From contig NZ_ASJD01000002.1 in assembly GCF_000691165.1 (NCBI RefSeq), forward strand, positions 1 through 64,000: DNA of 64,000 bases. The letters run 5' to 3'. The notes under the pieces are model-generated. The model was not told the origin of the DNA, searched no databases, and worked only from the letters and a program-made list of their open reading frames with translations. This stretch comes from Bacillus safensis FO-36b (GTDB lineage: Bacteria; Bacillota; Bacilli; Bacillales; Bacillaceae). This document shows positions 1 through 64,000 of this stretch, one piece after another. Each line of letters begins with the position of its first letter. Position 1 is the first letter of the stretch. Both the position numbers and the translations under genes were made by a program.

Positions 1-327
1 TGCCTCTTCATGATCAATGATAATCAAACGGATGACAGCTGTGATCCCTATATAAATAAAATAACGAAGCGGAAAATGAAAGTTAGATTTAAAGTATTTA
101 ATAATTAAGGCAATAAACTCAAAGTACATAAAGAAGATCAGCAGTTCCCCAAGCATTCCATAATAGCTTTCTCCTTTGTTGAACAGTGTCTTATAAACAA
201 ATTGGACAATGTACCATGTTTCACTGATTAAGAGAACGCTTAAAGCGATGGCCAAAAAGAACAAACAGATATTGAGAAGGCCTTGCAAGAGATCAGGTAT
301 CTTTTGGAAATTGTTGAATCGTTTCAT
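1..327 (-). CDS. yrkR: PsiE-family membrane protein (YrkR-like), 3' end outside window
   Basis: Phosphate-starvation-inducible PsiE-type integral membrane protein; the molecular function of the family is unknown. The first 109 codons are visible and run off the left edge. Hydrophobic segments lie at about residues 14-35, 58-80 and 88-104, with short charged loops, as expected for PsiE. The ATG is preceded by GGAGAG about 8 nt upstream. It follows the kinase gene on the same strand with a 37-nt gap. A PsiE homologue next to this kinase-regulator pair and a divergent DUF418 gene matches the B. subtilis yrkR-yrkQ-yrkP / yrkO arrangement, which is the main reason for the symbol. Confidence 0.75.
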   Translation of the reverse strand, partial: MKRFNNFQKIPDLLQGLLNICLFFLAIALSVLLISETWYIVQFVYKTLFNKGESYYGMLGELLIFFMYFEFIALIIKYFKSNFHFPLRYFIYIGITAVIRLIIIDHEEA

Positions 328-364
328 TGGGCTGTCTCTCCATTCCAGTATATTCATTTGTTTT

Positions 365-1672
365 CTACATTTTGATGTTCCAAAATCGCAGCACGATGTA
401 GTAAACATCGTTCCTTTCTATACTTTCAAACTGCCCGTGCATGCGGGTCATCATTCGTCTGATACTTCGTTCACCAAGTCCATTGCTTTCCGGCGTAACC
501 TTTGTCTCTTTTATCGCATTGCTGACATGGATCTCAAAGATTTCTTGATCGGATAAAAACGTGAGATTGATATCCTTTTTAGGATCTGCGTATTTCCGTA
601 AATTGGACATCACATTATCAAATACTCGGCCAAGCAGTTCGACATTCACATTGATATAGCTGTCAGGCAGCTCTCCTAAAAGATGAACCTTAAAGTTCTC
701 TTGATGCAGGATGGCCACCTGATCTGACAGAAGATCGTAAATCACCTCTTTGACTGCAACGGTCTCAAGCTCAGATTCATGTTCTTTATCCAGCAGAAAA
801 TAGGCAAACAGATTGTCAGACAGATTTTTTAATTGCAGTGCTTTCCCGTAGGCACTCGCTATATATTGATCCTTACGGGTATCCGCTCCAGTCTCCTCTT
901 TTTTCGCAAACTCCAGATTCATCATCAGCGACGTCAGCGGTGTCCTCATATCATGGGACATTTCGGTGACCAAGCTGCGGCTCTCTTCTTGCAGCTCATC
1001 AATGGCTTGAAGCTTGTCCAAAAAGGCTTTACGCAGATCCTCAATACTTTTGGCAATCATCGCTAATTCATCATGCCCTTTTACCGTCATTTCATAGTCC
1101 AGCTCTCCGCCTTCAAGAATATGAATCTCTTGATGAATCGTTTGCAGATAGCGCAGACTTTTGCGAATACCGAGAAGAACAATGAGGAGAAAAATAAGCG
1201 TCGCCCCGAGCAGCTCGAGTGTAAAGGCAAGATCGTGGTAGCGAGATGAATAGAAACCGTCCACCATGACGCAGCCTTTACCGTCGCTAAACTGAACCGG
1301 ATATGAATGATGCTCAGCGTACTGGGTCATCCTTTCTTTTCCGTACGCCGATTCATCGTCAGCGGAATAAATAGAGTCATATTGCAGCACTTGATCCTTG
1401 AAGATGGTCAAATTAATGTAATTCTCTTTTTTCACCCACTCGCCAAACGCTTTTCGATCCGTTGAGGACAGCTCATTCTCAGACACATAGCGGCTGAATT
1501 TTTGAATGTACTTGGCTGACTCCTGCTCGTAATACTCGTCTGAACTCAAATATCCATCGATCAAATCATTGGTGATCTTTTGCAGCGTCAAAAAGACAAT
1601 ACCACTCACAATTGCAGCCGCCAAAATCAGCAGTGCAAGCTTTTTGGCCAGTGTATATTTACGATGTGCCAA
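365..1672 (-). CDS. yrkQ: Sensor histidine kinase (YrkQ-like)
   Basis: Membrane sensor kinase of a two-component system. Reading from the chosen start: a first membrane helix (about residues 10-29), an extracytoplasmic sensor of about 135 residues, a second helix, a HAMP-like linker, the phosphoacceptor H-box (EMSHDMRTPLTSL) and a C-terminal ATPase region with N-box NVMSNLRKYA. The glycine-rich ATP-lid motifs are weak. The open frame extends upstream to an ATG at 1741, which would overlap the regulator by 83 nt. A TTG at 1672 preceded by GGGGAAGAGG gives a short overlap and a good ribosome site, so I prefer it. It forms an operon with the response regulator upstream and the PsiE gene downstream. 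Confidence 0.82.
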   Translation of the reverse strand: MAHRKYTLAKKLALLILAAAIVSGIVFLTLQKITNDLIDGYLSSDEYYEQESAKYIQKFSRYVSENELSSTDRKAFGEWVKKENYINLTIFKDQVLQYDSIYSADDESAYGKERMTQYAEHHSYPVQFSDGKGCVMVDGFYSSRYHDLAFTLELLGATLIFLLIVLLGIRKSLRYLQTIHQEIHILEGGELDYEMTVKGHDELAMIAKSIEDLRKAFLDKLQAIDELQEESRSLVTEMSHDMRTPLTSLMMNLEFAKKEETGADTRKDQYIASAYGKALQLKNLSDNLFAYFLLDKEHESELETVAVKEVIYDLLSDQVAILHQENFKVHLLGELPDSYINVNVELLGRVFDNVMSNLRKYADPKKDINLTFLSDQEIFEIHVSNAIKETKVTPESNGLGERSIRRMMTRMHGQFESIERNDVYYIVLRFWNIKM

Positions 1673-2354
1673 ACCGGTATCCTCTTCCCCATTCAGTTTT
1701 GATATATACAGGACTTGATGGATCATCTTCAATTTTGGCACGAAGCTTTCGAATATGCACCATCACCGTATTGTTGGAACAATAGAAATAGGGCTGCCCC
1801 CACACGCTTTCATAAATATTTTGAGCAGAAAATATTTTGTTTCGCCTGCTCATGAGCAGCTTTAACATCCGATATTCTAGATCAGAAAGCTTAATTTGCT
1901 GGCTTTCTTTCCATACTTCATTAAATTCTTCACTTACCCTCAGCTTGCCCCCGACAAGAAACGTATCTTCCTGCTCCTTTTTTTCCTGATAAATGGTATA
2001 TCTGCGTAATTGTGCAATGACTCTAGCATGAAGCTCATCTTCTGAGAAGGGCTTTGTCATATAATCATCCCCGCCGGCAAGTAATCCTTCAGTTTTATCG
2101 AATGTGCTCGACTTGGCTGTCAGAAATAGAATCGGAACGTTAGATGAGGCTCTTATGTGTTGGCATGTTTCGATGCCTGAGAGCCCCGGCATCATCACAT
2201 CTAAGATCACCAAATCGAGCGAATCCTCCACAAGCTTCAATGCTTGCTCGCCATTCATCGCTCTTAGCACCTCATATCCTGCACGTGTAAGGGATTCCTG
2301 CAGAAGGTCACCAATATCCTGATCATCTTCTACGACTAATATTCGATGGGTCAT
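1659..2354 (-). CDS. yrkP: OmpR-family response regulator (YrkP-like)
   Basis: Two-component response regulator and partner of the downstream kinase. The receiver domain (about residues 1-115) shows the acidic pocket VVEDDQD, the phosphorylation site in LVILDVMMPG and the conserved lysine in MTKPFSEDE. The C-terminal winged-helix domain (about 130-230) ends in KTEWGRGYRFG, typical of OmpR/PhoB proteins. The frame opens 9 nt further upstream, but GAGGTGA is correctly spaced only for the ATG at 2354. It is divergent from the yrkO-like gene; the spacer carries an inverted repeat (2440-2521) that is a candidate binding site for this protein. Confidence 0.85.
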   Translation of the reverse strand: MTHRILVVEDDQDIGDLLQESLTRAGYEVLRAMNGEQALKLVEDSLDLVILDVMMPGLSGIETCQHIRASSNVPILFLTAKSSTFDKTEGLLAGGDDYMTKPFSEDELHARVIAQLRRYTIYQEKKEQEDTFLVGGKLRVSEEFNEVWKESQQIKLSDLEYRMLKLLMSRRNKIFSAQNIYESVWGQPYFYCSNNTVMVHIRKLRAKIEDDPSSPVYIKTEWGRGYRFGTS

Positions 2355-2439
2355 GTCTCTCACCTCATGTAATGTGATGCTCTTTCTTTTATGTCTTTAC
2401 TATATATCATCTAGCTATGTGAAAAGATACAGCATAAAC

Positions 2440-2521
2440 CTTAACAGTTTATGAATTTGATCATCTGCCATCAATTCGTCACATTCATTTTCAAAAAATT
2501 GGATCTTCATAAATTGTTAAG
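2440..2521. promoter_or_regulatory. Inverted repeat between divergent yrkP-like and yrkO-like genes
   Basis: CTTAACAGTTTATGAA at 2440-2455 recurs as TTCATAAATTGTTAAG at 2506-2521 on the same strand: 16-bp arms with one mismatch, separated by 50 bp. The arms lie symmetrically in the 250-bp divergent spacer, so they could let the response regulator control both its own operon and yrkO. Binding is inferred, not shown. Confidence 0.5.
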
Positions 2522-2604
2522 AATTTGGCCGTATATTGATTCATTGTAAGGATCGATGAATTGATCCGCATTACATTTATCATAACAAGAAAAGGAGCAT
2601 GGAT

Positions 2605-3810
2605 ATGAATGCAAACAAAGTAGCACACGGACAACCGATGAGTCTGCGCGAACGGGTTCATTTCTTGGACATCGTACGAGGATTCGCCTTAATGGGGATT
2701 ATTCTAGTCAATTACTTTTTGATCGTGGATTCAGCCAAGGGATTTGACATGCTGTCAAATGATGTCTTTCACAATGTGGTGAATTGGTTCGCCTCAGGGA
2801 AATTCATTACACTGTTTTCCTTTCTATTCGGGGTTGGTTTTATGATTTTTATGGACCGAGCTGCTCAGAAGGTGGACAGCCCGAACAAGCTGTTTGCCCG
2901 CAGATTAACCATTCTCTTAGGATTTGGCCTTCTGCATTTGACCTTTGTTTGGATTGGTGACATTTTGGCCTATTATGCAGTCGCTGGCTTTTTATTGCTT
3001 TTCTTTTACAAACGCACAGCTAAAACCATCCTATACTGGCTGATTACACTATTTGTGATTCAATTGCTTACACCTTTTTTCACGATGCTGTTCAATACCA
3101 TGAACACAGCATCATCAGCCAAGCCGGATTTTGCTGATTTCGAGCTGACCAGCCACAACAGTCTGACTTATTTAGCATCAATTAGTGATCGGTGGACAGA
3201 TATGGTCACAATGGCTTCCAGTTCTTTTTCCACCGTCTATTCTATGTTTTTCATGTTTTTACTTGGTGTGTATTTTGTGAAAATGAAGTTTTTCAAAAAC
3301 ATGGAGGCGAAAAAAGCGATTTGGAATCGCATTTGGATCATTTTTGCTATCGCTTTTCTCATCACCCAAGGCAGTACGATCATAACAGCGGTCAATCCTT
3401 TTGAAAATACACTCTGGATGAACATAGCCTCTGCCCTTGAACAAAACGGCGGATTAACGGGCAGTATGTTCTATATGAGTACACTTGCGATGCTGTTTCT
3501 TCATGTCCCTCAGCTGCGTGGTGCTTTGATGGTCTTTACCAAAGTTGGACGGATGTCATTGACCTGCTATTTGCTTCACTCCATCATTGGCACAATGCTA
3601 TTTCTGAAATATGGAGCCGGACTTGCCGATCATCTTCAGCCGGCTGGCACGTTTATGATTGGACTCGGGGTTTATGTCTTCCTCGTGCTCTTTAGTACAT
3701 TATGGTTAAAGCGGTTTAAGTATGGACCGATGGAATTTATTTGGCGGCAGCTGACATATGGGAAGGTTGATGATCAACCGAAAACAAATACATTTCATGC
3801 GGCGAAGTAA
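2605..3810 (+). CDS. yrkO: DUF418 multi-pass membrane protein (YrkO-like)
   Basis: Polytopic membrane protein of the DUF418/YeiB family, possibly a transporter or acyl-transfer-type membrane protein; the substrate is unknown. About nine to ten hydrophobic segments span the length. The N-terminal block [20 protein letters not shown] and the C-terminal [15 protein letters not shown] are characteristic of the family. An ATG at 2599 is only one base from AAGGAG, whereas the ATG at 2605 has a normal 7-nt spacing, so the latter is taken as the start. It is divergent from the two-component operon and shares its palindromic spacer. A strong terminator follows the stop. Confidence 0.85.
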
Positions 3811-3812
3811 AA

Positions 3813-3845
3813 AAAAGAGGCGAATTGCTATAATTCGCCTCTTTT
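3813..3845 (+). terminator. Intrinsic terminator after yrkO-like gene
   Basis: The stem GAGGCGAATT / AATTCGCCTC with a 5-nt loop is followed by TTTT. The mirrored A-run upstream could make it work in both directions. Confidence 0.85.
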
Positions 3846-3887
3846 AATATGTGAAGTTTTTGTGATTCAGAGACAATTCGTTTACTT

Positions 3888-4820
3888 TCAATACTGATCA
3901 ATCACTTCTCGTAATTGATTCAAATAACTTTCTTTCAATTCATCTGGATATTCAATTTTCACATGTTTCCCAAAAGACATCAAATAGTGTGTCATATACG
4001 ATAATTCTTCTTGGTTGTACCCACCCACAATATAAGGAATCTGATCAATGATCTCCAATCTCATATTTGGGTAATGATGCTTCAAAAACTTTTCTTTTCC
4101 TTGTTCCGTTAATCGACATTTAAATGAGATATCATGATAAGTTTTTTCGTACTCGAGCTGCAGTTCTTTTAATTCATCCTTCGTAAATGTGTCTCTCATT
4201 TCTTCTTCAATCATCATGTCCTTCATAAAGTCACATCTATAGATGCCCCACTTTTTATTTTGAACATCATATGCTTGAGAAAACCAAATGCCATTTCGAT
4301 AAAACAACTCAAGAAATTGCAGCCTGATCCATTTATTTTCATATTGAGTGTACGTCATCTTCACGATTTGATCTTTCATCATTGCCTGTAAAATCAATTC
4401 CAAATGATTTTGTTCACTAACTGGTGCGACATTATAGTAATGAATCACATCCAAAGTCTCCGTAATCATTTGCTTTCTCTCATCAGACATTGTGGCAAAC
4501 AACTTTTGCCGAATTTGTGAGTAGGATTTTTTAAATGGTGTTGCTGACACCAGGTCTAGCGCTTTAAGAGCGAAAAAAATAGCTTGGACTTCTTCAATAT
4601 TGAAATAAATAGGAACCAATGGAGATTGATTCACCAGTCGATATCCTCCGTGTCTGCCAGGTTCAACGTAAAAAGCTAAACCCATTGACTCCAGCTCTTC
4701 TATATCTCTTAAAGCCGTCCTTTTAGAAATGCCGAATTCGGACTGTAAGTCCTTTAACTGAAAAGAGTGTTTATCGCTTAAAAAAATAAGTTCTTGGTTT
4801 AATCGTTCTGATTTTTTCAT
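3888..4820 (-). CDS. HTH-WYL transcriptional regulator
   Basis: Regulator with an N-terminal DeoR-like winged helix (residues about 1-60, FGISKRTALRDIEELESMGL) and a C-terminal WYL ligand-sensing domain (about 135-310), the usual YafY-type architecture at the usual length. The WYL region is divergent from consensus but retains the aromatic/arginine pattern (IWFSQAYDVQNKKWGIYRCD). The ATG is preceded by GAGGG. It is divergent from a flavodoxin-fold oxidoreductase with an 82-nt spacer holding a palindrome, so it probably controls that gene and itself. The effector is unknown. Confidence 0.82.
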   Translation of the reverse strand: MKKSERLNQELIFLSDKHSFQLKDLQSEFGISKRTALRDIEELESMGLAFYVEPGRHGGYRLVNQSPLVPIYFNIEEVQAIFFALKALDLVSATPFKKSYSQIRQKLFATMSDERKQMITETLDVIHYYNVAPVSEQNHLELILQAMMKDQIVKMTYTQYENKWIRLQFLELFYRNGIWFSQAYDVQNKKWGIYRCDFMKDMMIEEEMRDTFTKDELKELQLEYEKTYHDISFKCRLTEQGKEKFLKHHYPNMRLEIIDQIPYIVGGYNQEELSYMTHYLMSFGKHVKIEYPDELKESYLNQLREVIDQY

Positions 4821-4836
4821 TTGTTTTCCCTCTTAA

Positions 4837-4861
4837 AAAGGTGCCTTCTTTTGTCACCTTT
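4837..4861. promoter_or_regulatory. Candidate WYL-regulator operator
   Basis: Inverted repeat AAAGGTG / CACCTTT separated by 11 bp, in the short spacer between the divergent regulator and oxidoreductase genes. The position suggests an operator that serves both promoters; binding is inferred. Confidence 0.45.
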
Positions 4862-4902
4862 ATCATTTATACTCAGCTTATCAAAAGAAAAGGAGCATGT
4901 AC

Positions 4903-5547
4903 ATGCAAACATTAATCATTAACGCGCACCCAGATTTCACTCATCGAGAAAGTTATTCAAACAAACTGCAAACACTATTTTTAAAACAATTTAAAGAAAG
5001 GTTTCCTCATGAGGAACCAACCATTTTACATTTATATGGAACTGAAATTCCTCGTATCGAAAAAGAACAGCTGCTAGGAATTTGGGATAAGCAAGCATCC
5101 AAACAAGCATTAACGGCTGCCGAGGAAAAAATCGCCGCTGCTTCATCTGCTTTATTGGCTCAATTCAAAGCACATCATCGAATTGTGATCGTGTCACCTG
5201 TTCATAATTTCAATGTGACTTCACGAATGAAAGATTATATAGATAATATCTTTATTGCGAGAGAAACGTTCAAATATACAGAAAATGGTTCTGTTGGTCT
5301 GATGACTGACGATTATCGTGTACTTTTACTTCAAGCAAGCGGCTCAATTTTCACAAATAACGATCGATATACACCTCTGGAATTTTCACATTATTACCTA
5401 AAAGAAATATTTCAAAACTTGATGGGGTTTCATCAATTTCATATTGTCCGAGCACAAGGAACAGCGATTTTAGAACAAGATGCGATCTTACAATCTGCAT
5501 CTGATGATATGACGAAAACCTTAGAGAAGTTTTATGCACCTAATTAA
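4903..5547 (+). CDS. FMN-dependent NAD(P)H oxidoreductase (AzoR/flavodoxin-like fold)
   Basis: Soluble flavoprotein resembling azoreductase/quinone reductase enzymes that pass electrons from NAD(P)H to quinones or azo compounds. The N-terminus TLIINAHPDFTHRESYSN is the FMN-phosphate-binding start of the flavodoxin-like fold. VSPVHNFNVTSRMKDYID matches the conserved P-x-x-N-F-x-x-x-x-x-L/M-K-x-W/Y-I-D region of AzoR proteins. 214 aa is normal for the family. Of two ATGs after AAGGAG, the second (4903) has normal spacing. It stands alone, divergent from a WYL regulator, with a strong terminator behind it. A role in quinone or electrophile stress is plausible but not proven here. Confidence 0.8.
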   Translation: MQTLIINAHPDFTHRESYSNKLQTLFLKQFKERFPHEEPTILHLYGTEIPRIEKEQLLGIWDKQASKQALTAAEEKIAAASSALLAQFKAHHRIVIVSPVHNFNVTSRMKDYIDNIFIARETFKYTENGSVGLMTDDYRVLLLQASGSIFTNNDRYTPLEFSHYYLKEIFQNLMGFHQFHIVRAQGTAILEQDAILQSASDDMTKTLEKFYAPN

Positions 5548-5565
5548 TTTCTATTTTTCAAAAAC

Positions 5566-5609
5566 AAAAAGACCTAAAACGTATGTTGTCAACGTTTTGG
5601 GTCTTTTTT
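5566..5609 (+). terminator. Intrinsic terminator after oxidoreductase gene
   Basis: Long stem AAAGACCTAAAACGT pairing with ACGTTTTGGGTCTTT, followed by a T-run. Confidence 0.85.
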
Positions 5610-5890
5610 ACAATTATCCATTTCGACAATATTGTTTGTTATTCACGTTCATACTTTGATTCTGATTCACACAGTGATAACATTGTCCTTCCCACAATGC
5701 CATATTCACAACACCCTAAGCTATTGCCTTGCCAACCAGTCATTTGAACATTCTATCAAAAATATTTGTTTTCTATCATATCAAGAGCCAATGTTCTAAA
5801 CTGACGATCATCAATTCCTTGTCGTGCCTAATACCACAGATGCTTTTAGCAATATTACATAAAACACACCAATTGATGGATGTTTTAAGG
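5610..5890. other. Intergenic stretch without supported gene
   Basis: AT-rich sequence with only short frames that lack ribosome sites. A 34-codon minus-strand frame (5639-5743) with a Cys-Cys pair has no Shine-Dalgarno and no recognisable relative. I see nothing firm here before the toxin locus promoter. Confidence 0.6.
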
Positions 5891-5896
5891 TATAAT
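5891..5896 (+). promoter_or_regulatory. -10 box of candidate toxin mRNA
   Basis: Perfect TATAAT placed so that transcription would start at about 5903, just at the foot of the leader hairpin. No convincing -35 box is seen at normal spacing. Confidence 0.45.
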
Positions 5897-5970
5897 CAAA
5901 AAAGAGCCTAGGCTATTGCACTAGCCCAAGCTCGTTCCACCTCAAAGGAGGTGAAAAATATGAAGCTATC
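5895..5970 (-). ncRNA. Candidate antisense RNA (antitoxin) over the toxin leader
   Basis: On the minus strand a GATAAT-like -10 box lies at 5975-5980. About 75 nt later comes a terminator-type hairpin, GAGCTTGGGCTA / TAGCCTAGGCTC, followed by six T. The implied short RNA would be fully complementary to the toxin leader, its Shine-Dalgarno and first codons, as in type I toxin-antitoxin pairs. The terminator is clear; the promoter is weak and the RNA itself is inferred. Confidence 0.45.
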
Positions 5971-6037
5971 CACTATTATCCTCATCGTGATAGCTTTGGC
6001 TCACTTGATTGTGAGTTTAATCACTCTAATCAAGTAA
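5960..6037 (+). CDS. Candidate type I toxin, 25-aa membrane peptide
   Basis: The 25-residue peptide is almost entirely hydrophobic: MKLS start, a single helix rich in Ile/Leu/Val, and a C-terminal lysine (ITLIK). This resembles Fst/Hol-Tox-like type I toxins in size and layout. A perfect AAAGGAGGTG ribosome site is spaced 6 nt from the ATG but is locked in a hairpin, CACCTC pairing with GAGGTG, and preceded by a second leader hairpin. Its own terminator follows. A candidate antisense RNA covers the leader. The peptide family itself is not recognised with certainty; a small regulatory membrane peptide is the alternative. Confidence 0.55.
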   Translation: MKLSTIILIVIALAHLIVSLITLIK

Positions 6038-6046
6038 GCTACACTT

Positions 6047-6079
6047 CATAAAATGGTCCTTAATTGGGCCATTTTTTGT
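6047..6079 (+). terminator. Terminator of candidate toxin mRNA
   Basis: AAATGGTCC / GGGCCATTT stem (one G-U pair) with a 6-nt loop, followed by T-rich sequence. Confidence 0.75.
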
Positions 6080-6598
6080 TTGTCCTCCGCCTTCTCTAAT
6101 TAGAAGACATCATCGGATAAGACTCACTAGTCTCAATATATGTTATTTGTTATTTATTAAAGCAATACTTACGCTTTATTTCACCTCCAGCTTCAAAAAA
6201 CAAACTGTAAAGGCATCATTTTGTAATTATTTGTTGCGCCTCGAGTATAATCTTTCGTTTAATACCGCCATGCTCCCGCCTTCTCTCCGCCCTTTATCGA
6301 TGGAAAATGAACAGAAATACAAGAGAAGATGTGTTTTAATTGCAATACTTTTGTTTAATCTATTATGCTGTGTTTTATGGATAATTTTTATTTTAATGCT
6401 CTAATTCATTGCAATGGTTTTATTTTAAAAAAGTGTAGTAAGATTCATTTAACATAATTGCAGATTAACGAGTATTATGTTAAATGACGTATATCTGGAT
6501 TATAACACAAAAACACAAATAACATATATCTATATACATGTAGATGGGTATGTGTAATTTTTTAATTAGTGACAAGTTTAAGGTCGTTAACTCAAGAA
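6080..6598. other. Accessory intergenic region with a 14-bp perfect inverted repeat
   Basis: No gene is supported. A 34-codon plus-strand frame (6300-6404) encodes a short hydrophobic peptide but has no ribosome site. A perfect inverted repeat, TCATTTAACATAAT at 6445-6458 and ATTATGTTAAATGA at 6474-6487, brackets a 15-nt loop. AT content is high. Confidence 0.5.
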
Positions 6599-7190
6599 TT
6601 ACAAATACATTTCTTCAGCATACGCAACATCACTTTTATTAATGGTCTCGAAAGCACCCTTCCACTCATCAAACAAGCATTCAATGGATATTTTAGCTGT
6701 ACGCCCATAAATGTCCTTAAATAAGCGTTGACCTTGAAACATGGATTCAAGCATATTTTGTTTTCCTCGCTTGGTTCAAGGTTCATCCATTTCAAGTTCT
6801 TCACGTTCGTTTGGTTCGTCAAAGGCGAATGCTACACCAAAGTTCCCAGTGTCATCTTCATGAAGTGCGTCCTTAGTGGATTGAGAGACAAAGAACACAG
6901 CATTGTTGTAAGAACACCCAATACGTCTCATTTGAAGCTCTACTTTTTACCCTGTGGTGAAGCTGTAAATATCCATGCTTCATCAATAAATTCCGCTGTT
7001 TTTTCTTCTACATTCATTCCAAAAAGCTCGCAAAACTTACCAAGCGCAAACATGACCGCACTTGATTTTAATTGTGACTTCGCGAAATTTTCTATACGTT
7101 CCCCAAAGTCTAGTAAATCCATATTTTCAACTACCAAGATAGTAATTCATTCACTAAGAGATAGTGAATGATTAGAACCATCATGAACAA
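6599..7190 (-). pseudogene. Decayed C-terminus of a VirB4/ConE-type conjugation ATPase
   Basis: Three minus-strand frames join into one VirB4-like C-terminal domain. The first (about 7190-6943) carries KSSAVMFALGKFCELFG and the Walker B segment FIDEAWIFTASPQGKK. The second carries MRRIGCSYNNAVFFVSQSTK and NFGVAFAFDEPNEREE. The third resumes at LKWMNLEPSEEN and, after another shift, ends with IYGRTAKISIECLFDEW and a natural stop at 6599. This matches the end of the conjugation ATPase of ICEBs1/Tn916-type elements. At least three frameshifts and an in-frame stop, plus loss of about three quarters of the gene, make it non-functional. No other conjugation gene is visible nearby. Confidence 0.82.
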
Positions 7191-7560
7191 GCAATTTCAT
7201 GATACTTCCTGTACAATCTTAAATAAATAATCTCCAGCTTTTATGAAATGCAATGCTGCTTCTTCATGCCGCTACAATTTAAAAATGCCATGCAGCCATC
7301 CTACTTGATTCCCACGTTTTATATTTGTTATGCGTCTTATAACATTTTGAACTGTCAGAAGCTTGTTAGTGTTCTGTAGGTGAGCCCACATCATCATCAA
7401 TCTAAGAACAACTCCCCAAAAAGAAAAATTGTGCTAACTTGTCATATAAATCTCATTTTTCGTTTTGGGGTGTTTTATAAAATCTTTCAGTTGGTGTGCA
7501 ACGGCGGGACCACAAGCAATGCGATTTTTCAATTACGACATACTTTATTTATCCCACATT
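7191..7560. other. Gene-free accessory spacer with a large inverted repeat
   Basis: No supported coding sequence. An inverted repeat at 7414-7470 (CCCCAAAA-GAAAAAT / ATTTTTC-TTTTGGGG, loop about 25 nt) could form a long stem. It may be a relic of the vanished mobile element or a terminator for the pseudogene strand. Confidence 0.45.
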
Positions 7561-7561
7561 C

Positions 7562-9418
7562 TCAACTGCTAATAAGACTATTTTTTATAACCAATGCTGC
7601 CGTTTCACTCGGATGGCTAAGAGGGAAATGATGACCATATGGGACAACATCAACTTTTCCAAAATGCGATGGAGCAGAATAGCCTCTGTCGTACTCCCCC
7701 CAGATAATATGAAGATTATCCTTTCTTACGTCGTTGAATTCCCCTTGATCGTTTTTCAATAGTAACTGGTTAAGCTGAACCGTCGTATTTAAAATTCTAG
7801 GAGAAGTAAAGCTGTTTCTGATTTTTTCAATATAATGTTCAGGGATGCTCTCCATCCTTTCAAACAAACCATTACTTAATAAATAACGCTCTATCATTTT
7901 AGGAGTTGCTAATTTTAAAGACCATTTGTTCATCCATTGTGGAACATTTAGCGATTTAGCATTTTTTTTGGCAACAGGCGGCTGAAGTAAAGTGATTGAA
8001 TACTTCTTATCTATGTACCCTTGTCCCAATGCTTCTAGTAAAATAAACGCACCAAATGAATGGCCAATGAGATGTGCACCATTAGCCGCTTTCTCCAATA
8101 CCTTTTTCACTACATTCAAATAGAGATCTAGAAGATGTTTCTCTCGTTTAAATGGAGAACGTCCCAAACCTGGAAGATCCAAGATCCATACCGGTTGACC
8201 CGTTTTTTCATGAAGCTCTTGTGCTAAAGGAAATAAATCCTCTCCATCACTCAATAAACCATGTAATAAAATAAATGGTTTCCCCTCTCCTTTTAGTTGG
8301 TAAAGGGTATTGTTATCGCATAATGTTCGCTCAAATACATGATGATGCTCACCATGTTGATCCATCATTCGATAATCTAGATCAGCTGCTACGGCAGGGA
8401 AAAAGTTCATGACACTCGTCTTCTTAAACCAATCGTCTCCCATTATTTTTTTCGCTGAAACATTTGAGAATGTTCGTTTTGTCATAAAATTCAGTCCGTC
8501 AGAAGGAATTTTAGTGATTTTGCTTACGCCACTATTCATAACAGCTTTCATTAGTGGCATTGGGACAGAGATTTTTGGTGCCCTCATATTCATACTTTCC
8601 GACATCACACTTAATAATTCAGCAATGTTCTGATCATGCTCTTTGTCTTCAACAAGTGTAAATGTTTGAATAGCCGGCTGCTCCATCCTGAAAACCTGCA
8701 CAATAAACTTCGCAAACATATCGTTTGAAATAAGTGGCAGCCTATATCCTTTACCTCCAGGAATCACTGGCATGAGCCCTCTTCGCATACTCTTTACAAG
8801 CAAACCTAATCCTGCTATCTGCTCTGTACTCCCTGTTTTACTACTACCGACCACAGTTGGCGGATTAATGACAGACAGCGGATAACCTATTGCTGATGCC
8901 TGTTGACGGATATAAAGATCTGCTAAAAATTTTGTTCTCTCATATGGATTTTTTATTTTCAAATAGTTGTTTCCTTCTTTAAACACATCAATTGTAACCT
9001 TGCTATTTTGATCATCAAAGGGACTCATATAACCGACAACATGAATAAATTGATGCAAGCCCTTCGATTGATGAATACTTTTAGCTAATTCACTCATATG
9101 TTTGGCGCCATTTAAAAAGACGGAAGCTGCCTCATTACTTGTCGCTTGAATATCCATGGGGCCTCCTGCGTGAATGATCACATCCGTTTTCAATACCCTT
9201 TCCTTATCTTCAGCACTTAGACCTAAATATATTTTCGTCAAATCACCTTCAACAAAGTGCATCACTGACTCTTTTAAAATGCCTCTTTCTTGAAAAATGC
9301 GTGTCGCTTTACTTTTCGACCTCACTAAAAGAAGAATGTTCACATCCTCTTTGGCTAATTCTTCGACTAATTGCTTTCCGATAAAGCCTGTTCCACCAAT
9401 TAAAAATACTGTTTTCAT
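7562..9418 (-). CDS. Extended SDR reductase fused to alpha/beta-hydrolase
   Basis: A 618-aa two-domain protein. The N-terminal part (about 1-370) is an extended short-chain dehydrogenase/epimerase-like reductase with the nucleotide-binding GGTGFIG (residues 8-14) and a Y-x-x-x-K pair in NPYERTKFLA. The C-terminal part (about 375-618) is an alpha/beta-hydrolase with oxyanion loop FILLHGLLSDGEDL, nucleophile elbow LIGHSFGA, acid in WGEYDRG and histidine in GHHFPLSHP, so both active sites look intact. The start is supported by AAGGAG 8 nt upstream. A TetR-type operator sits directly before it and the tetR gene lies upstream on the same strand. The substrate is unknown; an ester- or acyl-carrying compound processed by both domains is a guess. 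Confidence 0.8.
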   Translation of the reverse strand: MKTVFLIGGTGFIGKQLVEELAKEDVNILLLVRSKSKATRIFQERGILKESVMHFVEGDLTKIYLGLSAEDKERVLKTDVIIHAGGPMDIQATSNEAASVFLNGAKHMSELAKSIHQSKGLHQFIHVVGYMSPFDDQNSKVTIDVFKEGNNYLKIKNPYERTKFLADLYIRQQASAIGYPLSVINPPTVVGSSKTGSTEQIAGLGLLVKSMRRGLMPVIPGGKGYRLPLISNDMFAKFIVQVFRMEQPAIQTFTLVEDKEHDQNIAELLSVMSESMNMRAPKISVPMPLMKAVMNSGVSKITKIPSDGLNFMTKRTFSNVSAKKIMGDDWFKKTSVMNFFPAVAADLDYRMMDQHGEHHHVFERTLCDNNTLYQLKGEGKPFILLHGLLSDGEDLFPLAQELHEKTGQPVWILDLPGLGRSPFKREKHLLDLYLNVVKKVLEKAANGAHLIGHSFGAFILLEALGQGYIDKKYSITLLQPPVAKKNAKSLNVPQWMNKWSLKLATPKMIERYLLSNGLFERMESIPEHYIEKIRNSFTSPRILNTTVQLNQLLLKNDQGEFNDVRKDNLHIIWGEYDRGYSAPSHFGKVDVVPYGHHFPLSHPSETAALVIKNSLISS

Positions 9419-9432
9419 ATGAAGGCTCCTTT

Positions 9433-9452
9433 TTAGTACTACATAGTACTAA
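9433..9452. promoter_or_regulatory. Palindromic operator before the fusion gene
   Basis: TTAGTACTACATAGTACTAA is a palindrome with 8-bp perfect arms, just upstream of the fusion gene. A near copy lies before the tetR gene, which strongly suggests the binding site of that repressor. Confidence 0.7.
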
Positions 9453-9475
9453 TTTGATGTAAAAAAAATGCTTCT

Positions 9476-10060
9476 TTATCGAAGCAAGTTAAATAAATGA
9501 TCTGCTGTTTTTGTGATGACAGTGGCATCCTTCAATGTTTCTGAAATAAATAACGCTCCTTCAAGATTTGTAATAAAAAGTGATGCCACCTCATCAATCT
9601 GAATCGTATCTCTGAATTCCCCCTTCTCTACACCTTGTTTCAGTAATAGAGAAACTTTCTTTTGTAATCCTGTAAAAAATAAACCTATTTTTTCTTTTAT
9701 TTGCGTGGCCTGTACAGGACTTTGAATATAAAGAGTAATAAATGGACAGCCTCCCTGATACTCTCTCGACTGAACGCCTTGTGATAATTGCTTTAAAAAC
9801 ATTTGGACACGCTCTTCAACCAAAAATTGATTCTGAGACATTACGTCATCAATTGCAGCTTGATACATATCAATCCAATAATCAACGACCCCTTCTAATA
9901 ATTCCTCCTTATTAGAAAAGTGATAATACACATTCGACTTTGATACTTTGCTTACACGTACCAATTCATCCATACTTGTATAAGCAAACCCTTTTTCCAA
10001 AAATAATGTTGCAGCTACTTCAAGTACACGCTTTTGATTCATTAATTTTGCCTTTGTCAT
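9476..10060 (-). CDS. TetR/AcrR-family transcriptional repressor
   Basis: The N-terminal helix-turn-helix (residues about 10-55) contains FTSMDEL-type helices ending SKSNVYYHFSNKEELL, the TetR signature. The C-terminal domain resembles TetR_C YcdC/QacR-like ligand domains and includes EYQGGCPFITLYIQ. The ATG at 10060 lacks a clear Shine-Dalgarno; an internal ATG at 10042 has AAAGG 8 nt upstream, so the true start may be there. It is followed on the same strand by the reductase-hydrolase fusion. Matching palindromes precede both genes, which points to autoregulation and control of the fusion gene by an unknown ligand. Confidence 0.85.
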   Translation of the reverse strand: MTKAKLMNQKRVLEVAATLFLEKGFAYTSMDELVRVSKVSKSNVYYHFSNKEELLEGVVDYWIDMYQAAIDDVMSQNQFLVEERVQMFLKQLSQGVQSREYQGGCPFITLYIQSPVQATQIKEKIGLFFTGLQKKVSLLLKQGVEKGEFRDTIQIDEVASLFITNLEGALFISETLKDATVITKTADHLFNLLR

Positions 10061-10062
10061 AA

Positions 10063-10082
10063 TTAGAACTATACAGTACTAA
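10063..10082. promoter_or_regulatory. Palindromic operator before tetR
   Basis: TTAGAACTATACAGTACTAA, the same pattern as the site at 9433-9452 with a few changes. It overlaps the expected promoter of the tetR gene, consistent with autorepression. Confidence 0.65.
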
Positions 10083-10460
10083 TTTAAATGTTGCAAGTAT
10101 TTATTTTGAATAAAGTTGATCTGAACCTCGAAGTTGTTGCGGCCTTAAAGGTAAAATCATTTCTCCTTTAAAAGGTTCATAACAAATGTTGTGAGAGAGT
10201 ATTTCAAAGAAGTTTGTAAAAGACATGCATTGAGACATAGCCATGCTGTAAACATTTTGAATAAGAACTATGTATGGGGAAAGGTTAAGACATTCTAGTA
10301 TAAAAAACAACCGCAGACACGTATCTCCATGTCACCCAAAAATTGAGGACCAAAGGAAATGTATCTGCGGTATGTTCAATAATTAAATTTTGTGGGCGCT
10401 TTGTGGGTGCTTAATATAAATATAACATCTAAACACCTTTAATCCCCGCTATATCAACGG
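10083..10460. other. Spacer between tetR and sufB with inverted and tandem repeats
   Basis: No convincing gene; a 69-codon minus frame (10101-10310) has no recognised homology or ribosome site. An inverted repeat ACCGCAGA (10310-10317) / TCTGCGGT (10364-10371), followed by T-rich sequence on the minus strand, may end suf transcription. Next to sufB lies a tandem GTGGGCGCTTT / GTGGGTGCTT (10392-10412). This is the border between conserved and accessory DNA. Confidence 0.45.
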
Positions 10461-11858
10461 TTAACCGATTGAACCTTCCATTTCAAACTTAATCAAACGG
10501 TTCATTTCAACGGCGTATTCCATTGGCAGTTCTTTTGTGAATGGCTCGATGAAGCCCATGACGATCATTTCTGTTGCTTCTTCTTCAGAAATTCCGCGGC
10601 TCATCAAGTAGAATAGCTGTTCTTCTGATACTTTTGATACTTTTGCTTCGTGCTCTAATGAAATGTTGTCGTTTAAGATTTCATTGTAAGGGATCGTATC
10701 AGACGTTGATTTGTTATCCATGATGAGTGTATCACACTCGATGTTTGAGCGTGCACCTTCTGCTTTGCGTCCGAAGTGAACGATTCCTCGGTATGTGACT
10801 TTACCGCCTTGTTTGGAAATCGATTTCGATACGATCGTTGAAGATGTGTTTGGTGCAAGGTGAATCATCTTCGCACCTGCATCTTGGTGCTGACCTTTAC
10901 CTGCTAGGGCAATACTTAATGTCATACCACGAGCGCCTTCACCTTTTAGGATGACCGCTGGGTATTTCATTGTCAGCTTAGAACCGATGTTTCCATCAAT
11001 CCATTCCATTGTTGCATTCTCTTCACAAATCGTACGTTTTGTCACAAGGTTGAAGACGTTGTTTGCCCAGTTTTGAATCGTTGTATAACGGCAGTAGCCG
11101 CCTTTTTTCACGATGATTTCAACAACCGCACTGTGAAGTGAGTTTGTTGTGTAAACTGGTGCTGTACAGCCTTCTACGTAATGCACATGTGCGCCTTCGT
11201 CAACGATGATCAGTGTACGTTCGAACTGACCCATGTTTTCAGAGTTGATACGGAAGTATGCTTGAAGTGGAGTATCTACTTTTACGCCTTTTGGTACGTA
11301 GATAAATGAACCACCAGACCATACAGCCGAGTTAAGCGCAGCAAATTTGTTGTCAGTCGGAGGAATGACTTTTGCCCAGTGCTCACGGAAGATGTCTTCG
11401 TTCTCTTTTAATGCGCTGTCTGTATCTTTAAACACAATTCCTAGATCTTCAAGGTCTTGCTTCATGTTGTGATACACAACTTCAGATTCATACTGAGCAG
11501 ATACACCAGCTAAATATTTTTGCTCTGCTTCTGGGATACCAAGCTTATCAAAGGTTTGTTTGATTTCTTCTGGTACTTCATCCCAAGAACGCTCAGAGCG
11601 CTCTGATGGCTTTACGTAGTACGTAATTTCATCAAAGTTTAATGCATTTAAATCTCCGCCCCATTGTGGCATCGGCATGTTGTAAAAGTGCTCAAGAGAT
11701 TTCAAACGGAAGTCGAGCATCCACTGAGGCTCTTCTTTCATACGAGAAATTTCTTCAACGATCTCTTTTGTCAGTCCGCGCTCTGAACGGAAAATGGAAA
11801 CGTCTTTATCAGAAAAGCCGTATTTATATTCACCAACATCTGGCATTTTTTTAGCCAT
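10461..11858 (-). CDS. sufB: Fe-S cluster scaffold protein SufB
   Basis: Core scaffold subunit of the SUF system. With SufC and SufD it forms the complex on which iron-sulfur clusters are built in the cytosol. 465 aa is the normal Bacillus length. Typical features are [20 protein letters not shown], the basic-core beta-helix, and the C-terminal [20 protein letters not shown] block shared with SufD. It is the last gene of sufCDSUB, 17 nt after sufU, with GGAGTG upstream of the ATG. In B. subtilis this is the essential Fe-S assembly pathway. Confidence 0.97.
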
Positions 11859-11875
11859 CCATTTTCACTCCAATC

Positions 11876-14845
<2,970 letters not shown>

Positions 14846-14863
14846 CAATAATCCTCCTAACGC

Positions 14864-15649
14864 TTACGCTTCTTGACCAACAGTTTCGTCTTCAATTCCT
14901 AACTCTTTTTTAATCCAGTCATAGCCTTCTGCTTCTAGACGCTGCGCAAGTTCTGGTCCGCCAGATTTCACAATACGGCCTTGCATCATGACATGAACGT
15001 GATCTGGTGTGATGTAGTTCAGCAGGCGCTGATAGTGAGTGATCATTAAGCAGCCGAAGCTTTCGCCGCGCATTTTGTTAATTCCTTTAGAAACAACTTT
15101 CAGGGCATCGATATCAAGACCAGAATCGATTTCGTCAAGGATGGCGATCTTTGGTTCAATCATCATTAATTGAAGAATTTCGTTGCGTTTTTTCTCCCCG
15201 CCTGAGAAACCTTCATTTAAGTAGCGTTGTGCCATATCTGGGTCCATTTCAAGGAACTCCATGTTTTCGTCCATTTTGCGGATGAATTTCATAAGAGAGA
15301 TTTCATCGCCTTCTTCTCTGCGTGCGTTAATTGCAGAACGAAGGAAGTCAGCATTTGTAACACCGCTGATTTCAGACGGGTATTGCATTGCAAGGAAAAG
15401 ACCAGCTTGAGCGCGCTCATCTACTTCCATTTCAAGGACATCTTCGCCATCAAGCAAGATGCTGCCTTGTGTTACTTCATATTTTGGGTGACCCATAATG
15501 GCAGCAGATAAAGTAGATTTACCTGTTCCGTTAGGTCCCATTACTGCGTGGAATTCTCCACCTTTTATCTCGAGGTTTACACCCTTTAAGATTTCTTTCC
15601 CTTCAATCTCAACGTGCAAGTCCTTAATTGTTAATGTCGAAGCAGTCAT
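14864..15649 (-). CDS. sufC: SUF ABC-type ATPase SufC
   Basis: Soluble ABC ATPase that drives conformational change of SufBD during cluster assembly. Walker A GPNGTGKST, signature FSGGEKKRNEI, Walker B AILDEIDSGLD and the H-loop ITHYQR are all present. It is the first gene of the operon, 261 aa, with GGAGG upstream of the ATG and a sigma-A promoter about 50 nt upstream. Confidence 0.97.
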   Translation of the reverse strand: MTASTLTIKDLHVEIEGKEILKGVNLEIKGGEFHAVMGPNGTGKSTLSAAIMGHPKYEVTQGSILLDGEDVLEMEVDERAQAGLFLAMQYPSEISGVTNADFLRSAINARREEGDEISLMKFIRKMDENMEFLEMDPDMAQRYLNEGFSGGEKKRNEILQLMMIEPKIAILDEIDSGLDIDALKVVSKGINKMRGESFGCLMITHYQRLLNYITPDHVHVMMQGRIVKSGGPELAQRLEAEGYDWIKKELGIEDETVGQEA

Positions 15650-15664
15650 ATATCGATACCTCCA

Positions 15665-15727
15665 AAATAATCATTATTCTCAATTTATTCTCATTCTAAT
15701 TTTATAACAAATTAAAACTGAATACAA
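15665..15727 (-). promoter_or_regulatory. suf operon promoter with weak Fur-like box
   Basis: On the minus strand TTGTAT (15722-15727), 17 bp, TAAAAT (15699-15704) form a sigma-A promoter. Downstream, AAATAATCATTATTC (15665-15679) matches the 7-1-7 Fur box partially (10 of 14 arm positions) next to the ribosome site. The promoter is likely; Fur control is tentative. Confidence 0.5.
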
Positions 15728-15821
15728 CACATTCACGATAAGCGTGAGAGGATGCTCTCAAAATTCTAACAAAAAAAGCAGGTAGATAAAAGGATTTATG
15801 TCGAAAAGACTGTTTTCATAA

Positions 15822-15858
15822 AGAAAGGGCGGGAAACTGTTCTCCCCGCCCCTCAGCT
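15822..15858 (-). terminator. Terminator of the 48-aa hypothetical gene
   Basis: Minus-strand stem GGGCGGG / CCCGCCC with a short loop, followed by TTTCTTT, just after the stop codon at 15863. Confidence 0.7.
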
Positions 15859-15862
15859 ATTA

Positions 15863-16009
15863 TTAGCCTCGTATATTCATTTTTGCGAGCTGTCTTTTCT
15901 CATCTCGGTAGGACTGCTCTCGTTTATATTCCACTTTCATCCGTAAGTCATGGTCTCTTTCGTACTCTGCATAGCTCATGCCATGAGCTTGATGCATGGC
16001 CTTTTCCAT
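15863..16009 (-). CDS. Small highly charged hypothetical protein (48 aa)
   Basis: Unrecognised 48-aa frame rich in charged and aromatic residues (GMSYAEYERDHDLRMKVEYK, then alternating Arg/Lys/Glu), predicted as a soluble helix without membrane or signal segment. A good intrinsic terminator follows immediately, which supports a real transcript. The ribosome site before the ATG is poor; the frame is open a further 30 codons or so upstream, so another start or a 5'-truncated gene is possible. It lies between yurZ and the suf promoter. Confidence 0.45.
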   Translation of the reverse strand: MEKAMHQAHGMSYAEYERDHDLRMKVEYKREQSYRDEKRQLAKMNIRG

Positions 16010-16212
16010 CTCGGCGGTATAATCCAATCCTAGTGTACTATGGTCCGAACAAATAATAAACCATTCCCTTCCTTGAGTGTAGCTTTATTGTAGCAAACGT
16101 ATGCGGCTTCACTCAAAAGGGATATGACACCCTATGCTGGCATATTTTCTCACACAAACGGATGAGAAGCGCTCAACTCCCTGAGATGGAAAAATACCGT
16201 GTTATGCTTCCC

Positions 16213-16581
16213 TTAATGCGTCTGTCCTCCAAATTCATCAATACATTGCTGAACGACAGTGATTCCTTGGCTTAGTGCTGCTCCGCCGCCAAAAGCTGCC
16301 GCCACGCTGACAACCTCCAGCAAATTCTCTTCTGTCGCCCCTTGATCGAGCGCTCCCTTTGTATGATAAATCATGCAGTATTCATCCTGCGCATGAATAC
16401 TGATACCGAGGGCAATCATTTGTTTTTCCTTTTGCGTTAATGAATCGCTTTGGAAGCACTGCTCCGTAAATTCATTGAATTTCTTTCCAAACACCGGCAT
16501 TTTCTTCTGGAATTCACCCATTGCGGTTTTATAATCAGTCAGTGATTGCTGCATGGATCCGCTCATATGCTGTTCATTCAT
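16213..16581 (-). CDS. yurZ: Carboxymuconolactone decarboxylase-family protein YurZ
   Basis: AhpD/CMD-like all-helical protein of 122 aa. The motif region [19 protein letters not shown] corresponds to the E-x-x-C-x-x-x-H segment, but with one cysteine rather than a CxxC pair, so a peroxidase-type redox pair is not evident. A glycine-rich C-terminal helix ([13 protein letters not shown]) is typical. The position between suf and met operons matches B. subtilis yurZ. Specific function unknown. Confidence 0.85.
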
Positions 16582-16649
16582 CTTGATTCCATCCCTTCAG
16601 GTCATTTGTACGTTTTTATTATGAGCGAGATTTGAAAAAATACACAAAA

Positions 16650-16675
16650 AACCTCGCTTTGGTAGAAGCGAGGTT
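16650..16675 (-). terminator. Terminator of metNPQ (distal hairpin of repeat A)
   Basis: The AACCTCGCTT / AAGCGAGGTT stem is followed on the minus strand by a run of six T and a second T-rich stretch. Its twin at 16854-16879, nearer metQ, lacks the T-run. Confidence 0.75.
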
Positions 16676-16879
16676 GCAGATTGTTGATTAAGGGCTAAAA
16701 TGATCTTTATTTTAGCCCTTTATCTTCCTTTCAGCGTGATAGAAAACCTTTGCAGCCCTAGGAAGGGCGAGTACCGGAGCGGAGCGAATTTGACATTCGT
16801 GAGCACCGGAGCGCAGAACTGACAAAGAATGCGAGGGTTTGTCTACATGCTGAAACCTCGCTTTGATAGAAGCGAGGTT
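16650..16879. repeat. Repeat copy A (about 180 bp core) bracketed by duplicated hairpin
   Basis: The core at about 16677-16853 is shared with copies at 22.2 and 47.6 kb: CAGATTGTTGA start, stem AAGGGCTAAAA / TTTTAGCCCTT, CAGCGTGATAGAAAACC, the GGAGCGGAGCGAATT block and a GCGAGGGTTTGTCTACA end. It is flanked by two copies of a locus-specific hairpin (AACCTCGCTT / AAGCGAGGTT) at 16650-16675 and 16854-16879. On the minus strand the distal copy is followed by TTTTTT and is the metNPQ terminator. See findings. Confidence 0.85.
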
Positions 16880-16888
16880 GAAATGTTG

Positions 16889-17710
16889 TTATTCAGATAC
16901 AGGCAATACTGCACCGTCATATTTTTTGTCGATGAATTCTTTGATTTTATCAGAGTGAAGAACTTCCATTAGTGCCTTGATCTTATCTGATTTTTCGTCA
17001 CCTTTGCGAACCGCAACGATGTTTGCATATGGGTTGTTCTTTGTTTGCTCAAGTTCAATTGAATCTTTTTTCGGATTCAATTTATTTTGGATCGCATAGT
17101 TGACGTTGATGAATACAGCATCGCCTTCACTGTTTTCATAAGCTTTCGCAGTTAATTCAGGCGCGATTTTTTTGAATTTTAGGTTCTTTGGGTTTTCTTT
17201 AATGTTTTTTACTGTTGCGTTGATTGTATCAACCTTTGGATCAAGCTTGATGACACCAGCATTTTGCAGCAGGGCAAGCATACGGCCTTGTTCAGCTACG
17301 TTGTTTGTCATGATGATTGTGCCGCCGTTTGGAATATCTTTTACAGATTTGTATTTCTTAGAGTAGATACCGAAAGGCTCAAGGTGAACCGCACCAGCAC
17401 TCACTAGGTTATAATCTTTGTTTGATTTATTTTCTTCGTTTAAGTAAGGGATATGTTGGAAAAAGTTCGCATCCACTTCTTTTTCAGCTAACGCTTTGTT
17501 GTACATTTTATAATCGCTAAGCACTTTCACTTTTAAATCGTAGCCTTTTTCTTTTAGAAGTGGTTTTGCTTCTTCAAGAATTTCGGCATGAGGCGTTTTT
17601 GAAGCGGCAACCGTAATGGTTTTGCTTTCACTTGCGTTATTTGATGAACCGCACGCAGCTAAAATACCTGCAAATGCTAGAAATAGTGCACTTAATATCA
17701 ATTTCTTCAT
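16889..17710 (-). CDS. metQ: Methionine ABC transporter substrate-binding lipoprotein MetQ
   Basis: NlpA/MetQ-type lipoprotein that binds methionine outside the membrane. The N-terminus is a lipoprotein signal peptide ending in the lipobox LAACGSS (lipidated Cys about residue 20). The mature domain has the expected TPHAEILE, ANFFQHIPYL and YAIQNKLNP segments. 273 aa. It is third in metNPQ, whose S-box riboswitch shuts expression off when SAM is abundant. Confidence 0.96.
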   Translation of the reverse strand: MKKLILSALFLAFAGILAACGSSNNASESKTITVAASKTPHAEILEEAKPLLKEKGYDLKVKVLSDYKMYNKALAEKEVDANFFQHIPYLNEENKSNKDYNLVSAGAVHLEPFGIYSKKYKSVKDIPNGGTIIMTNNVAEQGRMLALLQNAGVIKLDPKVDTINATVKNIKENPKNLKFKKIAPELTAKAYENSEGDAVFINVNYAIQNKLNPKKDSIELEQTKNNPYANIVAVRKGDEKSDKIKALMEVLHSDKIKEFIDKKYDGAVLPVSE

Positions 17711-17724
17711 GAATAAATCCTCCC

Positions 17725-18393
17725 TTAACGTTTATCAATTTTATTTGTAATCAAATCACCGATTATTTGAATAATAAAGACGATGATGAGAATAAACACA
17801 GTAGCTACAAGTGTGACATCTGTATTACCAGATTGGTACCCTTCCACATAGGCGAGGTCACCAAGTCCGCCTGCTCCAATTGCACCTGCAATCGCAGTAG
17901 AGCCAATCAGAGCAATTGCTGTTACGGTAATACCTGAAATAAGGGCTGGCAATGATTCTGGCAGCAATACTTTGAAAATGATTGTCGACGTTTTCGCTCC
18001 CATTGATCGTGCTGCTTCAATGACTCCTTTGTCTACCTCACGCAGTGCAATTTCGACAAGACGTGCATAGAATGGAGCTGACCCTATGACAAGGGCAGGG
18101 AGTGCTGCATTTGGGCCTAGAATCGTATGCATTAAGAATTTCGTGAACCCTAGTAATAGAATAATTAAAATGATAAAAGGAATCGATCTGAAAATGTTGA
18201 CGACAGCGCCGATGACAGCATTAATCGGTTTATTTTCCCAAAGACCGCCTTTACTCGTTAGAAAGAGTAATAGTCCAAGGATGATACCAATGGCAAAAGC
18301 AAATGCCAATGAAATGAGTGTCATATACACTGTTTCACCTGTTGCACTCCAGATGACGTCTAAATCAACGTTCGGAAACCATTTCTCAAACAT
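17725..18393 (-). CDS. metP: Methionine ABC transporter permease MetP
   Basis: Integral membrane subunit with about five helices. The ABC coupling motif is in EAARSMGAKTSTIIFKVLLP (EAA---G-------I-LP). 222 aa is normal for the MetI/MetP family. The start overlaps the end of metN by 8 nt. Confidence 0.95.
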   Translation of the reverse strand: MFEKWFPNVDLDVIWSATGETVYMTLISLAFAFAIGIILGLLLFLTSKGGLWENKPINAVIGAVVNIFRSIPFIILIILLLGFTKFLMHTILGPNAALPALVIGSAPFYARLVEIALREVDKGVIEAARSMGAKTSTIIFKVLLPESLPALISGITVTAIALIGSTAIAGAIGAGGLGDLAYVEGYQSGNTDVTLVATVFILIIVFIIQIIGDLITNKIDKR

Positions 18394-19411
18394 GTGTCAT
18401 CACCTCGATTTCAACCTGTTTGCTTTGGATATAGGCGATGGCTTTTTCTACCTCGGTCTCTTCTCCATTAATGTGGATAAAGAGTGTTCCAAACGCGCCT
18501 TCCTGCGTTTGAGAAATCTTCCCTTGAAGGATATTCACATCGACGTTGAAGGATCGAATGATTTCAGTGATCAGCGGCTGCTCGGCAGAATCTCCGATAA
18601 AGGACAATCGTACGACCTGACCTTCTTTTACTCGCTCTAGCACATGCTCAATTGTTTCTTTCGCTTCCTCTGGTTCTGCAAGCTGTTGCACAAATCGTTT
18701 CGTCATTTCTTCCTTCGGTTGTCTGAAGACGCGTAATACTTCGCCTTCTTCGACAATGCGTCCATTTTCCATGACCGCAACGCGATGACAAATTTTGCGA
18801 ATGACGTGCATTTCGTGTGTAATGAGCACAATCGTGAGCCCTAATCGTTTATTGATATCCGCCAAAAGCTCAAGGATCGAATCGGTCGTTTGCGGATCTA
18901 GCGCAGATGTCGCTTCGTCACATAGAAGAACCTTTGGATCATTCGCTAATGCTCTCGCAATGCCGACACGCTGTTTTTGCCCGCCGCTCAGCTGAGACGG
19001 ATACGCATTTTCTTTTCCTTCTAAACCGACCAATTTAATCAGTTCATTCGCACGCTCTCTCCGTTTTGATGTCGGTACACCTGCGATCTCAAGCGGGAAC
19101 ATAATATTTTGTCTCACCGTTCTTGACCAAAGCAAATTAAAGTGCTGGAAGATCATGCTGATTTCTTGTCTTGCTTTCCGAAGTTTCGCATTCGATACTT
19201 CATTGATCCGGTTGCCTGCCACTTCAACAATTCCTTCTGTTGGCAGCTCCAGACCGTTTAATAGGCGAATAAGCGAGCTTTTCCCTGCACCGCTATACCC
19301 GATAATTCCGAATATTTCACCTTTATCAATATCTAGGTTGACGTCTTTCACGGCATCAACATTTCCGCTTTTTGAATGGTACGTTTTTGATACATTCTGT
19401 AAATAAATCAC
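18386..19411 (-). CDS. metN: Methionine ABC transporter ATPase MetN
   Basis: ATPase subunit of the methionine importer. Walker A GYSGAGKSSLIR, signature LSGGQKQRVGIARA, Walker B VLLCDEATSALD, and a C-terminal NIL/ACT-like domain (about 265-341) that senses methionine. The frame extends upstream, but a GTG at 19411 with AGGTGA gives 341 aa, the B. subtilis length, and places the first residues at the normal IYLQNVSKTY. It is first in the operon, under an S-box leader. Confidence 0.95.
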   Translation of the reverse strand: MIYLQNVSKTYHSKSGNVDAVKDVNLDIDKGEIFGIIGYSGAGKSSLIRLLNGLELPTEGIVEVAGNRINEVSNAKLRKARQEISMIFQHFNLLWSRTVRQNIMFPLEIAGVPTSKRRERANELIKLVGLEGKENAYPSQLSGGQKQRVGIARALANDPKVLLCDEATSALDPQTTDSILELLADINKRLGLTIVLITHEMHVIRKICHRVAVMENGRIVEEGEVLRVFRQPKEEMTKRFVQQLAEPEEAKETIEHVLERVKEGQVVRLSFIGDSAEQPLITEIIRSFNVDVNILQGKISQTQEGAFGTLFIHINGEETEVEKAIAYIQSKQVEIEVMTHV

Positions 19412-19508
19412 AGTCTGATCACCTGCTTTCTTGCTGAATCTATAGGTTGCCATCACATACATTATTTATTCTTCTTTCTGTCATGACTCTAGCCTGACGC
19501 CAGGTCAG

Positions 19509-19676
19509 TAAAAAAGACCTAACTGCAACGCAAGCAGAAAGGCCTTTTATGTCAATTACGCCTTTCTCTCATCTTTCAAAGCGCTGCGGCTTTGAGTGAA
19601 TTGGCACCAATTTCAGCTATGCTGACGGTTGCCGGGTTTCATAGGGCACGTCCCTCCACCTCTCTTAATAAGAGAA
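19509..19676 (-). promoter_or_regulatory. SAM-I riboswitch (S box) of metNPQ
   Basis: On the minus strand the leader opens with CTCTTATTAAGAGAGGTGGA, then GGGACGTGCCCTATGAAACC and CGGCAACC, the diagnostic S-box core. It is followed by the P3/P4 stems and a terminator-like hairpin ending in TTTTTT at about 19511-19516. An alternative AGAAAGGC / GCCTTTCT pairing could serve as antiterminator. SAM binding should terminate transcription. Confidence 0.96.
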
Positions 19677-19716
19677 AATATGTTGTTTTATGTGATGTTC
19701 ATGTTTTTACTAACGT

Positions 19717-19745
19717 AGAATATCATGCTACCCGAGATATGTCAA
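19717..19745 (-). promoter_or_regulatory. metNPQ sigma-A promoter
   Basis: A perfect -35 TTGACA (19740-19745), 17 bp, then TATTCT (19717-19722) on the minus strand, about 35 nt before the S box. Confidence 0.75.
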
Positions 19746-19776
19746 CGCTGTAAATCGTTAATTTCCAAGTAAACAA

Positions 19777-20118
19777 CTACGTTATCATTTTTCGAAAAAA
19801 ACCGTTCGTCAGCCAAAGCACTGCCTCTAGTCTAAGGAGCGCACGGAATGACCCTTTGACTTTGACTTGTCCCCTGCTGATTAACTGCTGTAAGGACATA
19901 TCTCCGTCTAATAATTGAAGAATTTCTTTCCTCTCACCATAAAAGATGAGATCCGATAACTCAATTGCAGGTAGTTTCTTCACTTCACCACGTTCATCCA
20001 CAATCAATGTACAAGAGTCAGTTTCCGCCTCAAATGTAATCTTCAAGGATGATGATGAGAGCAGCGGCTTTAATAATAAACGCTGCCCTGTGTTACCATG
20101 GGCTTTCACATTTTCCAC
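19777..20118 (-). CDS. yusD: SCP2 sterol-carrier-like domain protein YusD
   Basis: Single-domain 113-aa protein resembling SCP2 lipid-binding folds (IVDERGEVKKLPAIELSDLI, then GDMSLQQLISRGQVKVKGSF). The start is a GTG with GGGAGG 8 nt upstream. An inverted repeat, GTATAACC / GGTTATAC, overlaps the ribosome site and might mask it. It lies between metN and yusE, as in B. subtilis. Biological role unknown. Confidence 0.8.
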   Translation of the reverse strand: MENVKAHGNTGQRLLLKPLLSSSSLKITFEAETDSCTLIVDERGEVKKLPAIELSDLIFYGERKEILQLLDGDMSLQQLISRGQVKVKGSFRALLRLEAVLWLTNGFFRKMIT

Positions 20119-20226
20119 ATGTATAACCTCCCTGTCATTTGGTTATACATAACATTTCTCTACAAACATCTTCTTGTCCTTTATAAATAACTCGACAAAT
20201 TTTCAAATGAATTTCTTGAAATATGA

Positions 20227-20253
20227 CAAAAAACCGCTTTATTTAGCGGTTTC
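20227..20253 (-). terminator. Terminator at the end of yusE
   Basis: Stem AAACCGCT / AGCGGTTT followed by T-rich sequence. The yusE stop codon lies in the loop. Confidence 0.75.
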
Positions 20254-20541
20254 AATCATTTCATGAAGATATGGAACTGAGTGAAAGGCATAGCCTTTTT
20301 GCACCAATTCACCTTTTTTAAACAGGAGAAAGCAAGGAACACTCTCAATTTCAAATGCTTTCGCAAAGCCTGGTGAATAGTTTAAATTGTTTTCGTAAAA
20401 TGGTACATCCGGCTGCATGGCGTCTACGACTGCCAGCATTTTCTTTGCCAGCTGGCATGTTCCGCAAAACGGTGTATATAAGTATAAAAGAAATAAATCG
20501 TCCTCTATCTCCTTGAATTCGTGTTCTTCAATCTCTTTCAT
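20239..20541 (-). CDS. yusE: Thioredoxin-like protein YusE
   Basis: Small cytoplasmic thioredoxin fold with active site TPFCGTCQLAKKML (C-G-T-C) and the cis-proline segment ESVPCFLLFKKGEL. 100 aa, typical of YusE. It follows yusF closely in an apparent yusFE unit. The redox partner is unknown. Confidence 0.88.
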   Translation of the reverse strand: MKEIEEHEFKEIEDDLFLLYLYTPFCGTCQLAKKMLAVVDAMQPDVPFYENNLNYSPGFAKAFEIESVPCFLLFKKGELVQKGYAFHSVPYLHEMIETAK

Positions 20542-20553
20542 ATACGTCCACCC

Positions 20554-20898
20554 TCATAAATATTTCGAATGAACATCAATGTTTGCAGCTAATAGGATAG
20601 ATGCAATGTGGGCTGACGGTGAAGCGGCCACTTCGCGGTACGTTCTGTCGACAAAAAGATGAAGTGCTTCAGGGAATTCTTTTCGAAATTGCTTCCGCAG
20701 TTTGTCGCCTGCATCGTCACTGTCAGCTAATATGTAAACGTCTTTCCCCAATAAATCGTCCACAAGCTGATCCAGCTTCGATGTACTGATCGTGCCATTG
20801 GTGCAAATGATGGTAACAGGTTCACTTATGACTTCTTTTAACTTTTGTTTGTCTGTTTTACCTTCTACAATGATGACCTTTTCTATCTCGACATTCAT
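20554..20898 (-). CDS. yusF: Toprim-domain protein YusF
   Basis: Small Toprim protein, similar to the nucleotidyl-transfer/hydrolysis fold of primases and RNase M5. The conserved Glu is in VIIVEGKTDKQKL and the DxD in YILADSDDAGDKLR. The frame extends to 20931, but the ATG at 20898 with GGGTGATC upstream gives the expected MNVEIEK start. The substrate is unknown. Confidence 0.82.
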   Translation of the reverse strand: MNVEIEKVIIVEGKTDKQKLKEVISEPVTIICTNGTISTSKLDQLVDDLLGKDVYILADSDDAGDKLRKQFRKEFPEALHLFVDRTYREVAASPSAHIASILLAANIDVHSKYL

Positions 20899-21029
20899 CA
20901 CGATCACCCGGCCCTTTTGACGTTGATTCACTTCTTCCTTAGATTACAATCTTTCATTCAGGTTGTAAAGATTGGGCGCCTCGTCATCAAAAAGACTGCA
21001 GCTTCTGTTCACTGCAGTCTCATCTGTGA

Positions 21030-21266
21030 TTAGCACCAGCCATTTTCATCGTCACAGTCAACATATTTTTCTGTCCCATCGGTTAATGTGTCCGTTAAAC
21101 GATAAAAACGATTTTGATCATAGGAATATCCCGATTTCAGCTCATATTGGTTTTCACTAATCATCGTGCCAATCTCTTCATTTTGATGATAAAGCACCAT
21201 GCCGCTTTCTTTGAATCGTCCAGTGACATGCTCTGTTATATCCACGTGTTCTTTTTGAAAAGACAA
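21030..21266 (-). CDS. yusG: DUF2553 protein YusG
   Basis: Small conserved Bacillus protein without known function (VDITEHVTGRFKESGM, ending in VDCDDENGWC). A TTG at 21266 preceded by GGGGGGTG gives 78 aa, the expected length; the longer frame from 21299 has no ribosome site. It lies just downstream of gcvH. Confidence 0.78.
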   Translation of the reverse strand: MSFQKEHVDITEHVTGRFKESGMVLYHQNEEIGTMISENQYELKSGYSYDQNRFYRLTDTLTDGTEKYVDCDDENGWC

Positions 21267-21310
21267 ATTGGACACCCCCCATAAAGGTAGAGTGTCCAAT
21301 TTCTCATGAA

Positions 21311-21694
21311 TTAGTCTTCTTTTGTCATTTCTTCATATTGCTCAGCTGTCATTAAGTTCTCAATTTCAGATGCATCAGCTGGTTCTACCACGATCATCCA
21401 TGCTTTTTCGTATGGAGAGTCGTTGACGAATTCTGGGCTGTCATCCAGCTCATCGTTCACTTCAACAATTGTGCCATTGATCGGTGCATAAAGTTCAGAA
21501 ACTGTTTTCACTGATTCTACACTTCCGAAAGGCTCGTCCGCTGTGATTTTGTCTCCTACTTCAGGAAGCTCAACGAACACGATATCGCCCAGCTCAGATT
21601 GAGCAAAATGCGTAATACCGATACGCACCTTATCTCCTTCTACTTTGACCCATTCATGTTCTTCTGAATAACGTAAATCTTTTGGTGTGCTCAT
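21311..21694 (-). CDS. gcvH: Glycine cleavage system H protein
   Basis: Lipoyl carrier of the glycine cleavage complex, and in Bacillus the hub for lipoate relay to 2-oxoacid dehydrogenases. The lipoylated lysine is in [10 protein letters not shown]. 127 aa, normal start THRI-like [12 protein letters not shown] region. GGAGGGG precedes the ATG. Confidence 0.96.
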
Positions 21695-21760
21695 TCAATA
21701 CCCCTCCAGTCTTTTCTTACAATCTATATTGAAGATACCACAATCTGAATGAAAGTTACA

Positions 21761-22120
21761 TCATTTCCAGACGCTTTTAAATGTATCTTCATTAAATCCT
21801 ACCGTGACTCGTTTTCCGTCTGTTGTAATCGGGCGCTTGATCAGCATTCCGTTAGACGCGAGTAATTCTAGCTGCTCGTCCTCTGACATTGCAGGAAGTT
21901 GATCTTTCAGCTGCAGCTCCCGGTATTTTTGCCCGCTTGTATTAAAGAATTTCTTCAGCTCTAAACCGCTTTTTTCGTAAAGGGCTTTTAATGTTTCTTT
22001 ATCAGGCGTCTCTTCGACGATATGTATGCTGTTGATGTCTTTATTGTGTGCTTCCAGCCACTTTTTTGCTTTTCGGCATGTACCACAAGATGGGTATTCG
22101 TAAAAATCTAAAGCCACCAT
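21761..22120 (-). CDS. yusI: ArsC/Spx-family protein YusI
   Basis: 119-aa thioredoxin-fold protein of the arsenate reductase/Spx family. The N-terminal EYPSCGTCRKAKKWLE carries a CxxC like Spx. The RPITTD-type C-terminal segment (LIKRPITTDGKRVTVGF) is typical. The ATG at 22120 with GGAGGTGAAA is used rather than the upstream frame start. Whether it reduces a substrate or regulates is unknown. Confidence 0.86.
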   Translation of the reverse strand: MVALDFYEYPSCGTCRKAKKWLEAHNKDINSIHIVEETPDKETLKALYEKSGLELKKFFNTSGQKYRELQLKDQLPAMSEDEQLELLASNGMLIKRPITTDGKRVTVGFNEDTFKSVWK

Positions 22121-22187
22121 TTTCACCTCCTGCAAATTGTGACAACATTTTATCACAAAATATTTTAAAAACCTAAATGTATGCTTA

Positions 22188-22216
22188 CAAAAAGGTGCGG
22201 AGTGTTATCCGCACCT
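22188..22216 (-). terminator. Terminator of fadNAE (distal hairpin of repeat B)
   Basis: AGGTGCGGAT / TCCGCACCT stem followed on the minus strand by TTTTT. The operon-proximal twin at 22392-22415 lacks the T-run. Confidence 0.7.
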
Positions 22217-22415
22217 CAGATTGTTGACAAAGGGATAAAATGATCTTTATTTTAGCCCTTTGTCTTCTTTTCAGCGTGATAGAAAACCTTTGCAGTCTAG
22301 GAAGGACGAGTACCGGAGCGGAGCGAATGAAACATTCGTGAGCACCGGCACGCAGGACTGACAACGAATGCGAGGGTTTGTCTACACGCTGAGGTGCGGA
22401 GTGATATCCGCACCT
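22193..22415. repeat. Repeat copy B bracketed by duplicated hairpin
   Basis: Second copy of the core seen at 16.7 kb (about 22217-22391). It lies between AGGTGCGGA / TCCGCACCT hairpins at 22193-22216 and 22392-22415 that differ from each other by one loop base and are unrelated to the hairpins of copies A and C. The inner stem GACAAAGGG / CCCTTTGTC is perfect here. It sits at the terminator of the fadNAE operon. Confidence 0.85.
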
Positions 22416-22427
22416 TTTAAGCCGTCC

Positions 22428-24209
22428 TTATACGATATATTTCTCTGCTTCAAAGATTCGTTTCGCCACTTCGCGCTTTTTAGCGATGACATTGATCGGC
22501 GTAAATCTTGTCAGCTTGCGAAGGGCTGACAGGCTCATGCGGAGTGAATCTCCTTCCTCCATCGCAATCAAGGATTCTTTTGCATGGGCTTCAATCTTTA
22601 AGAAAGCCTCCTGCGTGAAAATTTGTGTGTAAGCAAGCTTTTGTTCATTCTTTTCTGCCCCTGTTGCAGCGATTGCCTTTTCTGTACGCAGAACCGCTGA
22701 TTCAGCAGCAAAAATTTCATTGACGATATCGGCTATGTTCACAAGAATTTCTTGCTCTTTGTCTAAGGCTTTCCCGTATTTCATGGCTGCCATACCAGCC
22801 ACCATTAAGGCGATCTTTTTCGCATGGGCGAGCAAATATTTTTCTTGATCGAGCGGCTGATCGCCTGGCTCTTCCGGCATCATCATCATCAGCTCTTCCT
22901 GTAAGGTTTGCGCTTTTTGAAGCAGCGGAAGCTCTCCTTTCATCGCTTTCTTCAAGAATGTACCTGGTACAAGCAAACGGTTGATTTCGTTTGTCCCTTC
23001 AAAGATACGGTTAATTCGTGAGTCGCGATAGGCTCTTTCGACCTCGTATTCTTGCATGAATCCATATCCGCCGTGAATCTGCACGCCTTCATCCACAATA
23101 TAATCTAACGTTTCAGAGCCGAGCACTTTACAGAGAGAACATTCAATCGCATATTCCGCAATGGATTGGGCAATTTGTTTGCCGTCTTTTTGCTCTTCAT
23201 CACTTAAGAGCCCCATCCGCTGTTCAAATAATCCAACCGTGCGGTAAACTGCACTTTCCATCGCATAGAGCTTTGCTGACATATTGGCTGCTTTTTCACC
23301 AATTAAGCTGAATTGAGAAATTGGTGTTTTGAACTGCTTACGCTGGTTCGCATATTCTGCCGACAATTGAATGACGCGCTTTGATGCACCGATTGTGCCG
23401 ACTGCCAGCTTATAGCGCCCAATATTCAAAATGTTAAAGGCAATCACATGACCTCTGCCGGCTTCACCGAGCAAATTCTCCTTCGGTACTTGGGCATCTT
23501 CAAGAATTAATGTTCTTGTCGATGATCCTTTAATGCCCATCTTTTTCTCCTCAGGTCCCGTTTTGACACCTGGAAAATCCTTTTCGACGATAAAAGCAGA
23601 GAAGTGTTCACCATCAATCTTCGCATACACAACAAAGACATCGGCAAATGCGGAGTTTGTGATCCACTGCTTTTCTCCATTCAGGACATAATGAGTACCT
23701 GCTTCATTCAGAACTGCGGTTGTTTTTGCTCCAAGAGCGTCAGAGCCTGATCCTGGCTCAGTGAGTGCGTACGCCGCAATGGTTTCACCAGAGGCGAGTC
23801 CAGGCAGGTACGTTTCCTTTTGCGCTTGATTTCCGAAGAGCACGATCGGCAGAGAACCAATACCGACATGAGCACCATAGGAAAGTGAGAAGCTTCCTGC
23901 TCTAGCGAATTTTTCAGTAATGATCGCTGAACTGATTTTATCTAATCCAAGCCCGCCGAATTCTTCAGGCACATCGGCTCCTAAAAGTCCAAGCTCACCA
24001 GCCTTTTTGAGAAGCCTGACCGAATGCTCGAACTCATGGTTTTCAATTTGATCAATATGCGGAACAACATCTTGTAAAATATAATCCTCTGTTGTTTTTC
24101 CAATCATTTGATGTTCATCAGAGAAATCCTCCGGTGTAAAAATATGCTCATAATTCGTCTCATCAATTAAAAAGCTTCCACCCTTTTTTACATCTTCCAA
24201 TGCTTTCAT
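22428..24209 (-). CDS. fadE: Acyl-CoA dehydrogenase FadE
   Basis: FAD enzyme for the first step of fatty-acid beta-oxidation. FAD/substrate motifs include [17 protein letters not shown] and the C-terminal [20 protein letters not shown]. 593 aa, longer than classic 380-aa enzymes because of a C-terminal extension, as in B. subtilis YusJ. Last gene of fadNAE, under the FadR box at 27820. Confidence 0.95.
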
Positions 24210-24223
24210 CCTGATTTCCCCCT

Positions 24224-25399
24224 TTAGATCAATTCAAAAATGCCTGCTGCTCCCATGCCCCCGCCGATACACATTGTGACAATGCCAAATTGCTCGTTTC
24301 GCCGTTTCATTTCATGAATCAGTGACAGCGTTAGTTTCGTTCCTGTACAGCCGAGCGGATGTCCGAGCGCAATGGCCCCGCCATTGACATTCACCTTTTC
24401 CTCATCAATTCCTAAATGGCGAATGACTTGAATTGCCTGAGAAGCAAACGCTTCGTTTAATTCAAACAGGCCAATATCCTTCAGCTCAAGTCCAGCGATT
24501 TTCAGCGCACGCGGAATGGCTTCAACCGGACCGATTCCCATCACTTCAGGCGGTACACCGCCAACAGCAAATGCTCTGAATTTAGCGAGCGGCTGAAGAG
24601 AAAGTGAGGATGCTTTCTCGCGGTCCATCATCATCACACACGCAGCCCCGTCACTTGTCTGCGAAGAGTTCCCTGCGGTCACTGTGCCTTTTGTCGAAAA
24701 GGCTGGACGCAAAGTGGAAAGAATCTCCTCCGTTGTGCCTGCTCTCACACCTTCATCTTGTGAGAACGTGAATTGATGCTCTTCTAATTGATATTGCTCT
24801 CCTACCCGTCGTTCCGTTACATCAACGGGCACAATTTCATCTGAGAATTTCCCCTCTTGAAGTGCCCTTGCTGCCTTTTGATGACTCCTCACCGCAAAGG
24901 CGTCCTGATCTTGACGTGTGACCTGATACTTTTGCGCCACTTGCTCTGCCGTGTGACCCATGCTCATGTAGTATTCAGGCGCTTGCTCTGCCAAGAGAGC
25001 ATTTGGACGAATGGAATGCCCCATCATCGGCACCTGCGACATCGATTCGACTCCTCCGGCTAAAATCGTGTCTGCCTGCCCGAGCATAATACGTTCACCC
25101 GCATAAGCGATAGATTGAAGACCAGACGAGCAGTAACGGTTTATGGTGATGGCAGGTACTGTATAAGGCAGTCCCGCTAATGCTCCAATATTTCGGGCCA
25201 CATTTAACCCCTGCTCTGCTTCTGGCGTTGCACAGCCAATGATCAAATCATCTATCTGTCCGTCGTATTCACCGGCACGCTTTAACGTTTCTTTTACACA
25301 TAATGCGCCCATATCATCAGGACGGACATGTTTTAACGATCCTTTTTTCGCCTTCCCTACTGGTGTTCTTGCGCCAGCGACAATGACTGCTTCTCTCAT
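24224..25399 (-). CDS. fadA: 3-ketoacyl-CoA thiolase FadA
   Basis: Thiolase that releases acetyl-CoA in beta-oxidation. The nucleophile cysteine is in NRYCSSGLQS; the catalytic His and second Cys are in ALGHPLGCTG and TMCIGGGMGAAG. 391 aa. Second gene of the fadNAE operon. Confidence 0.96.
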   Translation of the reverse strand: MREAVIVAGARTPVGKAKKGSLKHVRPDDMGALCVKETLKRAGEYDGQIDDLIIGCATPEAEQGLNVARNIGALAGLPYTVPAITINRYCSSGLQSIAYAGERIMLGQADTILAGGVESMSQVPMMGHSIRPNALLAEQAPEYYMSMGHTAEQVAQKYQVTRQDQDAFAVRSHQKAARALQEGKFSDEIVPVDVTERRVGEQYQLEEHQFTFSQDEGVRAGTTEEILSTLRPAFSTKGTVTAGNSSQTSDGAACVMMMDREKASSLSLQPLAKFRAFAVGGVPPEVMGIGPVEAIPRALKIAGLELKDIGLFELNEAFASQAIQVIRHLGIDEEKVNVNGGAIALGHPLGCTGTKLTLSLIHEMKRRNEQFGIVTMCIGGGMGAAGIFELI

Positions 25400-25411
25400 T
25401 TTGACTCCCCC

Positions 25412-27799
25412 TTAGTTACGTAAAGGTTTTCCTTTGACGAGCATGTGCTGCATACGTGCCTGTGATTTCACTTCTCCTACAAGACTTAAAAAGGCTTCTC
25501 TTTCAAGCTCTAATAAATATTGCTCCTCTACCTCTGTTCCAAATGGCAGTTTCCCGCCGGAAATGACATGAGCTAATTTTTTTACAATGGTCATGTCATG
25601 CTCTGAAATGTATCCAGACAGTCTCATATTTTCAGCAGCCAAAATCATCGCTGCATAGCCTGTTTCTCCCATGACCGGCACCTTTTGCTTGAGCGGCGCA
25701 CGATAACCGGCTTCATCAAGAGAGAGCACCAGTTGTTTTGCATCATAGATCAGGTGATCCCCGTTCATACTGATCCGGTCGTTCACGCGGAGCATGTTCA
25801 TATCCCGCGCTTCCTCAGCTGAAGTTGATACTTTTGCCATCGCAATTGTTTCAAATGTTTTCAGCGTGGCATCCTGTATAGCCGTCTGCGACGGCTTCAT
25901 TGACCCTTGCAGGTGACGAAGATATAACTCTTTGTTTCCGCCGCCTCCTGGAATCAGTCCTACTCCCGCTTCCACAAGTCCCATGTACGTTTCGCTGGAC
26001 GCCTGTATAGCTGCTGCCGGCAGACAAACTTCTGTTCCGCCTCCTAATGTCATCCCAAACGGTGCGGCTACGACTGGGCGCTCGCTATATTTGACCTTCA
26101 TCATCGCCTGCTGGAAGCGCCTGATCACAAAGTCAATCTCAAAGAAATTATCGTCCTGTGCTTCCATTAAAATCAGGGCAAGGTTTGCGCCAACACAGAA
26201 GTTCTTCCCTTGGTTTCCGATGACAAGCCCTTTATAATTCTTTTCCGTCTCATCAACAGCGCGATTGATCATATCAATGACATCTAGTCCAATGGCATTG
26301 CTTTTAGAATGAAATTCGAGCAAGGCGACGTCATCACCAATATCGATCAGGCTCGCACCAGAATTTTTGAAGATAACGTCGTGTTTCTTTTTCAATCTAG
26401 CTAAAGAAATATGTTTGTCGTTCCCTTTTTCCTGTTCATAAGCCCCGTTATGATAAAAAGCTCGCTCTCCTTCAGCATTCTCTTGATAGAATGTCTCGTG
26501 TCCTTTTGACAGCATGTCTTGCACCCACGCTGGGATGCTGCGGCCTTCTGCTTCCATGCGCTCGGCGGCTTTTTTGACACCAATTGCATCCCACAGCTCA
26601 AATGGGCCGTGCTGCCAGCCGAATCCCCATTTCATTGCGTTATCGATGGAAAGAATATCATCCGCAATTTCACCTTTTAGATGAGCTGAATAAAGAAGCA
26701 CGGGCGCTGTCATATTCCAAAGCAATTGCCCTGCACGGTCATCCTGATAAATAAGCGCTTTCAACTTTGCTTTTGCACCCTTTTGCTGTTTCGCCATCTC
26801 AATGCCTGGATCTTTTAGCTTTGTGCGTTCACCATATGTGAGCGTCACTGGGTCAAGCTCTAAAATGACCTTCCCATTTTTTTGATAAAAACCTTGGCCT
26901 GCCTTGCTGCCAATCCATCCTTTTTCGAGCATTCTTTCAATAAACTCAGGCAGCTGAAAAATCTCTTTTTCCTTTCCTTCCACCTGTTCATATACGTTTC
27001 GTGCCACATGAGAAAACGTGTCGAGCCCCACGACATCAAGTGTACGGAAGGTCGCACTTTTCGGTCTTCCAATGAGGGGTCCTGTGACAGAATCCACTTC
27101 TCCGATGGTGTATTTGTTCTCAAGCATTTCACGCACTGTGACAAGAAGTCCATAAGTGCCAATGCGGTTTGCAATAAAGTTCGGTGTGTCCTTTGCTTCA
27201 ACCACCCCTTTGCCGAGTACATCCTCGCCAAATGTTTTCATAAATGACAGTACTTCTGGATCTGTTTCTTGAATAGGAATGATTTCTAAGAGCTTTAGAT
27301 AACGAGCTGGGTTAAAAAAATGTGTGCCTAAAAAGTGGCGTTTAAAATCATCTGATCGGCCTTCTGCCATTTTTTCAACTGAAATACCGGATGTATTGCT
27401 TGATACGATGCTTCCTTCTTTGCGGTGTTCGTCGATGAGAGAGAATACGTGTTGTTTGATGCTGAGCTTTTCAGTGACGACTTCAATGATCCAGTCAGCA
27501 TCGTGTAATAAGGAAAGGTGGTCTGTGAGATTTCCCGGTGTGATGTATGATAGGTTTTTTGCTGAAGTAAGAGGTGCTGGCTTTTGCTTTAATAATTTTT
27601 TCATCGCTTCTTGACTTAATCGATTCCGAACACTAGGGTGATCAAGCGTCCGCTTTTTCGCCGTTTCTTCCTTTGTCAGTTCATTTGGCACAATATCTAG
27701 CAGTGTAACTGGTATCCCAATATTGGCTAAATGTGCAGCAATGCCTGAGCCCATGACACCTGAACCAATGACAGCCGCCTTGCGAATATGTTTGCCCAT
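25412..27799 (-). CDS. fadN: 3-hydroxyacyl-CoA dehydrogenase / enoyl-CoA hydratase FadN
   Basis: Bifunctional beta-oxidation enzyme. The N-terminal NAD-binding dehydrogenase has IGSGVMGSGIAAHLANIG and GTHFFNPARYLKLLEII. The C-terminal crotonase domain (about 490-700) has the oxyanion GKNFCVGANLAL and LGGGTEVCLPA segments. The ATG at 27799 follows GGGGG and is chosen over an upstream frame start. First gene of the operon; a FadR palindrome lies 20 nt upstream. Confidence 0.95.
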   Translation of the reverse strand: MGKHIRKAAVIGSGVMGSGIAAHLANIGIPVTLLDIVPNELTKEETAKKRTLDHPSVRNRLSQEAMKKLLKQKPAPLTSAKNLSYITPGNLTDHLSLLHDADWIIEVVTEKLSIKQHVFSLIDEHRKEGSIVSSNTSGISVEKMAEGRSDDFKRHFLGTHFFNPARYLKLLEIIPIQETDPEVLSFMKTFGEDVLGKGVVEAKDTPNFIANRIGTYGLLVTVREMLENKYTIGEVDSVTGPLIGRPKSATFRTLDVVGLDTFSHVARNVYEQVEGKEKEIFQLPEFIERMLEKGWIGSKAGQGFYQKNGKVILELDPVTLTYGERTKLKDPGIEMAKQQKGAKAKLKALIYQDDRAGQLLWNMTAPVLLYSAHLKGEIADDILSIDNAMKWGFGWQHGPFELWDAIGVKKAAERMEAEGRSIPAWVQDMLSKGHETFYQENAEGERAFYHNGAYEQEKGNDKHISLARLKKKHDVIFKNSGASLIDIGDDVALLEFHSKSNAIGLDVIDMINRAVDETEKNYKGLVIGNQGKNFCVGANLALILMEAQDDNFFEIDFVIRRFQQAMMKVKYSERPVVAAPFGMTLGGGTEVCLPAAAIQASSETYMGLVEAGVGLIPGGGGNKELYLRHLQGSMKPSQTAIQDATLKTFETIAMAKVSTSAEEARDMNMLRVNDRISMNGDHLIYDAKQLVLSLDEAGYRAPLKQKVPVMGETGYAAMILAAENMRLSGYISEHDMTIVKKLAHVISGGKLPFGTEVEEQYLLELEREAFLSLVGEVKSQARMQHMLVKGKPLRN

Positions 27800-27819
27800 A
27801 AATATCCCCCTAAACTTTT

Positions 27820-27837
27820 TGAATGAACAGTCATTCA
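27820..27837. promoter_or_regulatory. FadR operator of fadNAE
   Basis: TGAATGACTGTTCATTCA (minus strand) is a near-exact match to the known Bacillus FadR palindrome TGAATGAMTANTCATTCA. The repressor is released by long-chain acyl-CoA, so the operon should respond to fatty acids. Confidence 0.9.
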
Positions 27838-27999
27838 TTTTTTTGTCCAAAAAAAAGCAATGCCTCTTTCTTTATCTTAAAAGATTTTCCGAAACAGTTC
27901 AATAGCAGATTTCAAAAATTTACACATTCTCGTGTGCCTCCGTTTGCGGCGTATGAATTACAGATGAGAGGGAATTGTAAGAATGGAGGTGATGTCCAC

Positions 28000-28137
28000 A
28001 TGTCTCGTTTGAAAAAAAACCCATCGAAAGCAGGCGTAAGTGCTGCAAGTGTAAAAGGAAACGCAGGTCCATCACAGGAAGCAGACCTTGGCGGGAAAAA
28101 AACCAGTCAAAATCAGCAATATAAAAAGAATCAGTAA
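28000..28137 (+). CDS. Small basic protein (45 aa), probable minor spore protein
   Basis: Too short for most gene finders. 45 aa, rich in Lys, Ser, Gly, Asn and Gln (MSRLKKNPSKAG start, ending NQQYKKNQ), disordered in character and similar in style to minor small acid-soluble spore proteins, though I cannot assign a family. GGAGGTGATG is well spaced from the ATG. It precedes two coat-like genes by 26 nt, so a forespore or mother-cell spore operon is likely. Confidence 0.6.
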   Translation: MSRLKKNPSKAGVSAASVKGNAGPSQEADLGGKKTSQNQQYKKNQ

Positions 28138-28163
28138 GGAAACAAAATCGTAAGGAGGAACAC

Positions 28164-28415
28164 ATGTTGAATAATCAGCAAATGAATATGCCCCCAGAAG
28201 TCATTTCAGTGAAGGATTCCTTGTACTTAGAGGATATGCTCAACTGGAACTTGATCGCCATGAAAAAGGCTCATTTTATGGCCGAGCATTGCCAGGATCA
28301 AACCTTGAAACAAGAATTGAATCAAGTTGGGCAAATGCATCATCAGCATTATACACAAATTCTTCAGCATTTAGGCAGCTCAGGGCAAGGCCAGTCTACT
28401 GGCTTTATGCAATAG
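28164..28415 (+). CDS. Small CotF-like / spore coat-associated protein
   Basis: 83-aa acidic/His-rich helical protein: VISVKDSLYLEDMLNWNLIA then MHHQHYTQILQHL. The layout resembles the half-length ferritin-like helices seen with CotF/coat proteins. GGAGGAA precedes the ATG. It is 11 nt upstream of the CotF-domain gene, apparently co-transcribed. Function inferred only from context and style. Confidence 0.65.
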   Translation: MLNNQQMNMPPEVISVKDSLYLEDMLNWNLIAMKKAHFMAEHCQDQTLKQELNQVGQMHHQHYTQILQHLGSSGQGQSTGFMQ

Positions 28416-28426
28416 GAGGAAAAAAC

Positions 28427-28774
28427 ATGGAACAGCAAAACCAACAAAAAATCGGGAATCCACAAACTCCGGTTCCCACAACAATCAACATGAACGATCG
28501 TGATTTTGTCACAGATCTCTTGTCGACTGAAAAATATATGACAAACGGATACAACACAGCGCTCAATGAATTCAGTCATGAATCTCTTTATCAGGATATT
28601 CAGCGAATTGCACTGGAAACACAGAAAACACAAAGACATTTATATGATGTCATGTTCCGATATGGCTGGTATTCTGTTGAAGCCGCTGATCAGCAAAAGC
28701 TCCAGCAGGCACACCAGAAATTCCAGCAAACACTGACAGATCAATCGCCGTACGGTTCATCACAAATGTCATAA
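28427..28774 (+). CDS. yusN: CotF-domain spore coat protein (YusN-like)
   Basis: 115 aa with a Gln-rich, flexible N-terminus and a helical CotF domain (DFVTDLLSTEKYMTNGYNTA, then HLYDVMFRYGWYSVEAADQQ). The WYS/YGWY segment is typical for Bacillus CotF-type proteins. The frame is open upstream in another reading of the preceding gene, but the ATG at 28427 follows AGGAGG. Syntenic with yusN between fadN and yusU. Confidence 0.82.
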   Translation: MEQQNQQKIGNPQTPVPTTINMNDRDFVTDLLSTEKYMTNGYNTALNEFSHESLYQDIQRIALETQKTQRHLYDVMFRYGWYSVEAADQQKLQQAHQKFQQTLTDQSPYGSSQMS

Positions 28775-28775
28775 G

Positions 28776-28809
28776 AAAAAAACTGCCAGTCTAGTGCTGG
28801 CAGTTTTTT
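28776..28809. terminator. Bidirectional terminator between yusN and yusU
   Basis: AAAACTGCCAG / CTGGCAGTTTT with a 7-nt loop, A-run before and T-run after, so it can serve both converging genes. Confidence 0.85.
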
Positions 28810-29059
28810 AACGGTCTTTATTGGCGCGATGAGCTTCGTTCAACTGTTTGATCCGTTGAATCGTGTGTTTGATTTCTTCTTTTGCTTCTGGATACGTTTC
28901 ATTGAAATGCTTTGCTAGCGGCGGCATGCTTTTTGCAATATGAGAGTAGATCACCCACTGTTTCACATCTTGTTTCAGCTCGTCTGTTGATTCACCGAGC
29001 AGCAGCTCTGTATATTTATCAAGCAAGCCTTTCAGCTTTTCATCTAATTCATTTCCCAT
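28808..29059 (-). CDS. yusU: DUF2573 protein YusU
   Basis: 83-aa soluble helical protein of unknown function (LLDKYTELLLGESTDELKQD, VKQWVIYSHIAKSMP). Syntenic with B. subtilis yusU next to yusV. GGAGCGG precedes the ATG. Confidence 0.82.
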   Translation of the reverse strand: MGNELDEKLKGLLDKYTELLLGESTDELKQDVKQWVIYSHIAKSMPPLAKHFNETYPEAKEEIKHTIQRIKQLNEAHRANKDR

Positions 29060-29090
29060 TGATATTCCGCTCCTTTTTCAGAAAAAAGCC

Positions 29091-29132
29091 TGACTCTGTG
29101 AGATACAGATGTCAGGCTTTTGACATACGATT
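29091..29132 (-). terminator. Terminator after yusV
   Basis: Minus-strand AAGCCTGAC / GTCAGGCTT-type stem with an inner CTGT/ACAG pairing, followed by TTTTTT. Confidence 0.8.
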
Positions 29133-29961
29133 ATCTTGCAGCAAGAAATGTTTCAGCTTGCGCTTGCTGCACAATACAGCGTCCTCTACCGTGCGGAATA
29201 CATAATGGTGTTCCAAATAAAGGATCTGTTGTCACTTGGCAATTCATATCAAAGACATTTTTCACGAGATCACAATTAATCACTGTTTCTGGTCTGCCTT
29301 CTGCATAGATTGACTTGTCTTTAATCGCCACAAGATGATGAGCATATCTGCATGCAAGATTGAGGTCATGAAGAACCATCACAATTGTGCGCTGCTCTTT
29401 CTCATTTAAATCAAACAGAAGGTCCAAAATTTCGATTTGATGTGTCATGTCTAAATATGTCGTCGGCTCATCTAACAAAATAATATCGGTCTCTTGGGCC
29501 AGCGTCATCGCAATCCATGCACGCTGCCTCTGCCCACCTGATAATGAATCAACGGTCCGGTCAGCAAGGTCTTCCATCTTTGTTGACTTTAATGCGCGGT
29601 TCACTGCTTCTTCATCTTGCTTCGACCACTGCTTCAGCCAATTTTGATAAGGATATCTGCCTTGCTTCACTAACTGATGCACGGTTAATCCTTCTGGCGC
29701 TTCTGGTCCTTGTGGAAGAATGGCGAGTTGTTTCGCTACTTCTTTTGTAGGTAATTTTGCAATGGAATGACCTTCAAGCAGGACAGAACCACCCATTGGC
29801 TTCATGAGACGGGCCAAAGAGCGAAGTAGCGTGGATTTACCGCATCCATTACTGCCAATAAATACTGTGATTTCACCCTTAGGGATTGATACATTTAGTT
29901 CATCGATGATCATTGTTTCTCCGTAGCCTAAGCTTAAACCTTCAGTAGAAATGGCACTCAT
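29131..29961 (-). CDS. yusV: Siderophore ABC transporter ATPase YusV
   Basis: ATPase that energises iron-siderophore permeases; in B. subtilis it serves the bacillibactin/enterobactin FeuABC system and others. Walker [15 protein letters not shown], signature [13 protein letters not shown], Walker [14 protein letters not shown]-loop [12 protein letters not shown]. The first ATG (29961) gives the usual N-terminus; a TTG at 29970 is nearer the Shine-Dalgarno but too close. A perfect Fur box lies about 110 nt upstream. Confidence 0.94.
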
Positions 29962-30026
29962 TCCGCTCAAACGCTCCTTTTCTCATCCAAATTTTTATAT
30001 GAAATATCGTCTATGTACAGACGTAA

Positions 30027-30084
30027 AAGATCACTTATCTCAATTTAGTGTATCAGATTTAAGTGATCTTGAAAATCATTTTCA
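30027..30084. promoter_or_regulatory. Fur box and adjoining inverted repeat upstream of yusV
   Basis: TGAAAATCATTTTCA at 30070-30084 is a perfect 7-1-7 Fur palindrome. Adjacent, AAGATCACTTA (30027-30037) and TAAGTGATCTT (30060-30070) are perfect 11-bp inverted arms around a likely -10 region. Iron control by Fur is well supported; the second palindrome is unexplained. Confidence 0.8.
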
Positions 30085-30107
30085 ATTAAAAAATGAGAAA
30101 CTCTCGT

Positions 30108-30557
30108 TTATTTCTTCCTTTGGAATGTACGTTTGGTCCCATCTTCTAGCTTCAGATCGATCTGTATCCGCTGATAATCATCATCTAAATTAAAAGCAGC
30201 TAATAGTTCCTTTACATACACTTCATTGATCTTTTCACTAGGAATCGACATATCATTCAGCTTCATCTTCATTTCGCGCAAGGCTTCTTCTCCTTCATAG
30301 CGGACACCATTCATATGATCACGAATGATCGCCTCCTCTTTGCCTCTTGCCTGACGATAAGTCGCTTCGTATAATTCGTTTTTCTGTCCATATTGTACAT
30401 GCAGATGCACATGCTGAAATGGCAGTTCCTTCATTTGAACAGCTGACAGACTTTCTGCTTCTGCTTCATGTGTTTGTTGTAACGGTTCAACTGATTGACA
30501 GCCGGACAGCATAAAGAGCAGCACTCCTATTCGTCCCGCCTTCTTCCAACACATCAT
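30108..30557 (-). CDS. yusW: Lipoprotein YusW
   Basis: Secreted, lipid-anchored protein. Signal peptide with lipobox LLFMLSGCQSVE (Cys about residue 21), then a mature domain of about 125 aa with VHLHVQYGQKNELYEATYRQ and a C-terminal YQRIQIDLKLEDGTKRTFQR. Length and position match B. subtilis yusW, between yusV and yusZ. Function unknown. Confidence 0.85.
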   Translation of the reverse strand: MMCWKKAGRIGVLLFMLSGCQSVEPLQQTHEAEAESLSAVQMKELPFQHVHLHVQYGQKNELYEATYRQARGKEEAIIRDHMNGVRYEGEEALREMKMKLNDMSIPSEKINEVYVKELLAAFNLDDDYQRIQIDLKLEDGTKRTFQRKK

Positions 30558-30664
30558 GTGTTTCCTCCTATTTCACAGCATCGCTTTTTATTCTTCTCCA
30601 AGCTCCTTTTCGTTATTCAATAAAACATCGCACTATGATAAATTGAAACAAAAAGGAGAATGGG

Positions 30665-31510
30665 ATGATGAAAAGAACAGCCATTGTAACTGGTGCCAAT
30701 AGCGGCTTTGGCAAGCTCATCACGATGCGTCTCGCCAAGCGGGGCTATACAGTGATTGCCGGCGTCAGACAGGAAACCAATGCCAAAAAGCTCGCTGAAG
30801 AAATTGATCAAGACTCTTTATCTGGCATGATACATATTGAAGCGTTAGATGTGACCGATACGCAGTCGATTCAAGCATTTCAGAAGAAGCTTCATGCCTA
30901 TGCACCCATTACCCTGCTTGTGAACAATGCGGGAACAGCCTTTGCTGGTTTTGCGGAGGAGGTTCCTGTCGACACGTACCGCCAGCAATTTGAAGTGAAT
31001 GTCTTCGGTGTGATGGAAATGACCCAAGCAGTGCTGCCGTTTATGACGAGTGGTGCAAAGATTTTCAATATGAGCAGCATCAGCGGGTTAATGGGGATGC
31101 CTGCACTTTCTCCATATGTATCGTCTAAGTTTGCGTTGGAAGGCTATACAGAAAGCTTGCGGATTGAACTGGCTTCGTTCGGTATACAGGCGGCCTTGAT
31201 CGAGCCGGGCTCTTTCCAGACGAATATTTGGAACACCTCCATGAACGAGCAAATGATTCAGCCAGCAGAAGGATCGAAATACACAAAGCTCTATCTAAAG
31301 ATGATGGCCCATATTGATGCCCAGAAATCCAACTATGGAGACCCTGGTGAAGTGGCGGAGCTTGTTGTACGATTAGCAGAAAAGAAGCGGCTGAAACGGC
31401 TGAGATATCTTGTTGGAAAAGGCGTACGGCTTTCATTCACAGCAAAGCAGCTTCTGCCTTGGAACATGTGGGAACACATCATTCTACGGACACTCTCTTC
31501 AAAAAAATAA
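30665..31510 (+). CDS. yusZ: Short-chain dehydrogenase YusZ
   Basis: Classical SDR oxidoreductase, cytosolic. Cofactor motif TGANSGFGKL, NNAGTAF, catalytic Ser in FNMSSISGL and Tyr-x-x-x-Lys in SPYVSSKFALEG. 281 aa with a C-terminal extension as in YusZ. AAAGGAG precedes ATG-ATG. Convergent to htrB with a shared terminator. The substrate is unknown. Confidence 0.88.
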   Translation: MMKRTAIVTGANSGFGKLITMRLAKRGYTVIAGVRQETNAKKLAEEIDQDSLSGMIHIEALDVTDTQSIQAFQKKLHAYAPITLLVNNAGTAFAGFAEEVPVDTYRQQFEVNVFGVMEMTQAVLPFMTSGAKIFNMSSISGLMGMPALSPYVSSKFALEGYTESLRIELASFGIQAALIEPGSFQTNIWNTSMNEQMIQPAEGSKYTKLYLKMMAHIDAQKSNYGDPGEVAELVVRLAEKKRLKRLRYLVGKGVRLSFTAKQLLPWNMWEHIILRTLSSKK

Positions 31511-31513
31511 GCA

Positions 31514-31555
31514 CAAAAAAACAGGCGGACATGTTGACATCCACCTGTTTTTTTA
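31514..31555. terminator. Bidirectional terminator between yusZ and htrB
   Basis: AAAACAGGTGG-type stem (ACAGG...CCTGT with inner ATGT/ACAT pairing), A-run upstream and TTTTTTT downstream. Confidence 0.85.
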
Positions 31556-31556
31556 T

Positions 31557-32963
31557 TTATTCACTATCTGATTGTCCAAGGGTAATATCTAGATTTTTGT
31601 TCTTTCCTTCACGGATGACAGTCATTGTGGTTTTATCGCCGACTTTTGTTTCTTTGTAAAGAATTTCTTTCAGCTGAGAGCTGTTCACTACGTCTTTCCC
31701 TTTGAACTTGATGATGACATCTCCAGATTTCAAGCCTGCTTTTTGTGCAGGTGAACCTTTTGAAACATCCTTTACGTAAATGCCTTTGCCGATTTGTTTA
31801 TCAAATAAGCCGAGCGTATTTTCCTGATATGTCTCAGGCACTTGCTCAAGGTCAATCATTTGTACGCCAAGGTATGGACGTTCAACTTTTCCATTTTTCA
31901 ACAGCTCATCTACAATCGGTTTGACATCGTTACTTGGGATCGCAAATCCGAGTGATTCCACACCGCTTTCGCTGATTTTCAAGCTGTTGATGCCAATGAC
32001 TTGACCGTCAGTATTGATCAGTGGCCCCCCGCTGTTTCCTGGGTTAATCGCTGCATCTGTTTGCAGCACATTCATCTCCACCGTACCAGATGACGTATTT
32101 GCTTCTACAGTACGATCAAGACCACTAATAATTCCTTCTGTCACAGTACCTGAGAACTGTGCACCGAGCGGATTCCCAATGGCAATGACTTTATCTCCAG
32201 CACGAAGCTTAGAAGAATCACCAAAGCTCGCCACTTTATCAATACCGTCTGCGTTCATTTCAACAACGGCTAAATCTGTCATGACATCACTGCCGACAAG
32301 CTTTGCGTCTTTCGTTTTTCCATCATAAAGGGTGACCTTGATTTTATTGGCACCTTCGACAACATGGTTATTTGTAATAATGTACGCTTTTTTGCCATCT
32401 TTTTTGAAGATGACACCAGAGCCTGTTCCAGCTTCAGCTTCTGTTTGATCACCGCTCAGGCCAAACGAATTTTGTGTAGATTGATAGTTTGAGACCCCAA
32501 CAATGGTTGGCTCTAAATCTTCTACCATATCAGCCACATTTGTGGCATTGGTGATTTGTTTTGTCGAGAAATTATCTGAGGCTGCCGGCTCGCTTGATGC
32601 TGTCTGCGTTTGCGTGTTGGCAGCTGTATCCTGTGACTGCGGCAAAAGCGGTGTAATGCCAAGTACAAGACCCCCGCCAATAATTCCTCCAAGAATCGGG
32701 CTCAGCCATGCCGCCTTCCGCTTTTTCTCTTTTTTCGACGCACGGTCATCCACCATTTGAGGAGAATGATTTGTCACACTCTCCTGAGTGGCAGATGCTT
32801 CGTTTTCATGCTGATGAAAAACAAGTTCCTTCTCTTTTTCTGGTGCGTCTATTTGTTTCTCATTCTCTGGATAGGTATCTTTTTGCTGATTCATTTCATT
32901 GTCTTGATTCGCGTTTTCATGATGATTCATCTTATTCTCTTCATCTTCTCTTCGGAAATCCAT
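31557..32963 (-). CDS. htrB: Membrane-anchored HtrA-type serine protease HtrB
   Basis: DegP/HtrA quality-control protease facing the outside of the membrane. Acidic Asn/Gln/Glu-rich cytoplasmic N-terminus (about 1-85), one membrane helix (AWLSPILGGIIGGGLVLGIT), trypsin-like domain with catalytic His in ITNNHVVEGA, Asp in MTDLAVVEM and Ser in NPGNSGGPLI, then one C-terminal PDZ domain. The ATG at 32963 has AAAGGAG 8 nt upstream; a GTG nine bases earlier is too close. Divergent from cssRS, the system that senses secretion stress and induces htrA/htrB in B. subtilis. Confidence 0.94.
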   Translation of the reverse strand: MDFRREDEENKMNHHENANQDNEMNQQKDTYPENEKQIDAPEKEKELVFHQHENEASATQESVTNHSPQMVDDRASKKEKKRKAAWLSPILGGIIGGGLVLGITPLLPQSQDTAANTQTQTASSEPAASDNFSTKQITNATNVADMVEDLEPTIVGVSNYQSTQNSFGLSGDQTEAEAGTGSGVIFKKDGKKAYIITNNHVVEGANKIKVTLYDGKTKDAKLVGSDVMTDLAVVEMNADGIDKVASFGDSSKLRAGDKVIAIGNPLGAQFSGTVTEGIISGLDRTVEANTSSGTVEMNVLQTDAAINPGNSGGPLINTDGQVIGINSLKISESGVESLGFAIPSNDVKPIVDELLKNGKVERPYLGVQMIDLEQVPETYQENTLGLFDKQIGKGIYVKDVSKGSPAQKAGLKSGDVIIKFKGKDVVNSSQLKEILYKETKVGDKTTMTVIREGKNKNLDITLGQSDSE

Positions 32964-33085
32964 CGCTTGCACTCCTTTACATCATGTTTCATTCATATGT
33001 CTAGATAGGACTCAGGTCCTCTTAATGGAAAGATCATTGAAAAATACTTTATGGCAATATGTCAAATTATATAATACTTATTCAT

Positions 33086-33124
33086 AGAAAAAAAGCAAGG
33101 TGCGCACATTGATGAAAAGCACCT
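33086..33124 (-). terminator. Attenuator-like hairpin in the htrB leader
   Basis: On the minus strand AGGTGC / GCACCT with a 15-nt loop is followed 3 nt later by seven T. It stands between the CssR-type repeats and htrB, so it may be a leader terminator; its role is inferred. Confidence 0.4.
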
Positions 33125-33205
33125 ATTCACCCGCCTTTTGTCTATGCCCTTTTTTCCCTTGACCTTATCATAATCAAACATTATGGGATAATGATGAGAA
33201 GAATA

Positions 33206-33221
33206 TGTGAAATTGTGAAAA
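33206..33221. promoter_or_regulatory. Candidate CssR binding octamers
   Basis: Tandem TGTGAAAT-TGTGAAAA, the reverse complement of the TTTTCACA octamer repeats described for CssR-controlled htrA/htrB promoters. Located upstream of the cssRS -35 box and oriented correctly for htrB on the other strand. Confidence 0.7.
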
Positions 33222-33234
33222 AAGCGTGTGATTG

Positions 33235-33265
33235 TTGACATGCCGCCTTCGTATCCCGTTATAAT
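33235..33265 (+). promoter_or_regulatory. cssRS promoter
   Basis: Perfect TTGACA (33235-33240) and TATAAT (33260-33265) with a long 19-bp spacer, just downstream of the CssR-type octamers. The long spacer would fit dependence on an activator. Confidence 0.6.
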
Positions 33266-33289
33266 GACGTTGAGAGGATGTGGAAGACT

Positions 33290-33964
33290 TTGTCGTACAC
33301 CATTTATTTAGTTGAAGATGAACAAAATTTAAATGAACTGTTAACCAAATATTTAGAGAGTGAAGGTTGGAATGTCTCCTCTTTTTTAACCGGAGAAGCG
33401 GCACGCGAGGCAATGAACAAGCCGCCGCATCTATGGATTTTAGATATCATGCTGCCTGATACAGACGGCTATACCCTCATAAAAGAAATTAAAGCCGCAT
33501 CACCTGACGTACCGGTCATTTTCATTTCAGCCCGGGATGCAGATATCGACCGTGTCCTCGGTTTAGAGCTGGGAAGCAGTGATTATATTGCGAAGCCGTT
33601 TCTTCCGCGTGAGCTGATCATTCGGGTTCAAAAGCTGCTGGAGCTTGTGTATAAAAACAGCGATACACCGCAGCAAAGCGTCACTTCAGTTTCTTCTTAT
33701 GTCATTCATGAGGATGTAAGAGAGGTCTATGAAGAGGGACAGCTCATTAACTTAACTTCTAAGGAATTTGACTTGCTGCTTTTATTTACACATCACCAGG
33801 GACATGCTTTTTCTCGTGAAGATATCCTCGTCAAGATTTGGGGACACGATTACTTCGGGACAGATCGTGTGGTGGATGACCTTGTCAGACGGCTGCGCAA
33901 AAAAATGCCCGACTTAAAGGTCGAGACCATCTATGGATTTGGCTATAGGATGCTTAAAGGATGA
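33290..33964 (+). CDS. cssR: Secretion-stress response regulator CssR
   Basis: OmpR-family regulator. Receiver with LVEDEQNLNELL, phosphorylated Asp in LWILDIMLPDTDGY and Lys in YIAKPFLPREL; C-terminal winged helix ending VETIYGFGYRML. A TTG at 33290 gives the B. subtilis-like SYTIYLVEDE start; the upstream ATG at 33278 abuts GAGAGG and is unlikely. It overlaps cssS by 4 nt (ATGA). Confidence 0.93.
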   Translation: MSYTIYLVEDEQNLNELLTKYLESEGWNVSSFLTGEAAREAMNKPPHLWILDIMLPDTDGYTLIKEIKAASPDVPVIFISARDADIDRVLGLELGSSDYIAKPFLPRELIIRVQKLLELVYKNSDTPQQSVTSVSSYVIHEDVREVYEEGQLINLTSKEFDLLLLFTHHQGHAFSREDILVKIWGHDYFGTDRVVDDLVRRLRKKMPDLKVETIYGFGYRMLKG

Positions 33965-35292
33965 AGAACAAACCGCTCGCTTTTCAAATTTGGGTCGTGA
34001 TCTCTGGCATTTTGCTCACCATTTCCATTGTCCTGATTATTCTATTTTCCAATACATTACGTGACTTCTTCACAAATGAAATTTATAAAAATATTGAAAA
34101 TGAACAGCAAGTGCTGACAGAATATCCATTGAACCGAGACGGCTCGCCAAAATCGACACCGGAAAACCGCTCCGTGCAGCACATTTTGATCCCATCAGAT
34201 GAATTAGATCAAATGGCGCAGTTTTTTCCGCATGCTTTTATTGAGAAAATCCAATCGTTTGTGAAAAAACAAAAAAGCGCAACGAAACGGTATTCTGAAG
34301 AGGTGAACGGCCAGCATATCTTCTTTGTCATCAAAAAGGTATCATCAGGCAATACACAATATATTCTTCTGTCCTATGCACCAGATTCTTATCGAGATGA
34401 CCTGTCCTTTACCCTGTTTAAACAGCTGATCTTTATCTTAGGCACCGTTATTTTACTAAGCTGGATTCCATCGATTTGGCTTGCTCGCTATTTATCCCGA
34501 CCAATCGTTGCGTTTGAAAAGCACGTCAAACGGATTGCACAAGAGGACTGGGACGATCCTGTCATCGTTGACCGGCAAGATGAAATTGGCAAACTTGGTC
34601 ATACCATTGAAGAAATGAGACAAAAACTCATTCAAAAAGATGAAACAGAACGGACACTTTTGCAGAATATTTCACATGACTTAAAGACACCTGTCATGGT
34701 CATCCGCGGCTACACTCAGTCCATTAAAGATGGTATTTTTCCTAAGGGAGATCTTGAACAAACGGTGGAAGTCATTGAAGGTGAAGCGGAAAAGCTTGAG
34801 AAGAAAATCAAGGATCTGCTGTACTTAACAAAGCTTGATTATTTATCAAAACAACATCCCGCACATTCTTCCTTCCTACTCAGTAATACGATGCTGGAAG
34901 TGGTCGACCGAATACGCTGGTCGAAAAATGAATTGCAGTGGAACGTGGACTTAGATGATGAGGCTGCTCTTGAAGGCGATCCAGAACAATGGAGTAAATT
35001 ATTTGAGAATGTACTAGAAAATCAACTTCGGTACGCAAAAAGTAAGATTGATATTCAGATGAAACAGGAAGAGGATCAAATCCGCATTGTCATTCGTAAT
35101 GACGGTCCTCCAATTGAAGAACATATGCTGTCCAACCTATACGAGCCTTTTAGTAAGGGAAAAAAGGGCGAATTCGGTATTGGATTAAGCATTGTCAAAA
35201 GAATTCTTTCAATGCATCAAGCGTCCATATCAATTGAAAATGATGATCTAGGTGTACGTTATACAATTATGGTTCCAAAGAAGAGACTGTAG
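33961..35292 (+). CDS. cssS: Secretion-stress sensor kinase CssS
   Basis: Membrane sensor kinase with two helices (about 12-32 and 158-178) around an extracytoplasmic domain of about 125 aa that senses misfolded secreted proteins. A HAMP linker follows, then H-box LLQNISHDLKTPVMVI and ATPase with FENVLENQLRYAK, RNDGPPIEEHML and KGEFGIGLSIVKRI. Its stop codon lies inside the downstream terminator stem. Confidence 0.94.
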   Translation: MKNKPLAFQIWVVISGILLTISIVLIILFSNTLRDFFTNEIYKNIENEQQVLTEYPLNRDGSPKSTPENRSVQHILIPSDELDQMAQFFPHAFIEKIQSFVKKQKSATKRYSEEVNGQHIFFVIKKVSSGNTQYILLSYAPDSYRDDLSFTLFKQLIFILGTVILLSWIPSIWLARYLSRPIVAFEKHVKRIAQEDWDDPVIVDRQDEIGKLGHTIEEMRQKLIQKDETERTLLQNISHDLKTPVMVIRGYTQSIKDGIFPKGDLEQTVEVIEGEAEKLEKKIKDLLYLTKLDYLSKQHPAHSSFLLSNTMLEVVDRIRWSKNELQWNVDLDDEAALEGDPEQWSKLFENVLENQLRYAKSKIDIQMKQEEDQIRIVIRNDGPPIEEHMLSNLYEPFSKGKKGEFGIGLSIVKRILSMHQASISIENDDLGVRYTIMVPKKRL

Positions 35293-35315
35293 GTTTTTGA
35301 CCGCAGTCTTTTTTA
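35282..35315. terminator. Terminator after cssS
   Basis: AGACTG / CAGTCT stem followed by TTTTTT. It also abuts the stop codon of the converging small gene. Confidence 0.7.
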
Positions 35316-35477
35316 GATGAATGAATACCCATTGAAATCACGGTATGTGGCTTTGATCTTTTTGCCAGCTTGATACATCCATTTCTTTTCAATGGTTGTC
35401 TCTTTCGGCATTTTGACTTTTTCTACTTGAATCCCTTTTGTTCGCAGGCGTCTAATCATATCATCGATTTCTCTCAT
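35313..35477 (-). CDS. Small basic hypothetical protein (54 aa)
   Basis: Unrecognised short gene converging on cssS. 54 aa, basic and helical at first (MREIDDMIRRLRTKG), then KVKMPKETTIEKKWMYQAG and a YRDFNGYSFI end; no membrane segment. AAAGGATG is well spaced from the ATG, which makes it a credible gene. Function unknown. Confidence 0.65.
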   Translation of the reverse strand: MREIDDMIRRLRTKGIQVEKVKMPKETTIEKKWMYQAGKKIKATYRDFNGYSFI

Positions 35478-35669
35478 GGAACATCATCCTTTCACATATT
35501 TTGACCAGTTGGTCACCTTACTTTATAATATAAAGAATTACACTGTAAAAAACAAGTTACAATCTGATTAATTTTTGAAAACTTTCGTCGTTTATGACCG
35601 ATAAGTCACATCTCTTTGCGCACGTTTCCTAAGACATTTGTCTCTCGGTAAGAAAGGATGACATTCATT

Positions 35670-36548
35670 TTGAAAAAGAAAGAAAAAATGATCATTGAGG
35701 CTGGCATGAAATTATTTGCCAGCAAAGGCTATAACACAACGTCTGTTCAGGAAATTGCAGATGAATGCCACATGTCAAAGGGCGCTTTTTATCTTTATTT
35801 TAAATCAAAGGAAGCACTGCTCATTTCGATCCTTCATTACTATTACGATAAGGTATTTACCCGGATTCATGAGGTTCAAACAGAGGGCGGCACACCAAAA
35901 GAAGCCTACCGCAAACAGCTCACTGTCTATTACGATAATATTTTGCAGCAAAAGGATTTTATTAAAATGCAGCTGAGCGACAGGGCGCTTCCATTGAATG
36001 AAGAAACGCAGCAGCTCGCAAAACAAATTAGGCTTGCAACCATCCAGCTTCACATCGATAACATTAAACAAGTGTATGGAGACGCTGCTATTCCATATAT
36101 GGCTGATTTATGTTTGACGATTGAGGGCATGAGCCACGTTTATTTCGAGCTTGCCATTTTATATGATTTTCAGCTGGAAGCAGAAGAGCTTGCCAAAACC
36201 ATGATTCATCGTATCGATGATTTGATGGGCGGTATGATGAAGCGAAATGATCTTCCTCTCATTTCTGTAGATCAAGCGAGCGATTGGTTTGGTCCAATTT
36301 ATGAACGGTCATTCGATCCGCTCACAGAATCTCTTTTAAAGGAATTAAGAGAGATTGCTGAAGCACACTATGAAGTGAAAGACGAGCCTGAGTTATTTGA
36401 AGCGCTTGGCATCCTGGAAAATGAATTAAACAAACAAAAACCAAGACAAGTCATCGTGAAAGGCATGCTGTACCAATTGAAATTATATGCGCCGCTTCAA
36501 ACCAATTCTGATTCACTTTTGCGTATTTTGAAAGAGGATCATTTGTAA
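35670..36548 (+). CDS. yuxN: TetR-family regulator YuxN
   Basis: TetR regulator: helix-turn-helix in TTSVQEIADECHMSKGAFYL with FKSKEALLISIL following. The C-terminal ligand domain is longer than usual (total about 293 aa), as in B. subtilis YuxN. An ATG at 35658 directly abuts AAAGG; a TTG at 35670 is better placed and gives MKKKEKM-like start, so the start is uncertain by four codons. Position between cssS and citG supports the name. Targets unknown. Confidence 0.85.
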   Translation: MKKKEKMIIEAGMKLFASKGYNTTSVQEIADECHMSKGAFYLYFKSKEALLISILHYYYDKVFTRIHEVQTEGGTPKEAYRKQLTVYYDNILQQKDFIKMQLSDRALPLNEETQQLAKQIRLATIQLHIDNIKQVYGDAAIPYMADLCLTIEGMSHVYFELAILYDFQLEAEELAKTMIHRIDDLMGGMMKRNDLPLISVDQASDWFGPIYERSFDPLTESLLKELREIAEAHYEVKDEPELFEALGILENELNKQKPRQVIVKGMLYQLKLYAPLQTNSDSLLRILKEDHL

Positions 36549-36575
36549 AACCCAGGGGATGCCCTGGGTTTATTG
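36548..36575. terminator. Terminator after yuxN
   Basis: AAACCCAGGG / CCCTGGGTTT stem with a 4-nt loop; also ends the converging gene at 36570. Confidence 0.8.
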
Positions 36576-36971
36576 TTGTGATAAAAAATCAAAATCCTTA
36601 TGTGTCAGTTCAGGAAGTTTGCTGGCTTGAACTCTATTTAGTAAGTCATCTACATATCTTTGAACAGCAAGCATGTCACAAGGAAAATCAAATTCAAATT
36701 CTTCCTCTATCGACAGTGTGTCCATACAATACGAACAGGTTGGTTTAAAGCCTAGCTTATCGTTATTGAAACTTAGAACATCTTCATACGACTCTTCTGA
36801 CAGCTCAAAATGAGAGATCAAAAATATATCAATATGATTCACACCCTCGGGCCGTCTTTGATCAATATATAACAAAAAAGCTGACTCCTCCGTATCTGGG
36901 GACATTACTTGAAAGAATTCAACATCACGTGTCCGCAGCCATCTAATAAATCTTGTCTTTATTGTTCTCAC
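36570..36971 (-). CDS. Hypothetical protein (133 aa)
   Basis: Not recognised. Soluble acidic protein without signal peptide, N-terminus basic (RTIKTRFIRWLRTRDVEFFQ), two cysteines in a PTCSYCMD motif and a C-terminal helix VQRYVDDLLNRVQ. The start is GTG with GAGGTGA 6 nt upstream. It lies between yuxN and fumarase without an obvious partner. Confidence 0.7.
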   Translation of the reverse strand: MRTIKTRFIRWLRTRDVEFFQVMSPDTEESAFLLYIDQRRPEGVNHIDIFLISHFELSEESYEDVLSFNNDKLGFKPTCSYCMDTLSIEEEFEFDFPCDMLAVQRYVDDLLNRVQASKLPELTHKDFDFLSQQ

Positions 36972-37000
36972 AACTATTCACCTCAAATATCTTCCCACAT

Positions 37001-37034
37001 AAAAACCAGGGGCAGCTGCCCCTGGTTTCTTATT
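37001..37034 (-). terminator. Terminator after fumarase gene
   Basis: AAACCAGGGGCAG / CTGCCCCTGGTTT near-perfect stem; minus-strand T-run follows. Confidence 0.85.
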
Positions 37035-38424
37035 TTGCTTTCGGTGTCACCATTTCCTCTGGTTTCACAAATTGCTCGAACTGCTCTTCAGTTAACAGCT
37101 CTAATTGAAGTGCTGCTTCTTTTAGTGTTAATCCTTCTTTGTGCGCAAGCTTCGCAATTTTCGCTGCATTTTCATATCCGATGTGCGGGTTTAGTGCCGT
37201 CACAAGCATCAATGAATTGTTCAAGTTTTTCTCAATCGTTTCAAGGTTTGGTTCGATTCCAACTGCACACTTGTCATGGAATGAGTTCATGCCATCAGCA
37301 AGTAGTTCAACTGATTGCAGGAAGTTATAAATGATGACTGGCTTAAATACGTTCAGCTCAAAGTTTCCTTGGCTTGCCGCAAAACCGATTGTGGCATCAT
37401 TCCCCATGATTTGCGCTGCAATCATAGTTAATGCTTCACTTTGGGTTGGGTTAACTTTTCCTGGCATAATGGAGCTTCCCGGCTCATTTTCAGGAATGAT
37501 CAATTCGCCAATTCCGCAGCGAGGACCACTTGCAAGCCATCTTACATCATTGGCAATTTTCATTAAATCAGCTGCAAGTGCTTTTAAGGCACCATGTGCA
37601 TACGTAATTTCATCATGGCTTGTCAGCGCATGGAATTTGTTTGGTGAAGAATTGAAAGTTTGACCTGTCAGCTGGCTGATTTCCTCAGCAACATATTGAC
37701 CGAACTCAGGATGTGCGTTAATTCCTGTACCAACAGCAGTTCCGCCAATGGCTAATTCTCTCATTTTTTCAGTTGATTCTAGAATCATTTCTTTTGAACG
37801 ATCCAGCATGTATACCCAGCCGCTAATCTCTTGGCCAACTGTCAGCGGTGTTGCATCCTGCAAGTGCGTACGGCCGATTTTCACAATCTCTTGATACGCT
37901 TTTGCTTTCTCATCAAGAGTTGTTCTTAACTGGTCAATTGCAGGCAGCAATTTTTTGTACACAGCTAAAACAGCTGCCACGTGCATAGCCGTTGGGAATG
38001 TATCATTTGAGCTTTGGCTGCGGTTAACGTCATCATTCGGGTGAATGCTGAACTCGCTATTTTTATCTTTCAAGTAAGCAGTTGCTCTGTTTGCAACGAC
38101 TTCGTTCATGTTCATGTTACTTTGTGTTCCACTGCCTGTCTGCCAAACAACAAGCGGGAAATGCTCGTCATACTTTCCGCTGATGATATCATCACATACA
38201 GCAGCAATTGCTTCTGCTTTTTCGCTTTCAAGGTTGCCAAGTCGTTCGTTCGCAATCGCTGTGCTACGTTTCAAAATTGCAAACGCATTCACAACTTCCT
38301 TTGGCATTTTCTCAGAACCGATTTTGAAATTTTCTTTGCTTCGTTGTGTTTGTGCACCCCAGAACTTGTCCTTTGGCACTTTGATTTCGCCCATTGTATC
38401 TTTTTCGATTCTAAATTCCGTCAT
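37030..38424 (-). CDS. fumC: Class II fumarase
   Basis: Iron-independent fumarate hydratase of the TCA cycle (citG in B. subtilis). The signature [15 protein letters not shown] is present, as are [14 protein letters not shown] and [12 protein letters not shown]. 464 aa from the ATG at 38424, which has GGAGGG 8 nt upstream; the longer frame is not needed. Located next to gerA as in B. subtilis. Confidence 0.97.
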
Positions 38425-38513
38425 TATGTATCCCTCCATAGCTTCTCATCACTCAACTCTATTCTATACAAAAAACGAAAATCCTTTAAGCGTTTTCAAT
38501 TAAAATTTTATCT

Positions 38514-38681
38514 TTATTTTAATTTTAGTTCAATATAAACGCGAACATCCTTCGAATATTTGTATTTTGGGTTCGTTTTTCCGTAATCCTTTGATGTATA
38601 GGTCACCTCATAATGCTTGTCAAACGACTGTAGAATACGGTCGATCTCCTCTTTTGTTCCTGCTAAACGAATCTGTGCCAT
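38514..38681 (-). CDS. Small conserved-type protein (55 aa, DUF3970-like)
   Basis: Short gene: MAQIRLAGTKEEIDRILQSF then HYEVTYTSKDYGKTNPKYKY and a beta-strand end VRVYIELKLK. This looks like the small alpha/beta DUF3970 proteins of Bacillus. GGAAACAAG before the ATG is a modest ribosome site. It lies between fumarase and gerAA, transcribed toward fumarase. Function unknown. Confidence 0.65.
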   Translation of the reverse strand: MAQIRLAGTKEEIDRILQSFDKHYEVTYTSKDYGKTNPKYKYSKDVRVYIELKLK

Positions 38682-38734
38682 CTTGTTTCCTCCAAAACCC
38701 TCATTCTTTCTTTTACCACAAAATAATGTAACAC

Positions 38735-38766
38735 AGAATATTGTTTTTTCAAGCAGGTAATGCTAA
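38735..38766 (+). promoter_or_regulatory. Candidate sigma-G promoter of gerA operon
   Basis: GAATA (38736-38740), 18 bp, AATGCTA (38759-38765) resembles the forespore sigma-G pattern, as expected for germinant receptor genes. The match is moderate. Confidence 0.4.
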
Positions 38767-38793
38767 GAAAAAGATTTGAGGCGGGTGATCCAA

Positions 38794-40218
38794 ATGAATC
38801 AAACTCCATTAAAAGAGCACTTATACGATAATCTCTCCGTCATCCTTCCGCAATTAAAAGAAATGGACGATTTGGTCCATGAGAAAAAAACACTGCCTCA
38901 CGGACAGGTGGTTTACTATTTATACATAAAAGAAATGAACGAAACGATGGAGATTCAAACCTTTTTAAAGCTGCTTCTCCAAGATCATACGTCTCTCACA
39001 AAAGAGAAGCTGGAATCCAATTTATCGATGATGACCACCCGTTCTGTGAAGACCACCGAGGAATTGGTCGATGCGATTTTTGAAGGGCATTGTGTGGTAC
39101 TGATTAACGGATTTCAGCATGCGTATATTTTAGAAACGCATGGAACGAAGAAACGCAGTATAGGTGATGCTACCTCTGAAACAATTGTGAGAGGCCCGAA
39201 AATTGGCTTTATTGAAGATTTAGATACGAACTTAGCTCTTGTGAGGCAGCGCTTGAAAAACCCCAATCTTAAAACCGTCGACATGAAAATTGGTCAAAAA
39301 AAGTACACCCAAGTGACCATCATGTACATTGACGGTATGGCTCAATCGTCTGTTTTAAAAGAAGTGAAAAAAAGGCTCAAACAGGTCACGATTGATGATA
39401 TACAAGATTCTGGTGTTCTTGAGGAACTGATTGAGGACAATGTGTACTCGCCTTTCCCGCAAATCCAAAACACAGAACGGCCGGATAAAGTGGCATCTGC
39501 TTTAAATAATGGACGTGTCGCCATTTTTGTTGATCATTCACCTTTTGTGTTAATTGTACCTGCTTCTCTCGCGACGATTATGCAATCACCTGATGATTAT
39601 TATGAAAGGTGGATCGCCGCCTCTCTCATTCGTATGCTGCGGTTTACCTCTATCTTTCTGACATTATTTTTATCAGCCATTTATATTGCGCTTGTGTCCT
39701 TCCATCAAGGACTTTTACCAACAACACTGGCTATTTCGATCTCAAGTACAAGAGAAAATGTCCCCTTTCCGCCTATTGTGGAGGCACTCATCATGGAGAT
39801 AACGATTGAGCTGCTGCGGGAAGCTGGTTTAAGGCTGCCAAATCCGCTCGGTCAAACGATTGGACTTGTAGGCGGAGTCGTCATTGGGCAGGCGGCCGTT
39901 CAGGCTCATATTGTGAGCTCGATTATGGTGATTATCGTCAGTGTGATTGCCCTTGCTTCCTTTACTGTGCCTCAATACGGGATGGGCATGTCGTTCCGCG
40001 TGCTCCGCTTTGTGTCCATGTTTACGGCAGCTACCTTGGGTTTATATGGGATTGTGCTGTTCATGCTCGTTCTCCTTACCCATTTAACACGGCAAAAAAG
40101 TTTTGGTACGCCTTATTTTTCGCCAGACTTTGTGTTCAGCTATAAAAATGAAGACAATTCCATCATTCGATTGCCTTTGAAAAATCAAAAGAAAGGAGAA
40201 CGATATGGTCAATCATAA
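38794..40218 (+). CDS. gerAA: Spore germinant receptor subunit GerAA
   Basis: A subunit of the L-alanine-type germinant receptor in the spore inner membrane. A large hydrophilic N-terminal domain (about 1-270) is followed by about five membrane helices and the conserved PFPPIVEALIMEITIELLRE segment. Length about 474 aa. The ATG at 38794 follows AGGCGGG; a TTG 18 nt upstream opens the frame. It overlaps gerAB by 14 nt. Assigned to gerA by its place beside citG. Confidence 0.92.
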   Translation: MNQTPLKEHLYDNLSVILPQLKEMDDLVHEKKTLPHGQVVYYLYIKEMNETMEIQTFLKLLLQDHTSLTKEKLESNLSMMTTRSVKTTEELVDAIFEGHCVVLINGFQHAYILETHGTKKRSIGDATSETIVRGPKIGFIEDLDTNLALVRQRLKNPNLKTVDMKIGQKKYTQVTIMYIDGMAQSSVLKEVKKRLKQVTIDDIQDSGVLEELIEDNVYSPFPQIQNTERPDKVASALNNGRVAIFVDHSPFVLIVPASLATIMQSPDDYYERWIAASLIRMLRFTSIFLTLFLSAIYIALVSFHQGLLPTTLAISISSTRENVPFPPIVEALIMEITIELLREAGLRLPNPLGQTIGLVGGVVIGQAAVQAHIVSSIMVIIVSVIALASFTVPQYGMGMSFRVLRFVSMFTAATLGLYGIVLFMLVLLTHLTRQKSFGTPYFSPDFVFSYKNEDNSIIRLPLKNQKKGERYGQS

Positions 40219-41299
40219 AGAGTCGATCACCAGCTATCAGGCAAGTGCCATTATTGCCAATACAACATTAGGTGCAAGTATGATGATTCTGCCCAGAGCA
40301 ATGGCACAGGCTGCAACTACACCTGATGGCTGGATTGCACTCTTACTCATGAGCGTCATTTACATTGTATTTATTTTTGTGAATGTCCTTATGATGAAAA
40401 AAGTCCCCTTCTCCTCTTACTATGATTATACAAATGAGGGGCTTGGAAAGTGGATTGGTGCTCTTGCTAACCTGCTCATTATTGTTTATTTTCTTGGCGT
40501 TGCCAGCTATGAAGTACGGGCTATGTCAGAAATGGTGAAGTTCTTTCTGCTTCAAAACACACCTGTAGCGGTGACAATGATCAGCTTTATTTTGGTTGGT
40601 CTTTATCTCGTAGTCGGCGGGATTGGTGATTTTGCCAGACTGTGCCCTTTTTTCCTCATTGTGACCTTGATTATCTTATTTGTTGCATATGGACTCAGTG
40701 TTCAAGAATTTAAGTTAGATAACCTCCGGCCTGTTTTAGGAGAGGGATTCTCCCCTGTCTTCAAATCCCTTAACGCATCAGCCATTTCGTTTGTCGGCAT
40801 TGAAATGATGCTGTTTATGCCTGTCTATATGAACACGCAAAAACACACCTTTGCTTATGGCGCAATCGGCTTTTTGATTCCTGCGATCATTTATATATTC
40901 ACCTATATTCTTGTCGTTGGTGCGTTCACTGTGAAAGAAACTGCGACGTTGACTTGGCCGACGATTGCTTTATTTCAATCGTTCGATATACAGGGGATTT
41001 TTATTGAGCGAATTGAATCTTTTTTGCTTATCGTTTGGCTTGTTCAGCTTTATACGAGCTTTGTAGGATATACGTTTTTTGCTGCAATGGGGGTATCCAA
41101 ACTAACAAAATTACCCAAAAAAGTCGTACTCACGTTGATGGGAATTGTCATCTACTTTGCCGCCGTTTTCCCAAAGGATGTTGATACAGTGCGTGATTAT
41201 CTAACCTATGTGAACCATTTATTTTTCCTTTTATTCGGCATCCTCCCGTTTCTCTTATTTATCATCGTGTTTTTTAAAAGGAGGCGGAAAGCAGCATGA
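40205..41299 (+). CDS. gerAB: Spore germinant receptor subunit GerAB
   Basis: B subunit, an amino-acid-permease-like protein (APC fold) with about ten membrane helices that binds the germinant. Typical start SITSYQASAIIANTTLGASM. 364 aa; AAAGGAG before the ATG, overlapping gerAA. Confidence 0.93.
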   Translation: MVNHKESITSYQASAIIANTTLGASMMILPRAMAQAATTPDGWIALLLMSVIYIVFIFVNVLMMKKVPFSSYYDYTNEGLGKWIGALANLLIIVYFLGVASYEVRAMSEMVKFFLLQNTPVAVTMISFILVGLYLVVGGIGDFARLCPFFLIVTLIILFVAYGLSVQEFKLDNLRPVLGEGFSPVFKSLNASAISFVGIEMMLFMPVYMNTQKHTFAYGAIGFLIPAIIYIFTYILVVGAFTVKETATLTWPTIALFQSFDIQGIFIERIESFLLIVWLVQLYTSFVGYTFFAAMGVSKLTKLPKKVVLTLMGIVIYFAAVFPKDVDTVRDYLTYVNHLFFLLFGILPFLLFIIVFFKRRRKAA

Positions 41300-42417
41300 A
41301 AAAAAAGGCGGCCTTTGCATACCTGGCCCTTGTTCTATTAAGTGGATGCTGGGATAGTACCAATATTGAGGAGCTCAACATGGCGATTGGTTTTGGCTTA
41401 GATAAAGGAGATGACGGTCATAAGCTTAAAATATCTATGCAAGTCCTTGTTCCTCAAAAAATTGAGCAAGAATCCAGCGTAAAAGACCCAACAAAGATTA
41501 TTGAAACTAGTGGTGATTCCGTACATCAAATATTCCGAACAACAACGCTCAAGAGTCACCGGATTTTCGCCCAGCAGCTGAGGGTGTATTTATTTTCTGA
41601 GGAGCTCATCAATGAGAATAATTTCGACCTCGTCATTAATCAATTTATTCGCGACAATGAAACACGGAGAGGAAGCCTTGTCTTTATGACTTCTGAGAAG
41701 CCTGGGGACTTGCTGAAAATCAATGACGATGGACAGCCAGCTTCTTCTACATTATATGATATTTCTAGGAATACTAAATCGACTATACGTATGCTCAAGC
41801 CCGCTTCATTAGGAGATATTTCTTCTGCTATGCAAAACAACGTATCTTTTGCTGTTCCGAAAGTCGGTGTGGATCAAGGGAAATTAATGCTGGACGGAGC
41901 CTCTATTATAAAGAACAGACGATTTCTCACCAACATCTCTCCGTTAGCCGTGCAGTCGTATAACCTGTTGACTGGAGACGGAGAAGGCGGAGTCATTGAA
42001 TTTGAATATGATCACAGCATCTATTCTTTTGAGATTTTTAAACTGAAACACAACATTGAAACAAATAAAACAGCCAGCGGAAAATATCAATTTAATGTGT
42101 CAGTGGCGCTTGAAGGAAGATTATCTGAGGATTGGAATGAGCGGGAAAATGCATTTAATGAAAAGTATCTCCAAGAGATTGAAGGTGTTGTGGAGCGTCG
42201 ATTAGAGAAAAACGTAAAAGATTTCATTGGGGAATTACAGCATGAGATCAAAGCAGATATTTGCGGGTTTTATCAAAAAGCGGGTATTGCGTATCCGAAG
42301 GACTTTCGAAAAGAAGCGAAGCATTGGGATGAAATATTTAGTGAATCGGACATTCGTTACAAAGCAAATGTGAAAATCCGTGACTTCGGGACTAAGGGCG
42401 CAACACAATCTTTATAG
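41296..42417 (+). CDS. gerAC: Spore germinant receptor lipoprotein GerAC
   Basis: C subunit, a lipoprotein on the outer face of the spore inner membrane. Signal peptide and lipobox LALVLLSGCWDSTNIEEL, the W-D following the Cys being characteristic of GerAC. 373 aa. The start overlaps the gerAB stop by 4 nt. Confidence 0.94.
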   Translation: MKKKAAFAYLALVLLSGCWDSTNIEELNMAIGFGLDKGDDGHKLKISMQVLVPQKIEQESSVKDPTKIIETSGDSVHQIFRTTTLKSHRIFAQQLRVYLFSEELINENNFDLVINQFIRDNETRRGSLVFMTSEKPGDLLKINDDGQPASSTLYDISRNTKSTIRMLKPASLGDISSAMQNNVSFAVPKVGVDQGKLMLDGASIIKNRRFLTNISPLAVQSYNLLTGDGEGGVIEFEYDHSIYSFEIFKLKHNIETNKTASGKYQFNVSVALEGRLSEDWNERENAFNEKYLQEIEGVVERRLEKNVKDFIGELQHEIKADICGFYQKAGIAYPKDFRKEAKHWDEIFSESDIRYKANVKIRDFGTKGATQSL

Positions 42418-42454
42418 AGTATGTTAAAATGGTAAGAAAAAAAGGGTGTCAATC

Positions 42455-42823
42455 ATGAAACGAGCTTTACTTTCGGCCGGCATTCTATTTTTGATTCTAG
42501 GGATACTTCTGTTAATCGTTGTATTCACGCAATCAAAAGAAGATTTCTTCATTGAAGCCGACAGCTTTTCAAGCACATTTTTGATCGTGGTTTATTATGG
42601 ACAAACCCCTGCGCTCCTTCTGTTGGGAGGCGGATTATTCGTCGGACTTTCACAGATCATTGATTTGCAGGAAAAAAAAGCGGCAGCAGCAAAGGAGAGC
42701 GTAAAGCTTTTATCCGAAATGAAGAAAACCCTGGAAGAAAAACCGGCCAAGGAGCAGGAGGCTTTTCCAGTTCCTGAGCTCCATCAACTATCCGAACGTC
42801 CGATCACAGGACAGAAGGACTAA
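42455..42823 (+). CDS. Small membrane protein (122 aa), unknown
   Basis: Two membrane helices (about 7-26 ILFLILGILLLIVVFTQ and 45-65 TPALLLLGGGLFVGLS) and a charged Lys/Glu-rich C-terminal tail of about 55 residues, probably coiled. The frame opens with GTG at 42446, but AAGGGTG favours the ATG at 42455. It follows gerAC by 37 nt and may be co-transcribed; a germination or spore role is only a guess. Confidence 0.7.
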   Translation: MKRALLSAGILFLILGILLLIVVFTQSKEDFFIEADSFSSTFLIVVYYGQTPALLLLGGGLFVGLSQIIDLQEKKAAAAKESVKLLSEMKKTLEEKPAKEQEAFPVPELHQLSERPITGQKD

Positions 42824-42838
42824 TTTTACGCATGTTCT

Positions 42839-42867
42839 AGCAGCTTTCACTTGAAAGCTGTTTTTTT
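42839..42867. terminator. Terminator between the membrane protein gene and liaR
   Basis: CAGCTTTC / GAAAGCTG stem followed by TTTTTTT; liaR converges on it and ends within it. Confidence 0.8.
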
Positions 42868-43501
42868 ATTGAATCAGCTTATGACGGTGCGCATACACAG
42901 CCGCCTGCGTTCGATCTTCCACATCAAGTTTGGAAAGAATGTTGGTAATATGGGTCTTCACCGTTTTAATTGTAATAAATAATTCCTCGGCAATGACCTT
43001 ATTCGATTTCCCATCCGCAATCAGCTTCAAGATCTCCATTTCTCTTGCCGTTAATGAATCGTGAAGGATGGACCCATTTGATGAATGACGGATTTTATTC
43101 ATGCCCTTCCCAGCCACTTTTGATTCAAGTCTTGGTTCGCCGATACTTGCAGATCTGATGGCATCAGCAATTTCTCCTGCCTTGGATGTTTTTAATAAAT
43201 AGCTTAAAGCACCCGCCTCAATCACTGGATAGACTTTATCATCGTCAATAAAGCTCGTCAGAACGATAATCTTGGCATCTTCAATTTCCTGACAAATTCT
43301 TTTCGTTGCTTCGATGCCATCCATCCCCTCCATGACAAGATCCATTAAAATCACATCTGGCTTTAATTCAACGGCTAGCTCTACACCTTTTTGTCCATCT
43401 GACGCTTCACCAATGACTTCAATATCAGCCTGCGCCTCTAAAAAGGCCGCAAGACCCATTCTCACCATTTCGTGATCGTCGATTAAAAGCACTCGAATCA
43501 T
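42866..43501 (-). CDS. liaR: Envelope-stress response regulator LiaR
   Basis: NarL/LuxR-type regulator. Receiver: LLIDDHEMVRMGL, Asp in VILMDLVMEGMDG, Lys in LLKTSKAG; C-terminal LuxR helix-turn-helix LTAREMEILKLIADGKSNKV. 211 aa. Phosphorylated by LiaS under cell-wall antibiotic stress and activates liaI-liaH. Overlaps liaS by 4 nt. Confidence 0.95.
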   Translation of the reverse strand: MIRVLLIDDHEMVRMGLAAFLEAQADIEVIGEASDGQKGVELAVELKPDVILMDLVMEGMDGIEATKRICQEIEDAKIIVLTSFIDDDKVYPVIEAGALSYLLKTSKAGEIADAIRSASIGEPRLESKVAGKGMNKIRHSSNGSILHDSLTAREMEILKLIADGKSNKVIAEELFITIKTVKTHITNILSKLDVEDRTQAAVYAHRHKLIQ

Positions 43502-44562
43502 CGAACGTTCTCTCCTTTTCCTTCATCAAAAATGGGAACCTTCACATCAATTTGTGTGCCTTTTCCCTCAAATGACATAATCTCTGCGACACCGCCTACT
43601 TCACTTGTTCTCTCTCGAATCGATTCAAGTCCGTAGGAGGCTGTCTTCACATGGTCTGTTTGAAAGCCGATACCATTATCAATAATCTTTAGCTGCACTT
43701 GCCGGTTTCTTATGAGCAGGCGCACAGTTACCTTTGTCGCCTTTGCATGCCTAAATACATTAGACAGGGCTTCTTGCACAATTCGGAAGAGGTGGTCCTC
43801 TACTCCTTTAGATAACGGAACATCATCTTCGATTTCCCAATCAATATCAATCGGCTGCTTTGCTTGAAATTCATTTAGCAGCTCAATTAAGCCTTTTTTC
43901 AGGTCTTTTCCTTCTAGCGTGATCGGTCTTAGGTGAAGCAGAAGAGCACGCATCTCATTTTGTGCATCGCCAGCCATTCGTTCGACAAGCTGCATTTGCT
44001 TTAATATCTTTTCGTCCTTTTCCTTCATGCCTTCAAGAATAGCTGAAGTCATCATCGAAATCGCAAATAACTGCTGACTGACCGCATCATGGAGCTCTCG
44101 TGCAAGCCGCTGCCGCTCTTCTGAGACGACCGATTTCTTCATTTGAACCTGCCATTCAGCCCGTTCATTTGAAAGCTTTTGCAAAGAGGCTACTTGCCCT
44201 TCCACCCGCTTCGCCATTTCATTTAATTGATCGGCGGCTAAGCCAATTTCATCGTCGCCAAGAGACGGCAGTCTGTATGCAAAGTTTCCATTTTCAAATT
44301 TCAAAATCGACTCTACAAGCTGATCGAGTCGCTTCTTATGCTGATAGCCAAATACACTCCCGGCAGAAATCCCAATCGCAAGACTAACGATGAGTAAAAT
44401 ACAAAAAAACGGTATGCCAAACCAGCGGGTAGAAAGCAGAATCATCGGATCAAGCTGATAATAAAAAAACATCGGCAGTGTCGTCATCGTCACAACACCG
44501 AGCGAGATACCGACGCCAAGACGAACAGATTGCCACTGGAGGCCTAAATGGAATTTCCTCAT
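43498..44562 (-). CDS. liaS: Envelope-stress sensor kinase LiaS
   Basis: Intramembrane-sensing kinase with two helices and almost no extracytoplasmic domain (about 10-60), HAMP, HisKA_3 box ERQRLARELHDAVSQQLFAI and ATPase with DNGIGFQ and YGLESIRERT. 354 aa. Held inactive by LiaF, encoded just upstream. Confidence 0.95.
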   Translation of the reverse strand: MRKFHLGLQWQSVRLGVGISLGVVTMTTLPMFFYYQLDPMILLSTRWFGIPFFCILLIVSLAIGISAGSVFGYQHKKRLDQLVESILKFENGNFAYRLPSLGDDEIGLAADQLNEMAKRVEGQVASLQKLSNERAEWQVQMKKSVVSEERQRLARELHDAVSQQLFAISMMTSAILEGMKEKDEKILKQMQLVERMAGDAQNEMRALLLHLRPITLEGKDLKKGLIELLNEFQAKQPIDIDWEIEDDVPLSKGVEDHLFRIVQEALSNVFRHAKATKVTVRLLIRNRQVQLKIIDNGIGFQTDHVKTASYGLESIRERTSEVGGVAEIMSFEGKGTQIDVKVPIFDEGKGENVR

Positions 44563-45323
44563 AAGTATCTCACATCCACATCTCCGATCAATAGAGAGAT
44601 GGAGATTTTCACTTTTCGTTTGCTCTCATCGTAATCGTTGGTCATCACGTACACTTTACTGCCGAACCCGCTTCTTTTTTCATCTATGATTTTCATATCA
44701 CCAATCGCGGCGGAAGCACTCACACATACTTCAATATCCTGCGGTACGTAAATATCCACATCTCCGATCAGCCCGCTAATCACGATCGTACTCTCTTCTT
44801 CTGCGATGATCGCCTTTGATAAATCGATTTTAACATCGCCAATAAAACCTGAAATCGTCAAATCACTTAATTGAAACGGCTTTTTCATCAGCCTGACTTC
44901 ACCGATAAAAAAGTCATGCTCTTTGCGCGGCTTTGTCTGGCTTTTTGTTTTTTTCTGATCGTCCTTTTTTTCAAGATTGACTTTCAATGAAGGCTTCCCG
45001 TCGTCTGATGTTTCTTTTTTATCGACATCAAAAACAGGTTTATTTTTCAATAAGCGATAGCCGGCATAAATCAAAAAGGCCGCAAATAAGTAACCTGTTA
45101 AACTAAATGTAATATTGAGCAGAAATTTTAAGAAGAGAAAGCCGGCAAAAATATAGGAAACTGAACCGAGCCAACGTTTGGATCGTGAGTGCAGCCAATA
45201 ACCTGCCAGCGCAAAAAACACAGGCCAAAACAAATCTGCTCCGATCCCAATAATTTTGAGAAATAAATTAATACCAAATATCACGACAATGATGCCTAAA
45301 ATTTGATTCCTTGTAAAACGCAG
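44559..45323 (-). CDS. liaF: LiaS inhibitor protein LiaF
   Basis: Membrane protein that keeps LiaRS off without stress. Three to four N-terminal helices (about residues 6-95), a charged linker and a C-terminal DUF2154-like beta domain (LTISGFIGDVKIDLSK, LIGDVDIYVPQDI). The only well-placed ribosome site, AGGAGG, lies 8 nt before a CTG at 45323, which fits the usual RFTRNQILGI start; the frame itself extends to a TTG at 45350 that has no ribosome site. A CTG start would be unusual. Overlaps liaS by 4 nt. Confidence 0.88.
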   Translation of the reverse strand: MRFTRNQILGIIVVIFGINLFLKIIGIGADLFWPVFFALAGYWLHSRSKRWLGSVSYIFAGFLFLKFLLNITFSLTGYLFAAFLIYAGYRLLKNKPVFDVDKKETSDDGKPSLKVNLEKKDDQKKTKSQTKPRKEHDFFIGEVRLMKKPFQLSDLTISGFIGDVKIDLSKAIIAEEESTIVISGLIGDVDIYVPQDIEVCVSASAAIGDMKIIDEKRSGFGSKVYVMTNDYDESKRKVKISISLLIGDVDVRYL

Positions 45324-45353
45324 TTGACTCGCCTCCTTCCTTTCTTTCAATCA

Positions 45354-46223
45354 TTACCGCAGCTTGAGGTTACCACTTGTCATTTCAATATCGACTAAAT
45401 GTGTCCCTTTCCCCCGCGTACCTGTAAAGCCTCGACCTTCACTATCCACTTGATCAAAGTCATACGAGTGATCGACGCTTCCACTTGTTTTTTTCACCTG
45501 AACGTTGAAATCTCCGTCATCTGGCAAATTAAATTTCGCGCTCCCTGATGTCATATGAAAGGAGACAGGTGACTCAATTGTATCAAAACTTGCTGTCAAC
45601 CGGCCGCTTGTCATGCCCAATTGCAGCTCGCCTTTGACATCATTAATATCGGCACGCCCTGAAGTTGCCCCAATATCACTATCCTTCGCATCAATGTGCG
45701 ACACTGCCAGCCTGCCAGAGGTTGCTTTGATTTCCACATTTTTGGCTGAGAAATTCTCAGCTGTGAGGTTTCCGCTCGTTGATTTGAGTATCACATCTTG
45801 AAGGGACAGCTTTCCTTCTCCGTTCATCTCGCTGACTCCGCTTCCACCCGTAATCTTCACATTTTTATGATAATCTGTTGGAATTTTAACTAAAAGCTCT
45901 CCTTTTTCAAATTGAGTGAAAAACAAGAAGCTTTTATTTTCAGCGCGAATTTTAAAGGTACCGCCTGTTTGCTCCGCATACATTTTCCCTTTTCCATTGA
46001 GAGCAGTCACGGAAATATCGGAACGATTTTCAGGTTTTACCTTCACGCGAAACCCAGAAAGAGAAATATCTAATTGATCAATCTCCTCTTTTTTCGCTGA
46101 AGCTTTTGTCACTGGTTTTTCACGGGAAAAACTTAAATGAAAGAGATCTTCATTTTTGAAAAGCATGCCAATCATTAAAAAGATACCTACAAGTATACAA
46201 ATTAGACCGATTAATCGCTTCAT
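45354..46223 (-). CDS. liaG: Lia operon protein LiaG
   Basis: One N-terminal membrane anchor (LIGLICILVGIFLMIGML) followed by a DUF4097 beta-helix with repeated TSGxL/TSGR turns (KSTSGNLTAENF, KATSGRLAVSHI, GATSGRADIND), probably outside the membrane. 289 aa. Role in envelope stress is unknown. Part of liaIHGFSR. Confidence 0.92.
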   Translation of the reverse strand: MKRLIGLICILVGIFLMIGMLFKNEDLFHLSFSREKPVTKASAKKEEIDQLDISLSGFRVKVKPENRSDISVTALNGKGKMYAEQTGGTFKIRAENKSFLFFTQFEKGELLVKIPTDYHKNVKITGGSGVSEMNGEGKLSLQDVILKSTSGNLTAENFSAKNVEIKATSGRLAVSHIDAKDSDIGATSGRADINDVKGELQLGMTSGRLTASFDTIESPVSFHMTSGSAKFNLPDDGDFNVQVKKTSGSVDHSYDFDQVDSEGRGFTGTRGKGTHLVDIEMTSGNLKLR

Positions 46224-46288
46224 TCATACCATCCCTTTATCTTCTGACCTTTTCATTATAAGGAAAAGCGAAACAGAAAGAAATCAAA

Positions 46289-46321
46289 TATCGGAAGAAA
46301 AAGCCTGCTTTTCTTCCGATG
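46289..46321 (-). terminator. Hairpin between liaH and liaG
   Basis: ATCGGAAGAAAA / TTTTCTTCCGAT stem, T-rich downstream on the minus strand. It probably limits read-through so that liaIH is much more abundant than liaGFSR, as known in B. subtilis. Confidence 0.7.
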
Positions 46322-46327
46322 TGATCT

Positions 46328-46996
46328 CTATACGTTTGCTTGCTGTTGTTCAGGCTTTTTCTCGAGCTTCAGCTTCTGCCATTCTTTTTCAACCTCGTCG
46401 GCATAATCTAAATGAGCATATGCACCTTGATCCGCAAATTGTGCATAGCTGCCTGCTTTTGTTTCCATTTCTTCAATACGGTTCTCCATTCGGAGAAACT
46501 CTTTATATGCACTTTCACTGTCTACTTTATTGATGGAATCATTCATATGCTGCTTTGCCTGTGCGGCATTGGCTCTTGCAATCAGTGCCTGCTTCTTGTC
46601 TTTTATATCACGCAGCTTCGTTTCTAAGTGCTGCAATTGCTCTTTCAGCTCTTTCAATTGTTTCACAGATTGCTGGTAGGCTTCCTGATATTCGTTGTGC
46701 TTTTCTTCAAAATACTTCATTTCTGTGAGCGCTTTTCGTGCAAGCTCCTCTTCTCCCGCATGATATGCCAGCTCGGCCTGCTTCTTTCGCTTTTCAGCAA
46801 ATGCTTCCGTCTCTTCTGCTTTGCGCAGGAAGCCTTGCTGAATCGTTTGCTGTTTGATGATGGCATGTTTCGCTTTCGCAACATCATCCTCCATATCACG
46901 AACGTATTGATTCAGCATGACACGCGGATTCTCCAATTTATCTAAGCCTTCATTGACAGTTGCAACAAACATATCTCTTACTCTTCTTAATACCAT
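46328..46996 (-). CDS. liaH: Phage-shock-type protein LiaH
   Basis: PspA/IM30-family coiled-coil protein that forms large oligomers and protects the membrane. 222 aa, continuous heptads from about 30 to 180 (FLRKAEETEAFAEKRKKQAE). N-terminus VLRRVRDMFVATVNEGLDKL is the amphipathic PspA start. Main target of LiaR, together with liaI. Confidence 0.95.
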   Translation of the reverse strand: MVLRRVRDMFVATVNEGLDKLENPRVMLNQYVRDMEDDVAKAKHAIIKQQTIQQGFLRKAEETEAFAEKRKKQAELAYHAGEEELARKALTEMKYFEEKHNEYQEAYQQSVKQLKELKEQLQHLETKLRDIKDKKQALIARANAAQAKQHMNDSINKVDSESAYKEFLRMENRIEEMETKAGSYAQFADQGAYAHLDYADEVEKEWQKLKLEKKPEQQQANV

Positions 46997-47011
46997 TTGA
47001 TGTTCCTCCTT

Positions 47012-47404
47012 TTATTTTTTCTTTAAAAAGTCTTCCCATTCTTGATCAAAAGACGTGTGAAGCGGTTCTTCCGTATTAGGTGCCGTGTTTGGCTCCATAT
47101 ATGCTCTGCTTGATGATTTTTTGGTAGATTCACCATTGATCATCGACCAGCCAAAATAAAGAAGTACCCCTGCAAATGCGATGCCAAGTATAAACGGCAA
47201 AAATTGCACGACGATCAATACACCAATGACTGCTAGAATGACACTTAAGGTTTTACTGCCTTTTTCGTATTTTTTAACACCTACATAGATGAGGCCTGCC
47301 CCAATCAAAACCGGGATCAGTCCACCAAATGAACCACCAAAGAAGATGGATAAACCGACAAACAATAAAATTGAACCGATAATGGTTTTACTTGTTATTT
47401 TCAT
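47012..47404 (-). CDS. liaI: LiaH membrane anchor LiaI
   Basis: Small membrane protein with helices at about 6-22, 28-42 and 55-80 and a charged cytoplasmic tail; recruits LiaH to the membrane. The ATG at 47404 with AAAGGAGG gives 130 aa, near the B. subtilis length; the longer frame start is ignored. First gene of the operon. Confidence 0.92.
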   Translation of the reverse strand: MKITSKTIIGSILLFVGLSIFFGGSFGGLIPVLIGAGLIYVGVKKYEKGSKTLSVILAVIGVLIVVQFLPFILGIAFAGVLLYFGWSMINGESTKKSSSRAYMEPNTAPNTEEPLHTSFDQEWEDFLKKK

Positions 47405-47486
47405 CTTCATGCCTCCTTTCTTGCTCCTTGCTTTAACTATAGTCAAAAAAGAAAGCCGGCAAAACGTGTCACAGATTGATCTTTGA

Positions 47487-47504
47487 TTGCGACTAGAGTC
47501 GTAA
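47487..47504. promoter_or_regulatory. LiaR box upstream of liaI
   Basis: TTGCGACTAGAGTCGTAA, inverted CGACT / AGTCG arms, fits the LiaR/VraR-type site pattern and lies about 85 nt before liaI, upstream of the promoter. Confidence 0.75.
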
Positions 47505-47533
47505 CAATGCTCAGACTGAGCGGCAGAACCTAA

Positions 47534-47564
47534 TAAAAAAGCACTCTTCTATTTGAAGAGTGCT
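47534..47564 (-). terminator. Terminator of yvqK (distal hairpin of repeat C)
   Basis: AGCACTCTTC / GAAGAGTGCT stem followed on the minus strand by TTTTTT; the gene-proximal twin at 47731-47753 has no T-run. Confidence 0.7.
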
Positions 47565-47753
47565 CAGATTGTTGACCAAGGGCAATTTTAGCCCTTGGTC
47601 TTCTTTTTTCAGCGTGATAGAAAACCTTTGCAGTCTAGGAAGGACGAGTACCGGAGCGGAGCGAATTGAACATTCGTGAGCACCGGAGCGCAGACCTGAC
47701 AAAGAATGCGAGGGTTTGTCTACACGCTGGGCACTCTTCTATTTGAAGAGTGC
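47540..47753. repeat. Repeat copy C bracketed by duplicated hairpin
   Basis: Third copy of the repeat core (about 47565-47730), with a short first stem loop but the same CAGCGTGATAGAAAACC, GGAGCGGAGCGAATT and GGGTTTGTCTACACGCTG blocks. Flanked by identical 23-bp GCACTCTTC / GAAGAGTGC hairpins at 47541-47563 and 47731-47753. It sits between yvqK and the LiaR box. Confidence 0.85.
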
Positions 47754-47758
47754 TTTCC

Positions 47759-48328
47759 TTATTTAGAACGAAACACGTCGGCACTTCGTTCATATTCAAC
47801 ATCAGCTTCACCAAGCCGATAATTCACGATTCGGGCGGCTGCAAATAAATAATCGGATAGACGGTTTACGTATGTGAGCGCAGCGGCTGGAATCTCCTCC
47901 TGTTTTGCAAGCGTCACAATATGCCTCTCGGCTCTTCTGACGACTGTCCGCGCCACATGTAAGAGAGCAGCGCCTTCCTGACCACCCGGTAAAATAAACT
48001 TAGTAAGCGGCTCAGCCTCTTCTACATAGACATCCATTCTTTCCTCAAGGACTGTCACAGAGGCTTCTGTTAATTTGCCTTCTTTACGTGGTTTGACTGC
48101 TGCCAAATCACCCCCGCAGTCAAACAGCTCATGCTGTATAACGATCAGCTCTGACAAAAGGTCCGGAAACAATTCGACATGCTGTCGTAAATTTGCATGC
48201 GCGAGTCCAATAAAGCTATTCGCCTCATCTAACGTACCATACGCCTCTACTCTCACATCATCTTTATCGGCTCTTCCGCCAATCAAGCCTGTTTGGCCCT
48301 GATCCCCGGTTTTCGTATAAAGTTTCAA
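47759..48328 (-). CDS. yvqK: ATP:cob(I)alamin adenosyltransferase (PduO type)
   Basis: Makes adenosylcobalamin. N-terminal KLYTKTGDQGQTGLIGG binds ATP; C-terminal VRRAERHIVTLA and NRLSDYLFAAAR are the PduO signature. 189 aa. The start is TTG with GAGGGG 6 nt upstream. Fits with the cobalamin-type ABC importer at 58.5-61.7 kb; in B. subtilis the two loci are neighbours, here separated by the acid-sugar cluster. Confidence 0.94.
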   Translation of the reverse strand: MKLYTKTGDQGQTGLIGGRADKDDVRVEAYGTLDEANSFIGLAHANLRQHVELFPDLLSELIVIQHELFDCGGDLAAVKPRKEGKLTEASVTVLEERMDVYVEEAEPLTKFILPGGQEGAALLHVARTVVRRAERHIVTLAKQEEIPAAALTYVNRLSDYLFAAARIVNYRLGEADVEYERSADVFRSK

Positions 48329-48444
48329 CGGTTTCCCCTCTTTTCTACTGCTTTGTCCTTCTAGTATAACCTGAAGTTAAAAAAATGTATTTGTTTTATT
48401 ATGAAACACTTTTACTGAAAATCACTCCAACCCTCTTATATATG

Positions 48445-48490
48445 TTGAATGATGAAACATCCCGTTTTATAATGAATGAAAGCGCTTTTT
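48445..48490 (+). promoter_or_regulatory. SDR promoter with cre-like site
   Basis: TTGAAT (48445-48450), 17 bp, TATAAT (48468-48473), followed by TGAAAGCGCTTTTT (48477-48490) at the expected start of transcription. The latter resembles a CcpA cre box, in a position that would repress. The same arrangement occurs at 58348-58399. Confidence 0.65.
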
Positions 48491-48517
48491 AATTATGAGA
48501 GATGGGGTGGGATGTAC

Positions 48518-49264
48518 GTGAGTTTACAAAATAAAGTAGCGATCATTACAGGTGCAAGCAGAGGGATTGGCCGCGCCATTGCGGTGGCACTTGTCTGCGA
48601 AGGAGCGCACGTCGTTCTCAATGGAACGAACGACATGCTGCTGCAAGAGGTTTGCTCCTCACTGAATAAAAAAGAGAAACGAGCCGTTTATGTTGCTGGT
48701 GATGCTAGTTTACCAGAGACAGCCTCTTCACTCGTGGAGCAAGCGAAAACACATTTTGGACAGATTGATCTGCTGGTCAACAATGCTGGGATCAATTTAC
48801 GAAAATCCACAGTCGAGACATCCCTTGATGAGTGGAAACGATTGATTGATATTAATTTGACCGGCACATTCCTCATGTGCCAAGCGGTCATTCCTGACAT
48901 GATCAAACAACAAGGCGGAAAGATTATCAATATGAGTTCTACAACTGGCAAAACCCCTCACCACAATGCATCACCTGCATACGGTGCATCAAAGGCAGGC
49001 ATCAATTATTTAACCATGCATCTTGCCAAAGAATTAGCAGAGCACCACATTCATGTGAATGCTGTCTGCCCTGGTCCAATCGAAACAGACATGAGCAAAC
49101 AGTGGAGCGATGAATACCGGCGTTCGGTTTTAGATAGAATTCCTTTGAAAACGATTGGAACACCAGAACAAGTCGCAAATGTTGTGACATTTTTAGCTTC
49201 TGACCAGTCGGATTTTATCACAGGAGAAACCATCAATATGAATGGCGGAACGTATATGAACTAG
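48518..49264 (+). CDS. Short-chain dehydrogenase of the acid-sugar cluster
   Basis: Classical SDR, FabG/KduD-like: TGASRGIGRA, NNAGINL, Ser in INMSSTTGK and Y-x-x-x-K in SPAYGASKAG, ending SDFITGETINMNGGTYMN. About 248 aa. The frame opens at 48476; GGGGTGG best fits a GTG at 48518. Convergent to the catabolic operon and with a promoter/cre element like that operon's, so it probably oxidises or reduces an intermediate of the same pathway. Exact substrate unknown. Confidence 0.85.
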   Translation: MSLQNKVAIITGASRGIGRAIAVALVCEGAHVVLNGTNDMLLQEVCSSLNKKEKRAVYVAGDASLPETASSLVEQAKTHFGQIDLLVNNAGINLRKSTVETSLDEWKRLIDINLTGTFLMCQAVIPDMIKQQGGKIINMSSTTGKTPHHNASPAYGASKAGINYLTMHLAKELAEHHIHVNAVCPGPIETDMSKQWSDEYRRSVLDRIPLKTIGTPEQVANVVTFLASDQSDFITGETINMNGGTYMN

Positions 49265-49297
49265 AAAAAAAGAGCCTCCTCTTAAAGGCTCTTTTTC
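49265..49297. terminator. Terminator between SDR and pdxA2
   Basis: AAAGAGCC / GGCTCTTT stem with an 8-nt loop, A-run before and T-run after; bidirectional. Confidence 0.8.
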
Positions 49298-50307
49298 TTC
49301 TCATATTGATTTTCTCTCGTACCAGAAAGCATGATGGCCTGTCTAATAGCTTCTTCCATGCTCGCAGAATCGGCTTTTCCTGTTCCTGCGATATCAAATG
49401 CCGTCCCATGATCGACACTTGTACGAATAATCGGCAGCCCAACTGTAATGTTTACACCCGATTCTAAGCCAAGCACCTTAATCGGTCCGTGCCCTTGATC
49501 ATGATACATCGCCACAACGATATCAAAGTCACCTCTTGCTGCCCTAAAGAACAAGGTATCAGCAGGCAGCGGCCCAAATACTTGAATCCCTTCTTCCTGT
49601 GCTAGTTCAACCGCTGGGATGATCTTCTCCTCTTCTTCTCCGTTCCCAAACAACCCATTCTCCCCAGCATGCGGGTTAATCCCGCATACAGCAATTTTAG
49701 GGTCAGAGATTCCAGAACGGACGAGTGTATCATGTGCCAGCTTAATCGTCGTGTATACACGCTCAGGATTAATCTTTAAAATGGCATCCATTAATCCAAT
49801 ATGTGTGGTGACATGAACTACCTTTAAGTTAGGGGCCGCCAGCATCATCGCATAATCTTCTGTACCCGTCAGGTCAGCTAAAATTTCTGTATGTCCTGGA
49901 TACATATGACCTGCCTTATGAAGTGCCTCTTTGTTTAGCGGCGCTGTGCAAATGCCGTCAATTCTACGGTCATTTGCAAGACTAATGGCTTTTTCAAGAT
50001 ATCGGAAAGCAGCATTTCCTGCTTCTTTTGATATGTCCCCAATCGGCATCTCGTTCGTTAAGAGCTTAAGGTCTAAGCAGGGAACAGCTCCGGCTTTCAC
50101 CTGCTCCGCTTCCTCTGGTTCTATGATACTTACAATCTCCACATCTGTATTCACAAAGTCTTTCGCCCTATTTAATATACTGGTGTCTCCGATCACAAAT
50201 AGAACGGCTTCTTCATGTAAACGCGTTTGCTGAAAAGATTTTAAAATAATTGCAGGAGCAACACCAGCCGCATCTCCCATCGTTACAGCAATGATTGGTT
50301 TTGACAT
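49282..50307 (-). CDS. PdxA2-type 4-phospho-acid-sugar dehydrogenase
   Basis: PdxA family: GDAAGVAPAIILKS, metal/substrate residues in ICTAPLNKEALHKAGHMYPG, and AMYHDQGHGPIKVLG. Bacillus makes vitamin B6 by PdxST, so a PdxA here is unlikely to serve B6. Next to a DUF1537 kinase it should oxidise and decarboxylate a 4-phospho-tetronate to dihydroxyacetone phosphate, as shown for D-threonate/erythronate pathways. It overlaps the kinase by 25 nt. Last gene of the operon. Confidence 0.87.
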   Translation of the reverse strand: MSKPIIAVTMGDAAGVAPAIILKSFQQTRLHEEAVLFVIGDTSILNRAKDFVNTDVEIVSIIEPEEAEQVKAGAVPCLDLKLLTNEMPIGDISKEAGNAAFRYLEKAISLANDRRIDGICTAPLNKEALHKAGHMYPGHTEILADLTGTEDYAMMLAAPNLKVVHVTTHIGLMDAILKINPERVYTTIKLAHDTLVRSGISDPKIAVCGINPHAGENGLFGNGEEEEKIIPAVELAQEEGIQVFGPLPADTLFFRAARGDFDIVVAMYHDQGHGPIKVLGLESGVNITVGLPIIRTSVDHGTAFDIAGTGKADSASMEEAIRQAIMLSGTRENQYEKKKSL

Positions 50308-51626
50308 TCGACTTCCCCCTCTATCTTTTTCAGCACTTCTACCGCGTGGAGTACTGAATTTTTTTGACCGTAAGCTCCTGCTTTCGTAACCGCATATAAA
50401 TTCGTATCAACGAGCTGGCCGAGCGGGATGCCAGGTTCAATTTCTTTCAGCAGCCGAATACCTCCTGCTCCAAGCTCCTGGCAAATCGCCCGCGCTGTAT
50501 CTCCGCCAGTTAGGAAAAGTCGTCTCATTCCTGATAATGTGACAATGTCTTTTGTGATCATTCCAAGAAAGACGGACAAAGCACTTCCAACCTCTTGTCT
50601 TGACAGCCCTTTCTTTTCTCCGTAAACCAGCATCTTTTCAACCATCTCTGGCCGTGCATCTGTATAAAGGAGAATATCTTCGTTCTGACGCTTACGCAGT
50701 TGATCGAGAACTGATTTTCGTTCCCATGCTTCACGGCCGTTTAATACATTCAGCGGGTTCACTTTTATCTCAAAACAATCGTGAGTTTCTCTTAAATAAG
50801 CAAACTGCTCATTTGTTTTTTGAGAGGCACTTCCAGATACGATGAGGACAGGTCTCTGTTTTTTAAGACGAGAAGTATTTCTATGTTTAGCGACATATGC
50901 AGATAATGCACCAGCTAGTCCCGCTGAACCGACCCATAGTATTCTTTTATCCATCTTCATAAACACTTCCACAATCCGCCCTAAATCATCACTTGTTTCT
51001 GCATCACACACAAACCATTGATGACCATGCTTCAATAAGGATGATACCTCATCACTCGTTACTTTTAGCTCTTCGCCGATTGTCTGTTGAGAAAGGTTTT
51101 TTGGTCTGACGTTCGTCTGCTCCTCAATTAAATCTGATATGCTGGATGTCAAAACTGGAGTTTTCGGATCCTTTGCTGCCTCTGACAGATGAACAGGCAC
51201 TCCTTCCACATAATGTATGCCATTATTGGTTGCTCTTTGTGCATCTGGGTAGGCAGGAGCGATAACCGCCGCATCAAATGGGCCAATATCCATTAGTGCT
51301 TGCAGTTCAATTCCTATATTGCCTCTTAACGTTGAATCTATTTTTTTAAAGAAAAGGTGCGATTCATCTTGGAGAAATGGCTGCACCATTTGGCTGACCT
51401 CATGGTAGGCGTTCTCTGAAGACATACTTCGTGAATCGGTATCCACAATCAGCACATCCTCTTTATACCTGTCAATGCCTTCAAATGACGGCTGAAACAG
51501 GACAGAGGCTGTTAAGCCCGCTTTGACAAATTGAACACCTGTATCGTTGGCACCTGTCAAATCATCCGCCACAATGATTACCTTTTGCTCTAATTTCGCT
51601 CCTTTTTTTAATAGATCGTTTGTCAT
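50283..51626 (-). CDS. Four-carbon acid-sugar kinase (DUF1537)
   Basis: Phosphorylates tetronate-type acid sugars with ATP. N-terminal substrate domain VIIVADDLTGANDTGVQFVK; Lys/Asp in FFKKIDSTLRGNIGIELQ; C-terminal nucleotide domain with LFLTGGDTARAICQELGA. 447 aa, normal. GAGGTG precedes the ATG. The coupled PdxA2 completes a route to DHAP. The specific acid sugar is not evident from sequence. Confidence 0.9.
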   Translation of the reverse strand: MTNDLLKKGAKLEQKVIIVADDLTGANDTGVQFVKAGLTASVLFQPSFEGIDRYKEDVLIVDTDSRSMSSENAYHEVSQMVQPFLQDESHLFFKKIDSTLRGNIGIELQALMDIGPFDAAVIAPAYPDAQRATNNGIHYVEGVPVHLSEAAKDPKTPVLTSSISDLIEEQTNVRPKNLSQQTIGEELKVTSDEVSSLLKHGHQWFVCDAETSDDLGRIVEVFMKMDKRILWVGSAGLAGALSAYVAKHRNTSRLKKQRPVLIVSGSASQKTNEQFAYLRETHDCFEIKVNPLNVLNGREAWERKSVLDQLRKRQNEDILLYTDARPEMVEKMLVYGEKKGLSRQEVGSALSVFLGMITKDIVTLSGMRRLFLTGGDTARAICQELGAGGIRLLKEIEPGIPLGQLVDTNLYAVTKAGAYGQKNSVLHAVEVLKKIEGEVECQNQSLL

Positions 51627-51651
51627 TTAGACACCTCGGCCTCATTACATA

Positions 51652-53433
51652 TTATTCCTTTAGCTTTCTCCATAGCGTCGTACGGTTGATATTCAACCGC
51701 TTTGCCGCCTTTGATTGATTCATATTTTCTTCTTCCAGCACCGTTTTGATAATCCGTCTTTCAATCTCATCAAGCGTTCCATTCAAATAGCTGGACAGCT
51801 GTTTTTCTTCATTTTCAAAGGCAAGCTGATCAATTGCTGCCTTTGCCCTATTCAACGTGATATATCCACTTTTTGTTGTCAGTACCAGTTCCTCAATGAT
51901 CCGCTTGAACTGCCTGACATTTTCTCTGAATTTCTGGTGTTGAAAGGCTTCAATCACATCTGCTGACAGCCCAACCACCTGCGTCCCGTAAAGAGAATTC
52001 AGTTCCGCAATAAATAACCTGCTCATGTCCTCAATATCTTCTGGCCGTTCAGACAACGCAGGGACATGAATTGTGAGCTCCTGTAAGCCTGTATATAATT
52101 CCTCACTAAACGCTCCAGATTGCATCAATTTGAACAAATCCACTTGAGACGCAGCCATCCAGCGAATATTCTGATGATGATGCAGCTGCTCGGCAATGAG
52201 CTGCTGTATATCCATTGGAACGCTCTCAATATCCTTTAGAAACATCGTCCCTTTTTGATGCAGAGGGATTGATTTTATATCTTCCGGTTCTGTCAAACGT
52301 CTGCAATGTACTGTCGTAAAGCTCTCATTTTTCCTCTCGCTCATTTGATGGATAGCAAATGCAAGGCATGATTTACCCGTTCCTTGTTCACCATACAGGC
52401 AAATCGAGCGCTCCGTTTGACTAAACGCTTTTGCCCTATTGATCACATCTTTCATTTTTGGGCTTTGATCTGTAAAAAGAGCAAATGGATGTTCTGAATG
52501 AATAGGCGACGCAAGCGTCCAAATACGATGACCTTCTTGATTCATCACAGCCGAAGGCTTTTCAATCGTGACAAGCAACTCGCCTTTCGATAGCATGCTT
52601 CCTTTGACATGCCACACTTGCTGCTGATGGGATATTTGAGAATAGCCATTTTGTTTCCCTTCTCGAATCGCCTTTAGTGCCGGTTCAAGTGCTGGACACC
52701 ACGCAATCACATCAGCATGAGAAGTAGACGGTGCAAATAATCCTTTTTCTGTCCATTGTTTCATTTGTTGGTTCATAAAATGTAGCTGGTTGTGCGGATC
52801 AATGATGAGCATCCCTTTCGGCTCTTGATCAATCATTTCACGAAAGAGACGCTGTTCAGCTGTCGCCTCTTTATATAAACGATACATTTGTTTTGCTTGA
52901 TGAAATGCTTCTTTGACCGATTCACGACCTGATGTAATGAGCATACTCTGCATTCCCAGCTCTTTAGCCGCTTTATCAGTAATGACATCTCCAAGCACGA
53001 CCTGAGTCCCTTGTTCTTGTAATTGTTTTAAGAGATCCCATACCTCTTCCTCTTGCTGCACTGTGTAAATATCAATTTTAATCCCGTATAATTCCCCAAT
53101 GGTGCGTACACCTTGTGTAATATTTTCAAAACCCACGACCGCTTTTTTACCTTGATAATCTTTTATCAGTGTTAAGGCACGAAGCAAGTCATACCCTGAC
53201 ACAGGGATATCAACTACTGGGATGTTCACATGTTTTTGAATGAGCGCAGCTGTTCCGCCCCGGCTCATAATGATATCCATTCCTTGAGCTTCTGCTTGTT
53301 CTGCAAGAGCAACACCAGACCGGAGATCTCCGACTACAAGCTGGAATGTCATATTTTCTTCTTCTTTGGCAAGGTCGATTAACACATCGCCCAACCCTTT
53401 ATACGGCGCAACACCTAACACTTTGATATTCAT
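51652..53433 (-). CDS. PrpR-N / AAA+ / Fis-type regulator lacking GAFTGA
   Basis: Regulator built like a sigma-54 activator: PrpR N-terminal sensor (about 1-190; IIMSRGGTAALIQKHVNIPV), PAS-like domain (about 200-310), AAA+ domain with Walker A LYGEQGTGKSCLA, and a Fis-type helix-turn-helix ending MNQSKAAKRLNINRTTLWRK. The AAA+ part is reduced: the GAFTGA loop is missing and Walker B reads GTMFLKDIE instead of GTLFLDEI. It probably does not work with sigma-54. The ATG at 53433 fits GGGGG. It lies inside the acid-sugar operon, with its own promoter. Confidence 0.88.
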   Translation of the reverse strand: MNIKVLGVAPYKGLGDVLIDLAKEEENMTFQLVVGDLRSGVALAEQAEAQGMDIIMSRGGTAALIQKHVNIPVVDIPVSGYDLLRALTLIKDYQGKKAVVGFENITQGVRTIGELYGIKIDIYTVQQEEEVWDLLKQLQEQGTQVVLGDVITDKAAKELGMQSMLITSGRESVKEAFHQAKQMYRLYKEATAEQRLFREMIDQEPKGMLIIDPHNQLHFMNQQMKQWTEKGLFAPSTSHADVIAWCPALEPALKAIREGKQNGYSQISHQQQVWHVKGSMLSKGELLVTIEKPSAVMNQEGHRIWTLASPIHSEHPFALFTDQSPKMKDVINRAKAFSQTERSICLYGEQGTGKSCLAFAIHQMSERKNESFTTVHCRRLTEPEDIKSIPLHQKGTMFLKDIESVPMDIQQLIAEQLHHHQNIRWMAASQVDLFKLMQSGAFSEELYTGLQELTIHVPALSERPEDIEDMSRLFIAELNSLYGTQVVGLSADVIEAFQHQKFRENVRQFKRIIEELVLTTKSGYITLNRAKAAIDQLAFENEEKQLSSYLNGTLDEIERRIIKTVLEEENMNQSKAAKRLNINRTTLWRKLKE

Positions 53434-53508
53434 GAAAAGGACCCCCATTTTTTATCTCTTCATCACGAGACATAGCTTGAGGGAGTCCAGCCGATAGAAA
53501 ATGGGGAC

Positions 53509-53553
53509 AACCCTCCAAACATCAATTATAAATGAAGCAAATGAGGGTTACAA
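53509..53553 (-). promoter_or_regulatory. Promoter of the PrpR-N regulator with flanking inverted repeat
   Basis: TTGTAA (53548-53553), 17 bp, TATAAT (53525-53530) on the minus strand. AACCCTC (53509-53515) and GAGGGTT (53543-53549) form a perfect inverted repeat around the -10, a candidate autoregulatory operator. Confidence 0.5.
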
Positions 53554-53580
53554 TTCACCAGAAGCAGGGCCCTCTTGCAG

Positions 53581-54756
53581 TTAAGAAGTGCGATTGACCC
53601 ATTCTTCTGTCACACACACATATTTGATCGCCTGCCGATAATACGTAAACGCAATATGCAGCTTCCCGTCTTTTCCTTCCGTAATGGATGGATAAGAATA
53701 CTCTCGATTTAGTTTATCCTTTGAATTGTTTGTCATCGCATATCCATCACCCACTTCAAGGTTACGTCTGATAGGCCATGTATCACCATTATCCTCAGAG
53801 AGCGCCAAAGTCATCGGTGCACGCGGTGTTCCCCAAAAGGCTGGACGTGCTTCTGTATCAACCGCCGTGCGCGTATCGCCTTCATCCTCAATTTCATCAT
53901 ATAAAGAAGCTCTTCGTTCTGTTTGCTCATCTGCATTGATATGATTATAGACGAGGGCAAGATGCCCATTTTGGAGCACGGTAAATTGAATGGATGAATT
54001 ATTATTGGGCAGCTCCGTCGCCTTTGGCTCAGACCATGTCCGCCCATGATCGACGGAACGGCTAATATAAATCGAATCAGCAAACCGGCTTCTAAAGAGG
54101 GCTATGAGGGAGCCGTCTGCACACTTTCCAATATTCATATGAACACAGCCCGTGCTGTTTGGTACAATGACCTCATCCCATGTCTTTCCTTGGTCGGATG
54201 TAATCTTCACAGCACTGACATCCCGGTTCCCCGTCCATTTGACGCCTGGAATGCTCTTACAATAGAAGACCGGCAGCAGCCAATCTTGATTATCCAGTAC
54301 AACAATCGGCTGACGTATAAACGTACCCGGCTGTTCAAACAAAGTACCAATCTCCCCCCATGTCTCCCCTCTATCCTCTGATAGCCGGTATCTCACGATG
54401 GCCGTATCTTGATTCCCAGATAGCTGTGCGGTATACAGCAGCCATAGCCTGCCATTTTCCTCTTGAAACAGAACTGGATTTTGTTCAGAGCGTGCAGGAT
54501 CGTTAGATAACTTCACTGCCTCTGTCCACTTGTTACTTCCCCGTTTGAGTCTCGACATATAGATTGAGATATCAGGTATTCCCTCCTGCGTTCCGCCAAA
54601 CCAAACACATAATACATCTCCATTATCCAGCTCAAGTAGATTGGCCGCATGATTCTGCACACAGTCTGTTGGCAGAAAGGCTTCTTTTCTCTCTGTATCT
54701 TGTTCATTTTGTCGCAAAATTCCATCTATTTTTATCACAGTCTCTTCATTTTTCAT
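53581..54756 (-). CDS. Asp-box (sialidase-like) protein without signal peptide
   Basis: Beta-propeller of the sialidase superfamily. Four Asp-boxes (S-x-D-x-G-x-T-W) are visible: SEDRGETW, TSDQGKTW, SVDHGRTW, SEDNGDTW, with typical spacing. 391 aa. No signal peptide or anchor, so it acts in the cytoplasm. True sialidase function is doubtful: no other sialic acid gene except a NAL/DapA-type aldolase is present. It overlaps the symporter gene by 4 nt, so it presumably acts on the imported compound. Confidence 0.8.
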   Translation of the reverse strand: MKNEETVIKIDGILRQNEQDTERKEAFLPTDCVQNHAANLLELDNGDVLCVWFGGTQEGIPDISIYMSRLKRGSNKWTEAVKLSNDPARSEQNPVLFQEENGRLWLLYTAQLSGNQDTAIVRYRLSEDRGETWGEIGTLFEQPGTFIRQPIVVLDNQDWLLPVFYCKSIPGVKWTGNRDVSAVKITSDQGKTWDEVIVPNSTGCVHMNIGKCADGSLIALFRSRFADSIYISRSVDHGRTWSEPKATELPNNNSSIQFTVLQNGHLALVYNHINADEQTERRASLYDEIEDEGDTRTAVDTEARPAFWGTPRAPMTLALSEDNGDTWPIRRNLEVGDGYAMTNNSKDKLNREYSYPSITEGKDGKLHIAFTYYRQAIKYVCVTEEWVNRTS

Positions 54757-56159
54757 GACAATTCTCCTTTCAATGGTTGATCCTTTTTAGCAGGCGGACT
54801 GAAAAGTCGGTCGATTACCAGCACAAGGAAAGGAATGATAATGGCAATATACATATTATCGATTCCGAATGGATTATCGAGTAAATACCAAACCGTCGTG
54901 GTAACACCTGAAGCAGCAAGGCCAATGGTCGCCCCTCTATTTGAATTAAAGTACGGCAAGTAAAAGCCCATTGCTGCTACAACAGCGATCGATGTTCGAA
55001 GCGCCCTTGTAAAAAAGGAAAGGGACAGCAGCTCCGGCGCAAGTGCTACTCCTACAAGAGGCACAATTCCAACGAGTACAGCCACATACCTCGTGACTTT
55101 CATTCTCTGCTCCGGTGTTGGTTTCATTTTCGGTACATAAAAATCATCCATAATTAAGGTTGTTGTCGCAAGCGCAACCGTCGACACACCGACAAAGATG
55201 GATGCCACAAGCGATGTTGCCACAATGGCACTCAAAATTGGATTCATATGCTGTAAAAAGACAGGGAAGGCATAAATAGGATCAATGTCTGGATACAAAT
55301 AATGTGCAGCTACGCCGATCACACCGATTGCAATGGCGAGCGGCAAACAAAGCAAAGCCGCATAAAGCGTTGATTTCTTTGCCTCACGCTCACTTTTCGA
55401 CGAAGTGATTGCTTGAATGATAAACTGCGTAGCAAAGATGGCACCCATGTTTCCTATAAACCAAGCTCCTATCGTCCCCCATCCAATTGTCCCGTCCCAT
55501 GTAAAGAAATGATCAGGCATCGTTTGTTTCATTGGTTCAAAGCCTTTTGTTAAGTAAAGAGCTACCCCTAGTGTAATTAAAATTCCCGCATACTTCACGA
55601 TCGAATGAAGGATCGTGACCCATGCAACCCCTTTCATTCCTCCGAATGTAAAATAAAATGTACTCACAACGGCCGTAATGATCGCACAGGTCATTAAAGG
55701 AAGCCCCAAAATGGATGCAATGGCAGCTGAACCACTTAAATAGTTTCCTAGATTCACAAGCAGCAATGCGGCAATCATAATAACAGAAACAACTAGCTTC
55801 GTTGATTTTCCAAACTTCTGATCGATAATACCTGAAATGGTGTACTGTCCTGTTCGATAAAACTTGCCTACTAAGAAAAAGGAAAAGATAAAAAAGGCGA
55901 TAGCGACAGTCACAATAGACCATGAAGCAGAAAGCCCATGCGTAAAGGCAGATTCTGCTGTTCCAACAGTGGATTTCGTTCCAATGAATTCACTCATGAG
56001 CAAAATACCGACTACAATGGCTGGAAGTGACTTAGCAGCATTGTTAAATTCTGAATTGGATTTACTGCGGAAACGCATCGTCAGCCAAGTCGTAAAGAGT
56101 ATATAGAGAATAATGACGATCAAAATAAATGTGATGACAGAACTGCTTAAGACATTCAT
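54753..56159 (-). CDS. Sodium:solute symporter (SSS family)
   Basis: Polytopic transporter with about 13 membrane helices (LSSSVITFILIVIILYILF first), SSS-type GGMKGVAWVTILHSIVKYAG segment and 468 aa. Probably takes up the substrate of the cluster with Na+. Relatives carry sialic acid, sugars or small acids; the substrate cannot be named from sequence. Operon with the Asp-box gene downstream and the dehydrogenase upstream. Confidence 0.88.
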   Translation of the reverse strand: MNVLSSSVITFILIVIILYILFTTWLTMRFRSKSNSEFNNAAKSLPAIVVGILLMSEFIGTKSTVGTAESAFTHGLSASWSIVTVAIAFFIFSFFLVGKFYRTGQYTISGIIDQKFGKSTKLVVSVIMIAALLLVNLGNYLSGSAAIASILGLPLMTCAIITAVVSTFYFTFGGMKGVAWVTILHSIVKYAGILITLGVALYLTKGFEPMKQTMPDHFFTWDGTIGWGTIGAWFIGNMGAIFATQFIIQAITSSKSEREAKKSTLYAALLCLPLAIAIGVIGVAAHYLYPDIDPIYAFPVFLQHMNPILSAIVATSLVASIFVGVSTVALATTTLIMDDFYVPKMKPTPEQRMKVTRYVAVLVGIVPLVGVALAPELLSLSFFTRALRTSIAVVAAMGFYLPYFNSNRGATIGLAASGVTTTVWYLLDNPFGIDNMYIAIIIPFLVLVIDRLFSPPAKKDQPLKGELS

Positions 56160-56222
56160 TTAAAATCCCCCTTTGTGTGCAAGCCGTGTGAAGCAACTTC
56201 TCATTCCCATCCCAATGAAGCG

Positions 56223-57395
56223 TTAAGCGTCGAGCAGTTTCATGTATACCTGTTCAATATCAGAAACAGACATTGGCTTTGGATTGTTGTCCATTAATCT
56301 CTTCACCTCTGAAGCTGCTTGAGCAAGTGCCGGTACATCCTCCTTGGACACGCCAAAAGCTTTGAGCTGCTGTGGAATGTGTAAATCCGCTGTCCAATCT
56401 TCAATTTGATGAATCACACGCTCTGCAAGCTCCTGCTTTGTGTGAGCTCCCGCTAGTCCTATTGCTCTTGCCACATGTTCAAGCCGATCAATGATATGAT
56501 CTGCATTAAAAGCAGTGACATGCGGAAGCAGCATGGAATTAGCAACACCATGAGAAATCTTGTATTTCCCCCCTAATGGATAAGCCATAGCGTGAACAGC
56601 AGCAGTTCCGGCACTTGTAAGCGCCATTCCTCCATACATTGCACCAACAAGCATATTTTCTCTTGCCTTCATGTTCTCCCCGTGATGATATGCCTCCTGA
56701 ATACTTCCTGAAATCAGCCGCATCGATTCCAGTGCAAACATATCACTGAATGGATTGGCTTTATTTGAAATATAAGATTCAAGCGCATGCGTAAAAGCAT
56801 CCATACCTGTAGCTGCGGTAATAGATTTCGGCAAGTTGAGAGTAAGTGCTGGATCTAAGATGACAAGGTCTGGCAAAAGATGCGGACTAACCATTCCAAT
56901 TTTCAATTCCTTTTCTGGAAAAGTCACAATTGCATTTGGTGTCACCTCAGATCCCGTACCAGAGGTTGTCGGAATGAGAATCGTTGGCACTCCCCTTTTT
57001 TCCACAAGATTTGTGCCAACGAGAGCAGAAATCGGCTGATCGTTTGTCTTAAGAACAGCTAAAATTTTTGCAGCATCAAGGACACTCCCGCCACCAATTC
57101 CAATAATGGCGTCATGCGCTCCTCTTAAAAAGGTGTGGAATACATCCTCGATATTTTCTTCTGTTGGTTCAGGTTTGATTTCTGTACTTATCTCACTTGC
57201 TATCCCCTTTTTCGCAAGTTCTCTTTTGATGTGATCTGCATAACCAAGTGATACGATCGATGGCTGCGTTAATATAAAAATGGATGTGAGTCTGCTAAGC
57301 CCTAAACTATCTAATTTCTCCCCAAGAAGGTCTAAAGAACCTGCGCCAGATACAATGTGTGATGCCGTCTGAAAGTGATAATGCGTGATCGTCAT
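56223..57395 (-). CDS. Iron-containing alcohol dehydrogenase
   Basis: Group III Fe-ADH: NAD-binding GIGGGSVLDAAK, TTSGTGSEVT, metal ligands in TGMDAFTHALESYIS and AMAYPLGGKYKISHGVANS (His-x(3)-type pair). 390 aa. The frame extends upstream into the aldolase gene; the ATG at 57395 with AAAGGAG is chosen. In this operon it may reduce or oxidise an aldehyde/alcohol intermediate. Confidence 0.88.
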   Translation of the reverse strand: MTITHYHFQTASHIVSGAGSLDLLGEKLDSLGLSRLTSIFILTQPSIVSLGYADHIKRELAKKGIASEISTEIKPEPTEENIEDVFHTFLRGAHDAIIGIGGGSVLDAAKILAVLKTNDQPISALVGTNLVEKRGVPTILIPTTSGTGSEVTPNAIVTFPEKELKIGMVSPHLLPDLVILDPALTLNLPKSITAATGMDAFTHALESYISNKANPFSDMFALESMRLISGSIQEAYHHGENMKARENMLVGAMYGGMALTSAGTAAVHAMAYPLGGKYKISHGVANSMLLPHVTAFNADHIIDRLEHVARAIGLAGAHTKQELAERVIHQIEDWTADLHIPQQLKAFGVSKEDVPALAQAASEVKRLMDNNPKPMSVSDIEQVYMKLLDA

Positions 57396-57402
57396 CTCTT
57401 CA

Positions 57403-58302
57403 CTACTCCTTTGCCGCTTTTCCTTGTTTGCGATAGTCTTCAACCATTTGTGCCACAGCTTCTAATGCCTCACCTGACAGCTCTTTTACAGGGCTTTTGG
57501 GCGGGCCAACCGGAATTCCATAAAGCTCTGCTGCCTTTTTCAAAGGCGCTGGTAATGTCCCTAAACCGAATGTTGCTCTTAATGGCTGCAGCTGCTTCTG
57601 GAAGTGCTCACTTTCGTCAAGCTTCCCTTTTCGAAAAGATTCATAGAGTCCAACGACAGTTTCAGGAAGTACATTTGCAGTTGCTGCGACCGCCCCTGCT
57701 CCGCCGAGTTTCAAGGTATCCAAAATGAGTGAGTCCGTACCTGCAAGGACAACAAAATCTTCATCTTTTGTGACATCCAGATATGCCTTGATATTTTCAA
57801 TGTTTCCACTGCTATCTTTAATGCCTAGCACATTCGGCAGTGCACTGAGCCGTGCAACCGTCTCTGGTGCTAGAGATACTCCTGTTCTAGATGGAATGTT
57901 ATAAAGCAGAATCGGAATATCTACATTCTCAGATATGTGACGAAAGTGCTCATACAGCTCTTCTTGGGTTGGTGCAACAAAGTAAGGTGTAATGATAGAC
58001 AGAACATCTACCCCTCGATCTGCCAGTTTGTTTGACAGCCTGATGGTTGCCTCCGTACTATTTTCACCTGCTCCAATGAATACCGGCACTCGTCTGTCAA
58101 CAGCATTCACGACAGTTTCAGCAATTTGAAGCTTTTCTTCCTCTGAAAACAAATGAAACTCTCCATTTGTGCCTAAAGCAAAGATGCCGTGTACACCTGA
58201 CTCGATCAAACGATTCACTAATTGCGTTGCCACTTCGGGATGAAAATGTTCTTCCTCAGTAAGCGGTGTCAAAATAGCTGGTATAATCCCTTGAATGTCC
58301 AA
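57403..58302 (-). CDS. DapA/NAL-superfamily lyase or aldolase
   Basis: TIM-barrel enzyme with the Schiff-base Lys in VLGIKDSSGN and Tyr in ILLYNIPSRTG, plus ALGTNGEFHLF near the pyruvate-binding loop. 299 aa. Real dapA acts in lysine synthesis; here the catabolic context points to a 2-keto-3-deoxy acid aldolase/dehydratase giving pyruvate and an aldehyde. First gene of the operon, TTG start with GGGAGG, behind a promoter with a cre-like site. Confidence 0.85.
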   Translation of the reverse strand: MDIQGIIPAILTPLTEEEHFHPEVATQLVNRLIESGVHGIFALGTNGEFHLFSEEEKLQIAETVVNAVDRRVPVFIGAGENSTEATIRLSNKLADRGVDVLSIITPYFVAPTQEELYEHFRHISENVDIPILLYNIPSRTGVSLAPETVARLSALPNVLGIKDSSGNIENIKAYLDVTKDEDFVVLAGTDSLILDTLKLGGAGAVAATANVLPETVVGLYESFRKGKLDESEHFQKQLQPLRATFGLGTLPAPLKKAAELYGIPVGPPKSPVKELSGEALEAVAQMVEDYRKQGKAAKE

Positions 58303-58347
58303 ATAATCCTCCCTTTCTTATGTGTTGCATTTTTAAACATGTCATAT

Positions 58348-58399
58348 TTTAAGCGCTTTCATATTTTTTATTATAAAAGGATTGTGATTTAATTAGCAA
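58348..58399 (-). promoter_or_regulatory. Acid-sugar operon promoter with cre-like site
   Basis: TTGCTA (58394-58399), 18 bp, TATAAT (58370-58375), then TGAAAGCGCTTAAA (58348-58361) at the likely transcription start. Same design as at 48445-48490, suggesting joint catabolite control of both transcription units. Confidence 0.65.
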
Positions 58400-58459
58400 C
58401 ACTTTTTTGATTTTTCGTTATATTAAGTTCATTTCTTATGTAGCTGTTGATGTTTTCAA

Positions 58460-58489
58460 CAAAAAAAGCGAACCATTTTGGTTCACTTT
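58460..58489 (-). terminator. Terminator after the B12-type importer operon
   Basis: GTGAACCA / TGGTTCGC stem followed on the minus strand by TTTTTTT; the yvrA stop codon lies inside. Confidence 0.8.
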
Positions 58490-59769
58490 TGAATGGCACT
58501 CAACTTTTGAAGAAGCCCGTGCACCTTTTGTCCTAATCTTTCGTGTAAAAGGTCAGCATCTTCCGTTTCATGCGTATTGGGTGTAGCAATACAAAGATGA
58601 TGGATTGGAATGCTTGTTTCTTGCTTCATGATGTGCATAAGCTGCCCCATGAGCTGAACAGCTGCTCCGTCTGATAAAGATCGTTTCAGGATAAGCCAAA
58701 TGGCCAACTCTTCTTGCTGAAGCATGCCGCAAAGGATCATATCGTCTTCGGCGTCTTCTGCGGCAAATTGTGCTAATCCGTTAGCTTGCTCGAAAAACAG
58801 CATATCTTCAGATGACTCTAGCTGCTCATGAAGCGTCTTCTTTCCCGTTCCAATAGACCTTTTCCAAAAGAACCCGCCGTTTTTCTTATGTGAGGAAAGG
58901 ATGCGAAGAGGCTGATTAATGGAAAACGTCATTCCTTCTGAGCTATAAGTCCTCCAGCCATCGGCTATGTTTACAATTGATGCTTTTGAAGGGGCTGCAG
59001 GCTCAACCATCAGCTGGGGGTTAGCCCTAAATGGATGCTGGAGCGGTGTCACATTTGTTTCATACACACGGTTGATTCGTTCAGTGGTCAAGACGTGATG
59101 CGGCAGTCCTAACATGTCTGTCTTTCCTTCATGAAGCAGAAGCAGCCGATCACAATATAAACTAGCGATGTTCACATCATGGAATACACCAATGACCGTT
59201 AACCTAGAGGAATCAGTTTCTTCTTTAATTAAATCAAGCAAATCTTTTTGATAGGCTAAATCAAGGAAACTCGTTGGTTCATCCAGCAATAAATATTCAG
59301 GCTGCTGCGCCAATGCCTGTGCTAAATATACACGCTGCTGTTCTCCTCCGCTTAACTCATGGATGGATTGATTCTTAAACTGTGCAACACCCGTTTGTTC
59401 CATTACTTTGCTGACGACCTGCACATCTTCTCGCGTGACAGATTGCAGCCACCCTTTTTGATATGGATAACGACCGAATTGGACGGTTTCTTCCACCGTA
59501 AATGAAAAAGCTTGGTCCGTTTTCTGCGGCAGAACGGCCACCTTTTGCGCAAGCGCCTTTGGCGGATAGGATTGAATAAGGTGACCGCCGATACGCACCT
59601 CTCCGCTCTTAGGTGCTAAAATCCCTGCCATCATTTTAAGAAGGGTCGTCTTACCGCTCCCGTTTGGACCGAGTATACCGAGAAATTCTCCTTGCTTTAC
59701 TTCAAGATTAATGCCTCGAATAACCTCTTTCTCTCCATATGCACCTCTGATTTCCTTCACTTGAATCAT
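58483..59769 (-). CDS. yvrA: B12-type ABC transporter ATPase YvrA with C-terminal extension
   Basis: FecE/BtuD-like ATPase (about 1-255): GPNGSGKTTLLKMM, LSGGEQQRVYLAQALAQQ, YLLLDEPTSFLDLA, HDVNIASLYC. A further domain of about 165 residues follows (PLRILSSHKKNGGFFWKR, then IPIHHLCIATPNTHETED), resembling the CbiZ adenosylcobinamide amidohydrolase fold, but apparently diverged. In B. subtilis YvrA also has the extension. Overlaps yvrB by 4 nt. Cobalamin as the substrate fits with yvqK. Confidence 0.88.
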   Translation of the reverse strand: MIQVKEIRGAYGEKEVIRGINLEVKQGEFLGILGPNGSGKTTLLKMMAGILAPKSGEVRIGGHLIQSYPPKALAQKVAVLPQKTDQAFSFTVEETVQFGRYPYQKGWLQSVTREDVQVVSKVMEQTGVAQFKNQSIHELSGGEQQRVYLAQALAQQPEYLLLDEPTSFLDLAYQKDLLDLIKEETDSSRLTVIGVFHDVNIASLYCDRLLLLHEGKTDMLGLPHHVLTTERINRVYETNVTPLQHPFRANPQLMVEPAAPSKASIVNIADGWRTYSSEGMTFSINQPLRILSSHKKNGGFFWKRSIGTGKKTLHEQLESSEDMLFFEQANGLAQFAAEDAEDDMILCGMLQQEELAIWLILKRSLSDGAAVQLMGQLMHIMKQETSIPIHHLCIATPNTHETEDADLLHERLGQKVHGLLQKLSAIQK

Positions 59770-60824
59770 ACGTGCGTCCCCCCTCTATATTTACGAATGA
59801 GGATGATGCCAAATACAGGTGCACCAATTAACGCAGTAATGATGCCAATCGGTAATTCAGTCGGCTCAATGATGGTACGGGATAACACATCTGCTAATAC
59901 AAGAAAGGAAGCACCGTTCAGCATAGATAAAGGCAGCAGATGCCGATGATCTGTGATAGTTAAGAGGCGGATAAAATGCGGAATCACAAGTCCTACAAAA
60001 CCGATCGTCCCTGATACCGCTACTGCACTTCCGGTCAGGATCGAGCCCGCCAGCAGCACAATATATTTGCTCCTTTTCACATGAACACCTAATAGCTTTG
60101 CCTTCTCCTCGCCATACGTCATCACATTCAAATCCCGCCCCATCAACATTAACGCAAAGGTCCCAATAAGAAAGAAAGGAAGAAAAAGCACAATATAACG
60201 CCAGCCCCTCATGGACACACTGCCAAGCAGCCAATGAATGATCTCTTTTAGATCATCACCTGTTAAAGCAATCATCAATGAAATGAGCGCACCCAAAAAA
60301 GAGCTGAAAATCACTCCTGTCAAAATTAAAGAAGAAATGCTCATCCCCCGATGAACAAGACGCGCAAAAAAGAGAACGAGACAGAGGGTCACAAGCGCTG
60401 TTGTCATACTGAATAATGGCAGTGTGAAACTGCCAAAAAGCGGGAGCTGCAAGCTGAAAAACAGGGTCGCTACGGCTCCAACTGATGCCCCTTGAGATAC
60501 CCCCAGCGTATAAGGGTCAGCGAGAGGATTTTTTAATAAACCTTGAAAAGCTGCACCAGATAACGCAAGTGCTGCTCCGACTAATGCCGCTAATATGACT
60601 CTTGGCAGCCGAATGTTCATCATAATATTGCGATCGATGGAATCAATGGTTCCAAACTGCACTCCGAATAGTTCATGAACAAATATACGAAGAATAGAAG
60701 GAATGGGAATCCCTAAGCTTCCAAAGGAGATTCCCATTCCAACGCTCATCACAAGAAGTAAAACACTTAGTGTATATGCGATGATCAATTTATTTGAACG
60801 TGTCAGGATAGACGTTTTTCGCAA
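59766..60824 (-). CDS. yvrB: B12-type ABC transporter permease YvrB
   Basis: BtuC/FecCD-type permease, about ten helices, GAALALSGAAFQGLLKNPLA and GTIGFVGLVIPHFIRLL typical. The frame opens at a TTG (60842) deep in the yvrC coding region; AAGGAG fits a second TTG at 60824 better. The exact start is uncertain. Forms yvrCBA with the lipoprotein and ATPase. Confidence 0.9.
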   Translation of the reverse strand: MRKTSILTRSNKLIIAYTLSVLLLVMSVGMGISFGSLGIPIPSILRIFVHELFGVQFGTIDSIDRNIMMNIRLPRVILAALVGAALALSGAAFQGLLKNPLADPYTLGVSQGASVGAVATLFFSLQLPLFGSFTLPLFSMTTALVTLCLVLFFARLVHRGMSISSLILTGVIFSSFLGALISLMIALTGDDLKEIIHWLLGSVSMRGWRYIVLFLPFFLIGTFALMLMGRDLNVMTYGEEKAKLLGVHVKRSKYIVLLAGSILTGSAVAVSGTIGFVGLVIPHFIRLLTITDHRHLLPLSMLNGASFLVLADVLSRTIIEPTELPIGIITALIGAPVFGIILIRKYRGGTHV

Positions 60825-61740
60825 GAGCCTCGACTCCTTCAACCAATCGCGGTCCCGGTCTTGATGCGAGATCCGTATTCAATTGAAAGACTTGTTTTTC
60901 TTTCACTGCTTTCATTGCATTCCAGCCGTCTCTTTTTTTCAAATCAGCTAAGCCTGATCCATCAATTGTAACGATGACATCAGGATTTCGCTTGATGATC
61001 GATTCTTCCGTCATTTGCACCCAGCCAGTTTGATCACCTGCAGCATTTTTGGCATGGATAACAGAAAGCATTTCATCCATAAATGTATTTTTACCAGTTG
61101 TATAGATTTCAGGTGCTCCTGATACTTCAACAAAGACTGTTTTTTGCTTGTCTTTCGAAATCCCCTCTGCTTGTTTCTTGATGTCATTCAGCTTTGTTTT
61201 CATTTCGTCTACAAGCTTTGTTGATGCTTCTTTCACGCCGGCTGCTTCACCGATCATATTGATTGATTTGTACACATCCTTAAAGGACGTTGCATCATTT
61301 ACAGTCAGCACTTGGATCCCTGCATCTTCAAGCTGTTTAAATCCATTTTTTGATCCCATCTGAGATGCATGTGCTAAGACAAGATCTGGCTTTAAGGAAA
61401 TGACCTTCTCGACATTGAATTCCAGTCCGCCAATCTTCTCTACCTTTTCGACTTCCTTTGGATAATTGTCAAAGTCTGATCGTCCAACCATTTTATCTCC
61501 AAGACCGAGTGCATAAGCAATCTCCGTATTACTTGGAATTAACGAAACAATTCGTTTAGGCTGTTCTTTGATTTCGACTGTTTTGCCAGCTGCATCTTTT
61601 ATCGATACGGGAAATGCCGCAGTGGCCGTTTCTTTATTTTGTGACCCTTTTGCTTTGTGATCTGTCTCAGCGCCTGCACATCCTGCTAAAACACCCATCA
61701 CAAGCAATAACGATAGCCAAATAGCTGTTAACTTTTTCAT
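60790..61740 (-). CDS. yvrC: B12-type ABC transporter substrate-binding lipoprotein YvrC
   Basis: BtuF-like binding protein. Lipobox VMGVLAGCAGAE (Cys about 21); periplasmic-binding fold with IVSLIPSNTEIAYALGLGDK and ETVDSLKPDL-like VEKVISLKPDLVLAHAS. 316 aa. First gene of yvrCBA. No cobalamin riboswitch is visible in the 5' region, which instead carries an inverted repeat. Confidence 0.9.
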   Translation of the reverse strand: MKKLTAIWLSLLLVMGVLAGCAGAETDHKAKGSQNKETATAAFPVSIKDAAGKTVEIKEQPKRIVSLIPSNTEIAYALGLGDKMVGRSDFDNYPKEVEKVEKIGGLEFNVEKVISLKPDLVLAHASQMGSKNGFKQLEDAGIQVLTVNDATSFKDVYKSINMIGEAAGVKEASTKLVDEMKTKLNDIKKQAEGISKDKQKTVFVEVSGAPEIYTTGKNTFMDEMLSVIHAKNAAGDQTGWVQMTEESIIKRNPDVIVTIDGSGLADLKKRDGWNAMKAVKEKQVFQLNTDLASRPGPRLVEGVEALAKNVYPDTFK

Positions 61741-61766
61741 GAGTAACCCCCTGGTTTATGTACTGC

Positions 61767-61788
61767 TTAACGAAATCTCTTTCGTCAA
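61767..61788. promoter_or_regulatory. Inverted repeat in the yvrC leader
   Basis: TTAACGAAA / TTTCGTCAA arms around TCTC, between the likely promoter (TATAAT on the minus strand near 61812-61817) and yvrC. It could be an operator or an RNA hairpin. Confidence 0.4.
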
Positions 61789-61873
61789 TTCTTTTCTAAT
61801 TTCGGGAATATTATACTACAGTGCAGATAGGTTGTATATGTGATTTCTAAAAGCGTCTTTTCTGTTCATAAAA

Positions 61874-61905
61874 CAAAAAAACAGCCTCTAAAAAGACTGT
61901 TTTTC
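61874..61905 (-). terminator. Terminator at the end of the GH28 gene
   Basis: ACAGTCT / AGGCTGT stem (imperfect) followed by TTTTTTT on the minus strand; the gene's stop codon lies within the stem-loop. Confidence 0.65.
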
Positions 61906-63303
61906 ACTCTTCAATGAATTGATTTGTTCTCCATTGATGACGACTTTCTGAAAAGCAGGAGAAACGGCATGCTCTAAAGATAATGGATACGTCACATCAT
62001 CTATGACACAATCTTTCATTTTAAAGTGAGTCACAGGAGAATGTGCGTATGCGGCTATTTTCACACCATATCGTCCGCCGCTGCTTTTGAGTCCTTCCAC
62101 TTCAATATGACGTACAACAGGACGATGCGGACCAGCATCTCCTTCCTCATACATCATGTCGATACAGACCACTTCATGCTTTAGACTTTTGACTGTATTG
62201 TTTTTAAAATAAATATGTTCAATGGTGCCGCCTCTGACAGAGTTGGTTTTAATACGCAGTGCCCGGTCAAGGTTCGGACTGTCCATGACATTATCTTCTG
62301 CATAAACATGCCTTACTCCGCCAGAGATTTCGCTCCCGATCGTCACACCGCCGTGTCCATCCCGCATCTCATTTCTACGAATGACAATGTTTTCAGATGG
62401 AATCCCTATTCTCCGTCCATCCTCGTTTCTGCCCGATTTGATGGCAATACAATCATCTCCGTTATCAAAATAACAATCTTCAATGAGCACATTCCGGCAA
62501 GATTCCGGATTGACACCATCTGTGTTTGGTCCATGCCCAATGATTTTAACGCCGCGGACGATGACGTTATCACTTAACACAGGATGAATTTGCCACATCG
62601 GTGAATCCTTCACTGTCACTCCTTCGATTAGCACATGCTGACATTGGTATGGCTGAATAAAGCTCGACCTTAAATAATGACCTTCTCCAAATACCCTTTC
62701 TTCTACCGGTATTCTCTTTTCCGCCATTTCAAACAAAAGCTGGCGATCCCGATCCTGAGAGGGCTGGCCATTTGTCCCATACTTCCAGGGCCACCAATGA
62801 TGCTCATCCCCTCTGCCATCAAGGGTTCCGGCTCCAGTTATAGCGATGTTTTCTGCATGGTGTGCATAAATGAGAGGTGAATAATTATAAAGTTCAACCC
62901 CTTCATATCTTGTCAGTACAAGAGGCAAGTAATCCTTTGGGTCTTGGCTGAATGTCACATAGGCTTTCTCATGCAGATGAAGTTCTACATTGCTTTTCAA
63001 TTCTAAAGCACCTGTCAAAAATGTCCCTGCTGGGATCAGCACCCGTCCCCCTTTCAACCGATGCGCATCATCAATGGCAGACTGAATGGCATTTGTAGAA
63101 AGCTCTTGCCCTTCCGCATCTGCTCCATAATGCACCACATTCAATTCACGATCTTGGAACTGCGGTGCTTTTATCTGCTTTAGCACTTGATCAATTCCGT
63201 TTGCTTTCTTATTTTTCTTCACTTGCTTTGCTAAACGAGCAATTCCGACTCCAGTTAGTACCGTTCCTGCTGTGATATACATCAAATCCCGTTTTTTAGA
63301 CAC
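61888..63303 (-). CDS. Glycoside hydrolase family 28 (polygalacturonase-like)
   Basis: Right-handed beta-helix pectinase family. All four GH28 motifs are present: NTDG (GPNTDGVNPE), DD (NGDDCIAIKSG), the GHG block (DGHGGVTIGSE) and RIK (LRIKTNSVRG). An N-terminal hydrophobic stretch (about 7-23) could be a membrane anchor, but there is no cleavable export signal, so it may act intracellularly on imported oligogalacturonides. 471 aa. 21 nt downstream of the altronate dehydratase gene, indicating galacturonate catabolism. Confidence 0.9.
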   Translation of the reverse strand: MSKKRDLMYITAGTVLTGVGIARLAKQVKKNKKANGIDQVLKQIKAPQFQDRELNVVHYGADAEGQELSTNAIQSAIDDAHRLKGGRVLIPAGTFLTGALELKSNVELHLHEKAYVTFSQDPKDYLPLVLTRYEGVELYNYSPLIYAHHAENIAITGAGTLDGRGDEHHWWPWKYGTNGQPSQDRDRQLLFEMAEKRIPVEERVFGEGHYLRSSFIQPYQCQHVLIEGVTVKDSPMWQIHPVLSDNVIVRGVKIIGHGPNTDGVNPESCRNVLIEDCYFDNGDDCIAIKSGRNEDGRRIGIPSENIVIRRNEMRDGHGGVTIGSEISGGVRHVYAEDNVMDSPNLDRALRIKTNSVRGGTIEHIYFKNNTVKSLKHEVVCIDMMYEEGDAGPHRPVVRHIEVEGLKSSGGRYGVKIAAYAHSPVTHFKMKDCVIDDVTYPLSLEHAVSPAFQKVVINGEQINSLKSEKQSF

Positions 63304-63323
63304 TTTCTCATCCCCCAGTCGCC

Positions 63324-64000
63324 TTAAAGTGTGACACCTGTTTTGAAAATAGCCAGCTCTCTAAAATTGTTTTTTTCATGATTTAACAGCTTCCCGCTCG
63401 CCACATCAATGACAGTTGAAATGAATTTTTCTAATACAACATCTTCCGGTACATCTTCAAGCAGTTCTCCGGCATTAAAGTCAATCCAGTGCTTTTTTGT
63501 TTCATATAAGGCTGTGTTGGTTGAGATCTTCATTGTTGGCACAAACGTACCAAATGGTGTCCCCCGGCCTGTTGTAAACAGGACCATTTGACAGCCAGAA
63601 GCAGCAAGTGCAGATGAAGCAACTAAATCATTACCAGGTGCACTTAATAGGTTCAATCCCTTTTGTTTCAGCAGCTCTCCATATTTCAATACATCTTTAA
63701 TATCAGAAGTACCTGCTTTTTGTGTACAGCCAAGAGATTTATCCTCTAATGTCGAAATTCCACCTGCTTTATTTCCCGGGGAAGGATTTTCATATACCGG
63801 CTGTCGATGATCCATGAAGTATTGTTTAAAGTCATTGATCATTTGCACAATATTGTCGAAAGTCTTTTCTGATTCCGCTCTCTCCATTAAAATCGTTTCA
63901 GCACCAAACATTTCTGGCACTTCTGTCAGCACAGTTGTTCCGCCTTGCGCGACAAGAAAATCGGACAGTCTGCCTAAAAGCGGATTTGCGGTAATACCAG
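63324..64000 (-). CDS. uxaA: Altronate dehydratase UxaA, 5' part outside window
   Basis: C-terminal half of D-altronate dehydratase (UxaA/GarD family), which yields 2-keto-3-deoxygluconate in galacturonate breakdown. Visible blocks: LVAQGGTTVLTEVPEMFGAE, NPSPGNKAGGISTLEDKSLG and TTGRGTPFGTFVPTMKIS. The frame is open to the window edge, so an ATG at 63932 is internal, not the start. It is followed by the GH28 gene in the same operon. Confidence 0.9.
   Translation of the reverse strand, partial: GITANPLLGRLSDFLVAQGGTTVLTEVPEMFGAETILMERAESEKTFDNIVQMINDFKQYFMDHRQPVYENPSPGNKAGGISTLEDKSLGCTQKAGTSDIKDVLKYGELLKQKGLNLLSAPGNDLVASSALAASGCQMVLFTTGRGTPFGTFVPTMKISTNTALYETKKHWIDFNAGELLEDVPEDVVLEKFISTVIDVASGKLLNHEKNNFRELAIFKTGVTL

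Follow-up and report, generated by a model that had tools for sequence, protein, structure and literature searches.

The stretch of DNA analysed here, called the window below, is 64,000 nt long and contains three copies of one short core, each lying between two copies of a hairpin. The question that this locus raises is what the core is and how it came to be bracketed in this way. All three cores read on the minus strand, and each is found just 3' of an ORF on the same strand, as follows.

16677..16852, minus strand: MITE core of copy A, 176 bp, CAGCATGTAGACAAACCC ... CAACAATCTG
16853..16880, minus strand: gene-proximal hairpin of copy A, directly after the presumed metQ-like ORF, with no T-run after it
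16649..16676, minus strand: gene-distal hairpin of copy A, followed by the terminator T-run, with 1 loop mismatch relative to the proximal hairpin
16889..17710, minus strand: ORF upstream of copy A
22217..22391, minus strand: MITE core of copy B, 175 bp
22392..22415, minus strand: gene-proximal hairpin of copy B, after the presumed acyl-CoA-dehydrogenase-like ORF
22193..22216, minus strand: gene-distal hairpin of copy B, with the T-run and 1 mismatch in the loop
22428..24209, minus strand: ORF upstream of copy B
47565..47729, minus strand: MITE core of copy C, 165 bp, with a shorter right-end palindrome
47731..47754, minus strand: gene-proximal hairpin of copy C, after the presumed cob(I)alamin-adenosyltransferase-like ORF, with an extra C at 47730
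47541..47564, minus strand: gene-distal hairpin of copy C, with the T-run, identical to the proximal hairpin
47759..48328, minus strand: ORF upstream of copy C

Judged from their sequences, these ORFs presumably encode a MetQ-like methionine-transporter lipoprotein (copy A), an acyl-CoA-dehydrogenase-like protein (copy B) and a cob(I)alamin-adenosyltransferase-like protein (copy C). The hairpins are unique to each site, being 28 bp with one mismatch at A, 24 bp with one mismatch at B and 24 bp and identical at C, and they abut the core at either end, except that in copy C an extra base precedes the core. At all three sites a T-run follows only the hairpin that is farther from the upstream ORF. 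An earlier note, made from the letters of the window, had described three copies in the same orientation, each bracketed by a hairpin peculiar to its site and with the T-run kept by the far hairpin, and these observations were borne out. Its account of the core ends as weak inverted repeats held in part: such ends are present as noted, and the letters given for them needed amending for copy A, which has CAGCATGTAGAC and, at the other end, CAGATTGTTGATTAA. An Rfam search of the window at curated cut-offs placed no family over its cut-off at the repeat. The sole match in the window was a SAM riboswitch (RF00162, 84.4 bits) at 19566-19674 on the minus strand, and the ORFs downstream of it are presumably metNIQ-like.

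The history of the three sites was determined by comparison with orthologous loci. The region was placed in 12 relatives; sites A and B were compared in 11 of them and site C in 9. These 31 comparisons gave 23 empty sites with a single hairpin that carries its T-run, 4 filled sites, 1 truncated and reversed remnant and 3 uninformative cases. At site A (n = 11), 1 relative was filled and 10 had the single hairpin and T-run; site B (n = 11) was filled in 2, held a truncated copy in the opposite orientation in 1 and had a single hairpin in 8; site C (n = 9) was filled in 1, had a single hairpin in 5 and carried another insert of 5-6 kb in 3. Two hairpins were found at 4/4 filled and 0/23 empty sites, as is expected of the target duplication of a MITE, so that the finding which the earlier note had named as damaging to its reading, empty orthologous sites that already have two hairpins, did not turn up. 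Because empty sites have one hairpin and filled sites two, the event was an insertion that brought in the core and made one further hairpin copy, and the single-hairpin empty sites, together with the flank scores given below, identify the target duplication as the terminator stem-loop.

Two further observations concern the 47.6 kb site. Three relatives (L086, L088 and L090, in genomes G032, G026 and G035) have the insert of about 5-6 kb between the same flanks. In another (L084, genome G021), after a single hairpin comes a C, which the proximal copy of the window also has, and then Ts; this may be the scar of a precise loss through recombination between the two hairpins.

The draft genome to which the window belongs was searched in full, and the 46 matches obtained were counted as 40 places with the repeat (L001-L040). 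The repeat is short (165-176 bp in the window), multi-copy and free of a transposase gene, as expected of a MITE. When left and right flanks were aligned by a simple local method, 22 of the 40 places exceeded the highest score of 400 mismatched left/right pairs and 27 exceeded the 95th percentile of those pairs, with at least one of the 27 (L039) being non-hairpin; many of the remaining places are truncated copies. Among 61 genomes (the same genome and 60 relatives), the repeat was matched in 29, all of the same genus. Two sequence types can be distinguished, and the identity of most copies to the one in the window is about 87-98% or about 78-84%. Other genomes of the genus contain relatives that are ~80% identical to the window repeat and are flanked by hairpins in the same manner.

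From 26 genomes of the genus we assembled 101 distinct copies that retain both ends and sufficient flanking sequence, some of which are orthologous, so that they do not represent 101 independent events. A duplicated hairpin at the core ends was found in 86 of the 101 (22/28 for copies from the window's genome and 13/14 for the ~80% identical type), scored with gaps allowed and counted when above the maximum of 600 mismatched flank pairs, this control being restricted to dissimilar pairs. An earlier, ungapped and stricter score, the control of which still included orthologous terminators, gave 35 of the 101 copies a value exceeding the control maximum and 78 a value exceeding the 99th percentile of the control. 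The other outcome that the earlier note had considered fatal, a majority of copies lacking the flanking duplication, is thus excluded by the 86/101, and its proposal of a small MITE-like element that duplicates a terminator stem-loop upon insertion is supported by both the empty sites and the flank duplications. Among the 15 failing copies, nine had no hairpin or a different one on one side (L008, L024, L033, L168, L174, L180, L189, L201 and L202), two had a partial hairpin (L055 and L063), and four had a gapped or short duplication that did not exceed the threshold (L011, L019, L029 and L167). In L033 and L202 a different terminator lies on each side, a pattern that recombination between two copies would be expected to leave. 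The orientation of the T-run varies genus-wide, with the right side T-richer in 46/86, the left side A-richer in 24/86 and a tie in 16/86.

A tandem pair was also seen (L176, genome G026), in which two MITEs share the middle hairpin in the order hairpin-MITE-hairpin-MITE-hairpin; this arrangement would be expected if a hairpin can be targeted again after its duplication, or from unequal recombination. Relatives of the repeat were present in no phage record and in only 4 plasmid records. A plasmid record named B. subtilis holds 77% of one relative of the ~80% type at 90% identity. The MITE was also matched at 83-89% identity in CP063894.1, NZ_CP078511.1 and NZ_CP078512.1, which are named Klebsiella variicola or Stutzerimonas stutzeri and seem likely to be contamination or mislabelled contigs.

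The consensus MITE ends, CAGCGTGTAGACAAA and CAGATTGTTGACAAA, are identical at 12 of 15 positions, as terminal inverted repeats should be, and both fit CAGnnTGTnGACAAA at the boundaries defined by the duplications. The right end has a strong palindrome, in which 6 of 14 pairs show double changes and 1064 of 1085 cells are paired; the stem differs between the two MITE lineages with its pairing kept. Since the double changes mostly separate these two lineages, they amount to few independent events, and the covariation fits a need for a hairpin near the end of the element. The left end can pair with an internal inverted copy (CAGCGTG...CACGCTG), with a double change in 1 of 18 pairs; because these pairs are almost invariant, no claim is built on them.

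The likely source of the repeat, which the earlier note had missed, is a group of IS1182-family transposons that have matching ends and the same hairpin duplication. Matches to the IS1182-family transposase model NF033551 at E <= 1e-20 were found in 26 of 44 genomes of the genus, and matches over its cut-off in 13 of 44. Two transposases that were tested scored 480.5 and 492.7 bits against a cut-off of 270 and contain the Pfam domains DDE_Tnp_1_6 and DUF772; by this NCBIfam score, the Bacillus IS with matching ends belong to the IS1182 family, from which the window repeat differs in being 165-176 bp long with no transposase gene. When 70 IS loci (L093-L162) were scanned for ends, 56 had a recognisable pair 1350-1700 bp apart and 14 did not. 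The IS1182 ends of the genus match the MITE ends, with the consensus CAGnn[T/C]GTnGA[C/G]AAA. In one IS group the ends are CAG[C/A]TTGTAGAGAAA and CAG[G/A]CTGTCGAGAAA, and in a second they are CAGCTTGTAGACAAA and CAGACCGTAGACAAA. For the GACAAA type, the IS end CAGCTTGTAGACAAAG agrees with the MITE end CAGATTGTTGACAAAG at 14 of 16 bases and CAGACCGTAGACAAACCC with CAGCGTGTAGACAAACCC at 15 of 18, and these are the closest end pairs. The resemblance is confined to the ends, as for a MITE that has its ends in common with an autonomous partner, and no full-length IS carrying the inner sequence of the MITE was seen.

Of the 56 IS copies whose end pair was recognised, 52 are flanked by duplicated hairpins. 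The four that fail are a decayed copy (L106), one with a 10-bp non-palindromic repeat (L116), one with a 5-bp duplication (L123) and a composite (L146). In L123 (genome G022), the IS1182 copy lies inside a hairpin and has only the 5-bp duplication, near the loop, somewhat like the loop-duplication route c that Wan et al. 2017 drew as hypothetical (PMC5678879). For two IS insertions in a close relative, the genome of the window has a clean empty site; the duplicated segment is the hairpin in each case, of 23 and 20 bp. Furthermore, there are three terminators at which this genome has the MITE and a relative has IS1182, two of them matched by both flanks and one by a single flank. In L159 an IS is inserted in the palindrome of a MITE, and in the composite locus L146 one IS1182 adjoins the end hairpin of another. 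Folding of nine IS copies revealed terminal hairpins at both ends of the five GAGAAA-type copies and a hairpin at one very end in the four GACAAA-type copies; most of these end hairpins are terminator-like, e.g. CAGGCTGTCGAGAAAATCTCGACAGCC followed by Ts.

No IS1182 transposase gene was found in the draft genome of the window (37 contigs) by PF13751 and NF033551 searches. Searches of this genome turned up only IS1182 remnants, namely a 59-bp IS end with 93% identity and shorter pieces. The PF13751 result had been considered as an argument against IS1182, and it is answered by the genus-wide search and by these end remnants. The 59-bp end (L203, G000:C8:784-842) has no transposase and reads as a hairpin followed by Ts; it is possibly a domesticated IS end.

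The geometry of the duplications was similar for the MITE and the IS. Their length was 19-35 bp (median 25) for the MITE and 13-33 bp (median 22) for the IS, and the dyad axis of the hairpin in the rebuilt empty site lay within 0.5 nt of the centre of the duplication in 79/86 MITE and 49/52 IS cases. The IS cuts between As, with A at position -1 in 78/102 edges and at +1 in 95/102, and the stem usually runs a few pairs past the cut, into a stretch in which A predominates. An inner stem of at least 4 pairs was present in 44/52 IS and 68/86 MITE duplications, compared with 38/1439 control segments of the window that have the same AA^A..T^TT edges and were picked regardless of pairing. Taken together, these results place the cut on each strand at a roughly equivalent structural position of that strand's hairpin. 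The hairpin was presumably extruded at the time, and linear binding with such variable spacing is less likely. In ungapped MITE pairs, differences between the proximal and distal hairpins were rarer in stems (29/1414) than in loops (21/354), consistent with both hairpins being kept.

Altogether, our results make it very likely that the repeat is a MITE moved in trans by IS1182-family DDE transposases and inserting at a hairpin, mostly a terminator stem-loop. In the mechanism that we propose, an IS1182 transposase would act in trans and place the MITE at a DNA hairpin, presumably recognised as an extruded cruciform or as a hairpin in single-stranded DNA. The left hairpin would retain the original A-tract, and the right hairpin the T-run. 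The proximal hairpin would lose its T-run, and read-through into the element followed by termination at the distal hairpin would be expected. Since the T-run stays with one of the two hairpins, a terminator should remain downstream, and the insertion would be nearly harmless.

Three other explanations were weighed against transposition by an IS1182 enzyme at a hairpin. The A-rich and T-rich edges of terminators (AAA..TTT inverted) might be bound as linear, double-stranded DNA, with the hairpin being incidental. In its favour, both strands are cut predominantly at A^A, and A and T tracts border terminators; the strong A^A edge means that some sequence preference exists. However, window segments with the same edges and the same length contain an inner stem of at least 4 pairs far less often than the IS targets do (38/1439 vs 44/52), duplications of 13-35 bp, or about 1 to 3 helical turns, are hard to reconcile with a rigid dimer on linear DNA, and one IS has inserted into a MITE palindrome (L159). 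We consider linear recognition unlikely, and the transposase seems to read DNA shape more than sequence.

The repeat could instead belong to the 3' UTR as an RNA or regulatory unit, such as a compound terminator or an sRNA, spread by recombination and not by transposition. The position of the window copies downstream of ORFs, the double changes in 6 of the 14 pairs of the right-end stem and the presence of relatives in no phage and only 4 plasmid records are in line with such a unit, but empty sites with hairpin duplication, the occurrence of both orientations, and ends and target duplication that are the same as those of IS1182 speak against it. No Rfam family reaches its cut-off, and the double changes are few events, mostly between two lineages. 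This explanation is scarcely credible. Slightly less improbable, though still very much so, is that the repeat is a hairpin-duplicating MITE of a transposase other than IS1182, as might be supposed from the lack of a detected IS1182 gene in its own genome and from a MITE/IS similarity that is limited to the ends. Against this, the MITE ends fit CAGnnTGTnGACAAA and match IS ends at 14/16 and 15/18 positions, IS1182 being the sole family examined, and the MITE and IS1182 have the same unusual duplication and three terminators in common.

The breadth of this behaviour was assessed by scanning one genome per species, 84,980 species in all, with an alignment of three transposases. At least 368 relatives were confirmed; the best 80 of these were examined, and 70 had at least 150 nt on both sides. 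A direct repeat scoring at least 14 between the two sides was found in 50 of these 70 loci, compared with 3 of 300 mismatched pairs, and the other 20 were below that score. A stem of at least 5 is held by 48 of the 50 repeats; without L258, which is a partial second IS copy, this leaves 47 of the 70 IS1182 loci, a count of loci and not of species because several come from one genome (e.g. Oscillibacter, MO-XQ). According to record titles, the loci belong to Bacillota, Mycoplasmatota (titled Tenericutes, Acholeplasmataceae) and Pseudomonadota, the last comprising Serratia and metagenome bins of Lysobacterales and Marinobacter. Six plasmid IS copies were also inspected. Three showed hairpin duplication (S. 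simulans, Aminobacter and Sutcliffiella), the two distant ones, from Paracoccus and Sinorhizobium (25-26% identity), did not, and an ISEfa7 copy had one recognisable end only; the trait is therefore not claimed for the whole IS1182 family.

On balance we lean, by a narrow measure, towards a more general proposal for a broad branch of IS1182 spanning at least three phyla by record titles. Its DDE transposase would recognise an extruded cruciform and cut each strand at the 5' foot of its hairpin, with the shape of the target setting a duplication of 13-35 bp. The ends of the donor, which are often terminator-like hairpins, hint that the same structure is recognised there, and IS1272 would perform the same reaction at the 3' feet.

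Several known systems resemble the one described here. Kunst et al. are said to have reported in 1997 a 190-bp repeat family in the genome of B. subtilis 168, and the window repeat is likened to it by size and genus only. The YPAL element of Yersinia was reportedly first described by De Gregorio et al. in 2006. A later source describes YPAL, also named RU-2, as a 168-bp intergenic element with variable duplications of 3-26 bp and known empty sites, the targets of which span or adjoin dyads (PMC2229807). On that description, the two are alike in their short size, variable duplications, dyad targets and empty sites. They differ in that the YPAL duplication is described as lying at or next to dyads and not as a whole hairpin, and that no partner transposase is named in the available portion of that source.

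IS1272, a member of the IS1182 family in staphylococci, targets hairpins, including several terminators, with no sequence consensus, and the same terminator has been hit repeatedly and in both orientations, according to two papers (PMC5678879, PMC4923244). They report that it replaces or deletes the stem-loop and leaves no target duplication (PMC5678879, PMC4923244), and in one of them Wan et al. 2017 drew duplication of the whole stem-loop as a hypothetical route b (PMC5678879). Some IS1182 members target palindromic sequences, according to a 2015 review cited in PMC4923244. In contrast to IS1272, the Bacillus elements keep and duplicate the stem-loop (86/101 MITE and 52/56 IS copies), and deletion is not what was observed. 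No copies named IS1272 that could serve as controls were present among the plasmid records listed (40 of 1333 and 60 of 318), so that the contrast with IS1272 is drawn from PMC5678879 and PMC4923244. Whole-hairpin duplication by IS1182 or by a MITE was not found as an observed result in the literature searched, including the available portions of PMC10969869 and PMC2267715; subscription papers and ISfinder notes may record it. Within searchable papers, four features seem new: a whole hairpin is duplicated systematically, the duplication is symmetrical, it occurs broadly across IS1182 elements, and a high-copy MITE family has it as well.

As a rule, a DDE transposase cuts with a fixed stagger, and its target duplications therefore hardly vary in length. 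In the Bacillus elements, the length of the duplication follows the target hairpin. If IS1272, which is reported to delete hairpins, is considered as well, one enzyme family would act on the same structure with opposite results, so that structure-directed transposition could be tested with simple stem-mutant targets. The results also suggest a low-harm mode of spread, in which a mobile element inserts at terminators and each of its sides is left with a hairpin. In genome annotation, a doubled terminator in Bacillus or its relatives may be the mark of such an insertion or of its scar.
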